Below are positions 1 through 64,000 of a stretch of 64,000 nucleotides of DNA, one piece after another (positions within the stretch are counted from its first letter, which is position 1; every line of letters starts with the position of its first letter). The position numbers were made by a program, and so were the translations under genes. The stretch lies in assembly GCF_000337555.1 (NCBI RefSeq), contig NZ_AOIO01000017.1:62001-126000 (forward strand), written 5' to 3'. This stretch comes from Natrialba asiatica DSM 12278 (GTDB lineage: Archaea > Halobacteriota > Halobacteria > Halobacteriales > Natrialbaceae). Below the pieces are notes generated by a model. That model did not search any database and was not told the DNA's origin. It saw nothing but the letters and a program-made list of their open reading frames with translations.

Positions 1-2
1 AC

Positions 3-494
3 GAACTCGCGACCGTCGCCGACGAGACCGGCGAACACGTGACGCTGCTGATCGAGGAGCACGACCAGGCGGTGATCCTCGCCGTCCAGGAGGGACCGGA
101 TGCGATCAACCTGTTCGCCTATCCCGGCGCGCGGATGCCGCTTCACGCGACGGCACCCGGCAAGGCGATGCTGGCTCACATGACCGACGGGCGCGTCGCT
201 GAACTCGTCGATCAGGGGCTCGTCGAAGTAACGTCCCGGACGGTAACCGACCCCGACGTACTACTCGAGCAACTCGAGACGGTCCGACAGCGGGGCTACG
301 CGGTCGACGAGGGCGAGCGCATCGCCGGGATGGTCTGCATCGCAGCGCCGGTGCTCGACAAGCGCGAGCAGATCCAAGGGGCGATCTGCGTCTGCGGTCC
401 CGAGAGTCGCCTCGGCGAGACGCGCCGTGAGGAAATCGCGGACGTCGTCCAGCGCGCGGCGAACGTGACGCAGGTGAACCTGGATTACGTTTGA
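3..494 (+). CDS. IclR-family transcriptional regulator, C-terminal part (cut by window edge)
   Basis: The frame is open from the window edge, so the start and the winged-helix DNA-binding domain lie outside. What remains (about 163 residues) is the IclR effector-binding domain. It shows the family pattern PLHATAPGKAMLAH, then a central RGYAVDEGERIAGMVCIAAP and a final GAICVCGPESRL stretch. IclR proteins are dimeric repressors or activators whose C-terminal GAF-like domain binds small organic acids. The gene ends 9 bases before the convergent enoyl-CoA hydratase gene. Whether it controls the acyl-CoA genes beside it is a guess from position. The family call is firm; the ligand is unknown. Confidence 0.9.
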   Translation, partial: ELATVADETGEHVTLLIEEHDQAVILAVQEGPDAINLFAYPGARMPLHATAPGKAMLAHMTDGRVAELVDQGLVEVTSRTVTDPDVLLEQLETVRQRGYAVDEGERIAGMVCIAAPVLDKREQIQGAICVCGPESRLGETRREEIADVVQRAANVTQVNLDYV

Positions 495-503
495 GCAACC
501 TCG

Positions 504-1292
504 TTAGCGGCCGACGAACTCGGGGTCGTCATCGCCGAAGAAGGCGCCGAGTCCGCGCCGGTAGTCCTCCGTTCGGGCCGCCGCGGCGATCGCGTCGGTT
601 TCGGCCGCGAGCTGGGCCTCGAGTTCACGACCGTAGCTCTCGGTCAGGAGTCGGCTCGCGGCTCCGAGCGCCTGGGTCGGCCCTGCCGCCAACTCGTTCG
701 CGAGTTCAGCAACGTGCGCATCGAACTCGTCGGTGGGGACGACCTCGGTTGCAAGACCGAGGTCGACGGCTTCCTCGGGGCCGATCGGCCGGTCTCGAAG
801 GACGATTTCCTTCGCGTTCCGGAGGCCGACGAGTCGCGGCAGGAAGAAGGTTGAGCCGCCGTCGCCGGTCAGTCCGATGCCGGGGTAGGCAAAGCGCAGG
901 GTCGCGTCTTCGCCGAGGACGAGCAGGTCGGGCATCAGCGCGAGGCTGAAGCCGATTCCGGCGGCGATACCGTTGACGGCACCGACGACGGGCGTTTCGG
1001 CTTGGTGGAACTGGACGATCGCCTCGTGGGCGCGGCCGGCGAGTTCGCGGAGGCGCGCGGCGTCGGCCTCGTCGCCCTCGAGTTGGGCGAGGTCGGCACC
1101 GGAGCCGAAGAACTGGCCGGCGTGGGTCAGCACGATACAGCGCGTCTCCCGGTCCTCGCCGAGGGTCGTCGCGACCGAAACGAGTTCGTCGGCCATCTCG
1201 AGGGTGAGCGAGTTCCGTCCGGCCGCGCTGTCGAGCGTCACCGTCGCCACGCCGTCGTCGTGATTGACGGCGAGGTTTTCGTAGTCGGTCAT
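504..1292 (-). CDS. Enoyl-CoA hydratase/isomerase (crotonase fold, PaaG-like)
   Basis: 262 residues, crotonase superfamily. It should bind an acyl-CoA thioester and hydrate or isomerise its double bond in beta-oxidation or ring degradation. The oxyanion-hole segment reads FFGSGADLAQL and the second signature reads NGIAAGIGFSLAL. The usual hydratase glutamate motif (PEIGL.PG.GG) is replaced by GIGLTGDGGSTFFLPRLVG. An aspartate at that place is typical of PaaG-type isomerases, so isomerase activity is more likely than simple hydration. The frame extends 18 codons upstream, but the ATG at 1292 begins the conserved N-terminus and has a GTTAAC TATA-like box about 27-33 bases upstream. It is divergent from the acyl-CoA dehydrogenase gene, with about 200 bases between. 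Confidence 0.88.
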   Translation of the reverse strand: MTDYENLAVNHDDGVATVTLDSAAGRNSLTLEMADELVSVATTLGEDRETRCIVLTHAGQFFGSGADLAQLEGDEADAARLRELAGRAHEAIVQFHQAETPVVGAVNGIAAGIGFSLALMPDLLVLGEDATLRFAYPGIGLTGDGGSTFFLPRLVGLRNAKEIVLRDRPIGPEEAVDLGLATEVVPTDEFDAHVAELANELAAGPTQALGAASRLLTESYGRELEAQLAAETDAIAAAARTEDYRRGLGAFFGDDDPEFVGR

Positions 1293-1493
1293 GTCAGTCA
1301 GCGATTCGTGACGGTGGTGGTTAACTGTTATCGTCCATCCGAGCACGGCACCCAGCCGCTGCCGCGTGGTTTACACAGTGATCCGAGCCGGATCTATTTC
1401 CGACTCTGCCGGAACGAGAGCGTATAGGCCGGCCCAACCGGTTCGTTTCCTGAAAATCGGACACTTTAGTATCCCGCTCACGAATATTCGACC

Positions 1494-2621
1494 ATGGAAC
1501 TGACGAGCGAACAGGAACTCGTTCGGGATACCGTTCGGGAGTTCGTCGAAAACGAGGTCGGGAGCGACGTTCGCGAAGCCGACGAGACCCAGACGTTCCC
1601 CGAAGACGTGTGGGACGGGCTGGCCGAACTCGATCTGACGGGGCTTACGGTCCCCGAGGAGTACGGCGGCATGGACGTCGACGAAGTGACCTACAGTATC
1701 GTCAACGAAGAACTCGCCTACGGCCACCTCGCGGTGGCGACGGCGCTGTCGGTCCACTGTCTCGCAACGTCGTGCATCCGCGAGTTCGGTTCCGAGAGTC
1801 GCCGGGAGGAGTGGCTCCCCGAGATGGTCTCGGGTCGTCCCGTCGGCGCGTTCGCCCTGTCGGAACCCGACGCCGGCTCGAACCCGGCGGAGATGACGAC
1901 GGAGGCCGTCCGCGAGGGCGACGAGTACGTCATCAACGGCAAGAAACAGTGGATCACGAACGGCGAACGGGCGGGCGTGGTCGTCCTCTTCGCGAAGACG
2001 GACAGGGACGATCCCGAGACGGTCACCCAGTTTCTGGTGCCGAAGGACACGGCGGGACTCGAGGTCGGCAAGAAGGAGGACAAACTGGGCCTGCGGGCGA
2101 GCGACACGACGACGCTCATTTTCGACGACGTGCGGATTCCGGCCGAGAACCGGCTGACCGAGGTCGGATCGGGACTCAAGGCCGCCTTTTCGATCCTGAC
2201 CGGCGGCCGAATTGCGATCGCGAGTCAGGCGGTCGGCGTGGCGCAGGCGGCGCTCGACGCCGCGGTCGCGTACGCGAACGAACGCGAGCAGTTCGGCCAG
2301 CCGATCATCGAGCACCAGGCGATCGGCCACAAACTCGCGGACATGCAAACCGACGTGCAGGCGGCTCGCCTGCTCACGCGGGACGCCGCGCGGAAGAACG
2401 AAGACGGCGTCGATCCGACGGCCGCGGCCATGGCCAAGTACTTCGCCAGCGAGGCGGCGGTCGACGTGGCCAACGAGGCCGTCCAGGTCCACGGCGGCTA
2501 CGGCTACACCAAGGACTTCGACGTCGAGCGCTACTACCGCGACGCGAAGATCACGACGATCTACGAGGGCACCAGCGAAATTCAGAAGAAGATCATCGCG
2601 CGCGACCTCAAATCGCGCTGA
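1494..2621 (+). CDS. Acyl-CoA dehydrogenase
   Basis: 375 residues, the normal length for this FAD enzyme, which forms the alpha,beta double bond of acyl-CoA and passes electrons to ETF. Both family signatures are present: FALSEPDAGSNPAEM, and near the C-terminus QVHGGYGYTKDFDVERYYRD followed by TIYEGTSEIQ. Glu358 in YEGTSEIQ is the expected catalytic base. A CTTTAGT TATA-like box at 1464-1470 lies 24-29 bases before the ATG, so the mRNA is probably leaderless. It sits between a crotonase and a 3-hydroxyacyl-CoA dehydrogenase, which supports a beta-oxidation role. Chain-length specificity cannot be read from the sequence. Confidence 0.95.
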   Translation: MELTSEQELVRDTVREFVENEVGSDVREADETQTFPEDVWDGLAELDLTGLTVPEEYGGMDVDEVTYSIVNEELAYGHLAVATALSVHCLATSCIREFGSESRREEWLPEMVSGRPVGAFALSEPDAGSNPAEMTTEAVREGDEYVINGKKQWITNGERAGVVVLFAKTDRDDPETVTQFLVPKDTAGLEVGKKEDKLGLRASDTTTLIFDDVRIPAENRLTEVGSGLKAAFSILTGGRIAIASQAVGVAQAALDAAVAYANEREQFGQPIIEHQAIGHKLADMQTDVQAARLLTRDAARKNEDGVDPTAAAMAKYFASEAAVDVANEAVQVHGGYGYTKDFDVERYYRDAKITTIYEGTSEIQKKIIARDLKSR

Positions 2622-2649
2622 GGTACAGCGTTGAGAGACGACCGCAGCG

Positions 2650-3510
2650 TTACTCGTACTCGTAGAAGCCCCGTCCCGCTTTCTTACCGAGCTCGCCCGC
2701 CTCGACCTTGCGCTTTAAGAGGTAGGCCGGCTGGTACCGATCCCCGAGTTCGTCGTGCAGCGTCTCCGAGGCGTGCAGGCAGATGTCCAGGCCGATGTGG
2801 TCGGCCAGGGTGAGCGGGCCCATCGGGACGTTCGTTCCGAGTTCCATCCCGGCATCGATGTCTTCCTTCGTGGCCACGCCCTCGTCGTAGGCCCGGATGC
2901 CCTCGTTGATCCAGGGCATCAGAATGCGGTTCGTGACGAAGCCGGGCTTGTCGTCCGATTCCCACGTCGTCTTCCCGAGGTCCTCGGCGAACTCGTGGGC
3001 CAGGTCGACGGCCTCGTCGCTCGTCTTCTCGCCGACGACGACCTCGACGCCCTCCATGATCGGGACGGGGTTCATGAAGTGCAGGCCGACGACCCGCGCC
3101 GGCCGGTCAGTCGCGCTCGCGATCGAGGTGATCGAGATCGTGCTCGTGTTCGTCGCCAGAAGCGTTTCGGCGGCGACAGTGTCGTCGAGTTCGGCGAAGA
3201 TCTCGCGTTTCACGTCGAGATCCTCGAGTGCCGCCTCGACGACGAGATCGCAGTCCGCGAGGTCGTCGAGGTCGGTGGTGCCCTCGATTCGGTCGCGGAT
3301 CACGTGGGGGTCGTCCGGGAGGGCGTCCCGGTCGTCGAGACGGCCGAGGCTCTCGTCGATCGAGTCGAAGCCGCTGTCGACGAACTCCCGTTTAATGTCG
3401 CGCATGACGACCTCGTAGCCGTTCGTTGCGGCGACCTGTGCGATGCCGTTGCCCATCGTCCCCGCGCCGACGACGCCGACGCGGTCTACCGTCTCCGGGG
3501 TCCGGTGCAT
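2650..3510 (-). CDS. 3-hydroxyacyl-CoA dehydrogenase
   Basis: 286 residues, the stand-alone NAD-dependent form (about 280-300) rather than the FadB fusion. It oxidises L-3-hydroxyacyl-CoA to 3-ketoacyl-CoA. The N-terminal Rossmann motif is VGVVGAGTMGNGIAQ. ATNTSTISITSIA follows, then GLHFMNPVPIMEGVEVV with the catalytic histidine. The C-terminal domain carries KPGFVTNRILMPWINEG. A TTG codon lies two codons upstream at 3516, but the ATG at 3510 is preferred because a TTATAC box at 3535-3541 sits 25-31 bases before it. It converges on the acyl-CoA dehydrogenase gene, 28 bases away. Confidence 0.93.
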   Translation of the reverse strand: MHRTPETVDRVGVVGAGTMGNGIAQVAATNGYEVVMRDIKREFVDSGFDSIDESLGRLDDRDALPDDPHVIRDRIEGTTDLDDLADCDLVVEAALEDLDVKREIFAELDDTVAAETLLATNTSTISITSIASATDRPARVVGLHFMNPVPIMEGVEVVVGEKTSDEAVDLAHEFAEDLGKTTWESDDKPGFVTNRILMPWINEGIRAYDEGVATKEDIDAGMELGTNVPMGPLTLADHIGLDICLHASETLHDELGDRYQPAYLLKRKVEAGELGKKAGRGFYEYE

Positions 3511-3589
3511 ACGCAACCTCTGCTGTCACGAGCAGTATAAGTGTGCCGACTCGCTGGCTGAGCGGTCGACCGCGCGAACGCGAGGGCAG

Positions 3590-5242
3590 TTAGCCGTGCT
3601 GTGCCTGTTCCTGTTCGCGGAGTTCGATCCGTCGAATCTTCCCGCTCGAGGTCTTCGGCAACTCGTCGGTGAACTCGATCCGGCGGGGGTATTTGTAGGG
3701 TGCAGTCTCCGCTTTCATGAACGCCTGCAGTTCGTCCGTTAGCTCCACGGTCCCCTCGTAGCCGTCGGCGAGGATCACGTAGGCTTTGACGACGCTCCCG
3801 CGCTCCTCGTGCGGACTCCCGACGACGGCCGCCTCGGCGACCGCGTCGTGGCTGACGAGTGCATCCTCGACTTCGAAGGGACCGATCCGGTAGCCCGAGG
3901 AGATGATGATGTCGTCGGCCCGTCCCTCGAAGAAGAAGTAGCCGTCTTCATCCTGTCTCGCGAGGTCGCCCGTCCGATAGAACTCCCCCGAGAGCTTTTG
4001 TTCGTCCAGATGGGGTTTCTCGTAGTAACCGTCGAAGATCGCCGGCGAGCCGACGGGCACCGCGATTTCGCCGATTTCGCCCGCCTCGACTTCCGCTTCG
4101 TCGTCGACATCGATGATGGTCGCGCCGACGTCCGGCGTCGGCTTCCCCATGCTGCCGGGCTTGACATCGATCCCCGGATAGTTCGACACGAGCGCAACCG
4201 TCTCGGTCTGGCCGTAGCCGTCGCGCGGGGTCACCCCCCAGGCGTCCTCGATTCGCTCCATCGGCTCCCGATTGAGCGGTTCGCCCGCCGAAAGCGCATC
4301 GCGCACCCGTACGTCGTACGCATCGAGGTCCGCATTAGCCAGCATCCGGTACTGCGTCGGAACGGCACAGAGCTTCGTGACGCCCTCGGTTTCGAGGATC
4401 TCGAGGAACGTCTCGGGCTCGAACTCGCCGTCGTATATGAGCTGGGTCGCGCCGGTCGTCAGCCCGACGCCGACCGGGCTCCAGAACCACTTCGCCCAGC
4501 CCGTTCCGGTCGTCGCCCACAGGAGTTCGTCCGCGAGTTCAGTCTCGTCGTCGATGTTCCACCAGTGGGGCGCGTTGATCCGATTGAAGCAGTACATCCA
4601 GCGGTGTTTGTGCAGGACGGGTTTCGGCTTGCCCGTCGTCCCGCTCGTGTAGTTGATCGACATCGGGTCCGCGGCGCCGAGGTCGGGACCGTCGTAGTCG
4701 GTCGGCTGGTCGGCGAGGACCGCCCGGACGGAGGTCCAGTGAACGTCGCTCTCGCCCGCTTCCCCATGCTCGTCTGCAAGCGCAGCATCGTCTCCGTCTA
4801 GTACGATCACCCGCTCGATCGGCGTCTCCGAGAGCACCGGCTCGACCATGTCGGTCAGCGACTCGTGGACGACGATCGTCGTCGCGTCGCAGTCGGTCGC
4901 CCTGAACTCGATGTCGTTCGCGCGCAGCATCGACGAACAGGGGACCAACAGCGCCCCGGTCGCGAGCGCGCCGAGTTGGATCGCGAACGCGTCCGGATGG
5001 CGCGGGAACAGGTGCATCACTCGGTCGTCCTTCTCCACCCCGAGTTCGGCTAGGCCGTTCGCAAAGCGGTACATATCGTCCCGGAGATCGGCGTACGTCC
5101 GCTCGCGTTGTGCGCCCGTCGCATCGCGGAAGTAAACGGCGGCGCGGTCGCCGAACGACTGGGCGTGCTCGGCAACGCGCGCCGTGACTGTGTATGACTC
5201 GGGAATCTCCCACTCGTCCACCGCGGTCGTATCGGTCGCCAT
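3590..5242 (-). CDS. AMP-dependent acyl-CoA synthetase
   Basis: 550 residues, ANL (adenylate-forming) superfamily. It activates a carboxylic acid as acyl-AMP and transfers it to CoA. The motifs are in order: YTSGTTGKPKPV (ATP-binding loop), GYGQTETV, GDLARQDEDGYFFFEGRADD (hinge aspartate), SGYRIGPFEVE, and the C-terminal KTSSGKIRRIEL with the catalytic lysine. The sequence around WFWSPVGVGLTTGA and the size resemble medium-chain/benzoate-type acyl-CoA synthetases. The substrate is not decidable from sequence. A CATAAAG box about 26-33 bases upstream of the ATG suggests a leaderless transcript. Its promoter is back-to-back with that of methylmalonyl-CoA mutase. Confidence 0.93.
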   Translation of the reverse strand: MATDTTAVDEWEIPESYTVTARVAEHAQSFGDRAAVYFRDATGAQRERTYADLRDDMYRFANGLAELGVEKDDRVMHLFPRHPDAFAIQLGALATGALLVPCSSMLRANDIEFRATDCDATTIVVHESLTDMVEPVLSETPIERVIVLDGDDAALADEHGEAGESDVHWTSVRAVLADQPTDYDGPDLGAADPMSINYTSGTTGKPKPVLHKHRWMYCFNRINAPHWWNIDDETELADELLWATTGTGWAKWFWSPVGVGLTTGATQLIYDGEFEPETFLEILETEGVTKLCAVPTQYRMLANADLDAYDVRVRDALSAGEPLNREPMERIEDAWGVTPRDGYGQTETVALVSNYPGIDVKPGSMGKPTPDVGATIIDVDDEAEVEAGEIGEIAVPVGSPAIFDGYYEKPHLDEQKLSGEFYRTGDLARQDEDGYFFFEGRADDIIISSGYRIGPFEVEDALVSHDAVAEAAVVGSPHEERGSVVKAYVILADGYEGTVELTDELQAFMKAETAPYKYPRRIEFTDELPKTSSGKIRRIELREQEQAQHG

Positions 5243-5390
5243 GGGCAGTAGGTATCACACCACATGTCTTTATGGTTTCGACACCGATCCCGGGACGGTC
5301 CGAGTCGACTCGTACTCGCCACCGGTCGAAATGATCCGAGATGGCCGTCCCCGCCGCTGGCGGACGACCGTTCAACGAGTAACAACAAGA

Positions 5391-5397
5391 CTTTAGA
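5391..5397 (+). promoter_or_regulatory. TATA-like box for methylmalonyl-CoA mutase gene
   Basis: CTTTAGA lies 25-31 bases before the ATG at 5422, the distance expected for a leaderless haloarchaeal transcript. No Shine-Dalgarno motif is seen between box and start. Confidence 0.55.
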
Positions 5398-5421
5398 TTC
5401 CTGCCAGACATATCCTCACTA

Positions 5422-7122
5422 ATGTTCGACCAGGAAGAGATAGACCGGATTCGCGAACGGCGCGAGCAGTGGACCGAGGAGACGCTCGAGTCGACCCTCG
5501 ACCACCGCGGCGAGCGCCAGAATCGGTTCGCGACGGTCTCGAACCACGAGGTCGACCGCCTCTATACGCCCGACGACATCGCCGAACTCGACTACGAGGA
5601 CGATCTGGGATTCCCCGGCGAGCCGCCGTACACGCGCGGCCCGTATCCGACGATGTATCGCGGACGCACGTGGACGATGCGCCAGTTCGCCGGCTTCGGG
5701 ACGGCGGAGGAGACGAACGAGCGGTTTCACTACTTGATCGATCAGGGCCAGACGGGTCTCTCGACGGCGTTCGACATGCCGTCGCTGATGGGGATCGACT
5801 CGGACCACCGGATGAGTCAGGGAGAGGTCGGCAAGGAGGGCGTCGCGGTGGACACGCTGCGAGATATGGAAATCCTCTTCGACGGCATCGATATCGGCGA
5901 GGTATCGACCTCGTTTACGATCAACCCCTCCGCGGCGGTCATCTACGCGATGTACATCGCGCTGGCCGACCAGCAGGGCGTTCCGCGCGATGAGATCCGA
6001 GGAACCTTGCAGAACGACATGCTGAAGGAGTTCATCGCGCAGAAGGAGTGGGTCGTTCCCCCGCAGCCGTCGCTCGAGGTCGTCACCGACACGATCGAGT
6101 TCGCCGTCGAGGAGACGCCGAAGTTCCACCCGGTTTCCATCTCGGGCTACCACATCCGCGAAGCGGGATCGACGGCGGCCCAGGAGGCCGCGTTCACCCT
6201 CGCGGACGGCTTCGCCTACGTCGAGGACTGTCTGGACCGCGGCCTGGATGTCGACGAGTTCGCGCCGCTGCTGTCCTTTTTCTTCAACTCGCACAACTCG
6301 ATCTTCGAGGAGGTGGCGAAGTTCCGCGCCTCGCGGCGGATTTACGCCCGCGTCATGGAGGAGTGGTACGACGCCGAGCGCGACGAGTCCAAGCGGCTCA
6401 AGTTCCACACGCAGACGGCCGGCCAGTCGCTGACCGCCCAGCAGCCGCTCAACAACATCGTTCGGGTGACGATTCAGGCGCTGGCGGGCGTCTTCGGCGG
6501 CACGCAGTCGTTGCACACGAACAGTTTCGACGAGGCGCTCGCGCTGCCGACCGAGAAGGCGGTCCGAGTCGCCCTGCGGACCCAGCAGATCATCGCCGAA
6601 GAGTCCGGCGCGGCCGACATCGTCGATCCGATGGGCGGCAGTTTCGCGATCGAGAAACTCACGAACGAGATGGAAGCCCAGATCACGGCCTACCTCGAGG
6701 AGATCCAGGAGATGGGCGACGGGTCGATCCGCGACGGCGTTCTCGACGGGATCGAGCAGGGGTACTTCCAGCGGGAGATTCAGGACTCGAGCTACGAGTA
6801 CCAACAGCGCGTCGAGCGCGGCGAGGAAGTCGTCGTCGGCGTCAACGAGTTCACGATCGAGGAGGATACGTCGCCGGAGATCCTCGAGATCGACGAGACG
6901 ACGCGGGATCGACAGCTCGAGCGGCTCGAGCGGGTCAAGCGCGAGCGCGACGACGAGGCGGTCGAGGCGGCGCTTGCGGCCCTCTCGGACGCGATTCCGA
7001 CGAACGAAAACGTCATGCCGTACATCGTCGATGCGGTCAAGACCTACGCGACGATGGGCGAGATCATGCAGGTGTTCGAGGACCATCACGGTGCGTATCA
7101 GGAGGAACTCAGCCCGGTTTAA
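5422..7122 (+). CDS. Methylmalonyl-CoA mutase, large (catalytic) subunit
   Basis: 566 residues. This is the TIM-barrel substrate-binding part of coenzyme B12-dependent methylmalonyl-CoA mutase, which interconverts (R)-methylmalonyl-CoA and succinyl-CoA. Characteristic stretches are YPTMYRGRTWTMRQFAGFGT near residue 75, GLSTAFDMPSLMGIDSDH, and later HTQTAGQSLTAQQPLNNIVR and GTQSLHTNSFDEALALPTEK. The roughly 130-residue cobalamin-binding domain found at the end of bacterial MutB is absent. In archaea it is normally a separate small protein, and no such gene is in this window. The neighbouring acyl-CoA genes fit a role in odd-chain or branched-chain acyl breakdown. Confidence 0.95.
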   Translation: MFDQEEIDRIRERREQWTEETLESTLDHRGERQNRFATVSNHEVDRLYTPDDIAELDYEDDLGFPGEPPYTRGPYPTMYRGRTWTMRQFAGFGTAEETNERFHYLIDQGQTGLSTAFDMPSLMGIDSDHRMSQGEVGKEGVAVDTLRDMEILFDGIDIGEVSTSFTINPSAAVIYAMYIALADQQGVPRDEIRGTLQNDMLKEFIAQKEWVVPPQPSLEVVTDTIEFAVEETPKFHPVSISGYHIREAGSTAAQEAAFTLADGFAYVEDCLDRGLDVDEFAPLLSFFFNSHNSIFEEVAKFRASRRIYARVMEEWYDAERDESKRLKFHTQTAGQSLTAQQPLNNIVRVTIQALAGVFGGTQSLHTNSFDEALALPTEKAVRVALRTQQIIAEESGAADIVDPMGGSFAIEKLTNEMEAQITAYLEEIQEMGDGSIRDGVLDGIEQGYFQREIQDSSYEYQQRVERGEEVVVGVNEFTIEEDTSPEILEIDETTRDRQLERLERVKRERDDEAVEAALAALSDAIPTNENVMPYIVDAVKTYATMGEIMQVFEDHHGAYQEELSPV

Positions 7123-7424
7123 TACCGGATCTACAAAATATCTGTTGTACCGACATACGTCGGAGGGAGAGAACGAACCTGAGTGCTGCCGTTGAATTCA
7201 ATATCCGACGTAAATCGCTCTTTGAGGCATTATAGTGGCTAATTCAGTGAAAAAGTTGACCGTGAACGAACGATATGTGTTGAACGGAGAGACGATCTGA
7301 ATTGGGACGAGAGCCCTTGAAATGCGTATAGAACGCAGACACCAGATGAGGCCATCTGCTATTGCGAATAGTTCTGCGTTCTGTGAGATCGGCAGAATAG
7401 AATTATATCATATACATCATTGAC
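7123..7424. other. Intergenic, AT-richer, between convergent genes
   Basis: No gene of credible length is seen. It holds a small CCGAC/GTCGG hairpin at 7150-7163 soon after the mutase stop, and the elaborate nested inverted repeat at 7330-7382. A 22-codon GTG frame near 7235-7305 reads coding-like but is too short to call. Confidence 0.5.
7330..7382. repeat. Nested inverted repeat that can fold as a three-way junction
   Basis: The outer arms AGAACGCAGA (7330-7339) and TCTGCGTTCT (7373-7382) are perfect 10-base complements, extendable by about three wobble or AU pairs. Between them lie two perfect small hairpins with no base between: CAGATG-AGGC-CATCTG (7343-7358) and CTATT-GCG-AATAG (7359-7371). 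Three nested perfect palindromes are hard to get by chance. It lies downstream of both convergent neighbours, so a shared terminator or 3'-end RNA structure is possible; a transposon-derived palindrome is another option. Function unknown. Confidence 0.6.
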
Positions 7425-9497
7425 CTATCGGGTAAGTTCGGATCCGACCGGTACCGTCCAACTGTCTGAGAGGTACTTTTCGGCGATGAAGACGAGTGCG
7501 AAGACGGCGATGCCAGCAACCTGGGCAAACAGGGCCGGGTAGACCATGATGAACGCGCCGAGCCAGAACAGGCCGAAGCGGATCGGGATGGTGTACTGGC
7601 GGTCGAAGTAAAACGGATAGTTGAGCCCGTAGATGATCGTCACCGCGCCGAGCAGGACGGCACCGGCCGTGATTAGCGACTGGAGACCGAGTGCGGTCGA
7701 GACGAGTTCAGGGTGGTAGATGAACGACAGGGGGAGGACGAAAAGCGGCGCGGCGATCGTCATCGCGGTGGCGCACGTTTCCCAGAAGTTGGATTCGGCG
7801 ATGCCGGCGGCGACGACGACGGCGATGGCGACGGGCGGGGTGACGCCGGCCATGACGGCGGCGTAGAACACCATGTAGTGGGCCGCGAGTTCGGGGACGC
7901 CGAAGTCGTTGACGAACGCCGGAGCGACGAGGGTGGAGGTAATCACGTAGGCCGCGACGGTCGGCATGCCGATGCCCATGACGATACAGACGAGCATGCC
8001 GAGGATGGCGGCGATGAACAGGACGCCGCCGGAGATGTCCATCAGCATCAGCGCGATCTTCGAGGGGGTGCCGGTCACCATCAGCAGGTCGACGATGCCG
8101 TTGACGGCGGCCAGGATGATGGCGATCGGCGCGAGGATGATCGCGCCACGGCGAAAGCCGGCGACGGTGTTGCCGAGTTCGGTGACGAGCGAGTCGACGA
8201 TGCGGGACCGGCGGACCGAACGGAGGCGCGGGCTTCGGGGCGACGGCCGGTCGTCGAGTTCGACGGTCGCGGATCGGCGTCCGGTGGCGACCGCGTAGAT
8301 CGACTGGAGCACGGGGGTCGCGATACCGAGGCCGATCATGGTGGCAATGGTCCAGAGGGCGGACGTCGCGACGGTCCACTGCAACACGCCGAGCAGGGCG
8401 ATCAGGACGACGAAGGGGATGCCGAATCGAATTCCTTCAACGAGTTTGTCCCCGCGGGTGAGCCGATTGTCGAAGAGGTCATCGAACTGCAGGTCCTGGC
8501 TCCCGACCTCGCGAATCGAGGTGTAGTGGACGCCGATGACGATGCTGGCGACGAGGATCGCGGCGGGCAGCAGTCCGGCGGCGATGACGTCGACGTAGGC
8601 GATCTGGAGGAACGAGGCCATCACGAACGCCGAGGCACCCATGACCGGCGGCAGGACCTGCCCGGAGGTCGAGGCCGTCCCCTCGATCGCGGCCGCCGTC
8701 CGCGGGCGGAGGCCGCTGTCGATCATCGTCGGAATGGTGAACGAGCCGGTCATCCCGGCGTTTGCGGCGTAACTGCCGTTCACCGAGCCGATGATCGCGC
8801 TCGCGAGGACGGCGGTCTGGGCGACGCCCGATTCGATGTACTTCGAGCTCGCGATCGCCACCCGAAGGATGAGATCGAACGCGCCGTAGGCGAACAACAG
8901 TCCGGCGTACAGGAGAAACGGCGCGATCAGCGTGGCCGTAAGCTGCGTCAGCGAGCCGAAGAACCCGCCGAGATCGGTGATCAGAACCTGCAACATGTAC
9001 CGCGTATCGATTCCGGCGTGGCCGAAGATGCCGGGCAGCATCCACCCGTAGAGGGCGTACAGGATCGCACCGACGACGAGACCGAGGAAAATCTTCCCGT
9101 AGGACCGCCAGGTCAGGTACAGGATGACGGCGACCACCAGCCAGGCGAGGTGGTACTCGTGCTCCAGCGCCCGTCCCTGCCGCTGCTGGTAGACGGCTTC
9201 GAAGTTCGTAAACAGGTAGGCGCAGGCGACGATCATCACGCTGGCGCAGGCGATCAGTATCAACAGATCGAGATCGTCGCCGGCTTCGATCGATCCAACC
9301 GCCTCGTTGAGGATGTACAGTACCAGAATGCTGCCGAGGAACACGACGGCGTACTGCGCTCGGCTCAGCGTGCCGGGTGAACTCGCCCAGAAGAGGACGA
9401 TTCCCCAGAAGAGCAGCGCGCCGATCGTGATCGCGGAGTTGAGGTATCGGAGCGTTGTTTCTCGAACGGTCGTCGGTGTCGGTTGTGCTGTCGTCAT
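7425..9497 (-). CDS. TAXI-type TRAP transporter permease, fused small and large subunits
   Basis: 690 residues with about 15-18 hydrophobic segments. This is the fused DctQ-DctM form typical of TRAP systems that use a TAXI-type binding protein. Such transporters use an ion gradient to import organic acids delivered by an extracellular binding protein. The DctM-like half shows GSVNGSYAANAGMTGSFTIP, TSGQVLPPVMGASAFVMA and later GIGMPTVAAYVITSTLVAP. The hydrophilic loop around residues 415-430 is rich in Ser/Arg. It starts 42 bases after the binding protein gene on the same strand, so the two are almost certainly co-transcribed. Substrate not deducible. Confidence 0.93.
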   Translation of the reverse strand: MTTAQPTPTTVRETTLRYLNSAITIGALLFWGIVLFWASSPGTLSRAQYAVVFLGSILVLYILNEAVGSIEAGDDLDLLILIACASVMIVACAYLFTNFEAVYQQRQGRALEHEYHLAWLVVAVILYLTWRSYGKIFLGLVVGAILYALYGWMLPGIFGHAGIDTRYMLQVLITDLGGFFGSLTQLTATLIAPFLLYAGLLFAYGAFDLILRVAIASSKYIESGVAQTAVLASAIIGSVNGSYAANAGMTGSFTIPTMIDSGLRPRTAAAIEGTASTSGQVLPPVMGASAFVMASFLQIAYVDVIAAGLLPAAILVASIVIGVHYTSIREVGSQDLQFDDLFDNRLTRGDKLVEGIRFGIPFVVLIALLGVLQWTVATSALWTIATMIGLGIATPVLQSIYAVATGRRSATVELDDRPSPRSPRLRSVRRSRIVDSLVTELGNTVAGFRRGAIILAPIAIILAAVNGIVDLLMVTGTPSKIALMLMDISGGVLFIAAILGMLVCIVMGIGMPTVAAYVITSTLVAPAFVNDFGVPELAAHYMVFYAAVMAGVTPPVAIAVVVAAGIAESNFWETCATAMTIAAPLFVLPLSFIYHPELVSTALGLQSLITAGAVLLGAVTIIYGLNYPFYFDRQYTIPIRFGLFWLGAFIMVYPALFAQVAGIAVFALVFIAEKYLSDSWTVPVGSELTR

Positions 9498-9539
9498 GGT
9501 TGCAGTGGTGGGTCAGTAGCGCAGGTCGTCCGCCCGTCG

Positions 9540-10592
9540 TCAGTTGTAAGAGCCGGCGTCGTCGGGATCGCCGACGAGCCAGTCGTCGTTCCAGGCGTCC
9601 TGGTCCTGGTAGTACTCCGCCGCACCGGGATGCCAGGGGTAGTCGCCGATCGCCGCCGACGTGAGTTCGTCGAGCGATTCGGGGGTGAATCGCGGTTCGG
9701 CGTCGCGAACGGCGTCTCCGTGTTCGTGTGCGATCCGCGTGAGTTCGTAGACGCGATCCGTGGACGTCTCGGGGTGAAACGTAAACGTCACTTCGAGGTC
9801 CCAGGAGACGATCCCGTCGGCACCGATGTCCTGTTGCCACTGGAAGTCTTCGACGACGTCGTCGTACTCCGAAAACCCGGCACCGGAGTACTCCTGGATC
9901 GCCTCGACGAGTTCGTCCGTGTGTTCGACGTATCGAACGTCGGTCCGACTGTCGTACTCGACGACGAAGCCGGTGTTGCCGACGCCGGGGGTGCCGTAGG
10001 CGATCGCGGCGTCGATCGTCCCCTCTTCCATCGCACCGGGGGCGTCGTCGACGCCCATGTCGACGATGTCCATCTCCTCGTAGACGTCCGCGACCTGGGG
10101 CATCTGCCAGACGTCGAGCGTCGTCGCGCGGGTCGAGTAGCCGGGCTCGGCCGGGTAGACGGTGGCACCCGCGAGATCGTCGAAGGTTTCGATGTCGGTG
10201 TCAGAACGGGCGACGACGTAAATGCTGTAGGGAAAGGCGAGAAACCCCTGCCAGGGGAGCGTCTCGACCGGACTGTCGGCGAACATATCCTCGCTGTTCA
10301 TCGCTTTGGACATCGTGTTCGTGTCGACGATGCCGCCGTCGACCTGACCGTCGCTCATCCGGTTCGTCGTCCCGACGTAGCCCGGACTTTCGATCGTCGA
10401 GTACGCCACGTCCTCGCCGTGGTCGGAGACGGCCTGTTCGAACGCCAGTCCGACGTCCCACGTGCCGCCGGCGGACGCGCCCATTCGAACTGTATCTCCG
10501 CCCCCGCCGCCCAAACAGCCCGCCGCGCCGAGCGCACCGATCGCTGCACCTGTCTGTAGGACGCTCCGGCGGCTGACGTTACCAATAACCAT
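9540..10592 (-). CDS. TAXI-family TRAP transporter solute-binding lipoprotein
   Basis: 350 residues from the ATG at 10592. The N-terminus has a twin-arginine signal (SRRSVLQTG) running into a lipobox-like GAAGC followed by glycines. It should therefore be exported folded and anchored by a lipid-modified cysteine, as is common in haloarchaea. The mature part starts with the family pattern RMGASAGGTWDVGLAFEQAV and later has TEDM-like and DLAGATVYPAEPGYSTRAT segments. Upstream codons in frame to 10679 lack a signal peptide and are not used. It captures the carboxylate for the permease encoded next. The CoA-transferase gene 93 bases upstream suggests the imported acid becomes a CoA ester. Confidence 0.92.
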   Translation of the reverse strand: MVIGNVSRRSVLQTGAAIGALGAAGCLGGGGGDTVRMGASAGGTWDVGLAFEQAVSDHGEDVAYSTIESPGYVGTTNRMSDGQVDGGIVDTNTMSKAMNSEDMFADSPVETLPWQGFLAFPYSIYVVARSDTDIETFDDLAGATVYPAEPGYSTRATTLDVWQMPQVADVYEEMDIVDMGVDDAPGAMEEGTIDAAIAYGTPGVGNTGFVVEYDSRTDVRYVEHTDELVEAIQEYSGAGFSEYDDVVEDFQWQQDIGADGIVSWDLEVTFTFHPETSTDRVYELTRIAHEHGDAVRDAEPRFTPESLDELTSAAIGDYPWHPGAAEYYQDQDAWNDDWLVGDPDDAGSYN

Positions 10593-10685
10593 GATGGGTC
10601 TACCATCGACTGGGTATCGTATATATTCTTTGGTGAGAGATAACGTACCACTGGAGCGAAAACCGAACTCGGTCAGCAAGCGGCG

Positions 10686-11888
10686 CTATCGCCCGAGGAC
10701 GCTCGCAAGCGCCTCGTCGGACAGCACGGCCGAGAGCACCGGCTCCGTGTGCTCGCCGAGCCGCGGCGGTTCGTGTCCCGATCGCGTCGTCTTGCCGGTG
10801 AACTCGATCGGGCAGGTTGGGAACGGAAGGTCGACGCCGTCGATCGTCAGCTCGTCGAGCGTTCCGCTCGCCCGGAGGTGTTCGTCCTCGAAGACCTCGA
10901 CGGTGTCCTGGACCGGCGCTCCCGGCAGGCCGCGCTCGCGGAACAGTTCGAACCACTCGTCGTTCGTTCGCTGCTCGAAGATCGGTTCGAGTGCAGCCGT
11001 CAGCGATTCGCGATGCTCGACGCGATCGTTGTTGGCCGCGTAGCGGTCGTCGGTCGCGAGTTCGGGGCGGTCGATGGCCTCACAGAACGCGGTCCAGGTG
11101 TCGTCGCTGCCGATGGCGACGGCGAACCAGCCGTCTGCGGTTTCGACGGTGCGGTAGGGTGCCAGCGAGGGGTGGACGGTGCCCCGTCGCGGGTACGGTT
11201 CCTCGGTGACGAACGTGCGCCCCGCCCGCTCGGTGAGCCAGGAGACGAGCCCTTCGAACATGGGCACGTCGATGTACTGGCTCTCGTCGTTGTAGAGTGC
11301 GGTCGTGATGCCGATGACGGCGTACATGCCGGCGCAGATGTCGCCGATCGGAATGCCGGGGCGGGCCGGCGGGCCGTCCGCTTGGCCGGTGATGCTCATG
11401 CTGCCGCCGAGCGCCTGGACGACCATGTCGAAGGCGGGCATGTCGCGGTAGGGTCCCTCGAGAAAGCCGGAGATAGAGCAGTAGACGAGTTCGTCGGTGA
11501 CCTCGCGGAGGTCGTCGTAGTCGAGGCCCCACTTTGCCATCGTGCCGGGACGGTAGTTCTCGACGAGCACGTCGGCCGTCTCGGCGAGGCGTTCGAGGGC
11601 GGCGGCACCCTCCTCGGAGGCCAGGTTCAACTCAACGCTTCGCTTGCCGCGGTTGAGCGACGTGAAGTAGGCGGTGAGACCGGAGTCGCCGATTTCGGGA
11701 CCGACGCTTCGCGTGATGTCGCCGCGGTCGGGCCGTTCGATCTTGACGACGTCCGCGCCCATATCCGCGAGCAGTTGCGTCGCGAAGGGTCCCGAAAGCA
11801 TCTGCGTACAGTCGAGGACGCGAACGCCCTCGAGCGGGGCGTTCTCCGTCGGCGTCCCGGCCGGCGTCGACAGCGGGTCGGATGTCAT
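10686..11888 (-). CDS. Class III (CaiB/BaiF) CoA-transferase
   Basis: 400 residues from the ATG at 11888; the longer open frame upstream has no family similarity I recognise. Family III CoA-transferases move CoA between carboxylates through an aspartyl-CoA intermediate. Visible features are GVRVLDCTQMLSGPFATQLL, LADMGADVVKIERPDRGD, ENYRPGTMAKWGLDY, and MPAFDMVVQALGGSMSITG, where FDM holds the likely catalytic aspartate, followed by PIGDICAGMYAVIGI. It lies just upstream of the TAXI-TRAP genes on the same strand and probably activates the imported acid. Mesaconate, itaconate, succinate and malate are all plausible substrates for the family. Confidence 0.92.
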   Translation of the reverse strand: MTSDPLSTPAGTPTENAPLEGVRVLDCTQMLSGPFATQLLADMGADVVKIERPDRGDITRSVGPEIGDSGLTAYFTSLNRGKRSVELNLASEEGAAALERLAETADVLVENYRPGTMAKWGLDYDDLREVTDELVYCSISGFLEGPYRDMPAFDMVVQALGGSMSITGQADGPPARPGIPIGDICAGMYAVIGITTALYNDESQYIDVPMFEGLVSWLTERAGRTFVTEEPYPRRGTVHPSLAPYRTVETADGWFAVAIGSDDTWTAFCEAIDRPELATDDRYAANNDRVEHRESLTAALEPIFEQRTNDEWFELFRERGLPGAPVQDTVEVFEDEHLRASGTLDELTIDGVDLPFPTCPIEFTGKTTRSGHEPPRLGEHTEPVLSAVLSDEALASVLGR

Positions 11889-11970
11889 GTCTCGAGTACC
11901 GTTCGCTCCCGTAATGAGCACTCCGTTCTCTCTCGCCTCGCCCGGCCCGCGGACGATCCCTGCAGCGTCG

Positions 11971-12156
11971 TCAGCCGAGATAGCGGACGAACCAGAGGGC
12001 AAGCATCGCGAACAGCGCCAGGGCGAGGACGACCTCGATGGCAGTGACGGCGGCGGGGACGTACGTCCGGATACCCGCCGCCGTCTCGTCGTAGCGCTCG
12101 TGGACGCGGCCGAGCGTCTCTACCACCCGCGTTCCGATCGTCTCGTCCGAAGCCAT
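11971..12156 (-). CDS. Small single-span membrane protein
   Basis: 61 residues starting at an ATG. The first 33 residues are soluble and charged (TIGTRVVETLGRVHERYDET), then one hydrophobic helix (VTAIEVVLALALFAMLALWF) and a short RYLG tail. No family is recognised. It is on the same strand as, and 82 bases before, the CoA-transferase gene. Codon use matches its neighbours. It may be an accessory membrane protein of the transport operon, but position is the only evidence. Confidence 0.6.
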   Translation of the reverse strand: MASDETIGTRVVETLGRVHERYDETAAGIRTYVPAAVTAIEVVLALALFAMLALWFVRYLG

Positions 12157-12241
12157 GCGTGATACACACTGACTACCGTGTTAAATCCACTCGTTTTGTC
12201 GTTTCAAAGCTGAACTCGTCGGCACCGCTGGAATCGACGCC

Positions 12242-13459
12242 CTAGAAGCCGGTGGTCCCGTCGAGCAGGTGTTCCTCGACGACGCGGTCGTCGAGTTCAA
12301 CGCCGAGGCCCGGCGTCTCCGGAACCTCGATGGAGCCGTCCCGGATCAGCGGTTCATCGCGCTCGGTCAGATCGTCCCACCAGTCGACCTCGAGCGCGTG
12401 GAACTCGAGGACGTCGAAGTTGGGGATCACTGCGCCGAGGTGGACGCAGGCCATCGTCCCGACCGGGCTACAGACGTTGTGCGGTGAGATCGGGATGTAG
12501 TTTTCTTCGGCGCGGTCGGCGATACGCATCGTTTCGCCGAGGCCGCCGACGGTCGTCGGATCGGGCGTGACGATGTCGACGCCGTGGTCGTAGATGAGGC
12601 CCGAAAGTTCGTGGACGCGAAATCGGTTCTCGCCGGTGGCGACCGGCGTGCGCGTGGCCTTCGTGACTTCCTTCTGGGCGTCCATGTTTTCCGGCGGGAC
12701 GAGGTCTTCGAGCCACATGAGGTCGTAGGGCTCGAGTTCGTAGGCGAGCCGTTTCGCGCTCTCGACGGAGTAGTCCCAGTGGCAGTCGAACGCGAGGTCG
12801 ACGTCGTCGCCGATCTCCTCGCGGACGGCGGCGACGATCTCGCGTTTCTCCTCGATGGCGCCGTTCGTGAGTCGGCCGTTGAACGGGTCGGGATCGTTGT
12901 CTTGCTCGAGGTCGAGGTCGAATTTGAGAGCGCGAAAGCCCGTGTCGACGACGCGGCGGGCCTCGTTCGCGTAGGCCTCGGGCGAGTAGGCCTCGGCGTC
13001 CGCGTAGTCGGTGTAGCCGTCCTCGACGGCGTAGGCCTCGCCGGCGTGGCAGTCGCAGTAGATGCGGACCTCGTCGCGGAGTTTGCTGCCGAGCAACTGG
13101 TAGACCGGCAGGTCGAGGAGTTTCCCGGCGGCGTCCCAGAGGGCGATTTCGATGCCGGAGGCCGCGGTGACGACCTTGCCGGTCGTGCCGCCGTGGCCGG
13201 ACATCTCCTGGATGATCCGTCTGTAGAGGCGCTGGACGTCGAGCGGGTTCTCGCCGAGCAGGAAGCGTTCGGCGTACTCGACGAGTTCGGGGACGCCGCC
13301 GCCGCGGTAGGCTTCGCCGATGCCGGTGACGCCGGCGTCGGTTTCGATCCTGATGAGGTTCCACTCGAAGTTGCCCTCGACGACGCAGGTGTCGATGGCG
13401 GTGATTTCGACGGTGCGGCTGTCGGCTCGGTTCTCGATCCGGTTGGAGAAGTCTTTCAT
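12242..13459 (-). CDS. Mandelate racemase/muconate lactonizing enzyme family dehydratase (sugar acid)
   Basis: 405 residues, enolase superfamily. Likely Mg ligands are Asp225 (AFDCHWDYS), Glu251 (MWLEDLVPP) and Glu277 (VATGENRF). His327 (ISPHNVCSP) with Asp300 would be the C-terminal base pair. The D-x-H at 225-227 and the NVCSPVG context are like sugar-acid dehydratases of the gluconate/galactonate/xylonate type, which turn an aldonate into a 2-keto-3-deoxy acid. The first lysine site reads LKFDLD (Lys179). It follows a second enolase-superfamily gene on the same strand with a 117-base gap. Exact substrate undetermined. Confidence 0.9.
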   Translation of the reverse strand: MKDFSNRIENRADSRTVEITAIDTCVVEGNFEWNLIRIETDAGVTGIGEAYRGGGVPELVEYAERFLLGENPLDVQRLYRRIIQEMSGHGGTTGKVVTAASGIEIALWDAAGKLLDLPVYQLLGSKLRDEVRIYCDCHAGEAYAVEDGYTDYADAEAYSPEAYANEARRVVDTGFRALKFDLDLEQDNDPDPFNGRLTNGAIEEKREIVAAVREEIGDDVDLAFDCHWDYSVESAKRLAYELEPYDLMWLEDLVPPENMDAQKEVTKATRTPVATGENRFRVHELSGLIYDHGVDIVTPDPTTVGGLGETMRIADRAEENYIPISPHNVCSPVGTMACVHLGAVIPNFDVLEFHALEVDWWDDLTERDEPLIRDGSIEVPETPGLGVELDDRVVEEHLLDGTTGF

Positions 13460-13576
13460 GGTGTCGGTAAGTCGGTCGGTGACGAGTCGGAGTTCGGTTC
13501 GCCGGACGGATCGGGTATCGATTCGCTCGGGTGTGTTCCGCGTGCAGTGTCGGTGGTTGGAGGCTGGGCGTTCGTC

Positions 13577-14686
13577 TCATCGCTCGTATCGGAACCGCTC
13601 GATCGCACCCTCGTCCAATCGGACGCCGTGTCCCGGCTCCTCCGGCAGGGAAATCATGCCGTCGTCCGGGCGCAACGGCGCTTCGACGATGTCGTCGAAG
13701 ACCTTCACGTCCATGTCCCGATAGAAGTACTCCACCCAGAGGGCGTTCTCGATCGAGCCGACCAGCGAGGCGTGAAGGTTCCAGTTGTAGTGAGGCGCGA
13801 TCGGCACGTCGAGCGCCGCCGCGTGGTGGGCGATCTTGAGCCACTCCGTGATGCCGCCACAGACCGTCGCGTCCGGCTGGAGGATGGTCGCCGCGCCGTC
13901 GCTGTACAGCCGCTCGAAGTCGTAGCGCGGACCCTCGAGTTCACCCGTCGCGACCGGGTACGAGATCGCGTCGTTGACCGCGGTCATCGCCTCGGTGCTG
14001 TCGATCATGACCGGTTCTTCGATGAAGTACGGGTCGTAGGGTTCGAACGCGCGGCAGTTGCGGATGGCTTCCGTCGCGCTCGACCAGGCCCCGTTGGCGT
14101 CGAGCAACAGGGTGCGCTCGTCGCCGATTTCCTCGCGGACGGCCGCGACGCGATCGGCTTCCGCCTCGAGGGACCGCCGGCCGACCTTCATTTTGACGAC
14201 GTCGTGGCCCTCGTCGACGTACCGGCGCATCTCCTCGCGCAGCCCCTCGTGGCCCTTGTCGTCGCGGTAGTAGCCGCCGCTGGCGTAGGACGGAACCGCG
14301 TCGGCGTGCCCGCCGAGGAGTTTGTACAGCGGCTGCTCGGCGATCTTCGCTTTCAGGTCCCACAGCGCGATATCGACGGTCGAAATCGCCCGCAGGAGGA
14401 GTCCTGAGCGGCCGATTTGAACGGTCCCGTCGTACATCTCGCGCCACAGTCGTTCGGTGTCTCGCGGGTCCTCCCCGACGAGCATCGGCTCGAGGAGCGA
14501 CTCCACCGCCTGCGAGATCAGGTGCGCGCCCTCGTACCCGAGCGAGTAGCCGACGCCCTCGCGGCCGTCCGCGGTGCGAACGAACGTGATCGCGTGGTCG
14601 CGGGCGGTCAGCGTCCGGTTCGAGAAGGACACCGGCTCCGCCAGCGGGATCTCTACCGGAACGCTCTCGATTGCTGTGATCTCCAC
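13577..14686 (-). CDS. Mandelate racemase/muconate lactonizing enzyme family protein
   Basis: 369 residues, with a complete MLE/MR catalytic set: KMK at 165-167, metal ligands Asp196 (LLDANGAWS), Glu223 (FIEEPV) and Glu249 (ATGELEG), and the Asp272/His299 dyad (QPDATVCGG, IAPHYNWN). The start is GTG at 14686: a stop lies five codons upstream in frame and no ATG is available. Conserved Lys on one face and His/Asp on the other allow either racemase or dehydratase chemistry. Context favours sugar-acid dehydration or epimerisation. It is divergent from the LarA-like gene, sharing a 160-base promoter region. Confidence 0.9.
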   Translation of the reverse strand: MEITAIESVPVEIPLAEPVSFSNRTLTARDHAITFVRTADGREGVGYSLGYEGAHLISQAVESLLEPMLVGEDPRDTERLWREMYDGTVQIGRSGLLLRAISTVDIALWDLKAKIAEQPLYKLLGGHADAVPSYASGGYYRDDKGHEGLREEMRRYVDEGHDVVKMKVGRRSLEAEADRVAAVREEIGDERTLLLDANGAWSSATEAIRNCRAFEPYDPYFIEEPVMIDSTEAMTAVNDAISYPVATGELEGPRYDFERLYSDGAATILQPDATVCGGITEWLKIAHHAAALDVPIAPHYNWNLHASLVGSIENALWVEYFYRDMDVKVFDDIVEAPLRPDDGMISLPEEPGHGVRLDEGAIERFRYER

Positions 14687-14816
14687 AGTCGATGCACGTC
14701 AAACGGTACCAAAAACCATTCACCATGCGGCAAGTGTCGCCTGTGGTTACGGTTCAGATTCAACCCTCCCCCCGCCGATCCCGTTTCACGCCGCGGAATC
14801 CCGTACGTGGCCGATA

Positions 14817-14826
14817 GTATATATAC
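14817..14826 (+). promoter_or_regulatory. Strong TATA box of the LarA-like gene
   Basis: The self-complementary GTATATATAC lies 21-30 bases before the ATG at 14847. Spacing fits a leaderless transcript. It is one of the clearest TATA elements in the window. Confidence 0.65.
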
Positions 14827-14846
14827 CACGATCGAAACAAGCCACT

Positions 14847-16148
14847 ATGGAGTTCCCCGATCGGTGCGACCTCCAGGAACTGCTCGACCCGCAGCCGCTC
14901 CCGTCGTTCGCACGCGTTCGATACGACCCGGCCACTGCGACGCTCGACACCCCGCTCGAAACGGTCCGCGACGAGCTGGAGCGACTCCCGCTCGACGAAC
15001 TCGAACCGGGCGCAACCGTGGCGGTCGGCCTCGGCAGCAGAGGGATTCACCGGATCGCGGACATCGCCGCGGAGACGGTTGCCACGCTCGACGAGCGGGG
15101 ATTCGAGCCGATCATCGTTCCCGCGATGGGGAGCCACGGCGGCGCGACGCCCGAGGGCCAGCGCGAAATCCTCGCCGCGCTCGGGATCAGCGAGGAGCGC
15201 GTCGGTGCTCCCGTCGAAGCCACGATGGCCGTCGAGCAGGTCGACGAGGTCGCCGTCGGCGACACGGCCACACCGGTCTACTTCTCCGCCGCCGCACTCG
15301 AGGCGGACGCGGTACTGGTGATCAACCGGGTCAAACCGCACACGAACTTCACCGGCCGGATCGAAAGCGGGTGCTGCAAGATGCTCGCCGTCGGCCTCGG
15401 CAAACAGCGAGGCGCGCGGGCGTTTCACTCGACGGCGCTCGCGGAAGGCTACGTCCCCACCATCGAGGCGCTAACCGCCGCCATCCGCGACTCCACCCCG
15501 CTGCTCGGCGGCCTCGCGCTCGTCGAAAACTTCCACGAGGAACTCGGCCACATCGAGGCGATTCCGGCACTCGAACTCGAGACGCGCGAACCCGAACTGC
15601 TCGAGCGGGCGACCGCGGAGATGGCGACGCTGCCCGCCGACGACATCGACCTCCTCGTCGTCGACGAACTCGGGAAGGAGATCTCCGGCGCGGGCATGGA
15701 CACGAACGTGATCGGCCGGTATCGAGTCATCAACGCGCCCGATCCCGACGAGCCCTCGATCGATCTCATCTACGCGCGCGGACTTACCGAGAAGACGAAG
15801 GGCAACGGCAACGGCATCGGCCTCGCGGACATCACGCGCCGGCGAGCGGTCGAGCAACTCGACCTTCAGAAAGTGTACGCGAACGCCTTGACCAGCGGCT
15901 CGCTCTCCAAGGCGAAACTCCCGCCCGTCGCACCGGACGACGAACTCGCGCTTCGGATCGCGCTGCCCGCCCTCGGCGGCTACGATCCCGCCACCGCCCG
16001 CATCGTCTGGATCGAGAACACGACCGCCCTCGCCGAGTTCCGCGTCTCCGAGGCGCTTGCCGCTGAACTCGAGAGCGACGACGAGATCACCGTGCTCGAG
16101 CGAGAACGGCTGCGATTCGGGGACGGTACGGCCGCGTTCGATGCCTGA
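14847..16148 (+). CDS. LarA-like (DUF2088 / lactate racemase domain) protein
   Basis: 433 residues from the ATG at 14847; a longer open frame upstream crosses the promoter and is not used. The N-terminal DUF2088 domain shows VAVGLGSRGIHR and VPAMGSHGGATPEGQ. NRVKPHTNFTGRIESG and the hallmark CCKMLAVGLGKQRGA follow. True lactate racemase (LarA) holds a nickel-pincer cofactor on a lysine and needs LarB/C/E, none of which is seen here. Members of this subgroup are often found beside sugar-acid genes and may race or epimerise another hydroxy acid. It lies inside the sugar-acid block. The reaction is unproven. Confidence 0.8.
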   Translation: MEFPDRCDLQELLDPQPLPSFARVRYDPATATLDTPLETVRDELERLPLDELEPGATVAVGLGSRGIHRIADIAAETVATLDERGFEPIIVPAMGSHGGATPEGQREILAALGISEERVGAPVEATMAVEQVDEVAVGDTATPVYFSAAALEADAVLVINRVKPHTNFTGRIESGCCKMLAVGLGKQRGARAFHSTALAEGYVPTIEALTAAIRDSTPLLGGLALVENFHEELGHIEAIPALELETREPELLERATAEMATLPADDIDLLVVDELGKEISGAGMDTNVIGRYRVINAPDPDEPSIDLIYARGLTEKTKGNGNGIGLADITRRRAVEQLDLQKVYANALTSGSLSKAKLPPVAPDDELALRIALPALGGYDPATARIVWIENTTALAEFRVSEALAAELESDDEITVLERERLRFGDGTAAFDA

Positions 16149-16150
16149 GG

Positions 16151-16948
16151 CTACTCTACAATGTGGTCCGTTGCACTCGCGTCCGAGGCGTAGGTCACGT
16201 TCAGTTCGAGTTCGTTCGCGGCGGCGAGCATCATGCTCGGAACCTCGTCTTCGAACCACTCGCCGGTGAGGCGGTGTGAGGGGCCGGCGACGGCGAGTGC
16301 GCCGACGGCCCGGCCGTCGCGTTTGACCGGGACCGCGGTGCCGTTGAGGCCGTCGACGTGTTCCTCGCGGTTGAACGCGACGCCGCGCTCACGGACGGTT
16401 TCCAGTTCGTCGTAGAGCGCGTCGCGGTCGGTGATCGTGTTCGTCGCGTGGGCGGGCAGGCCCCACTGATCGAGGATGTCGTCGACGTGCTCGCGGGGGG
16501 AGTGTGCGAGGATCGCCTTGCCGGCGGAGGAGGAGTGGAGGTGGATCTGTCGGCCGACGCCGAAGCCGACGCGGACGGCCCGGCTACCGGTTTCGACGTG
16601 CAGGTAGATGCCGAGCCCGTGGTCTTCGACGACGAACTGGGCGCGTTCGCCGGTTTCCTCGGCGAGTTCCTGGATATGAGGCTTGGCCATCTCGTAGGCC
16701 GGATCGCGCGTCTGGGCGGCCCGGCCCAACCGCGCAAAGCGCAGGCCGATCTGATAGCGGTCGCCGTCGCGAGAGACGTATCGAAGGTCCGAAAGCGTCT
16801 GCAAGTGCCTGTGTGTCGTGCTTTCTGCCAGTCCGAGCCGATCCGCAATCGCGGAGAGGCGGGCGGGACCGAGTTCCTGCAGCGCGTGAATAATTTCGAA
16901 GCTGGTGTTCGTGGTCTGGATCGCGTCGGTGTCGTTCCGGTCCGCCAT
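16151..16948 (-). CDS. IclR-family transcriptional regulator
   Basis: 265 residues, full length. The N-terminal winged helix (about 10-75) contains LSAIADRLGLAESTTHRHLQ and a wing reading YVSRDGDRYQIGLRF. The effector domain includes HLHSSSAGKAILAHSP and HVDGLNGTAVPVKRDGRAVG. Its stop is two bases from the stop of the LarA-like gene (convergent). It faces the SDR-cupin-FAH run across a 441-base region containing two palindromes, so it is the likely local regulator of the sugar-acid genes, probably with autoregulation. Ligand unknown, most likely a sugar acid or 2-keto acid. Confidence 0.92.
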   Translation of the reverse strand: MADRNDTDAIQTTNTSFEIIHALQELGPARLSAIADRLGLAESTTHRHLQTLSDLRYVSRDGDRYQIGLRFARLGRAAQTRDPAYEMAKPHIQELAEETGERAQFVVEDHGLGIYLHVETGSRAVRVGFGVGRQIHLHSSSAGKAILAHSPREHVDDILDQWGLPAHATNTITDRDALYDELETVRERGVAFNREEHVDGLNGTAVPVKRDGRAVGALAVAGPSHRLTGEWFEDEVPSMMLAAANELELNVTYASDASATDHIVE

Positions 16949-16980
16949 AGTGACTGTCGGTCGGACCGCTACTTAGTAGT

Positions 16981-16995
16981 TCCGCCCTGTGGAAT
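16981..16995. promoter_or_regulatory. Possible IclR operator, TTCC-N7-GGAA
   Basis: TTCC (16981-16984) and GGAA (16992-16995) form a short dyad just upstream of the TATA-like box of the IclR gene. Several IclR-family operators contain TTCC/GGAA half-sites. The match is short and could be chance. Confidence 0.3.
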
Positions 16996-17171
16996 CTATC
17001 GTGACCGAAGTGTAACGCTGCTGGTTCACCCGGATAGCGAGGATCCTGCGGTAGCGCGTCTGGTACAGCGGTTAGCCGGGGCTGTGACTGCAGACGGCGT
17101 CACGAAACGCTTCTATGGGCCGGAATTCAAGAATCGGACGAGGCGTGTCGTCGGTCGAACGGCGCTGTCAC

Positions 17172-17193
17172 ATTACAAGTGTACATATGTAAT
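17172..17193. promoter_or_regulatory. Imperfect 22-base palindrome, candidate operator
   Basis: ATTACA at 17172-17177 mirrors TGTAAT at 17188-17193, and the centre also pairs, so 9 of 11 positions are symmetric. It lies mid-way between divergent IclR and SDR genes in AT-rich DNA. Confidence 0.35.
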
Positions 17194-17389
17194 CTATTAT
17201 CGAGTACTAAGCGGACGAAACCGCATGGCTGTGGAAAAGACGGTCGTTAGCCGTTGAAAGCCGAGGTACGTGTGGGCACAAGCTGATTCCGTAGCACGGA
17301 ATCCAGCGGTTGCCGACGAAGTCTCGCCTCCCGTTGGGATTACCGCAACGGCAACCTTTTTCATGCTCTCCTTTGGCTTTACGGACGAT

Positions 17390-18178
17390 ATGGACCTACA
17401 GATCGACGGCAACGCGGCGCTGGTGACGGCCTCCTCGAGCGGCCTCGGAAAGGCGTCTGCGCGGGCGCTCGCCCGGGAGGGCGCAAACGTCGTCATCAAC
17501 GGCCGCGACGCGGATCGACTCGCGGACGCGAAAGCCGATATCGAATCGGACGCGACCGGCGAGATCGTCACCCAGCAGGGCGATCTGACCGACGAGGACG
17601 ACATCGAAGCGCTGGTCGAGACGACCGTCGACGAGTTCGGCGGCATCGACCACCTCGTGACGAGCGCCGGCGGCCCGCCGTCCGGTCCGTTCCTCGACAC
17701 CGACGACGAGGACTGGTACCAGGCCTACGACCTGCTCGTCATGAGCGTCGTCCGCCTAGCTCGGGAGGCGGAACCGCACCTGCGCGAGAGCGACGCGGGA
17801 ACCATCGTCAACATCACCTCCCGGAGCGTCAAAGAGGCGATCGACAGCCTCGTCCTATCGAACTCGGTTCGGATGAGCGTCATCGGCCTGGAGAAGACCC
17901 TCTCGCAGGAGTTCGCGCCCGACGTGCGGACGAACGCGGTGCTTCCCGGACCACACGAGACCGAGCGCATCGAAGAACTCGTCAATCAGGCCGTCGACCG
18001 CGGCGAGTACGACTCCTACGAAGCGGGGCTCGACGACTGGGCGAGCAACCCGCTCGAGCGCGTCGGCGATCCGATGGAACTGGGCAACACCGTCGCGTTC
18101 CTCTCCTCGCCGCTGTCGGGCTACATCAACGGCGAGAGCGTCCTCATCGACGGGGGGTCGACCGGAGCGAACCTATGA
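17390..18178 (+). CDS. SDR-fold protein with altered catalytic site
   Basis: 262 residues from the ATG at 17390. The Rossmann N-terminus is typical of short-chain dehydrogenases but with TASSSGLG instead of TGxxxGIG. NGRDADRL and the C-terminal YINGESVLIDGG are also family features. The active site is unusual: where Tyr-x-x-x-Lys is expected the sequence reads LSNSVRMSV, with Ser/Asn at 157-159 and Arg161. A known group of BKR-like SDR proteins has this SN-xx-R pattern, and its members may not be ordinary dehydrogenases. It overlaps the cupin gene by 4 bases, so it is coupled to a catabolic operon, where an SDR step would be expected. Confidence 0.85.
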   Translation: MDLQIDGNAALVTASSSGLGKASARALAREGANVVINGRDADRLADAKADIESDATGEIVTQQGDLTDEDDIEALVETTVDEFGGIDHLVTSAGGPPSGPFLDTDDEDWYQAYDLLVMSVVRLAREAEPHLRESDAGTIVNITSRSVKEAIDSLVLSNSVRMSVIGLEKTLSQEFAPDVRTNAVLPGPHETERIEELVNQAVDRGEYDSYEAGLDDWASNPLERVGDPMELGNTVAFLSSPLSGYINGESVLIDGGSTGANL

Positions 18179-18522
18179 AACCGGTCCCGTTCGACGAGGC
18201 CGAGACCTACGAGCCCGACGACGGCTGGCGACGGGTCTCGATGGCCGGCAGCGACTCGTTCTCCTTCGAGTGGTTCGAAAAGCCGCCGGGCCACAGCTCG
18301 CCGATGCACGACCACGAGAACGAGCAGGTCTGTCTCTGTCTCGAGGGCGAGTTGACGGTCGCGACCGAGGACGACGAGATCACGCTCGAACGGTACGATT
18401 CCGTCTGGCTCGACGCCTGGGAGTCCCACCGCGTCGAGAACACCGGCGACGAACTCGCGGTCGGGCTGGACGTGTTCGCGCCCGGGCGCTCGTTCGACTT
18501 CTGGACGGATCGGGACGACTGA
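18175..18522 (+). CDS. Cupin-domain protein
   Basis: 115 residues, a single small beta-barrel. The metal-binding pattern is visible: SPMHDHENEQ, giving two histidines and a glutamate, and later WESHRVENTGDE with the second-motif histidine. Such small cupins act as isomerases or dioxygenases, or as sugar-acid binding proteins. It starts within the stop of the SDR gene (ATGA overlap) and is followed 36 bases later by the FAH-family hydrolase, so all three are one operon. No specific reaction can be assigned. Confidence 0.85.
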   Translation: MKPVPFDEAETYEPDDGWRRVSMAGSDSFSFEWFEKPPGHSSPMHDHENEQVCLCLEGELTVATEDDEITLERYDSVWLDAWESHRVENTGDELAVGLDVFAPGRSFDFWTDRDD

Positions 18523-18558
18523 CTTCCCATCGAGAGACCACGGATTCGGAGACACCCA

Positions 18559-19380
18559 ATGAAGTACCTCGCACGCACCATCGACGGAACGCCGCTTCTC
18601 GGCGACGACGACGGCTACGTGCCACTGGCGGCGGCGATGCCCGAACTGACGGCCGTCAGGGACGCGCTGGCGCTTGCCGCCGCCGGAACACTGCCCGATC
18701 TCGACACCGTTCCGGCCGCGCGAATCGATCCGGCACACATCCAGTTCGGCCCGCCGCTCGCCGAGTTCGGCAAACTCTGGGGAATCGGCCTCAACTACGC
18801 CGACCACGCCGGCGACCTGGACGAACAGCGACCCGACGAACCGGCGAGTTTCATGAAACCCGAAAGCGCGCTCACCGGCCCGGGCGGCCCGATCAGACTG
18901 CCGCCGATCGAGCAGACAGACGGCGTCACCGCCGAAGCCGAACTCGCCGTACTCATCGGCCGCTCCTGCCGAAACATCGACATAGAGACCACTGCCGACG
19001 TGATTGCGGGCTATCTACCGGTTATCGACATGACCGCGGAGGACATCCTCCGTCGCAACCCGCGATTTCTCACCCGCGCCAAGAGCTTCGACTCGTTCCT
19101 CGTCGTCGGCCCGGCGATCGCCGTCCCCGAGGAACCGCTCGCACTCGAGGAGCTGACAGTCCGTACCATCGTCAACGAGCAAGTGGCGGCCGCAAACGAG
19201 ATCCGAAACATGCTGTTCCCGCCGGCTGAACTCGTCTCGTTTCACAGCGACGTGATGACGCTCGAACCGGGCGATCTGATCAGCACCGGGACGCCCGGCG
19301 CGGAGCCGATCTCGCCCGGCGATCACGTCAGCGCCGCAGTGGAATCGATTGGCACCGTCGATGCTCCGGTCGTTCGCTGA
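18559..19380 (+). CDS. Fumarylacetoacetate hydrolase family protein
   Basis: 273 residues, FAH fold. These metal-dependent enzymes cleave C-C bonds of diketo acids or decarboxylate or hydrate related acids. The N-terminal small domain (to about residue 65) is followed by WGIGLNYADHA, then the metal-binding EAELAVLIGRSC (acidic E-x-E) and GYLPVIDMTAED. The C-terminus has PGDLISTGTPGAEPISPGD. In the diketo-hydrolase route for L-rhamnose or L-fucose, a protein of this family releases pyruvate and L-lactate from a 2,4-diketo-3-deoxy acid. The dehydratase and SDR genes nearby make that role attractive, but it is inference. Confidence 0.88.
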   Translation: MKYLARTIDGTPLLGDDDGYVPLAAAMPELTAVRDALALAAAGTLPDLDTVPAARIDPAHIQFGPPLAEFGKLWGIGLNYADHAGDLDEQRPDEPASFMKPESALTGPGGPIRLPPIEQTDGVTAEAELAVLIGRSCRNIDIETTADVIAGYLPVIDMTAEDILRRNPRFLTRAKSFDSFLVVGPAIAVPEEPLALEELTVRTIVNEQVAAANEIRNMLFPPAELVSFHSDVMTLEPGDLISTGTPGAEPISPGDHVSAAVESIGTVDAPVVR

Positions 19381-19448
19381 CGACGGCGGGGACGAGCACC
19401 GGACGCTTATCTGCCGTCGGAAACTGCGGGTGCGGAGCCGCTGACGAC

Positions 19449-19883
19449 TCAGTCTTCGGTCTGCATCTGGGTGATGACGGGCCGATCCGCCGAAAGCAGG
19501 ACCGACTGCGTGACGCTGCCGAACAGTACCTTCCCGGTCGGGCTCCGCTCGCGGCCGCACAGCACGATACTGTCGGCGTCGATCTCCGAGGCAACCTCGA
19601 GGATCGTCTCGGCCGGATCGCCGTGTTCCCGCCGCATTTCGATCGACATCCCCTCGTCTTCGAGTTCGGCGAGCGCGGTCTCGGCGTGCTGTGGGAAGGC
19701 CGTTTCGTCGTAGAGATTTTCCGAATTGACGCGGCCGCTGACGCCGGTCACGTCGAACTTCTCGAAGACGTTCAGAGCGACGACCTCGATGTCCGACGGA
19801 TCGCCGGGGAGCGAGCGGAGAATCGAGATCGCCTGGTCCGTTCGTCGTTCGTTCCGGTTGACCGACAATAAAGCGCGATACAT
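19449..19883 (-). CDS. Universal stress protein, UspA family
   Basis: 144 residues, one UspA domain. The ATP-binding signature G-x2-G-x9-G-S/T appears as [20 protein letters not shown] near the C-terminus, so it probably binds nucleotide and is dimeric. The N-terminus reads [31 protein letters not shown]-like box at 19908-19913 lies 25-30 bases before the ATG, indicating a leaderless transcript. Usp proteins are abundant in haloarchaea and their targets are mostly unknown. Confidence 0.92.
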
Positions 19884-20020
19884 ATCGTATCCCTCTTCGA
19901 GCGGCCCCTTAAGTGTCCTGGCGGGCCGTCGTCTCTCTTCGACGACTGATCGGTATCGGGACTGGTTACGACGGGGAGCAGCGACGGCGGAACCGGATTC
20001 GCCGTCCGCCGCGAGGGTAT

Positions 20021-20040
20021 CAGTATCGATATTGATACTG
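20021..20040. promoter_or_regulatory. 20-base near-perfect palindrome
   Basis: CAGTATC (20021-20027) mirrors GATACTG (20034-20040), and the six central bases pair except one, so 9 of 10 positions are symmetric. It sits between the small gene at 20109 and the UspA gene, about 138 bases upstream of the latter, and could be an operator or a transcript-end hairpin for the small gene. Confidence 0.4.
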
Positions 20041-20108
20041 CGCTGACAGTCCCGATGGATTTGACGTATAATGTTGTATATTGGAAATCAGATGTATCAT
20101 CGAAAATC

Positions 20109-20249
20109 TCAAATATAGTGTTTGTACGGGATTTCCTCACCGTTCTCCAGAAGAACGGCGTATTCGTCATTTGAGGCCCTAGGAGGATGTTTGATATATC
20201 GGTACTCCGCTGCGTCGAATCGCATCTTCTTATTTAGAAAGACGCCCAT
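20109..20249 (-). CDS. Unrecognised small protein, 46 residues
   Basis: The ATG at 20249 is the first start after an in-frame TAG. A second ATG lies eight codons in, at 20225. The product begins MGVFLNKKMRFDAAEYRY and ends with NGEEIPYKHYI; it is rich in tyrosine and glutamate. A CATAAATA box at about 20283-20290 is placed for a transcript start roughly 10 bases before the first ATG. Base composition is lower in G+C than in neighbouring genes, which may mean recent arrival. No family is recognised. Coding is inferred from a clean frame, promoter and amino-acid make-up, so moderate confidence only. Confidence 0.45.
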   Translation of the reverse strand: MGVFLNKKMRFDAAEYRYIKHPPRASNDEYAVLLENGEEIPYKHYI

Positions 20250-20375
20250 CTGGGGATTCTATCGCCTGTAACGGTGGAACAGGTATTTATGTCCCTACTC
20301 TCCGTTCGAGTATTCTAAAGTTATTGTCTATTGTTTTGATTTGGTAGTCTCCGTTACAGTCGAACGCACAACCAG

Positions 20376-21035
20376 TCACTCGTCAGGAGCGAGTTCACCG
20401 GAGCCGAACTCGTGGTCGTAGGCGGTGAGTTCGAGCGTCGCCGGGTCGAGCGTGTAGTAGCGCTCCCAGGCGGGTGCGAGACTTACGACCCTGGAACCCG
20501 CAATTTCGGCTTCGCGGTGGGTGTGATGATGGCCGACCAGACAGAGGGTCGGCGAGAGCGCCTCGATCAGGTCGGTCACGTGCTCACAGCCCGGATCGTA
20601 GCCGTAGTACAGCAGGCCGGTCGGGGCCTCGTGAGCGAGCAGCACGTCGATATCCGACAGGTCGGCGGCCCGTTCGATATCTTCGTGGGTGAAGTGACGG
20701 CGGCGGTTTCCCTCGAGTTCAGCCCGTGCACAGTCGTACCTCGTCGGCGCGTAGTTGCCCGAGAGGCCGGCGACGCGACGGCCCTCGAGCGCCGCGACTG
20801 AACTCGCAAGGAGGTGTGCGTTGGTCGTTCCCGCCGGTCGGTTTCCGGTCCGGAGCGCCTCGATCACGTCGAGGTCCTCGTTGTTGCCGGCGATGAACCA
20901 GGTCGGTGCCGGGAGGTCGTAGTGTTCGAGGTCGCCGGCCTGGAGGACGTGATCGGGGTCGACCGTCCGATAGCACTCGAGCAGGGCCTCGCGGCGGGCC
21001 GGATCGGCGGCGTGGGCGTCACCGAGGACGAGCAT
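20376..21035 (-). CDS. Metallophosphoesterase
   Basis: 219 residues, calcineurin-like fold. The ordered metal motifs are visible: LVLGDAHAAD (usually D-x-H), QAGDLEHYD, FIAGNNEDLD (in place of GNHE), ALLAHEAPTG and LVGHHHTHREAEIAG. These bind two metals and hydrolyse phosphoester bonds in small molecules, nucleotides or nucleic acids. The Asn in GNNE replaces the common histidine, as in YfcE/MJ0936-like archaeal phosphodiesterases. It stands alone between the small-protein gene and a divergent-facing neighbour. Substrate unknown. Confidence 0.88.
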   Translation of the reverse strand: MLVLGDAHAADPARREALLECYRTVDPDHVLQAGDLEHYDLPAPTWFIAGNNEDLDVIEALRTGNRPAGTTNAHLLASSVAALEGRRVAGLSGNYAPTRYDCARAELEGNRRRHFTHEDIERAADLSDIDVLLAHEAPTGLLYYGYDPGCEHVTDLIEALSPTLCLVGHHHTHREAEIAGSRVVSLAPAWERYYTLDPATLELTAYDHEFGSGELAPDE

Positions 21036-21172
21036 GGGGGAGCGACGACCGCTGGGACCATAGTGTCCGTGGCGGCAGTCGTCGGGGTTCTCGGGGTGCT
21101 GGTCGGTTCAAGCCACCGACGAGAGCGATCCGTCGCGGGCCGTCATCGGACGGCCTTGGCCGCGTCGAACCT

Positions 21173-22102
21173 CTAGTCGTCTTCTATCCGAACGAGTTCA
21201 TCGACGTCCGGAATGTCGGCTGCGGCGTCCGTGATCTGTTGCATTCGGTCCGTGTGCTTCTCGAGTGCGTAGGCGGCCAGCCTCCCGTTTTCGAGACCCA
21301 CCTGCTCGCTCTCGTCGTCGGGCTGGAACCGCTCGTCCTCGGTGATCCCCTGGACGAGCGGCACGAGTTCGTCGACCGTCTCCTGGACGAGCGACGGGTC
21401 GACGCCGTCGGCGATGAGTTTCTTGAGCTGGTTCATACCGAAGCCGACGTGTCTGCCCTCGTCGCTGCGGATCTTGCTGAACCCTTCGACCAGTCCCGGA
21501 AGATGCGGCAGCGCGTCGAACTCGCCGCCGTAGGACGTTTGCATCCCGTAGTAGCCCGTCTGGGCGAGGATCCCCTCGACGGTGAGGTGGTAGTGACAGT
21601 ACGCCTTCGCGCGGTTTTCGGGCGTGTCGTCCTCGAGCAGCCGGTACTGGGCCGCCCGGTTGCGATCGAACAGTTCGACGTAGGGCTCGTTGAACCACTT
21701 GTCCGCGCGAGGATTCGACCGATCCCAGCCGCGTTCGTCCTCGACGGTCCAGATGACCTCGCGCCAGTAGCGGTCGAAGAAGTCGGCGTGTTTGGCCTCC
21801 TCGTACAACTGCGTCGTCAGAAACAGCTGTTCGTCGAGGTCGTCGAGTACCGTTGCAAGCGGCGCGAGATCCTCCGTGACGGCGTCCTCGCCCGCCCCGA
21901 ACTTCGCGATGCCGTTCAGCGTTCGCTCCCAGTCCGTCCGAGTGAACTCGTTTGCAGCGTCGATGTATGCGAGGAGATTCTCAACGTCTTCCTCGAGTTC
22001 GATTTCGCCGGGGTCCCAGTGGCGCTCGACCGCGTTACGATAGTAGCGGTTCGCTCGGGAATCCCGATCCATCAGCTCGGTGGGCGTGTACTCAGTTGCC
22101 AT
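21173..22102 (-). CDS. R2-like ligand-binding oxidase (ferritin-like, Mn/Fe type)
   Basis: 309 residues from the ATG at 22102; seven more in-frame codons upstream are ignored. It resembles ribonucleotide reductase R2, but the pattern is that of R2lox. Predicted metal ligands are Glu72, Glu102 and His105 (YEEAKHADFF), Glu176 (TVEGILAQ), Glu215 and His218 (RSDEGRHVG). Val75 and Tyr171 stand where R2lox proteins form a Val-Tyr ether crosslink. No large RNR subunit is nearby, which also argues against a reductase role. R2lox binds a long-chain ligand, and its physiological reaction is unknown. Confidence 0.82.
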   Translation of the reverse strand: MATEYTPTELMDRDSRANRYYRNAVERHWDPGEIELEEDVENLLAYIDAANEFTRTDWERTLNGIAKFGAGEDAVTEDLAPLATVLDDLDEQLFLTTQLYEEAKHADFFDRYWREVIWTVEDERGWDRSNPRADKWFNEPYVELFDRNRAAQYRLLEDDTPENRAKAYCHYHLTVEGILAQTGYYGMQTSYGGEFDALPHLPGLVEGFSKIRSDEGRHVGFGMNQLKKLIADGVDPSLVQETVDELVPLVQGITEDERFQPDDESEQVGLENGRLAAYALEKHTDRMQQITDAAADIPDVDELVRIEDD

Positions 22103-22229
22103 AGGCCACGGTATTCCGTACAACTATTAAAGACGAGTTCACGAGAAACTGATACCAACTGAACAGGTGTGGTTCGCGGTGTGTGGTTGGAGGAGCCGTC
22201 CGATGAGGCGAGAGCGGAGCAGGCGGCGG

Positions 22230-22727
22230 CTACGCGCGCTGGGATGGCGAGCCGATTTCGAAGATCTCCTCGTAGAGGGTGGCTGCGAGTTGGTCCATGT
22301 TCGCCGCCGCCTCGCTGGCGTCCATCGTATCGCCGACGCCCTGCCATTCAATCGAGAGGCGAGAGAGCGGAACGAGTGCGATGCCGCCGATCGTGATGGT
22401 TCCGTCGGAAGTGCGAACGGTCCACTCGGTTCGCATGCCGGTAGCGGATTTCGTGACGGTTTCGATCTCGCCGCCGGCCTCGGCCCAGCGTTCGACGAGG
22501 CCGTCGGTGATCCGTCGCAGTTTTCGTTCGCCGAGGACGTGCACGACGACGCCGGTGCCCGCGAGAAGGACGAACGCGGCAGCCGCGAACGGGACGCCGC
22601 CGTAGGGGACGTTCACCGACGCTGCGAGCCCTGCCGTCACGACGACGAGGCCGAGTACGCGAGCGTCGAGTGCGCTGGGGACCGTTCCGCCCCATCCGGT
22701 CTCCCGCGTCGACTGATCGAGTTGCAT
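22230..22727 (-). CDS. Membrane-anchored hypothetical protein
   Basis: 165 residues. Two hydrophobic segments occupy about residues 25-42 (LGLVVVTAGLAASVN) and 46-65 (PFAAAAFVLLAGTGVVVHVL). A cytosolic domain of about 95 residues follows, with a mixed alpha-beta look: RRITDGLVERWAEAGGE, a beta-rich EWTVRTSDGTITIGG, and a C-terminal helix. No known motif is recognised. The ATG at 22727 is the natural start. It is on the same strand as, and 127 bases before, the R2lox gene; a link is possible but unproved. Confidence 0.7.
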   Translation of the reverse strand: MQLDQSTRETGWGGTVPSALDARVLGLVVVTAGLAASVNVPYGGVPFAAAAFVLLAGTGVVVHVLGERKLRRITDGLVERWAEAGGEIETVTKSATGMRTEWTVRTSDGTITIGGIALVPLSRLSIEWQGVGDTMDASEAAANMDQLAATLYEEIFEIGSPSQRA

Positions 22728-22953
22728 CTATGGGGCGTGGGTCCGCCGAACGGGTAGCCGTTTGCCTGCTCCATTGGTTACTTTATACGCGAGCCGGGAA
22801 CGACACTACCCTGTCGCCCCGCTGCTGGCGTCGTGAGTCGATTGTGCGGTCCCTCGAAACGTCCTCTTACCGCCGGAAGTAGACACGGATAAAGCCGAAA
22901 CCAGTGCAGTCGAGTTCTTATCCGACCGGCGGCCCGTGTTCGCTATCGAGCGT

Positions 22954-23175
22954 ATGTCACGGTCACGAGAGTTCGCCGCCGATACGCGGTGGGGCTGGTG
23001 CTGTCCGCGCTGTGAGTCTGACGTGCCGGTGTGCGAGGATCCACAGTCGGAGACGTTCCGGTGGGAGTGTCCGGAGGAGTCGTGTCCGGCCGTCGGGTTC
23101 GGGTTCACGTCGCGACGGCGGGCGCGGATCGCACTGCGGGAGTATCGGGAGCGATATCAGGAGATATATCGATAA
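22954..23175 (+). CDS. Small zinc-finger protein
   Basis: 73 residues from the ATG at 22954; an in-frame GTG at 22936 is an alternative. Cysteine pairs occur in GWCCPRCESD and FRWECPEESCPAVG, suggesting one zinc ribbon. A basic helix follows (TSRRRARIALREYRERYQE). It belongs to the broad set of tiny haloarchaeal zinc-finger proteins, most without known roles. The last 71 bases overlap, on the opposite strand, the 3' end of the spermidine-synthase-like gene, which is unusual for this gene-dense but rarely overlapping genome. Confidence 0.65.
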   Translation: MSRSREFAADTRWGWCCPRCESDVPVCEDPQSETFRWECPEESCPAVGFGFTSRRRARIALREYRERYQEIYR

Positions 23176-24850
23176 TCGGGGCCCGATCTTGGCCGACGAG
23201 TGTCTCCTTCGCACCGGGGTCCGAACCGGCAGCGATCGCAGCCGCCGGTTCGGCGGGTTCAGTATCGGTCTCGGTCCCACCCCCGCCGTCCGCCGATTCC
23301 TCGATTACGTACCGCTGTCCCAGCATCGGGTCGAGGAGGCTATCGACCTCGCCGCGGTCGTCGCGGAGGACCGGCGCGTCGTCCGTATTCGGCTCGTCCA
23401 GTCTGTTATCGATTGCACCGCCGAGATCGACCCCCATCGTCTCGGCTCGCGCGTCGTTCCTGGCTTCGAGTTCGGACTCGTCGAACGCGGTGTCGTCGTT
23501 CGTCGCCACGATTTCGATGTTCTGGACGGCGTTCGAGTCCGACGTGCGGAAGCTGTAGGCGTCGGGGAAGGCTTCCTGTACCGTCCGGTACTGGGCGCGG
23601 TAGAACTCGGCGGCCGGTCCGTTCGGAGCCGAAATGACGTTCGCGTGGAAGCGGCCGTCGTCGGCCAGCCGATCCGAAACGAGTTCCATGAACTCGACGG
23701 TGGTCAGGTGGAAGGGGACCTGTTCTTTCTTGTAGGCGTCGAGGACGATCACGTCGTAGGTTTCGTCGGTTCGCTGGAGGAACTGTCTCCCGTCGGTCGC
23801 GTGGACGTTTATATCGTCGGACTGCTCGGGGTCTTCGAGGCCGAAGTACTCCTCCGCGGCATCGGTGACGGACGGATCGATTTCGACCACGTCGACCGTC
23901 GCGTTGTACCGGTCGGCGAAGTCCTGCGGCCCGGTGTAGCCGCCACCGCCGATGAACAGGACGCGGTCGACGTCCTCGACATCGTCGCTCATGAGCATCG
24001 GCAGGTGGAAGTACTTCGTGTAGGTGAAGACGTGTCGGTCAGGTTGGTCGAGGTCGAGCGCGCTGTGCTGTGCGCCGTCGAGGTACATCGTCCGCTCGCC
24101 GCCGTTATCGATGACCTCGAGTTGTTGGTACGGCGTCTGGGTCTCGTAGACGACCTCGCCCCGGTGGTCGATGTCGAAGAGGGCGGGACCGCCGGCGGCA
24201 GCGACGACGAGCACGAGCGCGACGAATACGCTGGCAGCGGTCGGCCTGCGCGGCAGTTCCGGAGCGACGAGGACGAGTGCGGTGCCGACGAGCATCAGAC
24301 CGAACAGGAGGCCGATCCCGTCGATGCTCAGCGCCGGAATGAAGACGAACGTCGTCGCGCCCGAGCCCACGATGCTGCCGATCGTGCCGAGGGCGTAGAC
24401 GTGGCCGGAGGCTTCCCCGGTGCCCTCCTTCTTCGAGAGTTCAGCCGCGTAGGGGCTGATGAACCCGAGGAGATAGGTCGGGGGGCCAAAGAGGATGATG
24501 ACGGCCGGCAGGGACGCGTATCGCGCCGGGAGCGCGAGCGTCGAGGTGTACATGAGCAGAATATCGCTCGCGAAGACGACGACGCCGACGTACGCCGCGG
24601 TCGCGAGCATGAGCCAACTCATCTGGCGGTTCGTCGCGACCGCCGCGCGCTTGCCGCCCTGCCAGTAGCCGAGGCTCAACGCGGCGAGCAAGACGGTCAG
24701 GATCCCCCCAACCGTGTAGATGTGATTTCCGAACTCGGGAGCGAGCGTCCGCATGGCGAGCATCTCGAGACCCATACTGGTGACACCCGAGATGAAGACG
24801 GCGAGGTCGGGTTTGCTCGGCCGAACCGAGGAGAACGCGGGGACAGCCAT
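23105..24850 (-). CDS. Spermidine synthase-like protein fused to membrane domain
   Basis: 581 residues. The first about 235 form about seven hydrophobic helices (for example GGILTVLLAALSLGYW and PAVIILFGPPTYLLGFISPY). The rest is a class I methyltransferase-like aminopropyltransferase fold with VLFIGGGGYTG, VDVVEIDPSVTD, HATDGRQFLQ and DVIVLDAYKKEQVPFHLTT. The GGGDG and gatekeeper D-x-S/T-D-P features of true spermidine synthase are changed to GGGGYTG and LDAYKKEQ, so polyamine synthesis is doubtful. The acidic C-terminal tail (after about residue 545) is low-complexity and overlaps the zinc-finger gene. Probably a membrane enzyme of unknown substrate. Confidence 0.85.
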   Translation of the reverse strand: MAVPAFSSVRPSKPDLAVFISGVTSMGLEMLAMRTLAPEFGNHIYTVGGILTVLLAALSLGYWQGGKRAAVATNRQMSWLMLATAAYVGVVVFASDILLMYTSTLALPARYASLPAVIILFGPPTYLLGFISPYAAELSKKEGTGEASGHVYALGTIGSIVGSGATTFVFIPALSIDGIGLLFGLMLVGTALVLVAPELPRRPTAASVFVALVLVVAAAGGPALFDIDHRGEVVYETQTPYQQLEVIDNGGERTMYLDGAQHSALDLDQPDRHVFTYTKYFHLPMLMSDDVEDVDRVLFIGGGGYTGPQDFADRYNATVDVVEIDPSVTDAAEEYFGLEDPEQSDDINVHATDGRQFLQRTDETYDVIVLDAYKKEQVPFHLTTVEFMELVSDRLADDGRFHANVISAPNGPAAEFYRAQYRTVQEAFPDAYSFRTSDSNAVQNIEIVATNDDTAFDESELEARNDARAETMGVDLGGAIDNRLDEPNTDDAPVLRDDRGEVDSLLDPMLGQRYVIEESADGGGGTETDTEPAEPAAAIAAGSDPGAKETLVGQDRAPIIDISPDIAPDTPAVRSAPAVAT

Positions 24851-25140
24851 TGCCGGGATTGTCGCGGTCGACCCGTGAGTACCTGTTGGCTTCGGCAGAT
24901 CGATACCGGCGGTCTAGTCGCTCGGTTTCAGCGCCGATCGGCCGTCCCGATTCGATCTCTTCCCGTCCGTTCGTTTCGCCGAGAACCGTCACCGGCGAGT
25001 TCAGCCGCCCCACGAGTGCAACGGAGGAGACGTGTGAGTGCGCCCCTTTGTTGGTTCGGGTATCTGCCTCCGTCCACACATATTGAATTTCAGCAATCCA
25101 TACCAAAAAGGACTAACTAGTTTAGCCGTGTTGCATCGGT

Positions 25141-26493
25141 ATGACCAATTCGGGCGAACTGCCGCCGGTTGACGATCTCGATACCGTAATCCTTCTTTCG
25201 GCGGACTCGTTGCGTGCCGACCGCGTTCATGCGACCCGCAACGGCGAGCCGCTTACACCGACGCTGGACGAACTCGCGGCGGAAGCGCTCGAGTTCGAAC
25301 CCGGCATCGCGCCCGGTCCGTCGACGCGCGACACGATTCCGTCGATGCTCACCGGAAAGTATCCATCCCAGTTCGACGAATACGGGTTGCCAGCGGGCGG
25401 TTCGCCGACGACGATCGCGGAGGAACTGTCGGACCGCGGCTTTGCCACCGCCGGACTCAGCCAGAACAACTTCACGGGGCGACGGTACAATATCGACCGC
25501 GGGTTCGACTACTTCGACGACGTGAGTGCGGAAGCGCGAAAGGAAAACGACGGCGGTGCGTGGCGGCTATACGTCCGTAATCTGATCGAGGACACGCCGC
25601 TCATGGATGCCGCTTCGCACGCGAACAATCTCGCGATGGAGCACCTCGGAAAAAGCCTCTTTCACAGGGACGACGGCGCTGACGTCATCACCGATAGAGC
25701 GCTCGATTGGATGGCGGAAACGGACGGTAAACGGTTCCTGTGGGTCCATTACATGGATACCCATCATCCGTACCTCTCGCCGAAACGGATCCAGAAACAG
25801 TACGGGCGCGTCTTTTCGCCGAAGAAGATCAAACAACTCTCGCAGAAAACACGGAGTGCGCAGGACGAAATCACCGACGCGGACGTACCCGATATGGAGT
25901 ACGTCTACGACTGCTCCGTCCGCTACGTCGACGAGCAAATCGGCCGTCTTTTCGACCACCTTCGTTCGGAAGGCGAGTTCGAGAACTCGCTTATTATCGT
26001 AACCGGGGATCACGGCGAAGGGTTCGGCGAGTTCGGAAAATTCGGCCACGCACACGAACTGTGGGATACGCTCGTTGCTGTCCCGCTCATCGTCCGTCAC
26101 CCCCACGGGCCGACCCGAACCGTCGATGGCCAAGCGCCGCTTCGGCTACTGAAAGAATCTATCGTGGACGGAAGCGGACTGTTCGAGCTTTCGGACGGGG
26201 GTGCCGACTCTGTTTACACGGAAGTCCCGGACTACCGGGAAGACATCAAGGGCGTCCGCGGAACGGAGTACAAACTGATCGATACCGGAGACGAGCGGAT
26301 CGCGACTCGGATCGACGACGGCGACGGCGACGGCGACGAAGAGGTGATTCCCGTCTCGGAGATACCGGAGTCGAAACGCGAGCGGTTAGCCGCGGAATTG
26401 GATCGCGAGTTCGAACCCGTGCAGGTCGCGTCGGACGTCGAACGGCGCGAGTTCAAGAAGGACCTGGCCGCGTTAGGCTATCTCGACGAGTGA
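25141..26493 (+). CDS. Sulfatase-like hydrolase (alkaline phosphatase superfamily)
   Basis: 450 residues. The N-terminal metal motif is LLSADSLRADRV. The nucleophile region reads GPSTRDTIPSMLTGKYPSQ, so the formylglycine Cys of true sulfatases is missing and a Ser/Thr is expected to act. Further ligands appear in YMDTHHPYLSP and VTGDHGEGFGEFGKFGHAHE. Ser/Thr variants in this superfamily include phosphodiesterases and phosphotransferases used in envelope glycan or lipid modification. There is no signal peptide or membrane segment, so it is probably cytosolic. A GTTTAG box lies about 22-27 bases before the start. The product could act on sulfated or phosphorylated glycans; unproved. Confidence 0.85.
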   Translation: MTNSGELPPVDDLDTVILLSADSLRADRVHATRNGEPLTPTLDELAAEALEFEPGIAPGPSTRDTIPSMLTGKYPSQFDEYGLPAGGSPTTIAEELSDRGFATAGLSQNNFTGRRYNIDRGFDYFDDVSAEARKENDGGAWRLYVRNLIEDTPLMDAASHANNLAMEHLGKSLFHRDDGADVITDRALDWMAETDGKRFLWVHYMDTHHPYLSPKRIQKQYGRVFSPKKIKQLSQKTRSAQDEITDADVPDMEYVYDCSVRYVDEQIGRLFDHLRSEGEFENSLIIVTGDHGEGFGEFGKFGHAHELWDTLVAVPLIVRHPHGPTRTVDGQAPLRLLKESIVDGSGLFELSDGGADSVYTEVPDYREDIKGVRGTEYKLIDTGDERIATRIDDGDGDGDEEVIPVSEIPESKRERLAAELDREFEPVQVASDVERREFKKDLAALGYLDE

Positions 26494-26691
26494 GGCGATC
26501 TGCGGTACCGATTTCCCGGCGCACTCGCAGGCGGGTTGCGGTCTCCAGAACCGGTTTCCAGCGGTCCGGATGGGACGGCGCTCGTCGCTGCACCAGGTGC
26601 CCTCGTCGCACTCGTACCGCGTTCTCTCGATGAACCGATCTCGGACCTCGGGCGTCGCTTCGACTGTCGGCAGCAGACGGACGCGTTCAGT
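26473..26691 (-). pseudogene. Coding-like continuation after an in-frame TAG
   Basis: Reading on in frame past the TAG at 26692-26694 of the small membrane protein gives 72 more codons to a TAA at 26473-26475. The stretch has G/C-rich third positions and an acidic, haloarchaeal look: TVEATPEVRDRFIERTRY, then CDEGTWC and later CEC. It has no ATG, GTG or TTG of its own. It could be the lost C-terminal part of a formerly longer gene, a start-less gene remnant, or readthrough. Its end overlaps the sulfatase-like gene by 21 bases. Confidence 0.4.
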
Positions 26692-26925
26692 CTACGGGCG
26701 CGTCATCACGTGCGTGAGAACGAACAGTCCGACCGCGACGACGGCAACGGTAGCGAGGCTGAACTCGATCATCCCGATCGCGTCTGCACCCCAGACGAGC
26801 CACCAGGCGAACAGACCCGAGAGGACGGCGTTCAACACAACGAGCAGGCGCGGATCGCCGCTCGAGGATTCGAGTCCGTCGCGAAATCCGTCACGGCTAC
26901 TCTCCGAGTCGGGATCGCTACCCAT
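26692..26925 (-). CDS. Small two-helix membrane protein
   Basis: 77 residues from the ATG at 26925. A polar N-terminus (DPDSESSRDGFRDGLE) leads into two hydrophobic segments, LLVVLNAVLSGLFAWWLVWG and FSLATVAVVAVGLFVLTHVM. The frame ends in TAG and then stays open for 72 codons. No family recognised. It follows the DUF7344-like regulator gene on the same strand by 83 bases and may be co-transcribed with it. Confidence 0.65.
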   Translation of the reverse strand: MGSDPDSESSRDGFRDGLESSSGDPRLLVVLNAVLSGLFAWWLVWGADAIGMIEFSLATVAVVAVGLFVLTHVMTRP

Positions 26926-27008
26926 AGCGCGATAGGGGCACGTCACTCACTTAGCCGTTTCCGTGCTGGCGGTTCGGATCCGCCGCCGCGGTCGGACGGA
27001 GTGTCCGA

Positions 27009-27662
27009 TCACTGACTTCGGCGACGGTCGGTGGCCTGTTGAATCGCAAGCGGGCGGTCGGCACATGCGACGGTGGTCAGGACGAACAGGGCTGTGACGA
27101 TGGTGCCGAGAGCGAGCCCGGAGATCGGGAGGAAACCGAACGCGGCCGCAAGTAACAGGCCGACGCTCGCTGTCGCGGTGGCGACGTAGTACGTTTCGTC
27201 AGTCATAACCGGACCGCCGAAACGACCGAGCAGCGATTGGTCGGTTTCGTCGTCGCCAGTCATCGAATTGGGCGTCGTGACTTCGAGATACGGTCTGAAG
27301 ATCTCGAGGTGATCCCCGGGATTGACGATGCCGCGTGACTTGTTGTAGTCGATAACGCCGGCCTTATCGAGTTTCGGCAAATGCGACTGGTAAAGCGGGA
27401 TGTAGACCCGTTGGCGCTGTGTCGAGGACAGTTTGGCGACCGTCGTCTCGTGCTCGCGAGCGGCGACGTGCTCCGCAAGATTTCCCATCTTGACGGACCC
27501 GTCCGCCGTGAGCATATACCGAATCGCCTCGCGTCTCCGCGAGGTCTGAAGGATATGAAAGACATCGTCATCGGAGAGTGTCGTCGATTCGTCGCGCGAG
27601 CGGTCGCTCGCCGATGCATTCGCTGCGGCCGCGGAGGGGGTCGGGCGGTCGGTGGTGCTCAT
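27009..27662 (-). CDS. DUF7344-like HTH regulator with C-terminal membrane helices
   Basis: 217 residues from the ATG at 27662; a GTG three codons upstream is the alternative. After a disordered Ser/Ala-rich N-terminus comes a winged-helix-like domain (about 35-130) with LSDDDVFHILQTSRRREAIR, MGNLAEHVAAREHETT and RQRVYIPLYQSHLPKLDKAG. These are hallmarks of the haloarchaeal DUF7344 group. Two hydrophobic segments near the C-terminus (TYYVATATASVGLLLAAAFG and LALGTIVTALFVLTTVA) would tether it to the membrane. A palindrome directly upstream suggests autoregulation. Target genes unknown. Confidence 0.8.
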   Translation of the reverse strand: MSTTDRPTPSAAAANASASDRSRDESTTLSDDDVFHILQTSRRREAIRYMLTADGSVKMGNLAEHVAAREHETTVAKLSSTQRQRVYIPLYQSHLPKLDKAGVIDYNKSRGIVNPGDHLEIFRPYLEVTTPNSMTGDDETDQSLLGRFGGPVMTDETYYVATATASVGLLLAAAFGFLPISGLALGTIVTALFVLTTVACADRPLAIQQATDRRRSQ

Positions 27663-27667
27663 ACTAC

Positions 27668-27683
27668 TCACTCAGGTGAGTGA
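27668..27683. promoter_or_regulatory. Palindrome abutting the DUF7344-like gene start
   Basis: TCACTCA (27668-27674) and TGAGTGA (27677-27683) form a perfect 7-base dyad with a 2-base centre, 6-21 bases upstream of the ATG. A GTTTAGG box at about 27696-27702 would place the transcript start on the palindrome, the usual place for a repressor site. Confidence 0.45.
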
Positions 27684-27916
27684 ACTACGCCCTCCTAAAC
27701 GTTATTGTATATCGTGTCGGCACAAACAGTAAAATAGCTATTACGTTTCAATTCAGGGACGGTCTCCATTAAGCACTCATTAGGCAGTTAGTAGTCGTTT
27801 ACCGGACAATCTCGGCATCTAATAACCACCTAATAGAGTTCTAATACGCCGCTATATATCGAGCAAAATACGACATTCGTCATAAAATGAAAGTACAGTA
27901 TTGGAGTCTTTCTGCT

Positions 27917-27931
27917 CGCTCTAAAAGAGCG
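27917..27931 (-). terminator. Short hairpin after the CobW gene
   Basis: CGCTC/GAGCG flank TAAAA one base beyond the CobW stop codon. On the minus strand the loop is T-rich. A modest 5-pair stem, so only a weak terminator candidate. The 230 bases between it and the palindrome at 27668 are AT-rich with repeated TTAG motifs and no gene. Confidence 0.35.
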
Positions 27932-27932
27932 G

Positions 27933-29198
27933 CTATTCCCGCCGTAAAACGGTTTCTTCCCCGGGTTCTACCGGAAACGAGTTCTCGGGAGCGAACTCGT
28001 CACGGTCCCGCTCGATCTCGGTGACGAGACTGTCCGTTAGCCGCGCGCGCAGTCGCGATTCAACGCCGTCGATTTCAGCGTCGAAATCGTTGTGCTCGCC
28101 GGTATCGTCGTGCGCCGTCGCGATAACCACGAGTTCGGTCTGCCGGTCGCCGAACTCGTCGTGCCACTCGAGGTCGGGACGGTTCGAACGGTAGAGGTCG
28201 CGTTCGAGCGCCGGAAGGGTGGCGATCCAGGGGCCGGTTGCAGTCAGCCGAACGGACGGGCCGGCCTGGGAGAGGGAGAGTTGCATGTCGGTGCCGGCGA
28301 CCCAGACGGTGCCTTTGGAGCGAACGACGGCAGCGGGCAGCTCACGGAGAAGGGCGGCGAATCGGTCCGGGTGGAAGGGCCGGCGTGCGCGGAAGACGAA
28401 CGAGTCGACGCCGTAGGCTTCGGATGGGTGGCGATGGGTGTGGTCGACATCGCGGTCGTGATCGGAATCCTGGCCCCGTCCCCGACCGTGGTCCTGCCGG
28501 TCCCGACCCCGCTGCGCATCGGCTCTCGGATCGAATCGGTCCACGCCGAGCACTCGATCGGGATCGACCGCGCTGAACTCGGTGTGGATCGTCTCGGCGG
28601 TCGGCCGAAGTGCGTCGAGAAGCGCGCCCGTTTCGGCGAGTTCGGCCGGCTCACAGCGGTCGGTCTTGTTGCAAAGAATCAGGTTGGCGGCCTCGAGTTG
28701 TTCGATCAGGAGGTCCGAGAGCGGGCGGTCGGATTCCGCGGCCGGGTCGGTCCGTCGTTCCGGTACCGCTTCCCCCGCGAAGGTGTCGATGAACAGCGGC
28801 GTGTCGAGGACGGTAACGATCGCATCGACGTCGTAGCGAGCGGCGACGCGCGAGGTCGTGGTAAAGAGGCGAGCAACGGGTTCCGGCTCGGAGATGCCGG
28901 AGGACTCGACGACGAGGTGATCGAACTCGTAGGAGCGAGCCAGTCGGACGACGGCGGTTTCGAGGTCGTCTTGCAGTTCACAGCAGAGACAGCCGTTCGA
29001 GAGTTCGGCGATGCCGTCGTCGACATCGAGTTCCGACCCGTCGGCGACGAGTTCGGCGTCGACGTTTACCTCGCCCATATCGTTGATCAGAACGGCGAGA
29101 TCGCGGCCGTCGGCGTGTTGGAGCAGGTGATTGAGCAGCGTCGTCTTACCGGCTCCGAGGCTGCCGGCGAGAATCGTGACGGGAGTCGTCGAAGCCAT
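27933..29198 (-). CDS. CobW/COG0523-family GTPase (metal chaperone-like)
   Basis: 421 residues from the ATG at 29198. The G domain has Walker A (GSLGAGKTTLLNHLL), the family metal-binding ELSNGCLCCELQDD (CxCC), ESSGISEPEPVA and the guanine-specificity CNKTDR. A linker near residue 240 is rich in Asp, His and Arg (DSDHDRDVDHTHRHP) and could bind metal. The CobW C-terminal domain follows, with FVFRARRPFHPDRFAALL. COG0523 proteins deliver zinc, cobalt or other metals to client enzymes. The His-rich linker points to zinc handling. No metal transporter or client gene is adjacent. Confidence 0.9.
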   Translation of the reverse strand: MASTTPVTILAGSLGAGKTTLLNHLLQHADGRDLAVLINDMGEVNVDAELVADGSELDVDDGIAELSNGCLCCELQDDLETAVVRLARSYEFDHLVVESSGISEPEPVARLFTTTSRVAARYDVDAIVTVLDTPLFIDTFAGEAVPERRTDPAAESDRPLSDLLIEQLEAANLILCNKTDRCEPAELAETGALLDALRPTAETIHTEFSAVDPDRVLGVDRFDPRADAQRGRDRQDHGRGRGQDSDHDRDVDHTHRHPSEAYGVDSFVFRARRPFHPDRFAALLRELPAAVVRSKGTVWVAGTDMQLSLSQAGPSVRLTATGPWIATLPALERDLYRSNRPDLEWHDEFGDRQTELVVIATAHDDTGEHNDFDAEIDGVESRLRARLTDSLVTEIERDRDEFAPENSFPVEPGEETVLRRE

Positions 29199-29306
29199 GG
29201 GAAGCAATTGTAGCGAAGGAATAAGAACCATCGTTTATCACGGACGTATCCATGGAGACGAAAGTAATGAAAACCTATATTTGAAAGCGAAAATAATGGG
29301 TGCCTG

Positions 29307-31337
29307 ATGACAGAGTGTCCCCGCCGTCCCGTCCTGAGTGGTATTGGCACTGCGATGACCGTCGCCCTCACTGGCACCGCGGCCGCAGACGATACGTCTG
29401 CCGAGACGAGCCAGTCCGAGTCGTTTGACGACCTCTATGCGTTCTTGCCAGCAACCCTTGCTGAGCAGGAGTCACTGTCCGTCTCCGCCATCGATTACGA
29501 CCGGATGCGCCAGGCGAACGATCCGGCCACTATTATGCCTGCGGGCGGGCCGTTCGATCTCGACGCCGACGCCGTTTCGAAAAGCGTCCGCGTCTTCTCT
29601 CGAGACCAGTCGTTCTCACAGCCGCTACAGGTCTTCACTGGCGACATTGAACTCGAGGGTACGGCCGACACGCGTGAGACCGCCGGGATCGAATACGACT
29701 ACTACACCCAGAGCGACCGGGATGTCGTCGCTGGAGTCACCGATGATGCGCTCGTCCTCTCGACCACCCGGGGGACGATCGAGCAGGCACTCGCCGCCGC
29801 TGCGGGCGAGACCGATCGCCTCCTCGATGCGGCACCAGCCATCGACGATGGGTTCGAGGCCGTCAGTGAGGCCGATACGAAGGCCGTCATGACGGGAACG
29901 CGGCAGTCGCTATCAGTCGACCTCGATGGCGATATCCGGTACGTCAGTCACGCTCAGACCGTCCAAGGTCCGGACACGCTCACGGTTACACAAGTCATCG
30001 AGTTCACCGACGAGTCCGACATCACGGACGAACTGCTCGAGACGATCGAGGCCGATCTGGCGTACGTGTCGACGGCCGAGGAGCCGTCTGCCGAGGTGGA
30101 CGGCTCGGTCGTCACGATTACCGTCGACCGCGATCTTGCTGCCGAGCGGGCCGTCCGAGAACACGAGAGTCCAGGCTCGCTCCGGGCCGAACGTGATATC
30201 GATCTCGATGCCGAGTACCTCGAGATCGAACTCCGCCGCGGTGATCCGACCCCGGTCGAAGATCTGACGCTCGAACTCGATGACGAGGAGTACGACCGCG
30301 ACATCTGGGCCGATGGACACGGAACCCTCGAAGCGGGCGATACCATCCGGATCAAGATGGACGATGTCGAACCGAACCTCTCGCTTAGATTGCGTCACGA
30401 TCACGAACTCGGGAATAGTTCGAGTGGCACGTCGATTCTCTCTCACTTCCAGTTCACGTCGACGTACGATATTGATAGCGGAACGCTCAGTATCGAGTAC
30501 GCCGACGAGTACCCGCTTGACGGAGACAACGTCTTCCTCGCAGCGTACGACGAACGACCGTACTACCGGCCAGACGAAAGCGCGCCGGAGCCTAAGACGA
30601 CTGCCCAGCCCTGGGAGGGCAAAACCCTTGCCAGTGGCGACGAGGCGACGCTCGAGGACATCGCCCCCGGCGATACGATACTCGTCTGCTGGAAGGGAAC
30701 GGACTACGAGGACAGCATCAGTCGAGCGCAGGCCGAGCCCCCGGGGATCGCTCGGTTCGAGTACGACTACGAGAGCAAGACGGTCTCGGCGTCCCTCGAG
30801 TTCGGCGATACTCGGCCCCAGCCACGCATCGCCGAGGTGTCGGAGGCCGAAACAGAGCCGTCGACTGACGAAATTGAACGCGATGCGACGGAGTACGAAC
30901 TCCGCATCGACGACGAGCCCGCCGGCACGCAGTGGTCCGACGAGTTCGACACCGTCAGTTCGGGTGCGACGATCGAGATTGCGGATATTCCGGTCGGTTC
31001 GGATGTCACGGTCGTCTGGGCGGCAACCGGCACCCGCATCGGCGGCACGCGAACACAGCCCCAGGTCGATCTCGAATACGACGACGGGACGATCACACAC
31101 GTCGGTGGGGATGCACTGTCCGCAACCGATCTCACGCTCCGGCTCTCGACGGAGACAGACCGCTTCACAATCGAACTCGAAGACGTCATTTCGGGAACGT
31201 TCGAGGAGGGAGATTCGTTCGAGATCACTGCAGAAACCGTCGGATCGGACGACGAAATCGGGGCGGTCCGGTACGCCCACCTTCTGTACGGTAAACAGGA
31301 CCAGTACCACGTCGGGTACGTGTCTCTTGACCGGTAG
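29307..31337 (+). CDS. Secreted acidic protein with repeated pilin-like beta modules
   Basis: 676 residues. The N-terminus CPRRPVLSGIGTAMTVAL and AAA site look like a twin-arginine signal peptide. Residues 35-280 are a mixed domain without a known motif. From about 298 on, beta-rich modules repeat about four times (roughly 298-350, 384-460, 484-571, 585-642), each with a strand pair and a closing G-D/S-x-x-x-V turn such as LEAGDTIRI, APGDTILVCW and VGSDVTVVW. The last reads ITHVGGDALSATDLTLRL then FEEGDSFEI, the hallmark of the C-terminal domain of archaeal type IV pilins. The pilin N-terminal helix is absent, so it is not a pilin; a surface-layer or envelope protein is likely. Confidence 0.75.
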   Translation: MTECPRRPVLSGIGTAMTVALTGTAAADDTSAETSQSESFDDLYAFLPATLAEQESLSVSAIDYDRMRQANDPATIMPAGGPFDLDADAVSKSVRVFSRDQSFSQPLQVFTGDIELEGTADTRETAGIEYDYYTQSDRDVVAGVTDDALVLSTTRGTIEQALAAAAGETDRLLDAAPAIDDGFEAVSEADTKAVMTGTRQSLSVDLDGDIRYVSHAQTVQGPDTLTVTQVIEFTDESDITDELLETIEADLAYVSTAEEPSAEVDGSVVTITVDRDLAAERAVREHESPGSLRAERDIDLDAEYLEIELRRGDPTPVEDLTLELDDEEYDRDIWADGHGTLEAGDTIRIKMDDVEPNLSLRLRHDHELGNSSSGTSILSHFQFTSTYDIDSGTLSIEYADEYPLDGDNVFLAAYDERPYYRPDESAPEPKTTAQPWEGKTLASGDEATLEDIAPGDTILVCWKGTDYEDSISRAQAEPPGIARFEYDYESKTVSASLEFGDTRPQPRIAEVSEAETEPSTDEIERDATEYELRIDDEPAGTQWSDEFDTVSSGATIEIADIPVGSDVTVVWAATGTRIGGTRTQPQVDLEYDDGTITHVGGDALSATDLTLRLSTETDRFTIELEDVISGTFEEGDSFEITAETVGSDDEIGAVRYAHLLYGKQDQYHVGYVSLDR

Positions 31338-31396
31338 CTGATCGCCGGACACTCGGGGCGATAGCTTTTAGTCACTCGCCCCAAGCATGACCGACG

Positions 31397-31693
31397 ATGA
31401 CGCTTGCCGATCGAATCGCCGCATTTCGGGATACGCTCGAGGAGTGGCTTCGCGGCCTCTTTCACGGACTGTTCACGCATCCAGCCTACGAGAAGATCGA
31501 GCAGGAGGCCGAGGACGCGGAGGATGCGTTCATGTTGGCGTGTTTCCCCGACGCCTTCGGCATCCCGAGCCCGGTTTCGTACTACACCGCTGAACTCCTC
31601 CCGTATCTGGAGGACGAGTTCAGCGCGTGGGAGCGTCGGATGTGGGATCGGCAGTCGGTTATCGAACGAAAGGGACACCAGTATCACTTCTGA
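31397..31693 (+). CDS. Conserved-looking hypothetical protein
   Basis: 98 residues, soluble and mostly helical: TLADRIAAFRDTLEEWLRGL, EDAEDAFMLACFPDAFGIP and a C-terminal YLEDEFSAWERRMWDRQ. No motif known to me. It starts 59 bases after the secreted protein stop and precedes the ArsA/Get3-like gene by 139 bases on the same strand. Codon use is normal for the region, supporting a real gene. Confidence 0.7.
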   Translation: MTLADRIAAFRDTLEEWLRGLFHGLFTHPAYEKIEQEAEDAEDAFMLACFPDAFGIPSPVSYYTAELLPYLEDEFSAWERRMWDRQSVIERKGHQYHF

Positions 31694-31832
31694 GGGCAGA
31701 CAACGCAATGCATTCCACGACGGTGATTCCACGTCCACGTCCGCGCCCGCGTTCGCGTTCGCTGTCGGCAGTAGCGCCGACGCTGCCACGTGGAACGACC
31801 CTGCTGACTGATGTGGTGATTCGATTCAACCG

Positions 31833-32807
31833 ATGACCGAGTTCGTCTTTTTCGGCGGCAAGGGAGGGGTCGGCAAGACGACGATTTCGAGCGCACACGC
31901 GCTCGAGTGCGCCGATTCGGGGCACGAGACGCTCGTCGTGTCGACCGATCCGGCCCACAGCACGACCGACGTGTTCGAGCAGGACTTCGGTGACGAGCCT
32001 CGAGAAGTCGAGGGGTACACCGGCCTCTCGGCGATGGAGATCGACCCGGAGCGAGAGGTACAGGACCACCTGCAGGATCTCAAGCGGCAGTTAAATGCGC
32101 AACTCTCCGCGGCGATGGTCAACGAGGTGGACATCCAACTGGAGATGGCTCATCAGACGCCGGGTGCCTACGAGGCGGCCCTGTTCGATCGATTCGTCGA
32201 CGTGATGCAGACCGCCGAGGACTACGGCACGGTGATCTTCGACACCTCGCCGACCGGATCGACGCTGCGACTGCTCGCGCTCCCGGACCTCCTCGAACAG
32301 TGGATCGATCGACTGGTGGCCAAACGCAGGCGGAGTATCGATCGCTACGAGAAGGCTGCGATCGGCAACCGCGAGCCCCGACGGGTGATGGACGGCGACC
32401 CCGTCCTCGCTCGCCTCCAGCAACGCAAGGAGCGATTCGAGTTCGCCGGCGAGGTCCTGCGGGAAAACGCCTCGTTTTACCTCGTGTTGAACCCGGACGA
32501 ACTCTCGATCCGGGAGACGCGCCGCTCGGTCGAGACGCTTACCGACGCGGGCCTCCCCGTTCGCGGGCTCGTCGTCAACCGATTGACGCCGGAACCCGAC
32601 CCCGACGAGGACGGCCGGGGCGCACGCTATCTCCGCGAGCGGGTCGCAACCGAGCGCGACCGCCTCGACCAAATCGAGCGCGAGTTCGACGTGCCGGTCG
32701 TCGCAACCATCGAAACGCGCGTCGAGGAGGTCCGCGGCGGTCTCCTCGAAGATGTCGCAGCTGAACTCGATATGGGGGGCGCGGACGAGCAGTCGCGGCT
32801 GGAGTAG
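31833..32807 (+). CDS. ArsA/Get3-family ATPase
   Basis: 324 residues, a single-domain deviant Walker A ATPase (FFGGKGGVGKTTISS, with the signature lysine in GKGG). STDPAHSTTDVFEQ is switch I, and VIFDTSPTGSTLRLL is switch II with the TRC40-like P-T-G motif. Get3 targets tail-anchored membrane proteins, and ArsA drives arsenite export. Only one cysteine is present (Cys26), so neither the CxxC zinc site of Get3 nor the arsenite cysteines of ArsA exist. No ars genes are near. A membrane-protein targeting role is more plausible, but unproved. Confidence 0.88.
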   Translation: MTEFVFFGGKGGVGKTTISSAHALECADSGHETLVVSTDPAHSTTDVFEQDFGDEPREVEGYTGLSAMEIDPEREVQDHLQDLKRQLNAQLSAAMVNEVDIQLEMAHQTPGAYEAALFDRFVDVMQTAEDYGTVIFDTSPTGSTLRLLALPDLLEQWIDRLVAKRRRSIDRYEKAAIGNREPRRVMDGDPVLARLQQRKERFEFAGEVLRENASFYLVLNPDELSIRETRRSVETLTDAGLPVRGLVVNRLTPEPDPDEDGRGARYLRERVATERDRLDQIEREFDVPVVATIETRVEEVRGGLLEDVAAELDMGGADEQSRLE

Positions 32808-32974
32808 ACCGAACTCGCGAGGTTACGAGATGCCCATTTGTTTTCGACTTGTCGTATAATATCTGATTTCTTCCATTTATGGCCGAAAAGAGGTGTTTTC
32901 TCGAGGGGGATGCGGACCTCAATAAATAATATTTATAGTGCCTCCGTCCAACAACCGGCACGTGATATAATACC

Positions 32975-34861
32975 ATGGTTGGTGTAATCTGGATCGTCGC
33001 ACTGGTACTGGCGACGTTTAGCGTGGCATACGTCACGTATGGGCGGTATCTCTCGCGGTTCGTCAACCTGGACGATAGTCGAGAGACGCCGGCTCACAAG
33101 TATCAGGATGGGCAGGAGTACGTCCCGGCGAAGAAGTCGGTCTTGCTGGGGCATCACTATTCGAGTATCGCGGGGGGCGCGCCCGTCGTCGGGCCGATCA
33201 CGGCCGCGCTGGTCTGGGGATGGTTGCCGGCCGCGCTGTGGGTTGCGATCGGGAATCCGCTGATCGGGGCGGTCCACGACTTCGTGTCGCTATCGAGTAG
33301 CGTTCGACACGAGGGGAAGTCGATCGGCTACATCATCGGGGAGTACGTCGGCGAGCGCGGCAAGAACATGCTGCTGTGGTTCGCGTTCTTGCTGACGATC
33401 CTCGTCGTGGCGGTGTTCGCGCTCGTCATCGGGGTCGTTTTCAACGCGTATCCGCAGGCGGCGACCGCGAGTTTGATCTACGTCACGCTCGCGTTCCTGT
33501 TCGGGTTCTGGCTCTACCAGCTCGGACTCCCCTTCTCTCTCGGGACGGTCGTCTTCGTCGCTGGGGTGTTCGGCTCGGTCTGGGCCGGTATCCAGTACCC
33601 GCTCGCGCTCGTTCCGGCCGCCGAGGGCGCCGCGTACCCCGAGGGAACGATCGTGTTGCTCGACTCGGCACCGTGGTTCATTCCCGCGCTGCTCGAGAGC
33701 GTCAACATCGGCGCGTGGGTGCTCGTCGTCCTCCTCTACGGGGCGCTTGCGAGCGTGCTGCCGGTGTGGATGCTCCTCCAGCCGCGCGACTACCTCTCGT
33801 CGTTCCTGCTGTACACCGGCGTCGGCGGGGGCCTGCTCGCAGTTATCGTCGGTACGTTCATCACCGGGATGGGGAGCGACGCGGTCCACCCGGAAACCGG
33901 CGAGGCGCTGAACCTCGACATCGCGACCGGCGCCTGGTACGGCTTCTTCGGCCAAAGCGGGCCGCTCGCGGACCTCATTCCGCTCATGCCGCTGTTCCCG
34001 CTCCTGTTCGTTACCATCGCCTGCGGGACCGTCAGCGGCTTCCACGCGCTGGTGTCCTCGGGGACGACGGCGAAGCAACTGAACAAGGAGAGCGACGCCC
34101 GGCTCATCGGGTACGGCGGCATGCTCGCCGAAGGACTGCTCGCGGCGGTCGCGCTCTGTTCCGTGACGATCATCGCGATGACGCCGGCGGATACCGCCGG
34201 CGGTATCGGACTCGCACTACCCAACTTCGCGACCGGCGGCGGTGCAATCCTCACCACCCTCGGCATTCCGATGGATTACGCAGCGCCGTTCATGGCGCTC
34301 GTCCTCGCGAGTTTCCTGCTGACGAGCATGGACACGGCCGTCCGACTGGGCCGGTACATGTTAGAGGAACTCGTCGGCACTCCCGAAACGACCGTTCAAG
34401 GGTACGCAGCCAATCGCTACGTCAACACCTCGATCATCGCTGTCGTCGCGTTCTTCCTGCTCGGGAGCGGCCGGTGGGAGGATCTCTGGACGCTGTTCGG
34501 CGGCGCAAACCAGTTGCTGGCGTCGCTCGCGCTGCTCACCGGGACGGTCTGGCTGGCCAACTGGAGCAAGACGAAACAGCTCGTCTCCACCGGCGCTCCG
34601 ACGGTCCTGATGGCCGTCATCACGCTCTGCGGACTGACGTGGGTCGGCGGCTATCAGATCGTCGGGGGTCGACTCCTCGGAATCACCGCGGAGGCAGAGA
34701 CCTCGGTTATCGGACTGGCCTCGGCTATCGTTCAGGTCATCATCATCGCGACGCTGCTCGGGTTGGCGCTTTCCCTGTTCAAGATCGGCTACGACAACAT
34801 GCAGATGGCCCGCGACGGTAGCTCGGGAGTCTCCGCCGAGGTCGGACAGGACGACGACTAA
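32975..34861 (+). CDS. cstA: Carbon starvation protein CstA (peptide/pyruvate transporter family)
   Basis: 628 residues, about 16 hydrophobic segments. CstA proteins import peptides or pyruvate under carbon limitation. Typical stretches are YVPAKKSVLLGHHYSSIAGG at about 49-68, VGPITAALVWGWLPAALWV, GGAVHDF-like IGAVHDFVSLSSSVRHEGKS and CGTVSGFHALVSSGTTAKQL. The middle has an insertion-like stretch around 210-250 with hydrophobic repeats. A TTTATA box at 32932-32937 suits a transcript with a short leader. It stands as a single gene between two unrelated ones. Confidence 0.93.
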   Translation: MVGVIWIVALVLATFSVAYVTYGRYLSRFVNLDDSRETPAHKYQDGQEYVPAKKSVLLGHHYSSIAGGAPVVGPITAALVWGWLPAALWVAIGNPLIGAVHDFVSLSSSVRHEGKSIGYIIGEYVGERGKNMLLWFAFLLTILVVAVFALVIGVVFNAYPQAATASLIYVTLAFLFGFWLYQLGLPFSLGTVVFVAGVFGSVWAGIQYPLALVPAAEGAAYPEGTIVLLDSAPWFIPALLESVNIGAWVLVVLLYGALASVLPVWMLLQPRDYLSSFLLYTGVGGGLLAVIVGTFITGMGSDAVHPETGEALNLDIATGAWYGFFGQSGPLADLIPLMPLFPLLFVTIACGTVSGFHALVSSGTTAKQLNKESDARLIGYGGMLAEGLLAAVALCSVTIIAMTPADTAGGIGLALPNFATGGGAILTTLGIPMDYAAPFMALVLASFLLTSMDTAVRLGRYMLEELVGTPETTVQGYAANRYVNTSIIAVVAFFLLGSGRWEDLWTLFGGANQLLASLALLTGTVWLANWSKTKQLVSTGAPTVLMAVITLCGLTWVGGYQIVGGRLLGITAEAETSVIGLASAIVQVIIIATLLGLALSLFKIGYDNMQMARDGSSGVSAEVGQDDD

Positions 34862-34899
34862 TTCGGCGTTACTCCGAGTTCAGCGATTTCTTCGCGGCA

Positions 34900-35547
34900 C
34901 TACAACTGTAATCGACGCGATAGCAATCCGAGCAGCCCCGGCTCCTCCCGCTCGATCGGCTCCCAGAGGCGAAACGCCGACGCCACGTCCGCGTTCTCGC
35001 TCGCAACCAGCGTCTCCGACGCCGGCGCGACGACGACGACGTTGATCTCGTAGTGGCCGTGATAGCCGTACTTCAACAGCGTCCGCCCGTCGACGGCCTC
35101 GATGCGACGCCGCACGTCCGCCGGATCCGGAATCGACGGCGTAACGAGGACGAACGTGAACTCCGTGGCAAAGTGCTCCTCGTTCGCCTCGATCCACTCG
35201 TCCGCGAGTTCGGAGCCGAGGTCGGCAAAGCGCTCCAGCGTCCGGTCGTCGACAGCGTCGACGTGCGTGACGAACAGGTGCTCGGTCGACTCGTGGTCGG
35301 CGAACGAGAGCGCGGGGTGGAAGACGTGCTTCTGGTTGACGACCGACAGCGTCCCGTACAGCGTGAACGCCTCGCCGGCGACCCGGTAGTCCTTCTCCAG
35401 ATCGTAGTTGTGCATGAGCCGATCGCTGACTCGGTCGACGAACTCGTCGTCCCAGTCGGGGACGGCTGCAAGGTCGCGGTCGCCGGCTGCATCCTCGCCG
35501 GCCGGGTCGAGACCCGTTTCGGTGGGCCTGTCCGCTGGACGTTCCAT
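34900..35547 (-). CDS. Hypothetical protein, soluble acidic
   Basis: 215 residues from the ATG at 35547 (GTG at 35562 is possible). The first 30 residues are disordered and Asp/Glu-rich. The rest is a mixed alpha-beta protein: WDDEFVDRVSDRLMHNYDLE, FTLYGTLSVVNQKHVFHPAL, LFVTHVDAVDDRTLERFADL, TEFTFVLVTPSIPDPADVRR and YGYHGHYEINVVVVAPASET. I recognise no catalytic motif. Convergent with cstA (38 bases apart). Real by codon use and length. Confidence 0.75.
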   Translation of the reverse strand: MERPADRPTETGLDPAGEDAAGDRDLAAVPDWDDEFVDRVSDRLMHNYDLEKDYRVAGEAFTLYGTLSVVNQKHVFHPALSFADHESTEHLFVTHVDAVDDRTLERFADLGSELADEWIEANEEHFATEFTFVLVTPSIPDPADVRRRIEAVDGRTLLKYGYHGHYEINVVVVAPASETLVASENADVASAFRLWEPIEREEPGLLGLLSRRLQL

Positions 35548-36045
35548 GTGAGGTGATGCCACGTCGCCTTCAAAAGTCCGTCGGGTGTCGGCTGGATCGA
35601 GCAGACGTAGGACAACGGCAGCCAGCGCGCGACTGGTGAAGCCGCCCAGCGACCCACGTGTTTACATACCACTGGGACGAACCGTGGACACGAGAGAGCG
35701 CATGGCACGAGACCGAGAAGCGTGCGGACGGTGTTCGACTTCCATCGTCGTTGATGCCACACAGGGCGACCAGCACGATGGCGAGCGTGGAGACCGCGAT
35801 CCCTACGGCGATGCGCGTATCGAAGTCGACGACGCGCAACTGCGGCGGTTCTCCCCGGACGGCTGGCTCTCGCGCGCGGCGAGTGAACTCGATGCCGTCG
35901 TGCGTCGATTCACCTGGGGCGAGTAAACGGTTCACACCACCGTTCGAGACCGGCGTCGCCAGTTCTGCTTTCCCGCCGTATACGTACCGGCGATTTGCTG
36001 TCGACGGTGAACTCGTCGAGCCTGTCCACGATAATGCGTGTCCGG
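35548..36045. other. Weakly coding region of uncertain content
   Basis: 498 bases between two minus-strand genes. Overlapping open frames exist on both strands. Third-position G+C is higher in the minus-strand frame (35570-35935) than in the plus-strand one (35702-35926), and only the former encodes a membrane helix. Nothing else is seen. Confidence 0.4.
35570..35935 (-). CDS. Doubtful small membrane protein
   Basis: 121 residues from a GTG. The only distinctive part is a predicted membrane helix (TRIAVGIAVSTLAIVLVALC) around residue 40, preceded by DF and followed by INDDGS. The last 65 residues look like non-coding translation. It may be a shorter real protein with a frameshift, or chance. 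A plus-strand frame at 35702-35926 competes but has lower third-position G+C. Treat as a flag, not an annotation. Confidence 0.28.
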   Translation of the reverse strand: MNRLLAPGESTHDGIEFTRRAREPAVRGEPPQLRVVDFDTRIAVGIAVSTLAIVLVALCGINDDGSRTPSARFSVSCHALSRVHGSSQWYVNTWVAGRLHQSRAGCRCPTSARSSRHPTDF

Positions 36046-36204
36046 TTACGTTTCGGTAGTGTCGACCGAGCGGTAGATATCCGAGCGGAGTTCGGCCGCT
36101 CGTTCTTCGTCGATGACGGCTTCGGCCTCGAGTTCGTCGAGAATCCCGAGGATCGCGTCGCAGAGTCGCTCCGGGTGGTCGATACGGACCTCTGAGTCGT
36201 CCAT
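36046..36204 (-). CDS. Unrecognised 52-residue acidic protein
   Basis: ATG at 36204, TAA at 36046-36048. The product starts MDDSEVRIDHPERLCDAI and has an acidic helix LDELEAEAVIDEERAAELRS. All but a few codons end in G or C, which is strong evidence of coding at this length, and the amino-acid make-up is typical haloarchaeal. It would form two or three amphipathic helices. No family known to me. It is 143 bases upstream of the YchF stop on the same strand. Confidence 0.62.
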   Translation of the reverse strand: MDDSEVRIDHPERLCDAILGILDELEAEAVIDEERAAELRSDIYRSVDTTET

Positions 36205-36348
36205 ACGACCCCGACCACGTCGAGGGTATTCAACGACCGGGGCGGAAACCGGCGGTTCTCGTCCGGCTCCGATAGTCGGAACGCGGGACGACGGCTCGTG
36301 AGTCCGGGTGCGGCTCTCGCCCGTTAATCGGAGCGATCACCTGCTGAC

Positions 36349-37548
36349 TTAGTTCGTCGTGATGATCTCGATCACGTCCCGCGACTCGACCGTGTAGTCC
36401 TTGCCGAGTTGGCGGTTCGTCCGGCAGTCGATCGCGTGCAGGAAGCCGTCGCCGATGTCGGAGTGGAGGCTGTAGGCGAAGTCCTCGGCGGTCGAGTTCG
36501 GCGGGATGAGATAGCAATCGGGCAGGACCTCGCCGCGTTCGTTGCCAAGGCCGTTCGCGCCGCCGGGGAAGACGGGCGTGACGCCGAGCACGTCGAACAG
36601 GGCGGTTTCGATCGCGGCCTGCACGCCGGTCGCGCCGAACTCGGTGAGGAACTCGCGGATCTGCTCGAGGCCCTGTTCTTGCTCGCCGGAGACCTCACCT
36701 GTAATCTCGAATTCGGCGTCGCCGGGCCGGTAGTCGACGACGCCGGCCTTGTCCGCGGACTTCAGGGCTTTTTCGGCGTGAGCGCTGCAGGGGACGATCG
36801 TCAGGTGTTCGTAGTCGGGATCGGTCGTGATCTCCGCGTAGTTGGCCTGCGCTTCGGGGGCGTCCATCTTGTTCGCCGCGATGACCATTGGCTTGGTCTC
36901 CTTACGGATTTCGCGGGCGAGTTCGAGTTCGTCGTCGGCGTCCCACGCGTCGGGATCGAAGCCGACGTCGACGCGGCGGATGAGGCGCTTGATCTCGTCC
37001 GCGTTGGTCTTGAACGCGCTCATCTGTTCGGCGAGTTCGTCTTCGATGGCGTCGTCTTCGGTGGTGTAGCCGGACTCGTAGCGCTCGATGCCTTTCTCGA
37101 GGACGCCGAGGTACCACTGATCGAGTTCTTCCTCCAGGAACGCGATGTCCTCGCGGGGGTCGTGGCCCTCCGTCGGCTCACCTTCCAGATCCGTCTCGCC
37201 GGAGAAGTCGACGACGTGGACGAGTACGTCCGTCTCGTTTAAGTCGGTGAGGAACTGGTTGCCGAGGCCGTTGCCCTCGTGTGCGCCGGGGATCAGGCCG
37301 GCGACGTCGACGAGTTTCGTCGGCACGAAGCGGGTGCCGTGGTCGCAGTAGCCGACGTTCGGGGTGCACTCCTCGTCGAACTCGGGGGCGGCGCAGTCGA
37401 CGCGGACGTAGGCCTCGCCGACGCTCGGGTCGATGGTCGTGAACGGGTAGGCCCCTTCGGGTACGTCGTTCATCGTCGCGGCGTTGAAGAAGGAGGACTT
37501 GCCGACGGAGGGTTTGCCGACCAGTCCGATTCTGTAACTCCTACTCAT
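36349..37548 (-). CDS. ychF: YchF/OLA1-type GTP/ATP-binding protein
   Basis: 399 residues from the ATG at 37548; the upstream in-frame extension to 37620 lacks homology. An Obg-family NTPase near the ribosome. It has G1 (LVGKPSVGKSSFFNAAT), G3 (DVAGLIPGAHEGNGLGNQF) and G4 (ANKMDAPEAQ). In true YchF the specificity motif NxxE prefers ATP; here NKMD is a normal GTPase motif, as in archaeal members. The C-terminal TGS domain shows DCYLIPPNSTAEDFAYSLHS and ends VESRDVIEIITTN. Role in translation or stress control inferred from family. Confidence 0.93.
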   Translation of the reverse strand: MSRSYRIGLVGKPSVGKSSFFNAATMNDVPEGAYPFTTIDPSVGEAYVRVDCAAPEFDEECTPNVGYCDHGTRFVPTKLVDVAGLIPGAHEGNGLGNQFLTDLNETDVLVHVVDFSGETDLEGEPTEGHDPREDIAFLEEELDQWYLGVLEKGIERYESGYTTEDDAIEDELAEQMSAFKTNADEIKRLIRRVDVGFDPDAWDADDELELAREIRKETKPMVIAANKMDAPEAQANYAEITTDPDYEHLTIVPCSAHAEKALKSADKAGVVDYRPGDAEFEITGEVSGEQEQGLEQIREFLTEFGATGVQAAIETALFDVLGVTPVFPGGANGLGNERGEVLPDCYLIPPNSTAEDFAYSLHSDIGDGFLHAIDCRTNRQLGKDYTVESRDVIEIITTN

Positions 37549-37660
37549 TACCCGTCTCTGTCGTGGCCGACCTAAACGGGTTTCTGTCTCGGCAGCGAGT
37601 GATATGTCTATTCCTGGCACGCGAACGCGCGAGCGGGAGATCGAGAGAACGAGAGGGAGA

Positions 37661-37693
37661 AACAGAACAGAACGGAACGGAACGGAACAGAAC
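37661..37693. repeat. Pentanucleotide tandem repeat, AACRG x 6.6
   Basis: AACAG and AACGG units repeat six times plus AAC, inside a purine-rich stretch (37630-37700) between the YchF gene start and a membrane protein stop. It may vary in copy number between strains by replication slippage. Confidence 0.7.
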
Positions 37694-37722
37694 TCGAAGG
37701 GAACGCAGCGCGGATAGGACTG

Positions 37723-38031
37723 TCACCGGATCAGCGTCGTCCAACTCCAGCCGGCGAGCGCGACGACGATCAGCGCAAGAACGGCGAAGACGGCCCACTG
37801 CTGCGTCTGCGTCTCCGCGATCGGCCCGAACACGTCGACGAGCCCGGTCGCCTGCATCATCCCGACGACGATCAACAGGAGCAGAAAGATCGACACGACG
37901 CCGACTGCGATCCAGTTGCGAGCCATCTGCTCTCCCTCTTGCTTTGCCTCCTCGGCGTCCCGCGTCGGCTTCTCCGTCGGATCTCGATCGCCGCCGGCGT
38001 CGGGATCGAGATTGGAGTCGCGATCGGACAT
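37723..38031 (-). CDS. Small membrane protein with two helices
   Basis: 102 residues. The N-terminal 37 are very acidic and disordered (DRDSNLDPDAGGDRDPTEKP). Two membrane spans follow, NWIAVGVVSIFLLLLIVVGM and WAVFAVLALIVVALAGWSW. No known family. The stop is 41 bases after the repeat. Likely an inner membrane protein of unknown role. Confidence 0.7.
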   Translation of the reverse strand: MSDRDSNLDPDAGGDRDPTEKPTRDAEEAKQEGEQMARNWIAVGVVSIFLLLLIVVGMMQATGLVDVFGPIAETQTQQWAVFAVLALIVVALAGWSWTTLIR

Positions 38032-38126
38032 ATCAATCAGTAGATCGGGAGGACGGGAAACGGTTTTACCTGCAGATTCCGGTGGCGCTTGAAGTACGTG
38101 ACTGCCACTCCCGACGCCGTTGCTTG

Positions 38127-39263
38127 CTATTTGAGCGCCGTCTCGAGTGCGACCATCGTCCGCTCGACGCGTTCCGTCCGTGCGTTGTGGCCCATGTGAC
38201 CGATCCGGATGATATCGTCTTCGAGTTCACCGAGGCCGGTCGCGACGACGACGTCGTGCTCGGTCCGCAACCGCTCCTGCAGGTCGGTCGCACTGCCGCT
38301 GAACTCGAGTGCGGTCACGGTCGGCGAACAGGCCTCGTGAGACGCGGGGTACGGATCGAGTCCGAGTTCCGCTGCGCGGTCGCGACACAGCGTCGCAGCC
38401 GCCTCGTGGCGGTCGAAGACGGATTCGAGTCCTTCTTCGAGCAGCAAGTCGGCCGCGGCGTCCAGTCCCAGGACGTTCGCGGCGAGGTGGGTGTAGGGGA
38501 ACCACTCTTCGCCCTCGTCGGCGGCGGTGCGCCAGGGCTCGAGGTCGGTGTACAGCGAGGCGGTCTCGACGCGCTCGATGCGGTCCCAGGCCCGGTCGCT
38601 GATCGTGCAGGTGGCGAGCCCCGGCGGGGCGCTGAAGCACTTCTGGCTCGCGCCGAGACAGACGTCGATCCGGTCTGTTGGGACGGGTGCGCCGCCGAGC
38701 GAGGAGACGGCGTCGACGACACTGATAATGGTGTGGGACTCGAGCACGTCGAGGATCGGCTCGAGGTCGTTCAGCGTGCCGGTGGGAGTTTCGCAGTGGA
38801 CCACGGTCGCCACGTCGAACGACTCGTCCGCGCTCTCGATTGCCGCCTCGACGGCGTTCGGGTCGAGCGTTTCGTCCCAGGAGATCTCACAGCGAACTGG
38901 CTCGCCGCCGTACTGCTCGACGAAATCGGCGAAGCCGTCGCCGTACAGCCCGTTCGAGAGACAGAGCACGCGGTCCCCGGGGGAGACGAGCGAGGCGATC
39001 GCAGCTTCGAGTCCCAGGATCCCCTCGCCGCCGAGGACGACGGTGTCCCTGTCGGGCGTGGCGGGAGCTTCCCCCGCCGGTCCGGCCGCGTGAATCCGGG
39101 TGAGTTTGTCCGTCAGATTCCGGTAGCACGAGAAGAACTCGGGTTCGAGGTCGGGATTCGGCGCTGGCTCGGCCATCCGCTCTCTAACCGGGGCCGGGAT
39201 CTCGGTCGGGCCGGGAGTCATCCGCAGTCGATCCGCAGCGAGACAGTCGGTAGTGTCGGTCAC
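38127..39263 (-). CDS. Class V aminotransferase (alanine-glyoxylate / serine-pyruvate type)
   Basis: 378 residues from a GTG at 39263; the ATG at codon 15 would remove a typical N-terminal stretch, so the longer form is kept. PLP enzyme of fold type I. RMTPGPTEIPAPVRERM is the family N-terminus; VVLGGEGILGLEAAIASL is the phosphate-binding loop. Asp184 (SVVDAVSSLGG) contacts the pyridine nitrogen, and Lys208 (GASQKCFSAPPGL) would bind PLP. It likely transfers the amino group from alanine, serine or aspartate to glyoxylate or pyruvate. Donor not determined. Confidence 0.9.
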   Translation of the reverse strand: MTDTTDCLAADRLRMTPGPTEIPAPVRERMAEPAPNPDLEPEFFSCYRNLTDKLTRIHAAGPAGEAPATPDRDTVVLGGEGILGLEAAIASLVSPGDRVLCLSNGLYGDGFADFVEQYGGEPVRCEISWDETLDPNAVEAAIESADESFDVATVVHCETPTGTLNDLEPILDVLESHTIISVVDAVSSLGGAPVPTDRIDVCLGASQKCFSAPPGLATCTISDRAWDRIERVETASLYTDLEPWRTAADEGEEWFPYTHLAANVLGLDAAADLLLEEGLESVFDRHEAAATLCRDRAAELGLDPYPASHEACSPTVTALEFSGSATDLQERLRTEHDVVVATGLGELEDDIIRIGHMGHNARTERVERTMVALETALK

Positions 39264-39391
39264 GGGTGCGTGAGACTATCGCTGGCGGGGACTAAAGTCG
39301 TCGGTGTCGTGGGCTGCCCACACCGCTGTCCCGCCGGAACGCCCGACTGGAAGGGGCTACCCTTATCGGTCGGGCCATCGCACTGTCGCGT

Positions 39392-40126
39392 ATGCACGTC
39401 ACGTTTCTCGGCACCGGTAGCGCGATGCCGACCGGCGAGCGCTTCCAGGCTGGTATCCTCGTTCAAAACGACGACCGAACGCTCCTGGTCGACTGCGGCT
39501 CCGGCGTCCTCCACCGCCTGCAGCAGTCGGGCGTCGGCTACGAGAGCGTCTCGACGGTCCTGCTGACCCACCACCACCTAGACCACGTCGCCGACCTCCT
39601 GCCGCTGATGAAAGCCCGCTGGCTCGCCGGCGAGGAACACCTGGAGGTCGTCGGCCCCCAGGGAACCAAAGCGCTGCTGGACGACCTCCTCTCGGTCCAC
39701 GAGTACATGCAGGATAAACTCGACCTGCAGGTTCGCGAGGTCGTCCCCGGCGAGTTCAGCGTCGCCGACTTCGACGTGACGGCCTACGAAACGCGCCACT
39801 CCTTGCCGTGTCTGGCCTACCGCTTCGGCGATCTGTTCACCTTCAGCGGCGACACCGAGGCGTTCGCGGGGCTGGCGAACTTCGCCGAGGGCTCCGCGAT
39901 CCTGGCCCACGACTGTTCGTTCCCCGACGACGTCGACGTCTCGAATCACCCGACGCCCGAAGCTCTCGGTCGCGAACTCGCGGGCCGTGATATCGGTCGC
40001 GTCTATCTGACGCATCTCTATCCGCATACGGAGGGTCGCCACGAGGAAATGCTCGAATCGATCGGCACGCACTACGACGGCGACGTTCGGTTCGCGGAGG
40101 ACTTGATGACGATATCGGTCGAGTAA
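39392..40126 (+). CDS. MBL-fold metallo-hydrolase (RNase Z-like)
   Basis: 244 residues. The metallo-beta-lactamase core is evident: FLGTGSAMPTGERFQAGILV, the zinc-binding LLTHHHLDHVADLLPL (H-x-H-x-D-H), FSGDTEAFAG, ILAHDCSFPDD and YLTHLYPH. The N-terminal GTGSAMPT loop resembles the RNase Z/arylsulfatase-like group. True RNase Z has an arm not seen here, and another RNase Z is usual in archaea, so tRNA 3' processing is unlikely. Divergent from the aminotransferase, with 128 bases between. Confidence 0.88.
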   Translation: MHVTFLGTGSAMPTGERFQAGILVQNDDRTLLVDCGSGVLHRLQQSGVGYESVSTVLLTHHHLDHVADLLPLMKARWLAGEEHLEVVGPQGTKALLDDLLSVHEYMQDKLDLQVREVVPGEFSVADFDVTAYETRHSLPCLAYRFGDLFTFSGDTEAFAGLANFAEGSAILAHDCSFPDDVDVSNHPTPEALGRELAGRDIGRVYLTHLYPHTEGRHEEMLESIGTHYDGDVRFAEDLMTISVE

Positions 40127-40229
40127 GCGCTGCTTCCGACTCGTTTTTACCCGATCGAGGAGACAACCGGGCAGCGTTGCGTATCCAAATACGTATAACC
40201 GGTCCCGTTTGTAGGATCATAACAACAAC

Positions 40230-40283
40230 ATGATCCAGGACGAACGGGAGCAACAGCTAGTCCCCGGGAGGGGGATCGAATGA
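40230..40283 (+). CDS. Possible 17-codon leader peptide upstream of MMPL gene
   Basis: ATG at 40230, ending at TGA 40281-40283, which overlaps the MMPL ATG (ATGA). It encodes MIQDEREQQLVPGRGIE. A GTATAA box at 40193-40198 places the transcript start about 40222-40226, so this would be the first ORF of the mRNA. A strong GGGAGGGGG ribosome site at 40266-40274 sits inside it, before the MMPL start. The arrangement suggests translational coupling or a small regulatory leader. Short ORFs of this size arise by chance, so low confidence. Confidence 0.35.
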   Translation: MIQDEREQQLVPGRGIE

Positions 40284-43200
40284 GCGCGCCCGAACGGCTC
40301 GCAGCGATCGTCACGAAACACTCGCGTGTCGTGCTCGTCGTACTCCTGCTCGCGACCGCGGTCGTCGGTGCAGGCGCGACGATGGTCGACGACGACTCGT
40401 CGCTCGACCAGTTCGAGACCGATTCGGACGAGGCGCGGGCGCTCGAAGACATCGAGGGTAACTTTACGAGCGAGCAACAGGAGAACACGACGAGTTTGCA
40501 GGTGATAACCCGCACCGACGAGGGCGGCGACGGCGGGGAGAACGTGCTGACGAAATCGTCGCTCATCTCGTCGCTCGAGTTCCAGCAGGACGTTCGAGCG
40601 AACGAATCGATAAACGAAACGCTGGCCGACGACCAGCCGATCACCGGCGTCGAGAACATCATCGCCATCTCGGCGATCAGAAGCGAGGAGGCGGACGCGC
40701 TGAACGAGACCAGCGCACGGCTCGAACGCGGGCTCAACGAGACGGTCGCGATTCAGCGCCAGTACGAGCAGCTAAACGCGACGTACGACGAATCCGATCC
40801 GGAGTACGAGACCCGCGCGGCCGAACTCGAAGCCCAACTCAATGCGACCGTCGAGAACGCGACGGCACCGCTGACCGACGCACAGACCGCCGAGTACGAG
40901 TCGGCCGTCCAACAGGCTCGCGATATCGAATCCCAGCGCTATCAGCTCGAGCAGACCACGGACGATCCGAACGAGTCCTCCGAGTACCAGGAGCTCACCG
41001 AGCAACTCGAGGGCGTCTATCAGGCCGGTACCGTGGGCGTGCTCGAAGAAGAGTACGCTGCACTCGAGGGCGGCGCTGATGGTGAGAACGACAGCGGCGA
41101 CCGGCCGTCGCTCGACGAACAGATCGACGCGCTCGAGGAACTCGACGACGACGAGTTCAGCGAACTCGTTGCGGAGACGCTCTCGGACGGCGAGGGCGAG
41201 GACAATCCGGCGATTTCGCTGATGCCGACGTCGTACGAGCCGGGGAGTACGGAGGCCGACGCGCGATTGACATCGATCACGCAGTCGGCCGGGGGTGACG
41301 GCATGTCCGAGATGGGCGGGGTCGACGATGCAGTCGTCGACAGCCAACTCGAGATTCGCGACATGGCGAACGAACACGAGGGCGACTACCTCGTCTTCGG
41401 GTCCGGCCTCATCACCGACGAGATCGACCGGTCGATGGGCGATAGCCTCGCGATCGTCGGACCGCTCGCCTTGCTGTTCGTCGTCGTGGCGCTGCTGGTC
41501 GCCTACCGCGACCTGCTCGATATCGTCCTCGGTATCGTCGGGATCGGCGCGGTCCTCGTCTGGACGTTCGGCTTCATGGGCTGGGCCGGGATCGCGTTCA
41601 ATCAGATGTTCGTCGCGGTGCCCGTGCTCTTGATCGGGTTATCGATCGACTACGCGATTCACGTCTTCATGCGCCACCGGGAGCAACGCGAGACCGAGCG
41701 GTCCGCGGACGCCGACGATCACGCCGGCTCGGTTCGCGGCTCGATGTCGGTCGCGCTCGCCGGCGTCGGCGTCGCGCTCGTCTGGGTGACGGCGACGACC
41801 GTCATCGGCTTCCTCTCGAATCTCGTCAGCCCGATCGGCCCGATCCGCGAGTTCGGCATCGTCAGTTCGGTCGGCATCGTCGCCGCGCTGATCGTCTTCG
41901 GCGCGCTGATCCCGGCCGCCAAAGTCGAACTCGACGCGTTCCTCGAGGGTCGCGGCCTCGATCGACACAAGCGCGCGTTCGGGACCGGCGGCGGTCGCTT
42001 CAGCGAGGTGCTGACGCTCGGATCGACGGCGGCCCGAAAGATTCCGCTGATCGTGCTCGTCCTCGTGTTGGTGCTCTCCGTGGGCGGCGTCTACGGCGCG
42101 ACGCAGGTCGACACCAGCTTCCAGGAGGAGGACTTCCTCGCGGAGGACCCGCCGGCCTGGACCGAGAGCCTGCCCGGCGGGATGAGTCCCGGCGAGTACC
42201 AGGCGAAAGACGACCTCGACTACGTCAACCAGGAGTTCCAGCGCGCGGACAGTCAAGCGCAGCTCCTCGTCGAAGGTGACGTCGCCGATCCGGCCCTGTT
42301 AGAGCAGATCAATGCGACGCGCGAGGAGGCCGCATCGAGCGATGTCGCCTACGAGTTGGCGACGGGCGAGGCGGACGTGCAGGACCCGCTCTCGACGATG
42401 GAATCCGTCGCCGCGCAGAACGAGTCGTTCAACGAGTCGTTCACCGCGGCCGACACTGACAACGATGGCGTGCCAGACGAGAACGTCTCGGCGCTCTACG
42501 ACGAACTCTTCGAGGTCGACGAGGAGGCAGCGGGTCAGGTGCTCCACCAAACCGACGACGGGGAGTACAATATGACGCGACTGGTCATCGGCACCGACGG
42601 CGGTGCAACGACGAGCGAGACGACCGACGAGATGCGCGCCATCGCCGAAAGTCTCGAAGACGGCGGCGATGGCGACTGGACCGTCACCGCAACCGGCGAT
42701 CCGATCGTGAGCTACATCGTCGAACAGGACCTGCTCGACACCGTCCTCGAGAGCCTGCTGATCACGCTCGTGGCGGTGTTCGTCTTCCTCACGGCGGCCT
42801 ACTGGCTGACCGGAAACAGCGCGACGCTCGGCACCGTCACGCTGTTGCCCGTCGCGTTCTCCGTCAGTTGGATTCTGGGGACGATGTACCTCCTCGGCAT
42901 GCCGTTTAACGTGCTGACAGGGATGATCACGAGCCTCACGATCGGACTCGGCGTCGCCTACAGCATCCACGTGAGCGCCCGCTACTCGCTCGAGTTAGAA
43001 CGCCAGGGGAACGTCTGGTCGGCGCTTCGGACGACGGTGACCGGCACCGGCGGCGCACTGCTGGGCAGCGCGGCGACGACCGTCGGCGGCTTCGGCGTCC
43101 TCGCGTTCGCCATCCTGCCCGCCCTTCAGCAGTTCGGGATCATCACCGCGCTGACGATCACGTACGCGTTCCTCGCGAGCGTCGTCGTCCTTCCGACGCT

Positions 43201-43348
43201 GCTGGTCCTCTGGACGCGGTACTTCGGCCCGGACGTGTCGTTCGACTTCGATCCGACCGCCGAACCGACCCCCGCAAGCGACGGCGGCGCGCCGGCGGAC
43301 GCTGCCACCGCCGAGGACACCGCCTCGGAAGACGGTGACGACCGATGA
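40280..43348 (+). CDS. MMPL/RND-superfamily membrane transporter
   Basis: 1022 residues. Two similar halves, each one membrane helix, a large extracytosolic loop, then five helices. The first loop is about 310 residues, highly acidic and rich in Glu/Gln/Thr. The second half restarts at ARKIPLIVLVLVLVLSVGGV, with a loop of about 190 residues. Helix 4-like signatures include LIGLSIDYAIHVFMRHREQ and LTIGLGVAYSIHVSARYSLE. The MMPL/RND family exports lipids or hydrophobic compounds by proton motive force. A TrmB regulator is translated from the same mRNA (4-base overlap), which suggests export regulated by a metabolite. Cargo unknown. Confidence 0.9.
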   Translation: MSAPERLAAIVTKHSRVVLVVLLLATAVVGAGATMVDDDSSLDQFETDSDEARALEDIEGNFTSEQQENTTSLQVITRTDEGGDGGENVLTKSSLISSLEFQQDVRANESINETLADDQPITGVENIIAISAIRSEEADALNETSARLERGLNETVAIQRQYEQLNATYDESDPEYETRAAELEAQLNATVENATAPLTDAQTAEYESAVQQARDIESQRYQLEQTTDDPNESSEYQELTEQLEGVYQAGTVGVLEEEYAALEGGADGENDSGDRPSLDEQIDALEELDDDEFSELVAETLSDGEGEDNPAISLMPTSYEPGSTEADARLTSITQSAGGDGMSEMGGVDDAVVDSQLEIRDMANEHEGDYLVFGSGLITDEIDRSMGDSLAIVGPLALLFVVVALLVAYRDLLDIVLGIVGIGAVLVWTFGFMGWAGIAFNQMFVAVPVLLIGLSIDYAIHVFMRHREQRETERSADADDHAGSVRGSMSVALAGVGVALVWVTATTVIGFLSNLVSPIGPIREFGIVSSVGIVAALIVFGALIPAAKVELDAFLEGRGLDRHKRAFGTGGGRFSEVLTLGSTAARKIPLIVLVLVLVLSVGGVYGATQVDTSFQEEDFLAEDPPAWTESLPGGMSPGEYQAKDDLDYVNQEFQRADSQAQLLVEGDVADPALLEQINATREEAASSDVAYELATGEADVQDPLSTMESVAAQNESFNESFTAADTDNDGVPDENVSALYDELFEVDEEAAGQVLHQTDDGEYNMTRLVIGTDGGATTSETTDEMRAIAESLEDGGDGDWTVTATGDPIVSYIVEQDLLDTVLESLLITLVAVFVFLTAAYWLTGNSATLGTVTLLPVAFSVSWILGTMYLLGMPFNVLTGMITSLTIGLGVAYSIHVSARYSLELERQGNVWSALRTTVTGTGGALLGSAATTVGGFGVLAFAILPALQQFGIITALTITYAFLASVVVLPTLLVLWTRYFGPDVSFDFDPTAEPTPASDGGAPADAATAEDTASEDGDDR

Positions 43349-44094
43349 CCGCCGACGAATCCGAGGCGATCGACGCTTTCGAACACCTCGGACTCACCAG
43401 CTACGAGGCCAAGGTCTTCATCGCCCTCCAGCGACTCGGCTCCGGCACCGCCCGCGACGTCGCCCGAACCACCGACGTTCCCCGCTCGCAGGTCTACAGC
43501 GTCGCCGAAAGCCTCGCCGAGCACGGCCTCCTCGACGTCCAACAGGCCAGCCCGATCCGGTATCGGCCGGTCGACATCGAGGACGCCCGCACGATCCTGC
43601 GCGACCGATTCGAACACGAACAGGACCGCGCCTTCGAGTTCGTCGATCAGGTCTCGGAAGCGGTCGCCGACGAGGAAACCCAGGAGGACATCTGGACCGT
43701 CCGCGGCCGCGACCGGATCGACGACCGCACCGTCGACCTGCTCTCGAGCGCCGACGAGCGTCTCGTCTTCGCGACGCGCCTTCCCGAACTCCTCACGGAC
43801 GCGATCGGACACGTCCTCGAAGAGCGGGCGCGCGCCGGCGTCGAGACGATCGCAGTTAGCCGCACCGACACCGTCTGCGACCGCTTCGCTGAACTCGAGG
43901 GCGTCTCCGTCGAGTCCCCGACGAGACCCCGCACGGACGACCACCGGTCCGGGCGGATCGCCATCGTCGACGACGACGGAATCCTGCTCAGCGTCGTCGA
44001 CGACGGCGGCGAAGAGACCGCCATTTGGAGTTCGGAATCGCTGTTTGCCACCGTTCTCATCCAGCTCATCGAGGCGAACCAGCACGTTCGCTGA
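43345..44094 (+). CDS. TrmB-family transcriptional regulator
   Basis: 249 residues. The N-terminal winged helix has GLTSYEAKVFIALQRLGSGT, ARDVARTTDVPRSQVYSVAE and a wing with RYRPVDIEDA. The coiled-coil linker (DRFEHEQDRAFEFVDQVSEA) and a C-terminal sensor-like domain follow. TrmB proteins are archaeal sugar- or metabolite-responsive regulators. The start overlaps the MMPL stop, so it is co-translated and most likely regulates that exporter. A terminator-like hairpin follows the stop. Confidence 0.9.
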   Translation: MTADESEAIDAFEHLGLTSYEAKVFIALQRLGSGTARDVARTTDVPRSQVYSVAESLAEHGLLDVQQASPIRYRPVDIEDARTILRDRFEHEQDRAFEFVDQVSEAVADEETQEDIWTVRGRDRIDDRTVDLLSSADERLVFATRLPELLTDAIGHVLEERARAGVETIAVSRTDTVCDRFAELEGVSVESPTRPRTDDHRSGRIAIVDDDGILLSVVDDGGEETAIWSSESLFATVLIQLIEANQHVR

Positions 44095-44102
44095 CGATGC
44101 CT

Positions 44103-44134
44103 GACGGGATCAGCCCGTCGTGAGGGGCTCTTTT
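44103..44134 (+). terminator. Hairpin plus T-tract after TrmB gene
   Basis: GACGGG (44103-44108) and CCCGTC (44114-44119) form a perfect 6-base stem with loop ATCAG, followed 11 bases later by TTTT. It lies 9 bases after the TrmB stop and ends the MMPL-TrmB transcript. Confidence 0.6.
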
Positions 44135-44271
44135 CCCGCCGCCGTACCGCCGGCTTCTCAGCCGAACGTCGATGCAATGACTACTCGAGCGCGTCTCGCG
44201 GATCGTCGTCGTCGGCACCGACCGCCCGAGTGCGATCGATATGTGAGCGTAAGTCGTCTCGTCCGGCAGTA

Positions 44272-44589
44272 TCAGCGGACGCGCCGAATCGCACGCAGGT
44301 TGTTGCTCACCGCAACGATTCCGATACCGGCGATCGCGGCGGGGACGAGAACTCGCATTCGGTATCCAGCGAGGAATAGGTACCCCCCATAGAACGCCAG
44401 AAACAGCACACCCTTGAACGCCCCGAACCGGACGAGTCCGCCCGGCGTCGGCGGCTCGCCGAGTAGTCTGCGCACGAACGCCGATCCCTCCTCGAGTTCA
44501 GCGTACCGGAGTCCGGCGGCGGTCGTAATGAGATCGCCGAGCCCGTACGAGCACACTGCGAGGAGCCACAGCACGGCGTGGTCGGTCAT
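44272..44589 (-). CDS. Small polytopic membrane protein
   Basis: 105 residues from the ATG at 44589. Three hydrophobic segments: HAVLWLLAVCSYGLGDLITT, FGAFKGVLFLAFYGGYLFLA and VLVPAAIAGIGIVAVSNNL. The C-terminus is basic (RAIRRVR). No motif known. It directly follows Pelota on the same strand, with 37 bases between, and may be in one transcript. Confidence 0.7.
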   Translation of the reverse strand: MTDHAVLWLLAVCSYGLGDLITTAAGLRYAELEEGSAFVRRLLGEPPTPGGLVRFGAFKGVLFLAFYGGYLFLAGYRMRVLVPAAIAGIGIVAVSNNLRAIRRVR

Positions 44590-44626
44590 ACGAGTGAGTC
44601 GGAACCATCGCGGTCCCAAAGCGTCA

Positions 44627-45694
44627 TCATTCGAGCCGGTATCGCAACAGCGCCGCGATGCCGCCGAGGTTCGAGAGCTGCTGTCCCGGCGGGAACTCGC
44701 TCGAGAAGACGGTTACGTCGCCGCCTTTCTGTTCGGTCGTGCGGACGATCTCGTCCACGTCGACGGCCCACTCACCATCCGGGCCGCGCTCCTTGCGGAG
44801 CCGGTCGTCGAGAACCAGGAGTCGCTCGATCGCGCCGAACTCGGCCGCCTGCTCGACTTCTTCGGGACCGTAGGCCGCCTTCGCACCCTGGGCGATGCGC
44901 TCGGTGAGTTCGTCGATGAACTCGGCCTCGCGCTCGATGCGGGTCTCCTGTTGGACGTCCGCGACCGCGCCGCGCTTTAGCACCTCGTGGACGCCCCGGT
45001 CACCGACGCTCGCCGTATCGACCATCGTGATCCGTTCTGCGACTTCGGGCTCGTTGTCCTCGATGTACTTTCGGGCGTCCTGTTTCGTAAAGCCGGGGCC
45101 GGCGAGGATGATCGCGTCCGCGTCCTGGCGTTTGAGCACGTCGCCGAGTTCGGCGAACAGTTCCGAGCGCTCGCGTGCGTACTCGCCTTTGCCGGTCGGG
45201 CCGGTGATCGCCGCCCGTTCTTCGGTGCCGTACTGGGCGACGGTGTGGACGTGGGCCTGGCCCTCCTCGACGGTCGCGATGGCCACGTCGGGATTCTCGG
45301 TGGCTTCCTCGGCCTCTTCGAGGCGGGCCTCCTGATCCGGCTTGAAGCGTTTCTCGATCGAGATTTCTTCGCGTCCCTCGACGTTCAGGGTGTGGTGAAA
45401 ACCGAGTTGGTCCTCGCGCGAGCAGGCGACGATTTCGCCGCCGACGCGCAGCCGGTTTGCGAACTTGTGGAACTCGATGTCCTCGACGGCGATGGCGACC
45501 CACATGGGTTCGCGCTCGCCGCCCGTATCGCGCATCTGATCGTCGTTGCGCTGGATGCGTCGGGTCGTGTCACCCGCGACGCGGTCGCCGGGCTCTAGGA
45601 CGTACTGGAGGTGCCAGAGATCGTCGACGCTCTCGGGGACGACGGTAACCCGCTCGCGCCCGCCATCGAGCGGTTCCCGGTCTTTGATCTGCAT
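44627..45694 (-). CDS. pelA: mRNA surveillance protein Pelota
   Basis: 355 residues. Three domains like eRF1: an N-terminal Sm-like fold (to about 130) with [34 protein letters not shown]; a central domain with [20 protein letters not shown] and [20 protein letters not shown]; and a C-terminal domain with [20 protein letters not shown] ending [15 protein letters not shown]. There is no GGQ motif, so it does not release peptides. With an aEF1A/ABCE1 partner, Pelota splits stalled ribosomes. An RqcH homologue is encoded about 1.8 kb further on the same strand. Confidence 0.95.
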
Positions 45695-45839
45695 ACCCGT
45701 CAGTCCGGGCGGACCGGTAAAAGGTGCTGTTATTCACAAACTGCGGCCGGGCGGGTGGTTCAGGCGGGCTGCTGGCAGTCCGTTCCGGCGCACCCGCGAC
45801 TGTCTTCGGGTGCCCGGGAAATCGGTACAGCAGACCGTC

Positions 45840-46796
45840 TCAGGCGTGAGCCAGGTAATTCTCCGAGCACCAGACCCACTCGTTGTACGCCGGGACGTGC
45901 AGTCCCCACCAGGTGATGCCGTCGCAGTCCTCGGGACCGTTCATGACTTCACCCTGGGTTCCCTCCGGCAGCGTCAACACGACGTCGTCGTTGAGACACG
46001 GCTGCTCGCGACCGTTGAGAGCCGTCGTCGTGACGACCTGATCGCCGTCCTGGAACTTGTCGCCGCCACCGCCACCGCCGCCGTCACGAACCAGACTCGC
46101 AAAGTGATCCATATCCCAGTCCGGATACGGGCAGGTCCGGCCGCCGTGATAGAAACTGCTACAGTCGCCGTCCGGCACGTGCGTATGCCCGATGATCCCC
46201 CCCGGCTCGTTCTGGATACAGGTATTGCTCGTGTAGAACTCGAGCGGAATGTCGTGCATGTCGGCGATACAGCGGACGAGTTCAGCTGAAGACTCGTAGC
46301 AGGCGTCGGTGATGCCGTTGTCGTTGAACCACTCGTGTTCGATGCCGATCGAGCGGTGGTTGGCGATGTACCTGGCGTGCCACGCCGCCCGGTCGTGGTG
46401 TACCAGTTGGTCGACGTGGCCCGCCGACGGCCCCTCGGTCCAGTCGTAGTTCTTCACGAGGTAGTGCGAACTCACGCCCGAACTCGAACTCGTCAGCGTG
46501 CTGAGCGCACCCTGATACGCACCCGCCGTGACGTGGATGACGATCCAGTTGATCCCGTAGTTTCGCGCGCTGTGATTCGCCGCTTCGACCCAGCGATCCG
46601 CCGCGCTACACTCGGTGTGTGAGGCCGCGACGCGCTCACCTTGCGCGGCGAGCACCGTTCCCGAGCCGGCGGCGACACCCGTCGCCCGGAGAAACGACCG
46701 CCGGTTCCAGTCGCTCCCATCGCGTTCCGTGTCGACGGACTCGTCGGCTGAACTCGAATCTCGCTCCGAACCGTGGCTTGTGCACTCAAGACACAT
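45840..46796 (-). CDS. Secreted N-acetylmuramoyl-L-alanine amidase-like (PGRP/Amidase_2) protein
   Basis: 318 residues. The first 45 residues hold a twin-arginine signal (WNRRSFLRATGVAAGS) ending near VAASHT. Residues 65-220 form a zinc Amidase_2 domain: NWIVIHVTAGAYQGAL with the first histidine, SSHYLVKNYDW, VDQLVHHDRAAWHARYIANH, SIGIEHEWFND and IIGHTHVPDGDCSSFYHGGR. A Gly-rich linker leads to a C-terminal SH3-like cell-wall-binding module ending VPAYNEWVWCSENYL. Haloarchaea have no peptidoglycan, so this may attack bacterial walls, be used in predation or defence, or act on another amide. Its promoter faces the DUF2178-like gene. Confidence 0.88.
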   Translation of the reverse strand: MCLECTSHGSERDSSSADESVDTERDGSDWNRRSFLRATGVAAGSGTVLAAQGERVAASHTECSAADRWVEAANHSARNYGINWIVIHVTAGAYQGALSTLTSSSSGVSSHYLVKNYDWTEGPSAGHVDQLVHHDRAAWHARYIANHRSIGIEHEWFNDNGITDACYESSAELVRCIADMHDIPLEFYTSNTCIQNEPGGIIGHTHVPDGDCSSFYHGGRTCPYPDWDMDHFASLVRDGGGGGGGDKFQDGDQVVTTTALNGREQPCLNDDVVLTLPEGTQGEVMNGPEDCDGITWWGLHVPAYNEWVWCSENYLAHA

Positions 46797-46904
46797 GAGG
46801 AGACAGTACGTTGTGAGCTACAATAATAGTTATTGGGAATTACTCGTAGAGAGAACATCGAACGTGATATTCCGAGGTAGCCGCAATCGGCGGGGGCAAA
46901 TAGA

Positions 46905-46952
46905 TTTAAGTAGGTGTGTAAAGCATGTTTTACTGTAAAGGTCGCTTTACAG
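46905..46952 (+). promoter_or_regulatory. TATA box with operator-like palindrome at transcript start
   Basis: TTTAAG at 46905-46910 is the TATA-like box. About 24 bases on, CTGTAAAG (46933-46940) and CTTTACAG (46945-46952) form a perfect 8-base dyad with a 4-base spacer, covering the predicted start site. The gene start is at 46973. This is a classic repressor position. Confidence 0.55.
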
Positions 46953-46972
46953 ACCTCGGGTGCCATCGATCC

Positions 46973-47389
46973 ATGACAGAAACGACGCTCCCGTTGATTC
47001 GGAACGACAGCCCAGCGACGTACAAACGACTGATGGGAATCTGCGGTGTCGCCGGCGGTCTCGCGCTCGGTATCGGGACGGCGTTGAACCGTCCCGTCAT
47101 CGCAGTTGTGCTCTACGCCGTCGGGCTGACCGCAGCGGTGGTGATTCCGTACGGGACGGCGGGGCCACTGTTCGACGAGCGCGATGACGCGATCCACCGA
47201 CGGGCCAGCGGAACCACGCTGGCGCTGTTCGGATGGCTATCGGCGCTCGTGTACCCGTCGCTGGTCGTCCTCTCGGGGACGAAACTCTTCTCGTGGGGGC
47301 CGGCCAGCGCAGCGGTTGCGTGGACGACCGTCGTCGTCTACGGAACCTACGCCGTCGCACTTGGGTACTTCCGCCATACCGCCGGGTAA
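46973..47389 (+). CDS. DUF2178-like membrane protein
   Basis: 138 residues from the ATG at 46973. Four hydrophobic helices, with a conserved-looking GPLFDERDDAIHRRASGTTL between the second and third, as in DUF2178 proteins, which often sit next to a small HTH repressor. No such regulator is beside it here, but a perfect inverted repeat overlaps its predicted transcript start (46933-46952). Function unknown. Confidence 0.75.
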   Translation: MTETTLPLIRNDSPATYKRLMGICGVAGGLALGIGTALNRPVIAVVLYAVGLTAAVVIPYGTAGPLFDERDDAIHRRASGTTLALFGWLSALVYPSLVVLSGTKLFSWGPASAAVAWTTVVVYGTYAVALGYFRHTAG

Positions 47390-47479
47390 CACCGACGAAA
47401 GCGGCGTCGCGAGAAAAGCGGTGACGGCGTGAACGCGGCGTCGATTCTGCGCTTCGGATCAGCGACGGGGCCGATCGCC

Positions 47480-49642
47480 TCAGTCTTCGGAAACCCGACT
47501 GCCGCCCGGCGGCATGAAGTGTTGAATGCGGTCCGGACTCGCGATTTTCCGAACGAACGTCTCGTCTTCGAATCGCTCGCGGAAGCGCCGGTAGAGTCGC
47601 TTCGCCGCGTCGGCCTGGGCGTACCGGCCGGGTTCGAGTTCGATCGTCGTCTCCGCTGACTCTTCGATGGCCGCCGGCGGACCGCCGATGACGCGGGTGT
47701 ACGGCTCACACTGGATGCCGACGGCGGCACCGACCGGGGTGTCGCGGTAGTAGGTTCGGTCGCCGCGGACGGCGAAGCCACCCTTTTCCAGATATTCCCC
47801 GCTTTCGGGGGTCTTCGTCACCTGGTCGGAGTCGACGGCGTAGACGTCGCCCGCGTAGCGGCCGTCCTTCCAGACCGAGGAGTACGAGACCGCGAACTGG
47901 GCGGCTTCCTCGATGCTCGACTCGGGGAGTTCGATATCCGACGAGGAGGCCTCGCTGGGATCGGTCGCCTTCAGTACCGTGACGGGGCCGCCGTGGGCCT
48001 GCGTGTGCAGGACTTTGTCGCCCGGCTCCAGGTACTTCTTTACCAGTTCCTCGTTCTGGTCGGCGTCGCGGCCGCCGATCACGAGGTAGCCGTCGCTGGT
48101 GTGGAACCAGCGGAACCGGTCGAACCAGGGTTCGTTCTCGCGGATCGGGATCGACGGGTCCGCGAGCCAGTCGTGGTCTTCACCCTCATCTTCGGCAGCC
48201 TCGTCGTCCGCCACCTCGCCGTCGGCGGCCTCCCACTCGTCGCGGCGGCGCTTTGCCTCTTCGAGGTCCTCGCGGGTGTCCTCGATTGCGGCCAGTGCAC
48301 CCTCTTTCTTTTCCGCGACGCGCTTTGCCTCGGTGTAGAGGCGATCCGCGTTCTGCTCGACGCCGTCGTGCGCCTCGAGTTCGATGTACTCCCCGTCGAC
48401 GTCGACCGTGACGAGTCCCTCGCTGCCGTCGACGTCGACGACAGCCTCGGCGGCGTCGATGCCCTGCTCGGCACCCTCCGCGAAGCGCTCCTCGATTTCG
48501 TCCCAGGGGCGGTCCTGTTCGCGGGCCTCCTGAATCGTCGAGAGGATCTCGTCGACGAGGCCGTACTCGGCGTACAGCGACTCAGCGTTCTCGCGGAGAT
48601 TTTGGGCGTCCTGCTCGAAGCCCTCGATCGCGCCCTGTTGCTGTTCGATGATTCGCTCGTGTTTGGCGATCTCCTCCTCGAAATCGGGGCGCTGATCCGT
48701 CGGGTCCGGCTCCTCCTCGTCCTCGAGTTCGAGTCGGAAGAAGTAGTCGTCGAGTGCCTCGAGGAAGGTATCGTAGGGTTCGCCGTCGAGGTCGTCCTGT
48801 TCGTGCTCCTCGAGCGGGAAGGGAGTGACGTCGACGACGCGGGCGGCGCTCCCGTCGTCCCCGTCGCCGTCCTCGGTCCGGTCCTCGTCGCCGGTGTCGA
48901 GATACAACCGCGAATCGAAATTCCCGTTTCGGGTATCGAGCGCGAGTCGTTCGATCGCCTCGTAGAGCCCGTCGTAGGTCTCCTCGTCGGCGTCGGCGAT
49001 GTCCATCGCCTTCTCGACGCCCGCGCGGGTGCAGAGTTCTTCCGCGTAGAGGCCGCCGAAGTTGAGCTGCGTCGCGAGCGTGCGGACCACGTCGGTATCC
49101 GAATCCTCCATCTCGTGGCCGAAGGCCTCGCGCGAAATCGTCAGCGGATTCGTCCGCGTGTCGGGGAACTCGTAGCGCGAGCCAGGGACGACGGTTCGAG
49201 ACTTTAGACGAACCGTCTCGAGACAGTCGATCACCTTGTACTCGCCGTCCGTCACCGCGACGTTGCCCTGGCCGAACAGCTCGACGATGATCCGGGTCGT
49301 CCCGTCGTCGCGCTCGAAGACGAACTCGAGGATGCGGTCGAACTCGTACTGGGAGACGCCGGCGAAGTCCGCACCGGACAGCCGATTGCGCAGCATCATC
49401 GCGAACTGCGGCGGCCGACCGGGGGCGTCTGGCACCCGCTCGGGGGCGACCGTGTGGGCGCGTTTCACCTCGCCGACCTCGAGAAGCAACTCGATGCGAC
49501 CGCGGTCGAAGTCGCGCAGCTTGAGGCGGACGAGATCGTCCCCGTAGAGATAGGCCTTGTCGAGCTTCGCGCCCTCGTAGGCTCCGAACTCGCGGACGAG
49601 GGCGGCGAGGTCGACGCTCGTAAGCTCCCGCTTTGGATCCAT
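47480..49642 (-). CDS. rqcH: NFACT/RqcH family ribosome-associated protein
   Basis: 720 residues, the length of archaeal RqcH/Rqc2. The NFACT-N domain (about 1-200) has SVDLAALVREFGAYEGAKLD and YEFDRILEFVFERDDG, with the catalytically important Asp-Arg pair. Long coiled-coil segments lie at about 325-400 and 445-480, and the C-terminal NFACT-R domain shows WFHTSDGYLVIGGRDADQNE. RqcH binds the split large subunit and tRNA to extend stalled peptides. It lies on the same strand as Pelota, the protein that splits stalled ribosomes, which points to one ribosome rescue pathway. It is divergent from the 49912 gene. Confidence 0.92.
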   Translation of the reverse strand: MDPKRELTSVDLAALVREFGAYEGAKLDKAYLYGDDLVRLKLRDFDRGRIELLLEVGEVKRAHTVAPERVPDAPGRPPQFAMMLRNRLSGADFAGVSQYEFDRILEFVFERDDGTTRIIVELFGQGNVAVTDGEYKVIDCLETVRLKSRTVVPGSRYEFPDTRTNPLTISREAFGHEMEDSDTDVVRTLATQLNFGGLYAEELCTRAGVEKAMDIADADEETYDGLYEAIERLALDTRNGNFDSRLYLDTGDEDRTEDGDGDDGSAARVVDVTPFPLEEHEQDDLDGEPYDTFLEALDDYFFRLELEDEEEPDPTDQRPDFEEEIAKHERIIEQQQGAIEGFEQDAQNLRENAESLYAEYGLVDEILSTIQEAREQDRPWDEIEERFAEGAEQGIDAAEAVVDVDGSEGLVTVDVDGEYIELEAHDGVEQNADRLYTEAKRVAEKKEGALAAIEDTREDLEEAKRRRDEWEAADGEVADDEAAEDEGEDHDWLADPSIPIRENEPWFDRFRWFHTSDGYLVIGGRDADQNEELVKKYLEPGDKVLHTQAHGGPVTVLKATDPSEASSSDIELPESSIEEAAQFAVSYSSVWKDGRYAGDVYAVDSDQVTKTPESGEYLEKGGFAVRGDRTYYRDTPVGAAVGIQCEPYTRVIGGPPAAIEESAETTIELEPGRYAQADAAKRLYRRFRERFEDETFVRKIASPDRIQHFMPPGGSRVSED

Positions 49643-49765
49643 ACAACAGAGTGCCCGGCGCGGTCAAAAAGGCGTGTCGCTCCGTTCGCGGGGCCGGTTG
49701 GCATCCCCGTCGAGAACCTGGGGCAGTCGGAAAGGCTAATCCCGCCCGACCCACTGGTACCTGAT

Positions 49766-49915
49766 ATGAACGCCGCGCTCGACCCCCTCACCGGCGTCGA
49801 ACCGCCGTCCGTCGGAAACCGGAGGCGTACCGCTACCTGCGGCACACGCAGGGCAACTCCCGTCGCGCCCGTCGCGTCCGTCCCACCCGAAACCGGAGGC
49901 AGCCCGCAGCTATGA
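49766..49915 (+). CDS. Possible 49-codon ORF overlapping next gene
   Basis: ATG at 49766, ending in TGA at 49913-49915, overlapping the next ATG (ATGA). A GCTAAT box lies 26-31 bases upstream, so it could be the first ORF of the mRNA. Its first 17 residues (MNAALDPLTGVEPPSVG) look coding, but the remainder is arginine-rich and does not. In the +2 frame, shared with the downstream gene, a coding-like KPEAYRYLRHTQGNS appears, so a frameshift may have split a longer N-terminus. Low confidence. Confidence 0.3.
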   Translation: MNAALDPLTGVEPPSVGNRRRTATCGTRRATPVAPVASVPPETGGSPQL

Positions 49916-50571
49916 GCGCGCCGGAAGACCAGCGCACCTGGCAGGCCATCCTCGAACTCCCGCCGGTTCTCGACCGGCTCGAGGACGCCGGCGGCATCCC
50001 CGTCGTCGAACTCGTCGACGAACTCGCCGAGCGCAACGACCTCGTCGTCGAGGCCGACGGCGTCGTCTACCACGACCGGGGCATCCGCGTTCCCGGGTAC
50101 GACGCGACCTTCGTCCACGAACCAACCGGCTCGCGGGGTCGCCCTGCCTTCAGCGTCGAGGTGAACTCCGTCGGGCCGCGAAACACCTGGGCCGTCTTCG
50201 ACAAGACGCTCTCCTGGGACGTGTACCTCCTTCAGACACCCGAGGTCGCCGCTCTCGCCTGGCTCAGCGACGAGGAGTACCGGGTCGAGGATGCGGAGCA
50301 TTTCGAGACGAAACAAGACGCCGTGGCCGCCGGCCGGTTCTCGTTCGGCATCTTCCTGCACAGCGGCGAGGACTGGCAGGAGCAGGTCGAGTACATTCGC
50401 CAGACGGACGCGCCGGCGTTCCTCCAGCGCGAAGACGGCTCGACGATGCACCCCTCGACCCAATCCGAGTTCTACCAGCTCGTCGACTCGACGCCCACCG
50501 AGTTCAGAACGAGCGGCGGAAACGCGCAGTCGTATCTGGGGCTGCTTGAACTCGAGATTACGATCGACTGA
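49912..50571 (+). CDS. Unrecognised conserved-looking protein
   Basis: 219 residues, soluble and acidic, mixed alpha-beta: WQAILELPPVLDRLEDAGGI, FVHEPTGSRGRPAFSVEVNS, NTWAVFDKTLSWDVYLLQTP, EAHF-like VEDAEHFETKQDAVAAGRFS and a C-terminal LGLLELEITID. A GGAGG ribosome site at 49895-49899 lies 12 bases before the ATG. I recognise no domain. Upstream is the RqcH gene, transcribed away from it. Confidence 0.7.
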   Translation: MSAPEDQRTWQAILELPPVLDRLEDAGGIPVVELVDELAERNDLVVEADGVVYHDRGIRVPGYDATFVHEPTGSRGRPAFSVEVNSVGPRNTWAVFDKTLSWDVYLLQTPEVAALAWLSDEEYRVEDAEHFETKQDAVAAGRFSFGIFLHSGEDWQEQVEYIRQTDAPAFLQREDGSTMHPSTQSEFYQLVDSTPTEFRTSGGNAQSYLGLLELEITID

Positions 50572-50580
50572 TATTGGGAC

Positions 50581-50616
50581 TGACACCGACACCGACACCG
50601 ACACTGACACTAACAC
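50581..50616. repeat. Hexanucleotide tandem repeat, YRACAC x 6
   Basis: TGACAC, three CGACAC, TGACAC and TAACAC in tandem, between the 49912 gene and the thiaminase stop. Likely a length-variable microsatellite. Confidence 0.7.
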
Positions 50617-50670
50617 TGACGCCGGCTATCGGATCGCTCGTTCGGATCACCAGACCACGCTACCGCCGTC

Positions 50671-51330
50671 TCACAGCTCCCATCCCTCCTGCGTGTAGGC
50701 CATCTCCCAGAACCGGTACTCCAACTTCGCGCTCGTCAGGAACGCCTCGCGAATCGCCTCGTGCTCACCTGGGTAGCGCTCGCCGCAGCGGTCGACGAAC
50801 TCGCGACACCAGGCCGTCGCCTCGCGGAACTCCTCGCCCGTGTACATGTCGATGAATGGGGTATAGCGGTGCTCTTCTGTGGCGAGTTCGGCCATGTGCT
50901 CGGCCACGTCGAGGTAGCCCTGCATGCACGGATAGAGCGCGCCCGCGATTTCGGCGATGGTCCCCTCGTGGGCCGTCCGAAGGAGAAAGTTCGTGTAGGC
51001 GACGCAGGTCGGGGCCTTCTCGACCGACTCGAGTTCGGTGCCCGAAATCCCGTAGTCCGCGGCGAACTCGCGGTGGAGGTCGAGTTCGTGCTCCAGCACG
51101 TCGTGAGCGACGCCGAGGAGGTGGGTCATCGTCGCCTCGTCGCGCGCTTTCGTCCCGGCGATCGAGAACAGGCGCGCGTAATCGAGCAGGTACCGGTAGT
51201 CCTGTTTCACCCAGTGGCGAAACGCGTCCTCCTCGAGCGTGCCGGCGGCGAGTTCGGTGACGAACGGGTGGGCCTTCTGTGCGGACCAGACGTCCGCGCC
51301 GGCGTCGAGGAGATGGTCGCTGAATGCCAT
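50671..51330 (-). CDS. tenA: TenA-family thiaminase II / thiamine salvage hydrolase
   Basis: 219 residues from the ATG at 51330; a far longer open frame upstream is a shadow of the ZIP gene. TenA hydrolyses aminopyrimidines for thiamine salvage. Typical segments: HPFVTELAAGTLEEDAFRHW, KQDYRYLLDYARLFSIAG with Asp44, ALYPCMQGYLDVAEHM with the catalytic Cys135, and TSAKLEYRFWEMAYTQEGWE with Glu204. Divergent from the ZIP transporter, with 153 bases between. Confidence 0.93.
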   Translation of the reverse strand: MAFSDHLLDAGADVWSAQKAHPFVTELAAGTLEEDAFRHWVKQDYRYLLDYARLFSIAGTKARDEATMTHLLGVAHDVLEHELDLHREFAADYGISGTELESVEKAPTCVAYTNFLLRTAHEGTIAEIAGALYPCMQGYLDVAEHMAELATEEHRYTPFIDMYTGEEFREATAWCREFVDRCGERYPGEHEAIREAFLTSAKLEYRFWEMAYTQEGWEL

Positions 51331-51483
51331 GGACGAGTTCGGTGGTTGCGCGGTATTATATGTTGGTGGTACAATCCGGTTATCCACCGCGGAGCGTTCG
51401 CGTGCTATCGACCCTGTCCGCGACCGAAGTCGGACGGTACGCGACCCGGACACGTATTTTTGTCTCGGCGGCGAACGAACGGT

Positions 51484-52407
51484 ATGGTATCGCTCGCGGA
51501 GGTCGTTCTCGTCGCCGCCGTCGCGGGCGGACTCACCGGCGTCGGGGCGCTTCCGCTGTTGCTGACCGAGCGGGTGAGCCACCGGCTCTACGACGGCGCG
51601 CTGGGACTCGCCGCCGGGATCATGGTCGGCGCGGCCGTCTTCGCGCTCGTCCGCCCCGGCCTCGAACTCGGAACGCCGTTCGAGGTCGTCGCGGGGCTTC
51701 TCGCCGGCGGCGCGTTCCTGCTCGTCGGAAACGCCGTGCTTCCCCACCTCCATCTCCAATTTCGGGGCGAGGAACGCGTCGAGGGAACGTCGCTCGTCGA
51801 TCCGCCGCTCGCTTCCGGGACGACGGTGAACTCGCCGACGGCGGGCGAGAGCGAGGTCGGGAACGAGAGCGAGGTCGAAAACGGGAGCGGTAGTAAGAGC
51901 GACCGCGAGGCCGGAAGCGCCGACGCGGGCGACGACACCGACGCCGCGAGTTCCGAGGGGCTTCGCCGCGCGACCCTCGTCGGCGGAGCCGTGACGATCC
52001 ACAACGTCCCCGAAGGCCTCGCGGTCGGCATCGCGTTCGCGAGCGGCGAGTCCGCGATCGGCTTTGCAATCGCGACCGCCATCGCCGTCCAGAACGTTCC
52101 CGACGGGTTCGCGATGGCGGTTCCCGCAGTCCGAGCGGGCGTCTCTCGCGGCCGAACGATCCTCTATACGACGCTCTCCGGCGGAATCCCGGAACCGATC
52201 GCGGCGGCCGTCGGTTTCTCGCTCGTCACGGTCGTCTCCGGGCTCTTCCCGGTCGCCGCCGGCTTCGCCGCGGGCGCGATGATCGCCGTCGTCTTCCGCG
52301 AACTCGTGCCCTCGAGTCACGGCCACGGCTACGCCGACACCGCGACGGCGGCGTTCATCCTCGGCTTCGCGCTGATGTTGATCGTGGATACGGTACTCGC
52401 GGTCTGA
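51484..52407 (+). CDS. ZIP-family metal transporter
   Basis: 307 residues from the ATG at 51484. Eight membrane helices are predicted. An acidic Ser/Gly/Glu-rich cytosolic loop lies at about 105-155 between helices 3 and 4. The signature helices contain TIHNVPEGLAVGIAFASGE and AVQNVPDGFAMAVPAVRAG, the H-N-x-P-E-G and N-x-P-D-G metal pathway motifs. ZIP proteins import zinc, iron or manganese. The acidic loop lacks the His repeats of many ZIPs. Divergent from tenA, so no operon. Confidence 0.92.
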   Translation: MVSLAEVVLVAAVAGGLTGVGALPLLLTERVSHRLYDGALGLAAGIMVGAAVFALVRPGLELGTPFEVVAGLLAGGAFLLVGNAVLPHLHLQFRGEERVEGTSLVDPPLASGTTVNSPTAGESEVGNESEVENGSGSKSDREAGSADAGDDTDAASSEGLRRATLVGGAVTIHNVPEGLAVGIAFASGESAIGFAIATAIAVQNVPDGFAMAVPAVRAGVSRGRTILYTTLSGGIPEPIAAAVGFSLVTVVSGLFPVAAGFAAGAMIAVVFRELVPSSHGHGYADTATAAFILGFALMLIVDTVLAV

Positions 52408-52661
52408 GCGTGGTCTAAGCGCGGTCTGAGAGCGCAGAGTCGGCGCAACCGTCCCCCGTAGTCGTATTCTGGCCGGGCGTTGATCCGGATCGCCTCCCAA
52501 CCGTTGGGACGTCACCGACCACGACATCGAATTACCACACGAAAGACGACTTCGACGACGAACTCGGGTTCTGACGCTCTTTCGAACTTCGAACCCTCGC
52601 GGTCATCACTCCTCTTTCCGCCACCGGTGACCTTTTCTCGCTAATCGGCCAACGCTTCGCC

Positions 52662-53456
52662 ATGACGTTCGTCTCGAACCTCCGAAATCGCGAGCGACTC
52701 GTCGGCACCTGGGTCGCACTGAGCGATCCGGCGATCGGCGAGATCAGCGCCCACCTCGAGTTCGACGCCGTCGTCATCGACGGCGAGCACTCGACGAACT
52801 CGATCGAGACGCTCACGGAGATCGCACGTGCAGTTGACGCGGCAGACGCCGCCGGGGCCGACGAATCCGATACCGGAACCGTCGTCCGACTCTCGGCGAA
52901 CGATTCGACGGAGATCAAGCGCGTCCTCGACGCGGGCGTCGACGGCGTGATGGCACCGATGATCGACACGCCCGAGGACGCGCGGGCGCTCGTCGAGGCG
53001 ACCCGCTACCCGCCCGACGGCGTCCGCGGCGTCGGCTTCGGCCGCGCCAACGAGTTCGGCCTGGCGTTTCCCGAGTACGTCGACCGGGCGAACGATGAAC
53101 TCGTCACGATCGCCCAGATCGAGACCGAATCCGGCCTCGAAAACGTCGAGGAGATCGTCGCCGTCGACGGCCTCGACGGGCTGTTCGTCGGCCCGGCGGA
53201 TCTCTCTGCTGCGCTCGGGCGCTTCGGCGAGACCGAGAGCGACGAGTTCCTCGCGGCCGTCGATCGGATCCTCGAAGCGGGCCACGCAGTCGACAAGCCG
53301 GTCGCGACGCTGGCGTTCGAGGACGAGGAGATCGAACGGTGGGTCGATCGCGGCTTCGACTTCGTCTTGGCCGGCGTCGACATCGATTACGTGAAATCGG
53401 GTGGGCGGCGGGCGAAGGCGGCGTTCGACGACGCGATAGCGGAGCGAGACGGGTGA
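52662..53456 (+). CDS. HpcH/HpaI-family aldolase/citrate lyase
   Basis: 264 residues, TIM-barrel class II aldolase. FDAVVIDGEHSTNSIETLTE is the N-terminal signature. VVRLSANDSTEIKRVLDAGV, GVMAPMIDTPEDA, then IAQIETESGLENVEEI and LDGLFVGPADLSAALG carry the metal-binding Glu and Asp residues. Family members reversibly cleave 2-keto-3-deoxy sugar acids, 4-hydroxy-2-oxoacids or related compounds, giving pyruvate. It stands alone, some 33 kb from the sugar-acid block. A relation to it is only a possibility. Confidence 0.92.
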   Translation: MTFVSNLRNRERLVGTWVALSDPAIGEISAHLEFDAVVIDGEHSTNSIETLTEIARAVDAADAAGADESDTGTVVRLSANDSTEIKRVLDAGVDGVMAPMIDTPEDARALVEATRYPPDGVRGVGFGRANEFGLAFPEYVDRANDELVTIAQIETESGLENVEEIVAVDGLDGLFVGPADLSAALGRFGETESDEFLAAVDRILEAGHAVDKPVATLAFEDEEIERWVDRGFDFVLAGVDIDYVKSGGRRAKAAFDDAIAERDG

Positions 53457-53880
53457 TCTGTACGTCTCGGGTGTGCTAGCACCTGGAGCATTTCGCGTAT
53501 GCTCGTTGCGGCTTTCGTTCTATTCGTTGATATGTATTGGCTTATAGCTACTGCTGATTGGCCAAGTAGGAGGGGGTGTGCTGGTATTCTCGCGGATATT
53601 GAATCCACTCGGTGCGAGGAATAGATCAGCCACGTCCGGTAGCTGGTAGCACGGTTTCGTTATTCAGGATAGTCGGAACCGTCCGTGAAGATCCACGTTC
53701 AGTATCGGTCAAAGGTGATGAATTGAGGAGTCAATGCACCGATAGCTGTCGAGGATAGCATGCTGAAGACAGGGGGCGTATGCGGTACGGCGACTAACTT
53801 TATTTCGGCCCGTCAACGCTGAACTACCCGAAAGAGAAGGTGCTTACTGCGCACATTCAATATCGACATCTTGGAGTTTT
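53457..53880. other. AT-richer gap, no convincing gene
   Basis: 424 bases between a plus-strand and a minus-strand gene, both ending here. A 41-codon plus-strand frame at 53499-53624 begins with a hydrophobic stretch (MLVAAFVLFVDMYWLIATAD), but lacks a promoter and good codon bias, so it is not called. No repeat or element was recognised. Confidence 0.4.
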
Positions 53881-54699
53881 CTACTTTAATAGAGTCTGAC
53901 GGATGCGTTCTACTATTGTTTCCTCATCAGCTATTTCGACTGGTTCTTTCCCGCCGTCCCTCATCGTTTCTCTCGTGTCCTCATCATCGTCTTCTCCTTC
54001 TCCGAACATTTCGTCAGCCTCCTCACCGCCTTCTTCGACCATGTCACCAGTCTCCTCACTGCCTTCTCCAAACATCTCGTCGGTCTCCTCACTGCCTTCT
54101 CCGAACATTTCGTCGGTCTCCTCACCGCCTTCTTCCATCATCTCGCCAGTCCCCTCACTGCCTTCTTCGACCATTTCGCTCGCCTCTTCACCTCTTTCTT
54201 CGACCATCTCAGCTGTCTCCCCACCACCCTTTTCGATCATCTCGCCCGCCTCTTCGCCACTTTCTTCGACCATCTCACCGATCTGTTTACTTCCCTCTTC
54301 GATCTGATCGCCGAGTCCCTCGCTGGTCTCTCTAATTCGATTGGCGACGTTCTCCGTCGTCTCCTCCGTCTTTTCTGCTACTTTTTGACCACCCTTCTGG
54401 ACTTGATCAGCCGCGCCGTGGGTCATTCCCCACGTACGGCTTTTGACCGTGTCAGTGACTCTACGACCCTGCTTTGAGGAACCATCGCCTTCGGAACTGA
54501 CTTTTTCGCTTATTGAACCAAACCAATCTCGGAGCACGTAACCAAGGCCGATGAGGGTGATTACATCAATTAGCCGGGGGTGAGACCTCCCCTCTTCAGT
54601 AGTCATTCTCTCCTCATCGCTCGTCGTTCTTCTTCCGTGTCTGGTCGTCTCGTATCCGGTCGTCTCGTCTCCGGTCGTTATGTCTGGCTTATTTGACAT
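53881..54699 (-). CDS. Acidic repeat protein: ten 11-residue repeats, LEA-like
   Basis: 272 residues, about a third glutamate or aspartate. Residues 1-40 are polar and disordered (GDETTGYETTRHGRR). A hydrophobic stretch of 43-61 (LIDVITLIGLGYVLRDWFG) is a membrane anchor, followed by a linker. Residues 131-240 are ten tandem hendecads, consensus E-M-V/F-E-E-G-S/G-E-E-T-x, for example EMVEERGEEAS, EMMEEGGEETD, EMFGEGSEETD. Eleven-residue repeats favour amphipathic helices and occur in LEA-type stress proteins. A short charged C-terminus (IVERIRQTLLK) ends it. A GTTTACTG box lies 26-33 bases upstream. Function unknown; hydration or desiccation protection is conceivable. Confidence 0.85.
   Translation of the reverse strand: MSNKPDITTGDETTGYETTRHGRRTTSDEERMTTEEGRSHPRLIDVITLIGLGYVLRDWFGSISEKVSSEGDGSSKQGRRVTDTVKSRTWGMTHGAADQVQKGGQKVAEKTEETTENVANRIRETSEGLGDQIEEGSKQIGEMVEESGEEAGEMIEKGGGETAEMVEERGEEASEMVEEGSEGTGEMMEEGGEETDEMFGEGSEETDEMFGEGSEETGDMVEEGGEEADEMFGEGEDDDEDTRETMRDGGKEPVEIADEETIVERIRQTLLK
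53980..54309 (-). repeat. 33-base tandem repeat array, ten copies
   Basis: DNA encoding the ten hendecads of the 53881-54699 gene. Unit length is 33 bases with degenerate copies; two adjacent units (residues 197-218) are almost identical, so copy number may vary between strains. Confidence 0.8.
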
Positions 54700-55016
54700 C
54701 GATTAATAGTCTGGTTTCTGCAGACAGTAAACTTCGGCCGGCACCGGCAAGTCAAAAAAATGACGGCTGAATTGCTATTCTCCAAACAGTATGTAGCGGA
54801 TAACAGAAGGTATGAAGCGCATACCAGAGATAGAAACACGCAGGTTTACTTGGTAGAAGACTGCCCGGTCTGAACACCACACAATTCTGAGAGGGTTTTT
54901 CGGTGGTCACTAAGCACCGTAGGTACCGGATCAAGGAGCGCAGTTTCAGCACTCTGGCCGAGAGTTGAAACTGCAGTACCAACGACTGCGCCGAGAACGA
55001 ATCGCAGCGTCGACTG
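54700..55016. other. Intergenic region with hairpin, no clear gene
   Basis: 317 bases between two minus-strand genes. It carries the TATA-like box of the repeat protein, a strong hairpin at 54940-54974, and a 37-codon plus-strand frame at 54760-54873 (from MTAELLFSKQ) that reads coding-like but is too short to call. Confidence 0.4.
54940..54974 (-). terminator. Long two-part hairpin downstream of Elp3
   Basis: GCAGTTTCA (54940-54948) pairs with TGAAACTGC (54966-54974), and inside it ACTCT (54951-54955) pairs with AGAGT (54961-54965): 14 paired bases with a 2-base bulge. It begins about 42 bases past the Elp3 stop, with no U-tract, so it is a 3'-end structure or terminator. Confidence 0.5.
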
Positions 55017-56684
55017 TCACAGCCGCTTGCTCACGTACGGCCCGTCCTGATGGTAGCCGAGTTTGTTCCGGTAGTACTCCCGCGCGCCGATACCAGAGAT
55101 GACGCTGACCTTGTCGTAACCGGCGTCAGCCGCGAGTTCTTCCGCGCGGTTCATCAGACGGCGACCGTAGCCCTGGTGTTGGTGCTGGCCCGATTCGCTC
55201 TCTTTCCCCATCGTAACTTCGGAGCCGTAGACGTGGAGTTCGCGAATGAGGGCGGCGTTTTCGAGTTCCGGCCGAACGGGAGCGTTCGGGAACCGGAGCC
55301 GACAGAAGCCGATCAACAGATCCTGGTCGAAGTCCTCGAACGAGATGAAGTGCTCCGTGCCGCCGCAGGCGTCGTAGGTCATGACATCGAGGTCGACCTC
55401 GTTCGGTTCGGCGTCGTTCATGCCGACCTCCCGACAGCGGATGCACTCGCAGTTCCAGTCGTGGTCGTCCATTCGCTTTCGGGCTAACTGGCGGAGGTTC
55501 GACTTCCAGACCCCGGCGTCGATGTAGTCCGCCGGGATATCCCGCTGGACGCGCTGGAGTCGCGTGTAGCGCGGGATCATGTCCTTGATCTCGGCGACCA
55601 GTTCGGCGGCCTCGTCGTTGTCGAGCGGTTCGTACTCGCCCTCGTGCCACCAGTCGTAGGTCGCCGTGCCGCGGACGATCAGCGTCGGGTAGATCTTCAG
55701 GTAGTCGGGCTTCCACTGTTCCTGTTCGAAGAGCCGGCGGAAGTCCTCCAGACACATCTCCTTGCTCATTCCCGGCTGGCCGGGCATCATGTGGAAGCCG
55801 ACCTTGAACGCCGAATCGCGCAGGCGCTGGTTGGCCTCGATCGAGGCCTGGACGCCGTGGCCGCGGTGCATCTCGCGGTTGATCCGCTCGTAGGTCGTCT
55901 GCACCCCGACCTCGACTTTCGTCCCGCCGAGATCGAGCATCCGGTCGATCTGTTCGGGATCGCACCAGTCGGGCTTGGTCTCGAACGTCGTCCCGATGTT
56001 CCGAACGTCTCCCGTCTCGTTCTCGGCGATCACGTCTTCCAAATAGTTGAACTCGTACTCGGCGGGGTCCTCGGCGAAGCTTTCGCCCTCCGCGGGTTCG
56101 GGCTCCTTGTCGACATCGTAGTCGTTCATCGCTTCCAGGGCGCGCTTGACGAACCACTCCTGGTAGTCGTGGCTCCGGGCGGTCATCGTCCCGCCCATCA
56201 GGATGAGTTCGACCTTGTCGATCGGGTGGCCGATCTCGCGGAGCTGTTCGAGGCGTAGCGTCACCTGGCCGTACGGATCGTAGTCGTTCTGGACGCCGCG
56301 GGCGGCGGCGGGTTCGTTGCCGGTGTAGCTCTGGGACGAAGAGAACTCCGAGTCGGGGCCGCCGGGACAGTAGAGACACTTCCCGTGCGGGCAGCGCTCG
56401 GGAGAGGTCATGATCGCGACCGGCGAGACGCCCGAGGCGGTACGGACTGGCTTGCGCTGGAGCACCGTTTCGAGGTCCTCGCGGTGTTCCTGTGGCGCGT
56501 AATCGAGGACCTCTGAATTCTTCGGGACCTTCGGTGCGGAGTGCTCCGAACAGGCCTCGAGTTTGGCCTTTTCGACCTCATCGCGTTCGATGTCGCCCGC
56601 GAGGATTCGCTCGACGAGCGTCTCACAGACCTGCTCGAACGCCTCGGTTTCAGTCGGCTCGGGGTCGGGCGTCTCGGTACTCAC
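55017..56684 (-). CDS. elp3: tRNA uridine(34) modification radical SAM/GNAT enzyme Elp3
   Basis: 555 residues, archaeal stand-alone Elp3. The radical SAM iron-sulfur motif CX4CX2C is at Cys98, Cys103 and Cys106 (RCPHGKCLYCPGG). VELILMGGTMTARSHDYQEW and LGGTKVEVGVQTTYERI follow. The C-terminal acetyltransferase domain contains GQHQHQGYGRRLMNRAEELA. It makes the 5-carboxymethyl group on wobble uridine. The start is GTG at 56684, since the upstream ATG frame stops after four codons and a CTTATT box lies about 26-32 bases upstream. Confidence 0.95.
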   Translation of the reverse strand: MSTETPDPEPTETEAFEQVCETLVERILAGDIERDEVEKAKLEACSEHSAPKVPKNSEVLDYAPQEHREDLETVLQRKPVRTASGVSPVAIMTSPERCPHGKCLYCPGGPDSEFSSSQSYTGNEPAAARGVQNDYDPYGQVTLRLEQLREIGHPIDKVELILMGGTMTARSHDYQEWFVKRALEAMNDYDVDKEPEPAEGESFAEDPAEYEFNYLEDVIAENETGDVRNIGTTFETKPDWCDPEQIDRMLDLGGTKVEVGVQTTYERINREMHRGHGVQASIEANQRLRDSAFKVGFHMMPGQPGMSKEMCLEDFRRLFEQEQWKPDYLKIYPTLIVRGTATYDWWHEGEYEPLDNDEAAELVAEIKDMIPRYTRLQRVQRDIPADYIDAGVWKSNLRQLARKRMDDHDWNCECIRCREVGMNDAEPNEVDLDVMTYDACGGTEHFISFEDFDQDLLIGFCRLRFPNAPVRPELENAALIRELHVYGSEVTMGKESESGQHQHQGYGRRLMNRAEELAADAGYDKVSVISGIGAREYYRNKLGYHQDGPYVSKRL

Positions 56685-56748
56685 TATCCAACGTTCATCG
56701 GGCGGCGCGAATAAGCGTGTCGGACTCGCTACCGCTCGCTCGCGGCCA

Positions 56749-56976
56749 TCACTCCGCGTTCGCCTGCGGTGGGAATTCCTCGTCCTCGTCGATTTCGACG
56801 AACGATGTTGCGCCGCACTGACAGCCGGTCCGCTGTCCGATCAGGAGAATCTTCCCGTCGGGCCACTTCTCGGCTGCGTAGGCCGTCCCACATTCCGAAC
56901 AGACGGCAGCAACCTTCTCTGTCTTCGATTCGTGGTCATCGACATTATCCGACGAGTTCGACGACTCCTTCGACAT
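56749..56976 (-). CDS. Small zinc-ribbon (rubredoxin-like) protein
   Basis: 75 residues. An N-terminal charged tail (SNSSDNVDDHESKTE) precedes a ribbon with Cys pairs AAVCSECGTAYA and GCQCGATSFVEID, separated by about 25 residues, as in small haloarchaeal rubredoxin-like proteins. Partner unknown. It lies 64 bases before Elp3 on the same strand, and may be co-transcribed. Confidence 0.7.
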   Translation of the reverse strand: MSKESSNSSDNVDDHESKTEKVAAVCSECGTAYAAEKWPDGKILLIGQRTGCQCGATSFVEIDEDEEFPPQANAE

Positions 56977-57045
56977 ACCGGTACTATCGGGTAGAACGTG
57001 GAAACGGATACTGCTTTGAGTTCGAGGGTGTTTATAAGATACCGC

Positions 57046-57726
57046 TCAATTCGACTCGTCCAGACCGCGTTTCGTCTGCTCAGTGGAGACGACCAGCGTG
57101 TTCTGTGTCAAGCTCTTGGTTGCTCGGCGCAGGCGCTGTGAAACGGCGTTCGTGGAGATATCGAGTTCGGTTGCGAGATCGCCGATCTGCGCGTCGCGCG
57201 GCACATTGAAGTAGCCCATTTCGAGACCCGTGACGAGAACGTCGCGTTGGGCGCTCGTCAGATCGTACTCGCGTTCTTTCGGTGCAGTCCCGTCGTAGAT
57301 TCGTTGCAGTTCGAACGAGTACTCCTTGTCCTGAAAGTACCGTTGGAACCCCTCGAGAGCCGTCTTATCGACGAATTTGAGTTTGAAGAACCAGCGTCCG
57401 TCCGCCGCGGTCGCCTCCTGCAGGATGCCGTGTTGATCGATAATCTCGTCGACCCGCTCCTGGACCGCCTCGTCCCAATGAACGTTGAAATAGCCGATGT
57501 CGTCCTCGCTATCCAGGAACTCGAAATCGATGACGCTCTGATCGGCCTCCAGTGCAGCCGTTATGGGATCGAGTTCGGCGTTCGTCAGCCACAGAAACGG
57601 CATCACCCATTCGCGGCTGTGGGTCGCGAGCCGTTCGACCTCGATCGTCACGTCGGGCACTCGGTCGAACGTTTCTCCGAGCGCGAACGCACCCGCTGGG
57701 ATCGTGAACTCGGCGATGACGCTCAT
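57046..57726 (-). CDS. Bacterio-opsin activator (Bat)-type HTH regulator
   Basis: 226 residues from the ATG at 57726. The N-terminal 155 residues are the haloarchaeal Bat-associated sensor-like domain (FTIPAGAFALGETFDRVPDV, EDDIGYFNVHWDEAVQERVD, RWFFKLKFVDKTALEGFQRY). The C-terminal HTH_10 domain reads YDLTSAQRDVLVTGLEMGYF then IGDLATELDISTNAVSQRLR. A CTTATC box is about 23-30 bases before the start. It is divergent from the Mrp operon by 193 bases and could regulate it, a hypothesis only. Confidence 0.88.
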   Translation of the reverse strand: MSVIAEFTIPAGAFALGETFDRVPDVTIEVERLATHSREWVMPFLWLTNAELDPITAALEADQSVIDFEFLDSEDDIGYFNVHWDEAVQERVDEIIDQHGILQEATAADGRWFFKLKFVDKTALEGFQRYFQDKEYSFELQRIYDGTAPKEREYDLTSAQRDVLVTGLEMGYFNVPRDAQIGDLATELDISTNAVSQRLRRATKSLTQNTLVVSTEQTKRGLDESN

Positions 57727-57919
57727 GGGAGAGCAAGCGGTCGGTGCGGGATAAGCCGCGGGGTTGATATGGCAATAGTTCTCCCAGCTATGGGACGCTC
57801 TGACCGGCTTGGGTCGATCCGACCCGGATCGTGTGCGAGGGCTCCCCTGGAGCCGATCGAAAACCGCGAATTCCGGGTGAATCGTTAAGTTGGCGCTGCT
57901 GGTAGTCAAAACAGACTGA

Positions 57920-60358
57920 ATGCCCCCGGAGCTGTCGGTCGTGCTCGCCGTAGTCACAGCGCCGTTTGCAGTTGCGGGTGTGACGCCACTGCTGATCCGA
58001 TCGCTCGGCGAGAAGACGGGCTACGCCGGGGCAGCGGTCGCCGCGTTCTGTTTCGCCCTCCTCGGAACGCAGTACGGCTCCGAGGGAACCGTCGAACTGG
58101 CCTGGATTCCGTCGCTCGAGGTCGCGCTCCGGTTTTACGTCGACGGCTGGGCGTTGTTGTTCGCACTCCTCGCGAGCGGCATCGGCGCGCTCGTATTTTT
58201 GTACTCGCCGGCGTACATGCACGGCGAGTCCGGACTCGCCAGATACTACGCTGCGCTGCTCGCGTTCATGGGCTCGATCATCGGTATCGCACTCGCCGCC
58301 GACCTCATCGCGATCTTCCTCTTCTGGGAGCTCACCAGCCTCTGTTCGTTCGTGCTGATCGGCTTTCACACCGAGGACGCATCCTCGCAGTACGCCGCCC
58401 GAATGGCGATGCTCGTGACGGTCGGCGGCGGACTGTTCGTGCTCGTCGGCTTTCTCCTGCTCGCGTTCGTCGCGGGCGACGTCGTCGGTCCCGGAACGTC
58501 CGCCTTCGACCTCGCCGCAATGCTCGACCGACCCGGCGAGATGCAGACCGCGCTGCGGGAGGCGGGCCTGTTCGTTCCGGTGCTGGGGCTGCTCGCAGTC
58601 GGCGCGGCAACCAAATCCGCACAGGTGCCGCTTCACTTCTGGCTCCCCAACGCGATGGCCGCGCCCACGCCCGTCTCGGCCTTTCTCCACTCCGCGACGA
58701 TGGTTAAAGTCGGCGTCTACTTCGTCGGCCGCATTCGCCCGCTGTTTGCGAGCCTCGAGTGGGTGGTGCTGTTCGCAACGCTCGGATTAGCAACGATGAC
58801 GATCTGTGCCCTTCTCGCCGTCGCCGCGACGGACATCAAAGAACTGCTCGCCTACTCGACGGCGAGTCACCTCGGACTCATGATCGCCGGCTTCGGGTTC
58901 ACCTCGATCCTCGGCGCGGAAACCGGCGTCTTCCACCTGTTCAACCACGCGCTCTTCAAGGCCTCCCTGTTCCTGATCGCCGGTATTATCGCTCACGAAA
59001 CGGGGACGCGGCGTCTCGATGAACTCGGCGGACTCCGACACGACCTTCCCGTGACGGCATTTTTCACCGCTATCGTCGCCCTCAGCATGGGCGGTATCCC
59101 GCCGTTCAGCGGCTTCTACTCGAAGGAACTCCTCTTCGAGGCGACCGTCGAAGCGAGTCACCACCACGACCTCGGTCCGCTCGACTGGCTCTACCCGGCC
59201 GTCGCCGTCTTCGGAAGCATCTTCACCGTCCTGTACTCGCTTCGCTTCCTTGCGCTCTTTTTCGGCCGCCAGCCCGACTCGCTCGACCGCGCTCATCGGC
59301 CACCGGTTATACTGCTCGTCTCGCCCGCCGTCCTGGCCGCACTGACGGCCGTCGTCAGCATCGATCCCGAACTCGCGGTTCGGGCGATCGTGCAGGCCGG
59401 CGTCGACGCGACCGCCGTCGACCCCGGGACCCACGAGATGCACGTCGGACTCCCGACGTCATACTCGCCCGCCGTCGGGATGAGCGCCGTCGCGATCGGC
59501 AGCGGAGTCCTTGCATACCCGTTCTACGACTCCATTCACCGCAGCATCCGGTCGATCCCTCGAACGATCCCGCCGATCGGCGCGAACTGGTGGTACGACG
59601 CGATCATCGAAAGTCTCGCCGACGACGGCGCGTGGCTCGCATCACGCGTTCACAACGGCCTGCTCCGGACGTACGCCACGTGGACGCTCACCGCTACCTG
59701 CGTCCTCGCACTCGCCGGCTTCGCCGCAACGGGTACCGCCGTCCCCACCGCGCTCGCCGGCATCGACGTTCCGATCCCGGTCGCACTCGTCCTCTCCCTT
59801 GCGATCGTCGCGGGCCTCGCGGTCGTCACCGCCGACTCGCACGTCGCCGGGATCCTCACGCTCTCGATCCTCGGATTCATGATCGCCATCTTCTACATCC
59901 TCGCCAGCGCGCCCGACCTCGCACTGACCCAACTCGTCGTCGAAACGCTCGTGCTGGTGATCTTCCTGCTCGTCGTCGAAGAGATCCCGGAGTACTACCA
60001 GGTCAGTCTCGGCAGGGTCGCTCGGGACGCCGTCCTCTCCGTCCTCGTCGGCGCAACCGCGTTCATCACCGTCCTCCTCACGACCGACGCCCGACCCGCC
60101 GGCGAGAGCGCAATCGCGCGCTACTACACCGAACACGCCGTTCCCGAGGGCGGCGGACAGAACATCGTCAACGTAATCTTGGTCGACTTTCGCAGCTTCG
60201 ACACGCTCGGTGAACTCGTCGTGATCGCCGTCGCCGCGATTTCGATCCTCACGCTCATTGTCATGCGCTCCCGCGGTGACGAGAGTTCAGTAGCGACCGA
60301 GGACGGGAGTGCGAACGAACCGCGCGAACGTCACGAGACTCGAGGTGAATCCGAATGA
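57920..60358 (+). CDS. mnhA: Mrp Na+/H+ antiporter subunit A
   Basis: 812 residues, polytopic. The first two-thirds resemble NuoL/MrpA: LIAIFLFWELTSLCSFVLIG, SAQ-like QVPLHFWLPNAMAAPTPVSA, KELLAYSTASHLGLMIAGFG and GGIPPFSGFYSKELLFEATV. The C-terminal third holds a DUF4040/MbhD-type domain (TLSILGFMIAIFYILASAPD, QLVVETLVLVIFLLVVEEIP). It begins an operon of seven overlapping genes (A-G) for a multisubunit cation/proton antiporter in the membrane, used for Na+ efflux and pH homeostasis in halophiles. A CGTTAAG box lies 29-35 bases before the start. Confidence 0.93.
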   Translation: MPPELSVVLAVVTAPFAVAGVTPLLIRSLGEKTGYAGAAVAAFCFALLGTQYGSEGTVELAWIPSLEVALRFYVDGWALLFALLASGIGALVFLYSPAYMHGESGLARYYAALLAFMGSIIGIALAADLIAIFLFWELTSLCSFVLIGFHTEDASSQYAARMAMLVTVGGGLFVLVGFLLLAFVAGDVVGPGTSAFDLAAMLDRPGEMQTALREAGLFVPVLGLLAVGAATKSAQVPLHFWLPNAMAAPTPVSAFLHSATMVKVGVYFVGRIRPLFASLEWVVLFATLGLATMTICALLAVAATDIKELLAYSTASHLGLMIAGFGFTSILGAETGVFHLFNHALFKASLFLIAGIIAHETGTRRLDELGGLRHDLPVTAFFTAIVALSMGGIPPFSGFYSKELLFEATVEASHHHDLGPLDWLYPAVAVFGSIFTVLYSLRFLALFFGRQPDSLDRAHRPPVILLVSPAVLAALTAVVSIDPELAVRAIVQAGVDATAVDPGTHEMHVGLPTSYSPAVGMSAVAIGSGVLAYPFYDSIHRSIRSIPRTIPPIGANWWYDAIIESLADDGAWLASRVHNGLLRTYATWTLTATCVLALAGFAATGTAVPTALAGIDVPIPVALVLSLAIVAGLAVVTADSHVAGILTLSILGFMIAIFYILASAPDLALTQLVVETLVLVIFLLVVEEIPEYYQVSLGRVARDAVLSVLVGATAFITVLLTTDARPAGESAIARYYTEHAVPEGGGQNIVNVILVDFRSFDTLGELVVIAVAAISILTLIVMRSRGDESSVATEDGSANEPRERHETRGESE

Positions 60359-60819
60359 CGACCGTCATCATGCGAACGACCGCTCGCATCGTCGTCCCAA
60401 TCGTTCTGATCGTCGCCATCTCGCTGCTCATCGAGGGACACAATCTCCCCGGCGGCGGCTTTATCGCCGGCGTCCTCACTTCGACTGCGTTCGTGATCGT
60501 CTACATCGCGTTCGGCCTCGATTTCTTAGAGCGGGGCGTACTCGGCCGCGATGTCGATCCCGGAAAGACGCCCTCGCGCGATCGCGTCGTCGTCGCCTAC
60601 CGCCGGCTGTTTACGGTCGGCCTCGCCATCGCCGTCGGCAGCGGGCTGGTCCCGCTTGCGCTTGCTCACCCCTTCCTGTCGCAGTCGTACGTCGTTCTCG
60701 AGGGCGTTCCGCTCTACCATCACCTCGAAATCGCAAGCGCGCTGGCGTTCGATCTGGGGGTCTACTGCGTCGTCGTCGGCGGCCTGCTAACGATTATTTC
60801 GGTGGTGGGTGCCGAATGA
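60355..60819 (+). CDS. mnhB: Mrp antiporter subunit B
   Basis: 154 residues with four helices. MnhB/MrpB pattern: RIVVPIVLIVAISLLIEGHN, then GGGFIAGVLTSTAFVIVYIA. Start overlaps the end of mnhA by four bases (ATGA), so translation is coupled. Part of the membrane antiporter complex. Confidence 0.92.
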   Translation: MTTVIMRTTARIVVPIVLIVAISLLIEGHNLPGGGFIAGVLTSTAFVIVYIAFGLDFLERGVLGRDVDPGKTPSRDRVVVAYRRLFTVGLAIAVGSGLVPLALAHPFLSQSYVVLEGVPLYHHLEIASALAFDLGVYCVVVGGLLTIISVVGAE

Positions 60820-61169
60820 GCGCGTTCGTCCTCGCGCTCGTCGTCGGCGCACTGTTTGCGCTCGGGACGTTCCTCCTCCTCCGACGCGATCTGATCCGCG
60901 TCGTCTGGGGACTCGCCATCGTCAGCCAGGCAGCAAACGTCTACCTGCTGGCGATGGGCGGGATCGAACTCGGCGGCTTCGAGACCGTCCCGGTCCTCGC
61001 CGGCCACGGCGAGGGCGTCCCCGAGACGACCGATCCCGTCGTGCAGGCGCTCGTCCTCACGGCCATCGTCATCGGCTTTGGGATGACCGCCTTCGCGCTC
61101 GTGCTCTCCTACCGCGTCTACGAGGAACACGACACGCTCGACGCCTCCGAACTGGGTGATCGCGAGTGA
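60816..61169 (+). CDS. mnhC: Mrp antiporter subunit C
   Basis: 117 residues, NuoK-like, three helices: FVLALVVGALFALGTFLLLR, RVVWGLAIVSQAANVYLLAM, then VVQALVLTAIVIGFGMTAFA. The glutamate-bearing helix typical of MnhC is here QAANVYLLAMGGIELGG. Four-base overlaps with both neighbours. Confidence 0.92.
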   Translation: MSAFVLALVVGALFALGTFLLLRRDLIRVVWGLAIVSQAANVYLLAMGGIELGGFETVPVLAGHGEGVPETTDPVVQALVLTAIVIGFGMTAFALVLSYRVYEEHDTLDASELGDRE

Positions 61170-62905
61170 ACGGGATGGCGCTACAGACGCTGTCTCCCGG
61201 CGCGGAATCGACGCTCGTGATCGCTCCCATGCTGATCGTCCTCGTCGCAGCCGTCGGCACGTTGCTCCTCGGCACCCGCCCCCGCGCTCGAGCGGGCGTG
61301 AGCCTCGCGGGCGGCGCGGCCTACCTCATCGCCGTCGCAGCGATCGACTGGTACGTCGTCCTCGCGCCTGACGCCCCGGGCGCTGCAACCTATCAGGTCG
61401 GCGGGCTTCCGGCCCCCTTCGGAATCACGCTCGTCGCCGACGGACTCTCGGCGTTTATGCTGACGATGGTCGCGGTGATCGGCGTCGCCTCGCTCGTCTT
61501 CTCGATCCGGGTCCTTCCCGAACTCGATCGGCGCAGCTACTACTTTCCGCTGTTTCACTTCCTGGCGCTCGGCGTCACCGGCGCGTTCCTTACCGGCGAC
61601 CTGTTCAACCTGTTCGTCTGGTTCGAGGTGATGTTGATGGCGAGTTACATCTTCGTCGCCTACTACGGCGGCCCGCAGCACACCCGCGCCGCGTTCTGGT
61701 ACGTCGCGCTCAACCTGCTCGCCAGCGCCGTCTTCCTGCTCGGCGTCGGCGGCATCTACGCGACGACGGGGACGCTCAACATGGCCGATCTCGCGCGTCG
61801 ACTCGCCGCGCCCGCGGCGTACGGAATCGACCCTGGCCCCGTCGTCGGTCTCCTCGGCCTCCTCCTGTCGGTGTTCGCGATCAAAGCGGGGCTCGTCCCC
61901 TTCCAGTTCTGGATCCCAACCGCCTATCGGGCCGCTCCGCCCCCGATCACCGCACTACTCGCGGGTGCGACCAAGAAGGTCGGCATCTACGCTATCATTC
62001 GGCTCTCGTTCACCGTCTTCGCGGATGCCCAGATCGGTGTCGACCTCGCCGTCCCGATCGTCGGCACGGTACTCGCTGGCGACTCGCCGCTCGCGTTCAT
62101 CGGTGCCGCCCTGTTCGTCATGGGCACCGCAAGCATCCTCGTCGGCGGACTCGGTGCCGTCGGCCGAGACTCCCTCGAGGGCGTCCTCGCGTACTCGAGC
62201 ATCGGTCAGGTCGGCTTCATCGCGGTTCCGGTCGCCATCGCCGCAACGACGACAGTTCCAGACGTTCGCCACATTGCGATCGTCGCCGCACTGGTGTACG
62301 CGCTCAACCACGCCCTGGCGAAGGGCATGCTCTTTCTCGCGGTTGGGGCGGTCCGAACGGCGACCGGAACGAGCCGTCTCGCCGACCTCGGCGGCCTGGC
62401 AAGCCGTTCGCCACTCCTCGCTGCGGCGTTTTTCATCGGTTCGCTCTCGCTCGTCGGCATCCCCCCGCTATCGGGATTTTTCGGTAAATTCCTCGTCTTC
62501 GACGCCGCCGCCCAGGCGGGATCACTGTCGGTGCTCGTGCTCCTCCTCGCCGGCTCGCTGTTGACGATCGCGTACGCAACGCGGGCCTGGAACCGAAGCT
62601 TCTGGGGACAACGAACGTCCGCGGTCGAAGACGCGATCGCCGACCCGGTTCAGGTGGCCGTTCTCCTCGCGCTCGCCGTGACGATCGTCGCCGTCGGCAT
62701 CGGATTCGAGCCGATCTACCGATTCGCGGACGCCGCCGCGACGGCCGCCCTCGATACCGACGGCTATATCGACGCCGTCGATCCGAACCAGACGGTCTCC
62801 GGCGTGGACGGCGGCAGCGTGGACGCGGGTGCAGGTGGAGGTGGAGGCGGAGGCGAAACTGGAACGGGAACGATCAACACCACTGATGGAGGTGAAACCC
62901 CATGA
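61166..62905 (+). CDS. mnhD: Mrp antiporter subunit D
   Basis: 579 residues, NuoN/MrpD type with about 14 helices. FNLFVWFEVMLMASYIFVAY, AIKAGLVPFQFWIPTAYRAA, GATKKVGIYAIIRLSFTVF, LAYSSIGQVGFIAVPVAIAA and PPLSGFFGKFLVFDAAA are characteristic. The start is GTG at 61166, overlapping the mnhC stop by 4 bases (GTGA); an ATG three codons later is an alternative. A Gly-rich, low-complexity C-terminus (about 545-570) follows the last helix, before a Shine-Dalgarno-like GGAGGTGA at 62888-62895 for the next gene. Confidence 0.93.
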   Translation: MNGMALQTLSPGAESTLVIAPMLIVLVAAVGTLLLGTRPRARAGVSLAGGAAYLIAVAAIDWYVVLAPDAPGAATYQVGGLPAPFGITLVADGLSAFMLTMVAVIGVASLVFSIRVLPELDRRSYYFPLFHFLALGVTGAFLTGDLFNLFVWFEVMLMASYIFVAYYGGPQHTRAAFWYVALNLLASAVFLLGVGGIYATTGTLNMADLARRLAAPAAYGIDPGPVVGLLGLLLSVFAIKAGLVPFQFWIPTAYRAAPPPITALLAGATKKVGIYAIIRLSFTVFADAQIGVDLAVPIVGTVLAGDSPLAFIGAALFVMGTASILVGGLGAVGRDSLEGVLAYSSIGQVGFIAVPVAIAATTTVPDVRHIAIVAALVYALNHALAKGMLFLAVGAVRTATGTSRLADLGGLASRSPLLAAAFFIGSLSLVGIPPLSGFFGKFLVFDAAAQAGSLSVLVLLLAGSLLTIAYATRAWNRSFWGQRTSAVEDAIADPVQVAVLLALAVTIVAVGIGFEPIYRFADAAATAALDTDGYIDAVDPNQTVSGVDGGSVDAGAGGGGGGGETGTGTINTTDGGETP

Positions 62906-63591
62906 CCGTCCGCACCTGGCCCGTCGCCGGCATCGTCTTTGCCATCCTCTGGATCTTCGTCCGCGGCATCGAACTCGCACCCGCGGCGCTCGTCGGGCAG
63001 TTCCTGGCCGGCATCGTCGTCGGACTCCCGATCGCGTTCCTCTTCCGGCGTCTGTACGGAAAGTACACCGATCTCGGTCGGCTGGGCCGCGCCTCGCCGT
63101 ACGCCGGCCGCTACCTCGCGGCCTTCTCGTGGGAACTCGTCCGTGCAAACCTCGATGTCGCCTACCGGGTCCTCTCCCCCCGAGTGAAGATCGAACCCGA
63201 AGTAATCCTGGTTCCGCTTCGCGTCCAGACCGTCGCCGGAATCACGCTCATCGCCAACAGTATCACCCTCACGCCCGGTACCGTCGCCCTGGATCACGAC
63301 CCGGACGAAAACGCACTGTACGTCCACGCAATCGACGGTCGCGATCCCGAATCGATCGCCGCCCCCATCAGAACCTGGGAAAACTATGCACTGGAGATGT
63401 TCGACGAGGAACTGTCTCCGGCCGATCCGCCACCCGCGATCATCACCGGACGCGAGGACGACGACACGAACGCTGCACTCGAACGATCCCACCACGACCG
63501 AGGCGAAGACGACCATCACAACAGAATGCCCAACCGAGAGCCGAACTCCGACGACCAGCACAGCCAGACGGAGGCCGACGAGGATGAGTGA
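62902..63591 (+). CDS. mnhE: Mrp antiporter subunit E, with long acidic tail
   Basis: 229 residues. The MnhE core (to about 165) has two or three helices and a cytosolic domain: VAGIVFAILWIFVRGIELAP, VGQFLAGIVVGLPIAFLFRR, FSWELVRANLDVAYRVLSPR, and the conserved ITLIANSITLTPGTVALDHD. Residues 170-229 are an extra His/Glu/Asp-rich tail (SHHDRGEDDHHNRMPNREPN), absent from most bacterial MnhE. GGAGGTGA at 62888-62895 precedes the start. Confidence 0.92.
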   Translation: MTVRTWPVAGIVFAILWIFVRGIELAPAALVGQFLAGIVVGLPIAFLFRRLYGKYTDLGRLGRASPYAGRYLAAFSWELVRANLDVAYRVLSPRVKIEPEVILVPLRVQTVAGITLIANSITLTPGTVALDHDPDENALYVHAIDGRDPESIAAPIRTWENYALEMFDEELSPADPPPAIITGREDDDTNAALERSHHDRGEDDHHNRMPNREPNSDDQHSQTEADEDE

Positions 63592-63871
63592 CGATCCAGC
63601 CGTCCTCGAATGGACCGTTCGCACGGCGCTGATCCTCGTCAGCGGACTCTGTCTGCTCTGTGGCTATCGCGTCGTTCAGGGACCGACGACGCCCGACCGC
63701 GTCGTCGCACTGGACGCTATCGCCACGAACGTCGTCGCAATTGCCGTCCTGTTCGCACTCCAGACCGGCCGGGGGCTCTTCATTACGGTGAGTCTCGTCC
63801 TCGCCATCATCGGCTTTATCGCCACGGTCGCCGTCGCCAAATTCGTCACGGAGGGCGAGATCATCGAATGA
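63584..63871 (+). CDS. mnhF: Mrp antiporter subunit F
   Basis: 95 residues from the ATG at 63584. Three helices: TVRTALILVSGLCLLCGYRV, then GPTTPDRVVALDAIATNVVA, the MnhF hallmark, and FITVSLVLAIIGFIATVAVA. Overlaps mnhE by 8 bases. Confidence 0.92.
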   Translation: MSDDPAVLEWTVRTALILVSGLCLLCGYRVVQGPTTPDRVVALDAIATNVVAIAVLFALQTGRGLFITVSLVLAIIGFIATVAVAKFVTEGEIIE

Positions 63872-64000
63872 TCCGATCCGCTCTCATCATCGCCCTGATC
63901 GTCGTCGGCGTCTTCTTCCTCACCGTCGGCACGATCGGACTGCTCCGCCTCCCGAACGTCTACAACCGCATGCACGCAACGAGCAAGCCCACGACGCTTG
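63868..64000 (+). CDS. mnhG: Mrp antiporter subunit G, N-terminal part (cut by window edge)
   Basis: The first 44 codons are present and the rest lies beyond 64000. IRSALIIALIVVGVFFLTVG is followed by IGLLRLPNVYNRMHATSKP, the MnhG signature. It overlaps mnhF by four bases and completes the A-G operon order. Confidence 0.92.
   Translation, partial: MIRSALIIALIVVGVFFLTVGTIGLLRLPNVYNRMHATSKPTTL

Follow-up and report, generated by a model that had tools for sequence, protein, structure and literature searches.

A haloarchaeal acidic-repeat gene as the probable cargo of a transposase-less insertion cassette with IS5-type ends

The window analysed here, a 64-kb stretch of DNA from Natrialba asiatica DSM 12278, carries an open reading frame for a strongly acidic protein with tandem 11-residue repeats (hendecads). 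It raises the question of whether such a gene is a settled part of its host genome or a traveller. An earlier note on this DNA, pointing out that 11-residue repeats occur in proteins of the late-embryogenesis (LEA) type, had proposed a tethered, highly charged helix with a possible use in hydration stress or membrane-surface scaffolding. Our analysis points to the traveller: we put at roughly two in three the probability that the gene is the sole gene of a non-autonomous mobile insertion cassette of haloarchaea that an IS5-family transposase moves in trans, and that its product is a membrane-tethered acidic brush. On sequence grounds, it behaves as travelling single-gene cargo rather than as a fixed stress gene of N. 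asiatica.

As summarized in Table 1, the array lies in a genuine reading frame, as the earlier note had held. Tandem Repeats Finder scores it at 254 with a 33-bp period (8.5 copies, 53996-54276) and at 283 when read at 99 bp, against 67 for the best unrelated tandem array of the 64-kb window. The ten hendecads reported previously can be recovered as nine clean units preceded by a tenth in-register unit at residues 131-141, and the run begins at about residue 98 if looser 11-mers are counted. Their consensus needed correcting, however, to E-M-[VIMF]-E-E-G-[SG]-E-E-[AT]-x. The claim that position 2 is always methionine or phenylalanine does not describe the array: position 2 is methionine in all nine clean units, and it is position 3 that is occupied by V, I, M or F. 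Across the repeats the hydrophobic moment reaches its maximum at 98 degrees, as in an 11/3 helix (z = 8.0 versus shuffles). Drawn on an 11/3 wheel, Met2, Gly/Ser6, Ala/Thr10 and Val3 share a side that lies opposite the Glu positions. The net charge is -51 for the whole protein and -43 over the nine repeats.

Table 1. Features of the cassette copy in the window (window coordinates).
Feature	Position	Strand	Evidence or remark
Acidic hendecad-repeat protein gene, 272 aa	53881..54699	minus	ATG start; homologues in relatives keep an intact frame
Weakly hydrophobic segment, residues 43-61, motif GLGYVLRD	54517..54573	minus	KD19 1.28; conserved in relatives
Less acidic 11-mers ahead of the array, residues 98-141	54277..54408	minus	moment z ~5 at 98-100 degrees
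Nine clean acidic hendecads, residues 142-240 (33-bp DNA tandem array)	53980..54276	minus	repeat and moment analysis
C-terminal tail DEETIVERIRQTLLK	53884..53928	minus	kept in 10/13 copies, out of frame in 3/13
Conserved upstream cassette part	54700..54876	minus	left edge TGTTCAGACC at 54876, common to the G069 copy and the second G108 copy
Conserved downstream cassette part	53696..53880	minus	right edge ACTGAACG at 53696, common to the G069 copy
Decayed remnant, inner part of IS5-type terminal inverted repeat	53757..53805 (approximate)	plus	profile positions 40-88, E 0.003

The gene has close relatives of uneven occurrence. A search of 61 related genomes returned five near full-length relatives of 72-80% identity. 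When the non-repeat core was used as a profile, full-length copies turned up in 12 of 125 Natrialbaceae genomes spanning nine genera, a thirteenth, weak match being left out of this count, and no close relative appeared elsewhere among 392 genomes of the class. The hosts include Natrialba sp. SSL1 (G001) and Natrialba hulunbeirensis JCM 10989 (G003). Plasmids carry the copies of Halostagnicola larsenii XH-48 (G072), Natrinema sp. DC36 (G113) and Natronosalvus caseinilyticus (G142), as well as a further full-length copy in Halomontanus rarus, beyond the 12 genomes. A provirus origin was considered and is unsupported, as no viral contig encodes a relative.

Comparison of these copies indicates that the reading frame is maintained while the array varies in length. 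The repeat number, which the earlier note had suggested counting, varies between about 6.5 and 20.5 units; the SSL1 copy contains eleven DNA-identical 33-mers, and gain and loss of 33-bp units may be how the number shifts. The frame is retained throughout, apart from the last ~20 residues in the N. hulunbeirensis, Natrinema DC36 and H. rarus copies (3/13). Frame loss in loci L022, L051 and L139 falls at about one place, just ahead of the conserved ERIRQTLLK C-terminal tail. With a median core dN/dS of 0.38 (range 0.17-1.16), coding constraint on the gene appears present but moderate. Upstream non-coding divergence (0.23) is near synonymous divergence (0.19), and we therefore claim no extra regulatory conservation.

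The history of the gene differs from that of its hosts, for which a single gene, Elp3, served as the reference in both the divergence and the tree comparison. Median synonymous divergence (pS) is 0.19 for the cassette versus 0.43 for Elp3, and of 66 genome pairs, 65 show the smaller value for the cassette; for G030 and G069, which belong to different genera, the values are 0.03 and 0.36. In the Elp3 tree the three Natrialba fall together (0.99), whereas the cassette tree scatters them and groups the window copy with those of G007, H. larsenii, G025 and N. caseinilyticus (0.926). Only one of nine splits is common to both trees. On the basis of the lower divergence and the discordant trees, the cassette has spread horizontally, moving between genera more recently than the genera diverged.

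The genomic sites are likewise those expected of a mobile unit. Each copy occupies a different locus with different neighbours, and clustering of the ORFs within 6 kb found only the cassette gene in common across loci, apart from small families that recur sporadically at two or three of them. DNA similarity extends beyond the gene for ~170-340 bp upstream and ~110-230 bp downstream, in non-coding flanks with common limits, and every copy retains flanks of its own, ~170 bp upstream and ~190 bp downstream; the left flank of the window copy diverges from other copies at -177. No cassette copy encodes a transposase, the passenger gene being its only gene. The site in the window, an interval between aldolase and Elp3 genes, is without the cassette in six other Natrialba species of the set, among them SSL1 and N. 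hulunbeirensis, which carry it elsewhere in the genome. The window also contains a ~92-bp sequence (53462-53555) that is dispersed in many copies across Natrialba genomes at 72-91% identity. Relatives lacking the cassette have it in their aldolase-Elp3 interval too, and in G005 a possible ORF of 33 codons overlaps with it.

Terminal inverted repeats (TIRs) and target-site duplications (TSDs) suggest the means of movement. Inverted repeats of the GGCTCTGTTGAAATCC type bound the H. larsenii and N. caseinilyticus copies. The former, 1402 bp in total, runs from GGCTCTGTTGAATTCC, 405 bp before the start codon, to GGCTCTGTTAAAATCA after the stop, and is flanked outside its ends by TGGTCCTG and TGGTCCCG, a putative 8-bp TSD matching at 7/8 bases. 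The latter has the same type of ends and a putative TSD of ACTCTAAC and ACTCTGAC, again matching at 7/8 bases. In SSL1, TIRs at -1450 and +275 bound a 2.87-kb insert. N. hulunbeirensis is without this stretch, so the site is empty in the sister species; the TSD of the SSL1 insert is not preserved. Clean empty sites were not obtained for G071, G069 or G030, the junction alignment of the 'empty' G071 site being unclean. Across the cassette regions, a TIR profile gave 61 hits in 13 regions versus 2 in reversed sequence.

Could these ends be bystanders? The gene might be an ordinary accessory gene that homologous recombination and plasmid transfer have repeatedly added and removed, with transposon ends nearby simply because they are common in the IS-rich plasmid regions of haloarchaea. 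Several copies do reside on plasmids, TIR-like ends are frequent in Natrialbaceae genomes (dozens of matches to the TIR pattern versus none for the reversed control), and complete TIR pairs matching those of autonomous insertion sequences are found in the H. larsenii, N. caseinilyticus and SSL1 copies but missing from most others. The non-coding flanks nevertheless stop at common limits even though the neighbours differ at every locus, and TIR pairs with putative 7/8-base TSDs bracket the cassette in two genomes, whereas the reversed control pattern yields no such bracketing pair. We therefore consider this explanation unlikely and prefer that of a cassette with IS5-type ends.

The scarcity of complete pairs may itself reflect decay. 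A decayed inner end lies ~77-125 bp past the stop codon in nearly all copies, the window copy included, so the outer intact ends of the H. larsenii, N. caseinilyticus and SSL1 copies look as if they had been captured later, around an older pair that has decayed. The window copy has no recognisable TIR or TSD, there is no intact TIR anywhere in the 64-kb window, and the genome to which it belongs has only truncated IS5 transposase relatives. It is thus probably an end-decayed copy that is now immobile.

A source of transposase is at hand in the family. IS5 transposase relatives are present in 12 of 12 cassette host genomes, and Natrialbaceae also contain intact IS5-family elements whose ends match and whose 8-bp TSDs are perfect. 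One of them, a 1238-bp insertion sequence with a perfect 8-bp TSD, sits on the same H. larsenii plasmid as the cassette, and its right end resembles the cassette's left end. Among 30 TIR-pattern loci examined, nine, located by the TIR alone, were complete elements with TIRs and TSD. One of these codes for an IS5-family transposase (NF033579, E 2.5e-65; PF01609). The other eight, all in Natrialbaceae genomes (L109, L110, L119, L123, L125, L126, L135, L137), have no transposase and enclose other genes: DUF2306-like, alpha/beta-hydrolase, AsnC-type regulator, two HNH-like, lipoprotein-like and others, the HNH, lipoprotein and L137 labels being our readings of the translations.

On the basis of these elements, a mechanism can be proposed in which an IS5-family transposase supplied in trans would move the cassette, plasmids would ferry it between species, and cassettes with decayed ends could be re-mobilised by capture between newer ones. 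In its wider form, on which we judge the odds to be even, Natrialbaceae may possess a stock of single-gene cassettes that lack a transposase and share IS5-family ends. These would move in trans, pass from genus to genus on plasmids and, once decayed, be re-mobilised by nested capture between new ends. Their cargo would include the acidic hendecad protein alongside DUF2306-like, alpha/beta-hydrolase, transcription-regulator, HNH-like and lipoprotein-like genes.

A fixed, membrane-tethered LEA-like protein for hydration stress, along the lines of the earlier note, is a distinctly unlikely reading of this locus. Its acidic 11-mer repeats with strong 11/3 periodicity, and the haloarchaeal relatives that combine a transmembrane (TM) segment with 11-mers, would suit such a role. 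The distribution is instead patchy and mobile, the gene being absent from four of seven Natrialba genomes, and no LEA family appears among the Pfam matches up to E = 10. A strong profile match to an annotated family of another fold was also looked for, and none exceeds its Pfam cut-off: Apolipoprotein A1/A4/E (PF01442) reaches 31.9 bits versus a gathering cut-off of 90, a match due to the 11-mer periodicity, and YtxH (PF12732) reaches 19.1 bits versus 37.5. NCBIfam matches to Ceg14, Wag31, GvpQ and phasin were rejected as far below cut-off and reflecting a charged low-complexity helix, and a PDB sequence search returned mainly designed helical bundles with weak E-values. AlphaFold, which the earlier note had suggested as a check, gave no informative fold for three sequences (pLDDT 46, pTM 0.18).

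The product of the cassette gene can be described only in conditional terms. The hydrophobic stretch noted at residues 43-61 is real but weak: its best Kyte-Doolittle 19-mer is 1.28, versus mostly 1.5-1.9 in relatives, and it contains D45, R57 and D58. Because of this weak hydrophobicity, a full transmembrane helix is not assured in the window copy. The core profile also picks up distant relatives in other haloarchaea, whose TM segment is clearer, bears a GLGYxLR motif (GLGYVLRRR in chromosomal relatives, the counterpart of GLGYVLRD here) and is followed by milder hendecads. These observations are compatible with the earlier idea of a membrane-associated acidic amphipathic helix, although the anchor is weak, no LEA family matches, the Apolipoprotein and YtxH scores lie far below their cut-offs and the pLDDT is 46. 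An uncurated haloarchaeal family (L090, L092, L095, L096, L098, L103, L044, L046) has a GxGYxLR-like TM segment followed by 11-residue repeats, some members having two hydrophobic segments. Several Natrialba, the window's own genome included, encode a secreted-looking protein of 429-435 aa (L002 in the own genome, L009, L011) in which a long stretch is rich in Asp, Asn and Glu and the C terminus carries 11-residue repeats (NHTEETVESTL, GDHIEETA).

From sequence only, we infer that the job of the product is that of a membrane-tethered acidic 11/3-helix brush related to the chromosomal TM-plus-hendecad proteins. Its N-terminal segment would attach it to the membrane, and at molar salt its repeats would adopt an amphipathic 11/3 helix, one face made up of Met, Val, Ala and Gly and the other of Glu only. 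Long 11-mer arrays of perilipin-4 are unfolded alone and their lipid-droplet targeting stops once the net charge is made negative (PMC5889406). On this ground we read the acidic array as a hydrated brush, kept at the membrane through the N-terminal segment, rather than as a lipid-coating helix, the weakest step of the argument.

One feature of the locus is not explained by the TIR model. The window, G069 and second G108 copies all start at a CCTGTTCAGACC-type sequence, at the same left nucleotide, and the window and G069 copies finish at ACTGAAC(G); this boundary, GTTCAG...CTGAAC, is a short inverted repeat that may mark an inner unit. At L050, G108 has two tandem cassette copies, the second without the N-terminal part of the gene and joined to the first at a CCTGTTC boundary. 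It is quite improbable that a second, inner mobile unit from CCTGTTCAGACC to ACTGAACG was moved by another recombinase and the IS5-type ends captured later. Three independent copies do break at one left nucleotide and two at one right nucleotide, with both G108 copies joined at the CCTGTTCAGACC-type boundary, but no consistent target duplication accompanies them, no recombinase was identified, the inverted repeat comprises just 6-7 exact bases and unequal recombination between similar end sequences could yield the G108 tandem.

If the gene is indeed cassette cargo moved by IS5-family transposase, several implications follow. The spread of a conserved and strange cargo gene across genera by way of IS5-type ends, and the eight further complete cargo elements located by their ends alone, suggest a general trade in single genes among salt-lake archaea. 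Such mobility would explain why genes of this kind look like orphan hypotheticals without neighbours. In addition, the copies provide a natural series of acidic 11-mer arrays, from 6 to 20 units, that is useful for testing helix behaviour in high salt.

To our knowledge, transposase-less cargo cassettes have been described mainly in bacteria. The cassette would be a variant of transposase-less elements already known, mobile insertion cassettes and miniature inverted-repeat elements (MITEs), from which its archaeal host, IS5-type ends and long conserved cargo gene set it apart. Mobile insertion cassettes are defined as transposase-less elements with passenger genes, alongside MITEs and transporter ISs (PMC3129680, PMC2266710); MIC231 of Bacillus cereus is one, according to the passages of PMC2266710 that cite Chen 1999 and De Palmenaer 2004. 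MIC231 likewise has IS-type TIRs and a target duplication around passenger genes and no transposase, and is moved in trans by a related IS, a mode of movement that we propose here for the cassette. Its ends are of the IS231/IS4 type and its host is bacterial, whereas the present cassette has IS5-family ends, an archaeal host and other cargo, and most of its copies are end-decayed. The haloarchaeal literature that we found describes MITEs of the ISH2 type with one short ORF (PMC3119063, PMC10264941). ISH2 is also transposase-free, with a short non-transposase ORF, and is mobilised in trans by the ISH8 transposase; it differs in measuring ~520-530 bp and producing mostly 10-bp duplications (PMC3119063, PMC10264941), whereas the cassette has putative 8-bp duplications, a larger unit and a conserved long cargo gene.

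The protein can be compared in the same way. The 11-mers of perilipin-4, apolipoproteins and alpha-synuclein are similarly long tandem arrays that fit an 11/3 helix, vary in length and are expected to be unfolded alone (PMC5889406); the cassette protein differs by its charge of -43 over nine repeats, and no sequence homology has been demonstrated. YtxH-like proteins (PF12732) share the order of N-terminal hydrophobic segment and 11-residue repeats, with the cassette protein below their gathering score. The haloarchaeal TM-plus-hendecad proteins (L090, L092, L095, L096) have the same G-x-G-Y-x-L-R motif in a hydrophobic segment followed by 11-residue repeats; chromosomal-type relatives differ from the cassette protein in their stronger TM segment and repeats richer in Ala and Gln.
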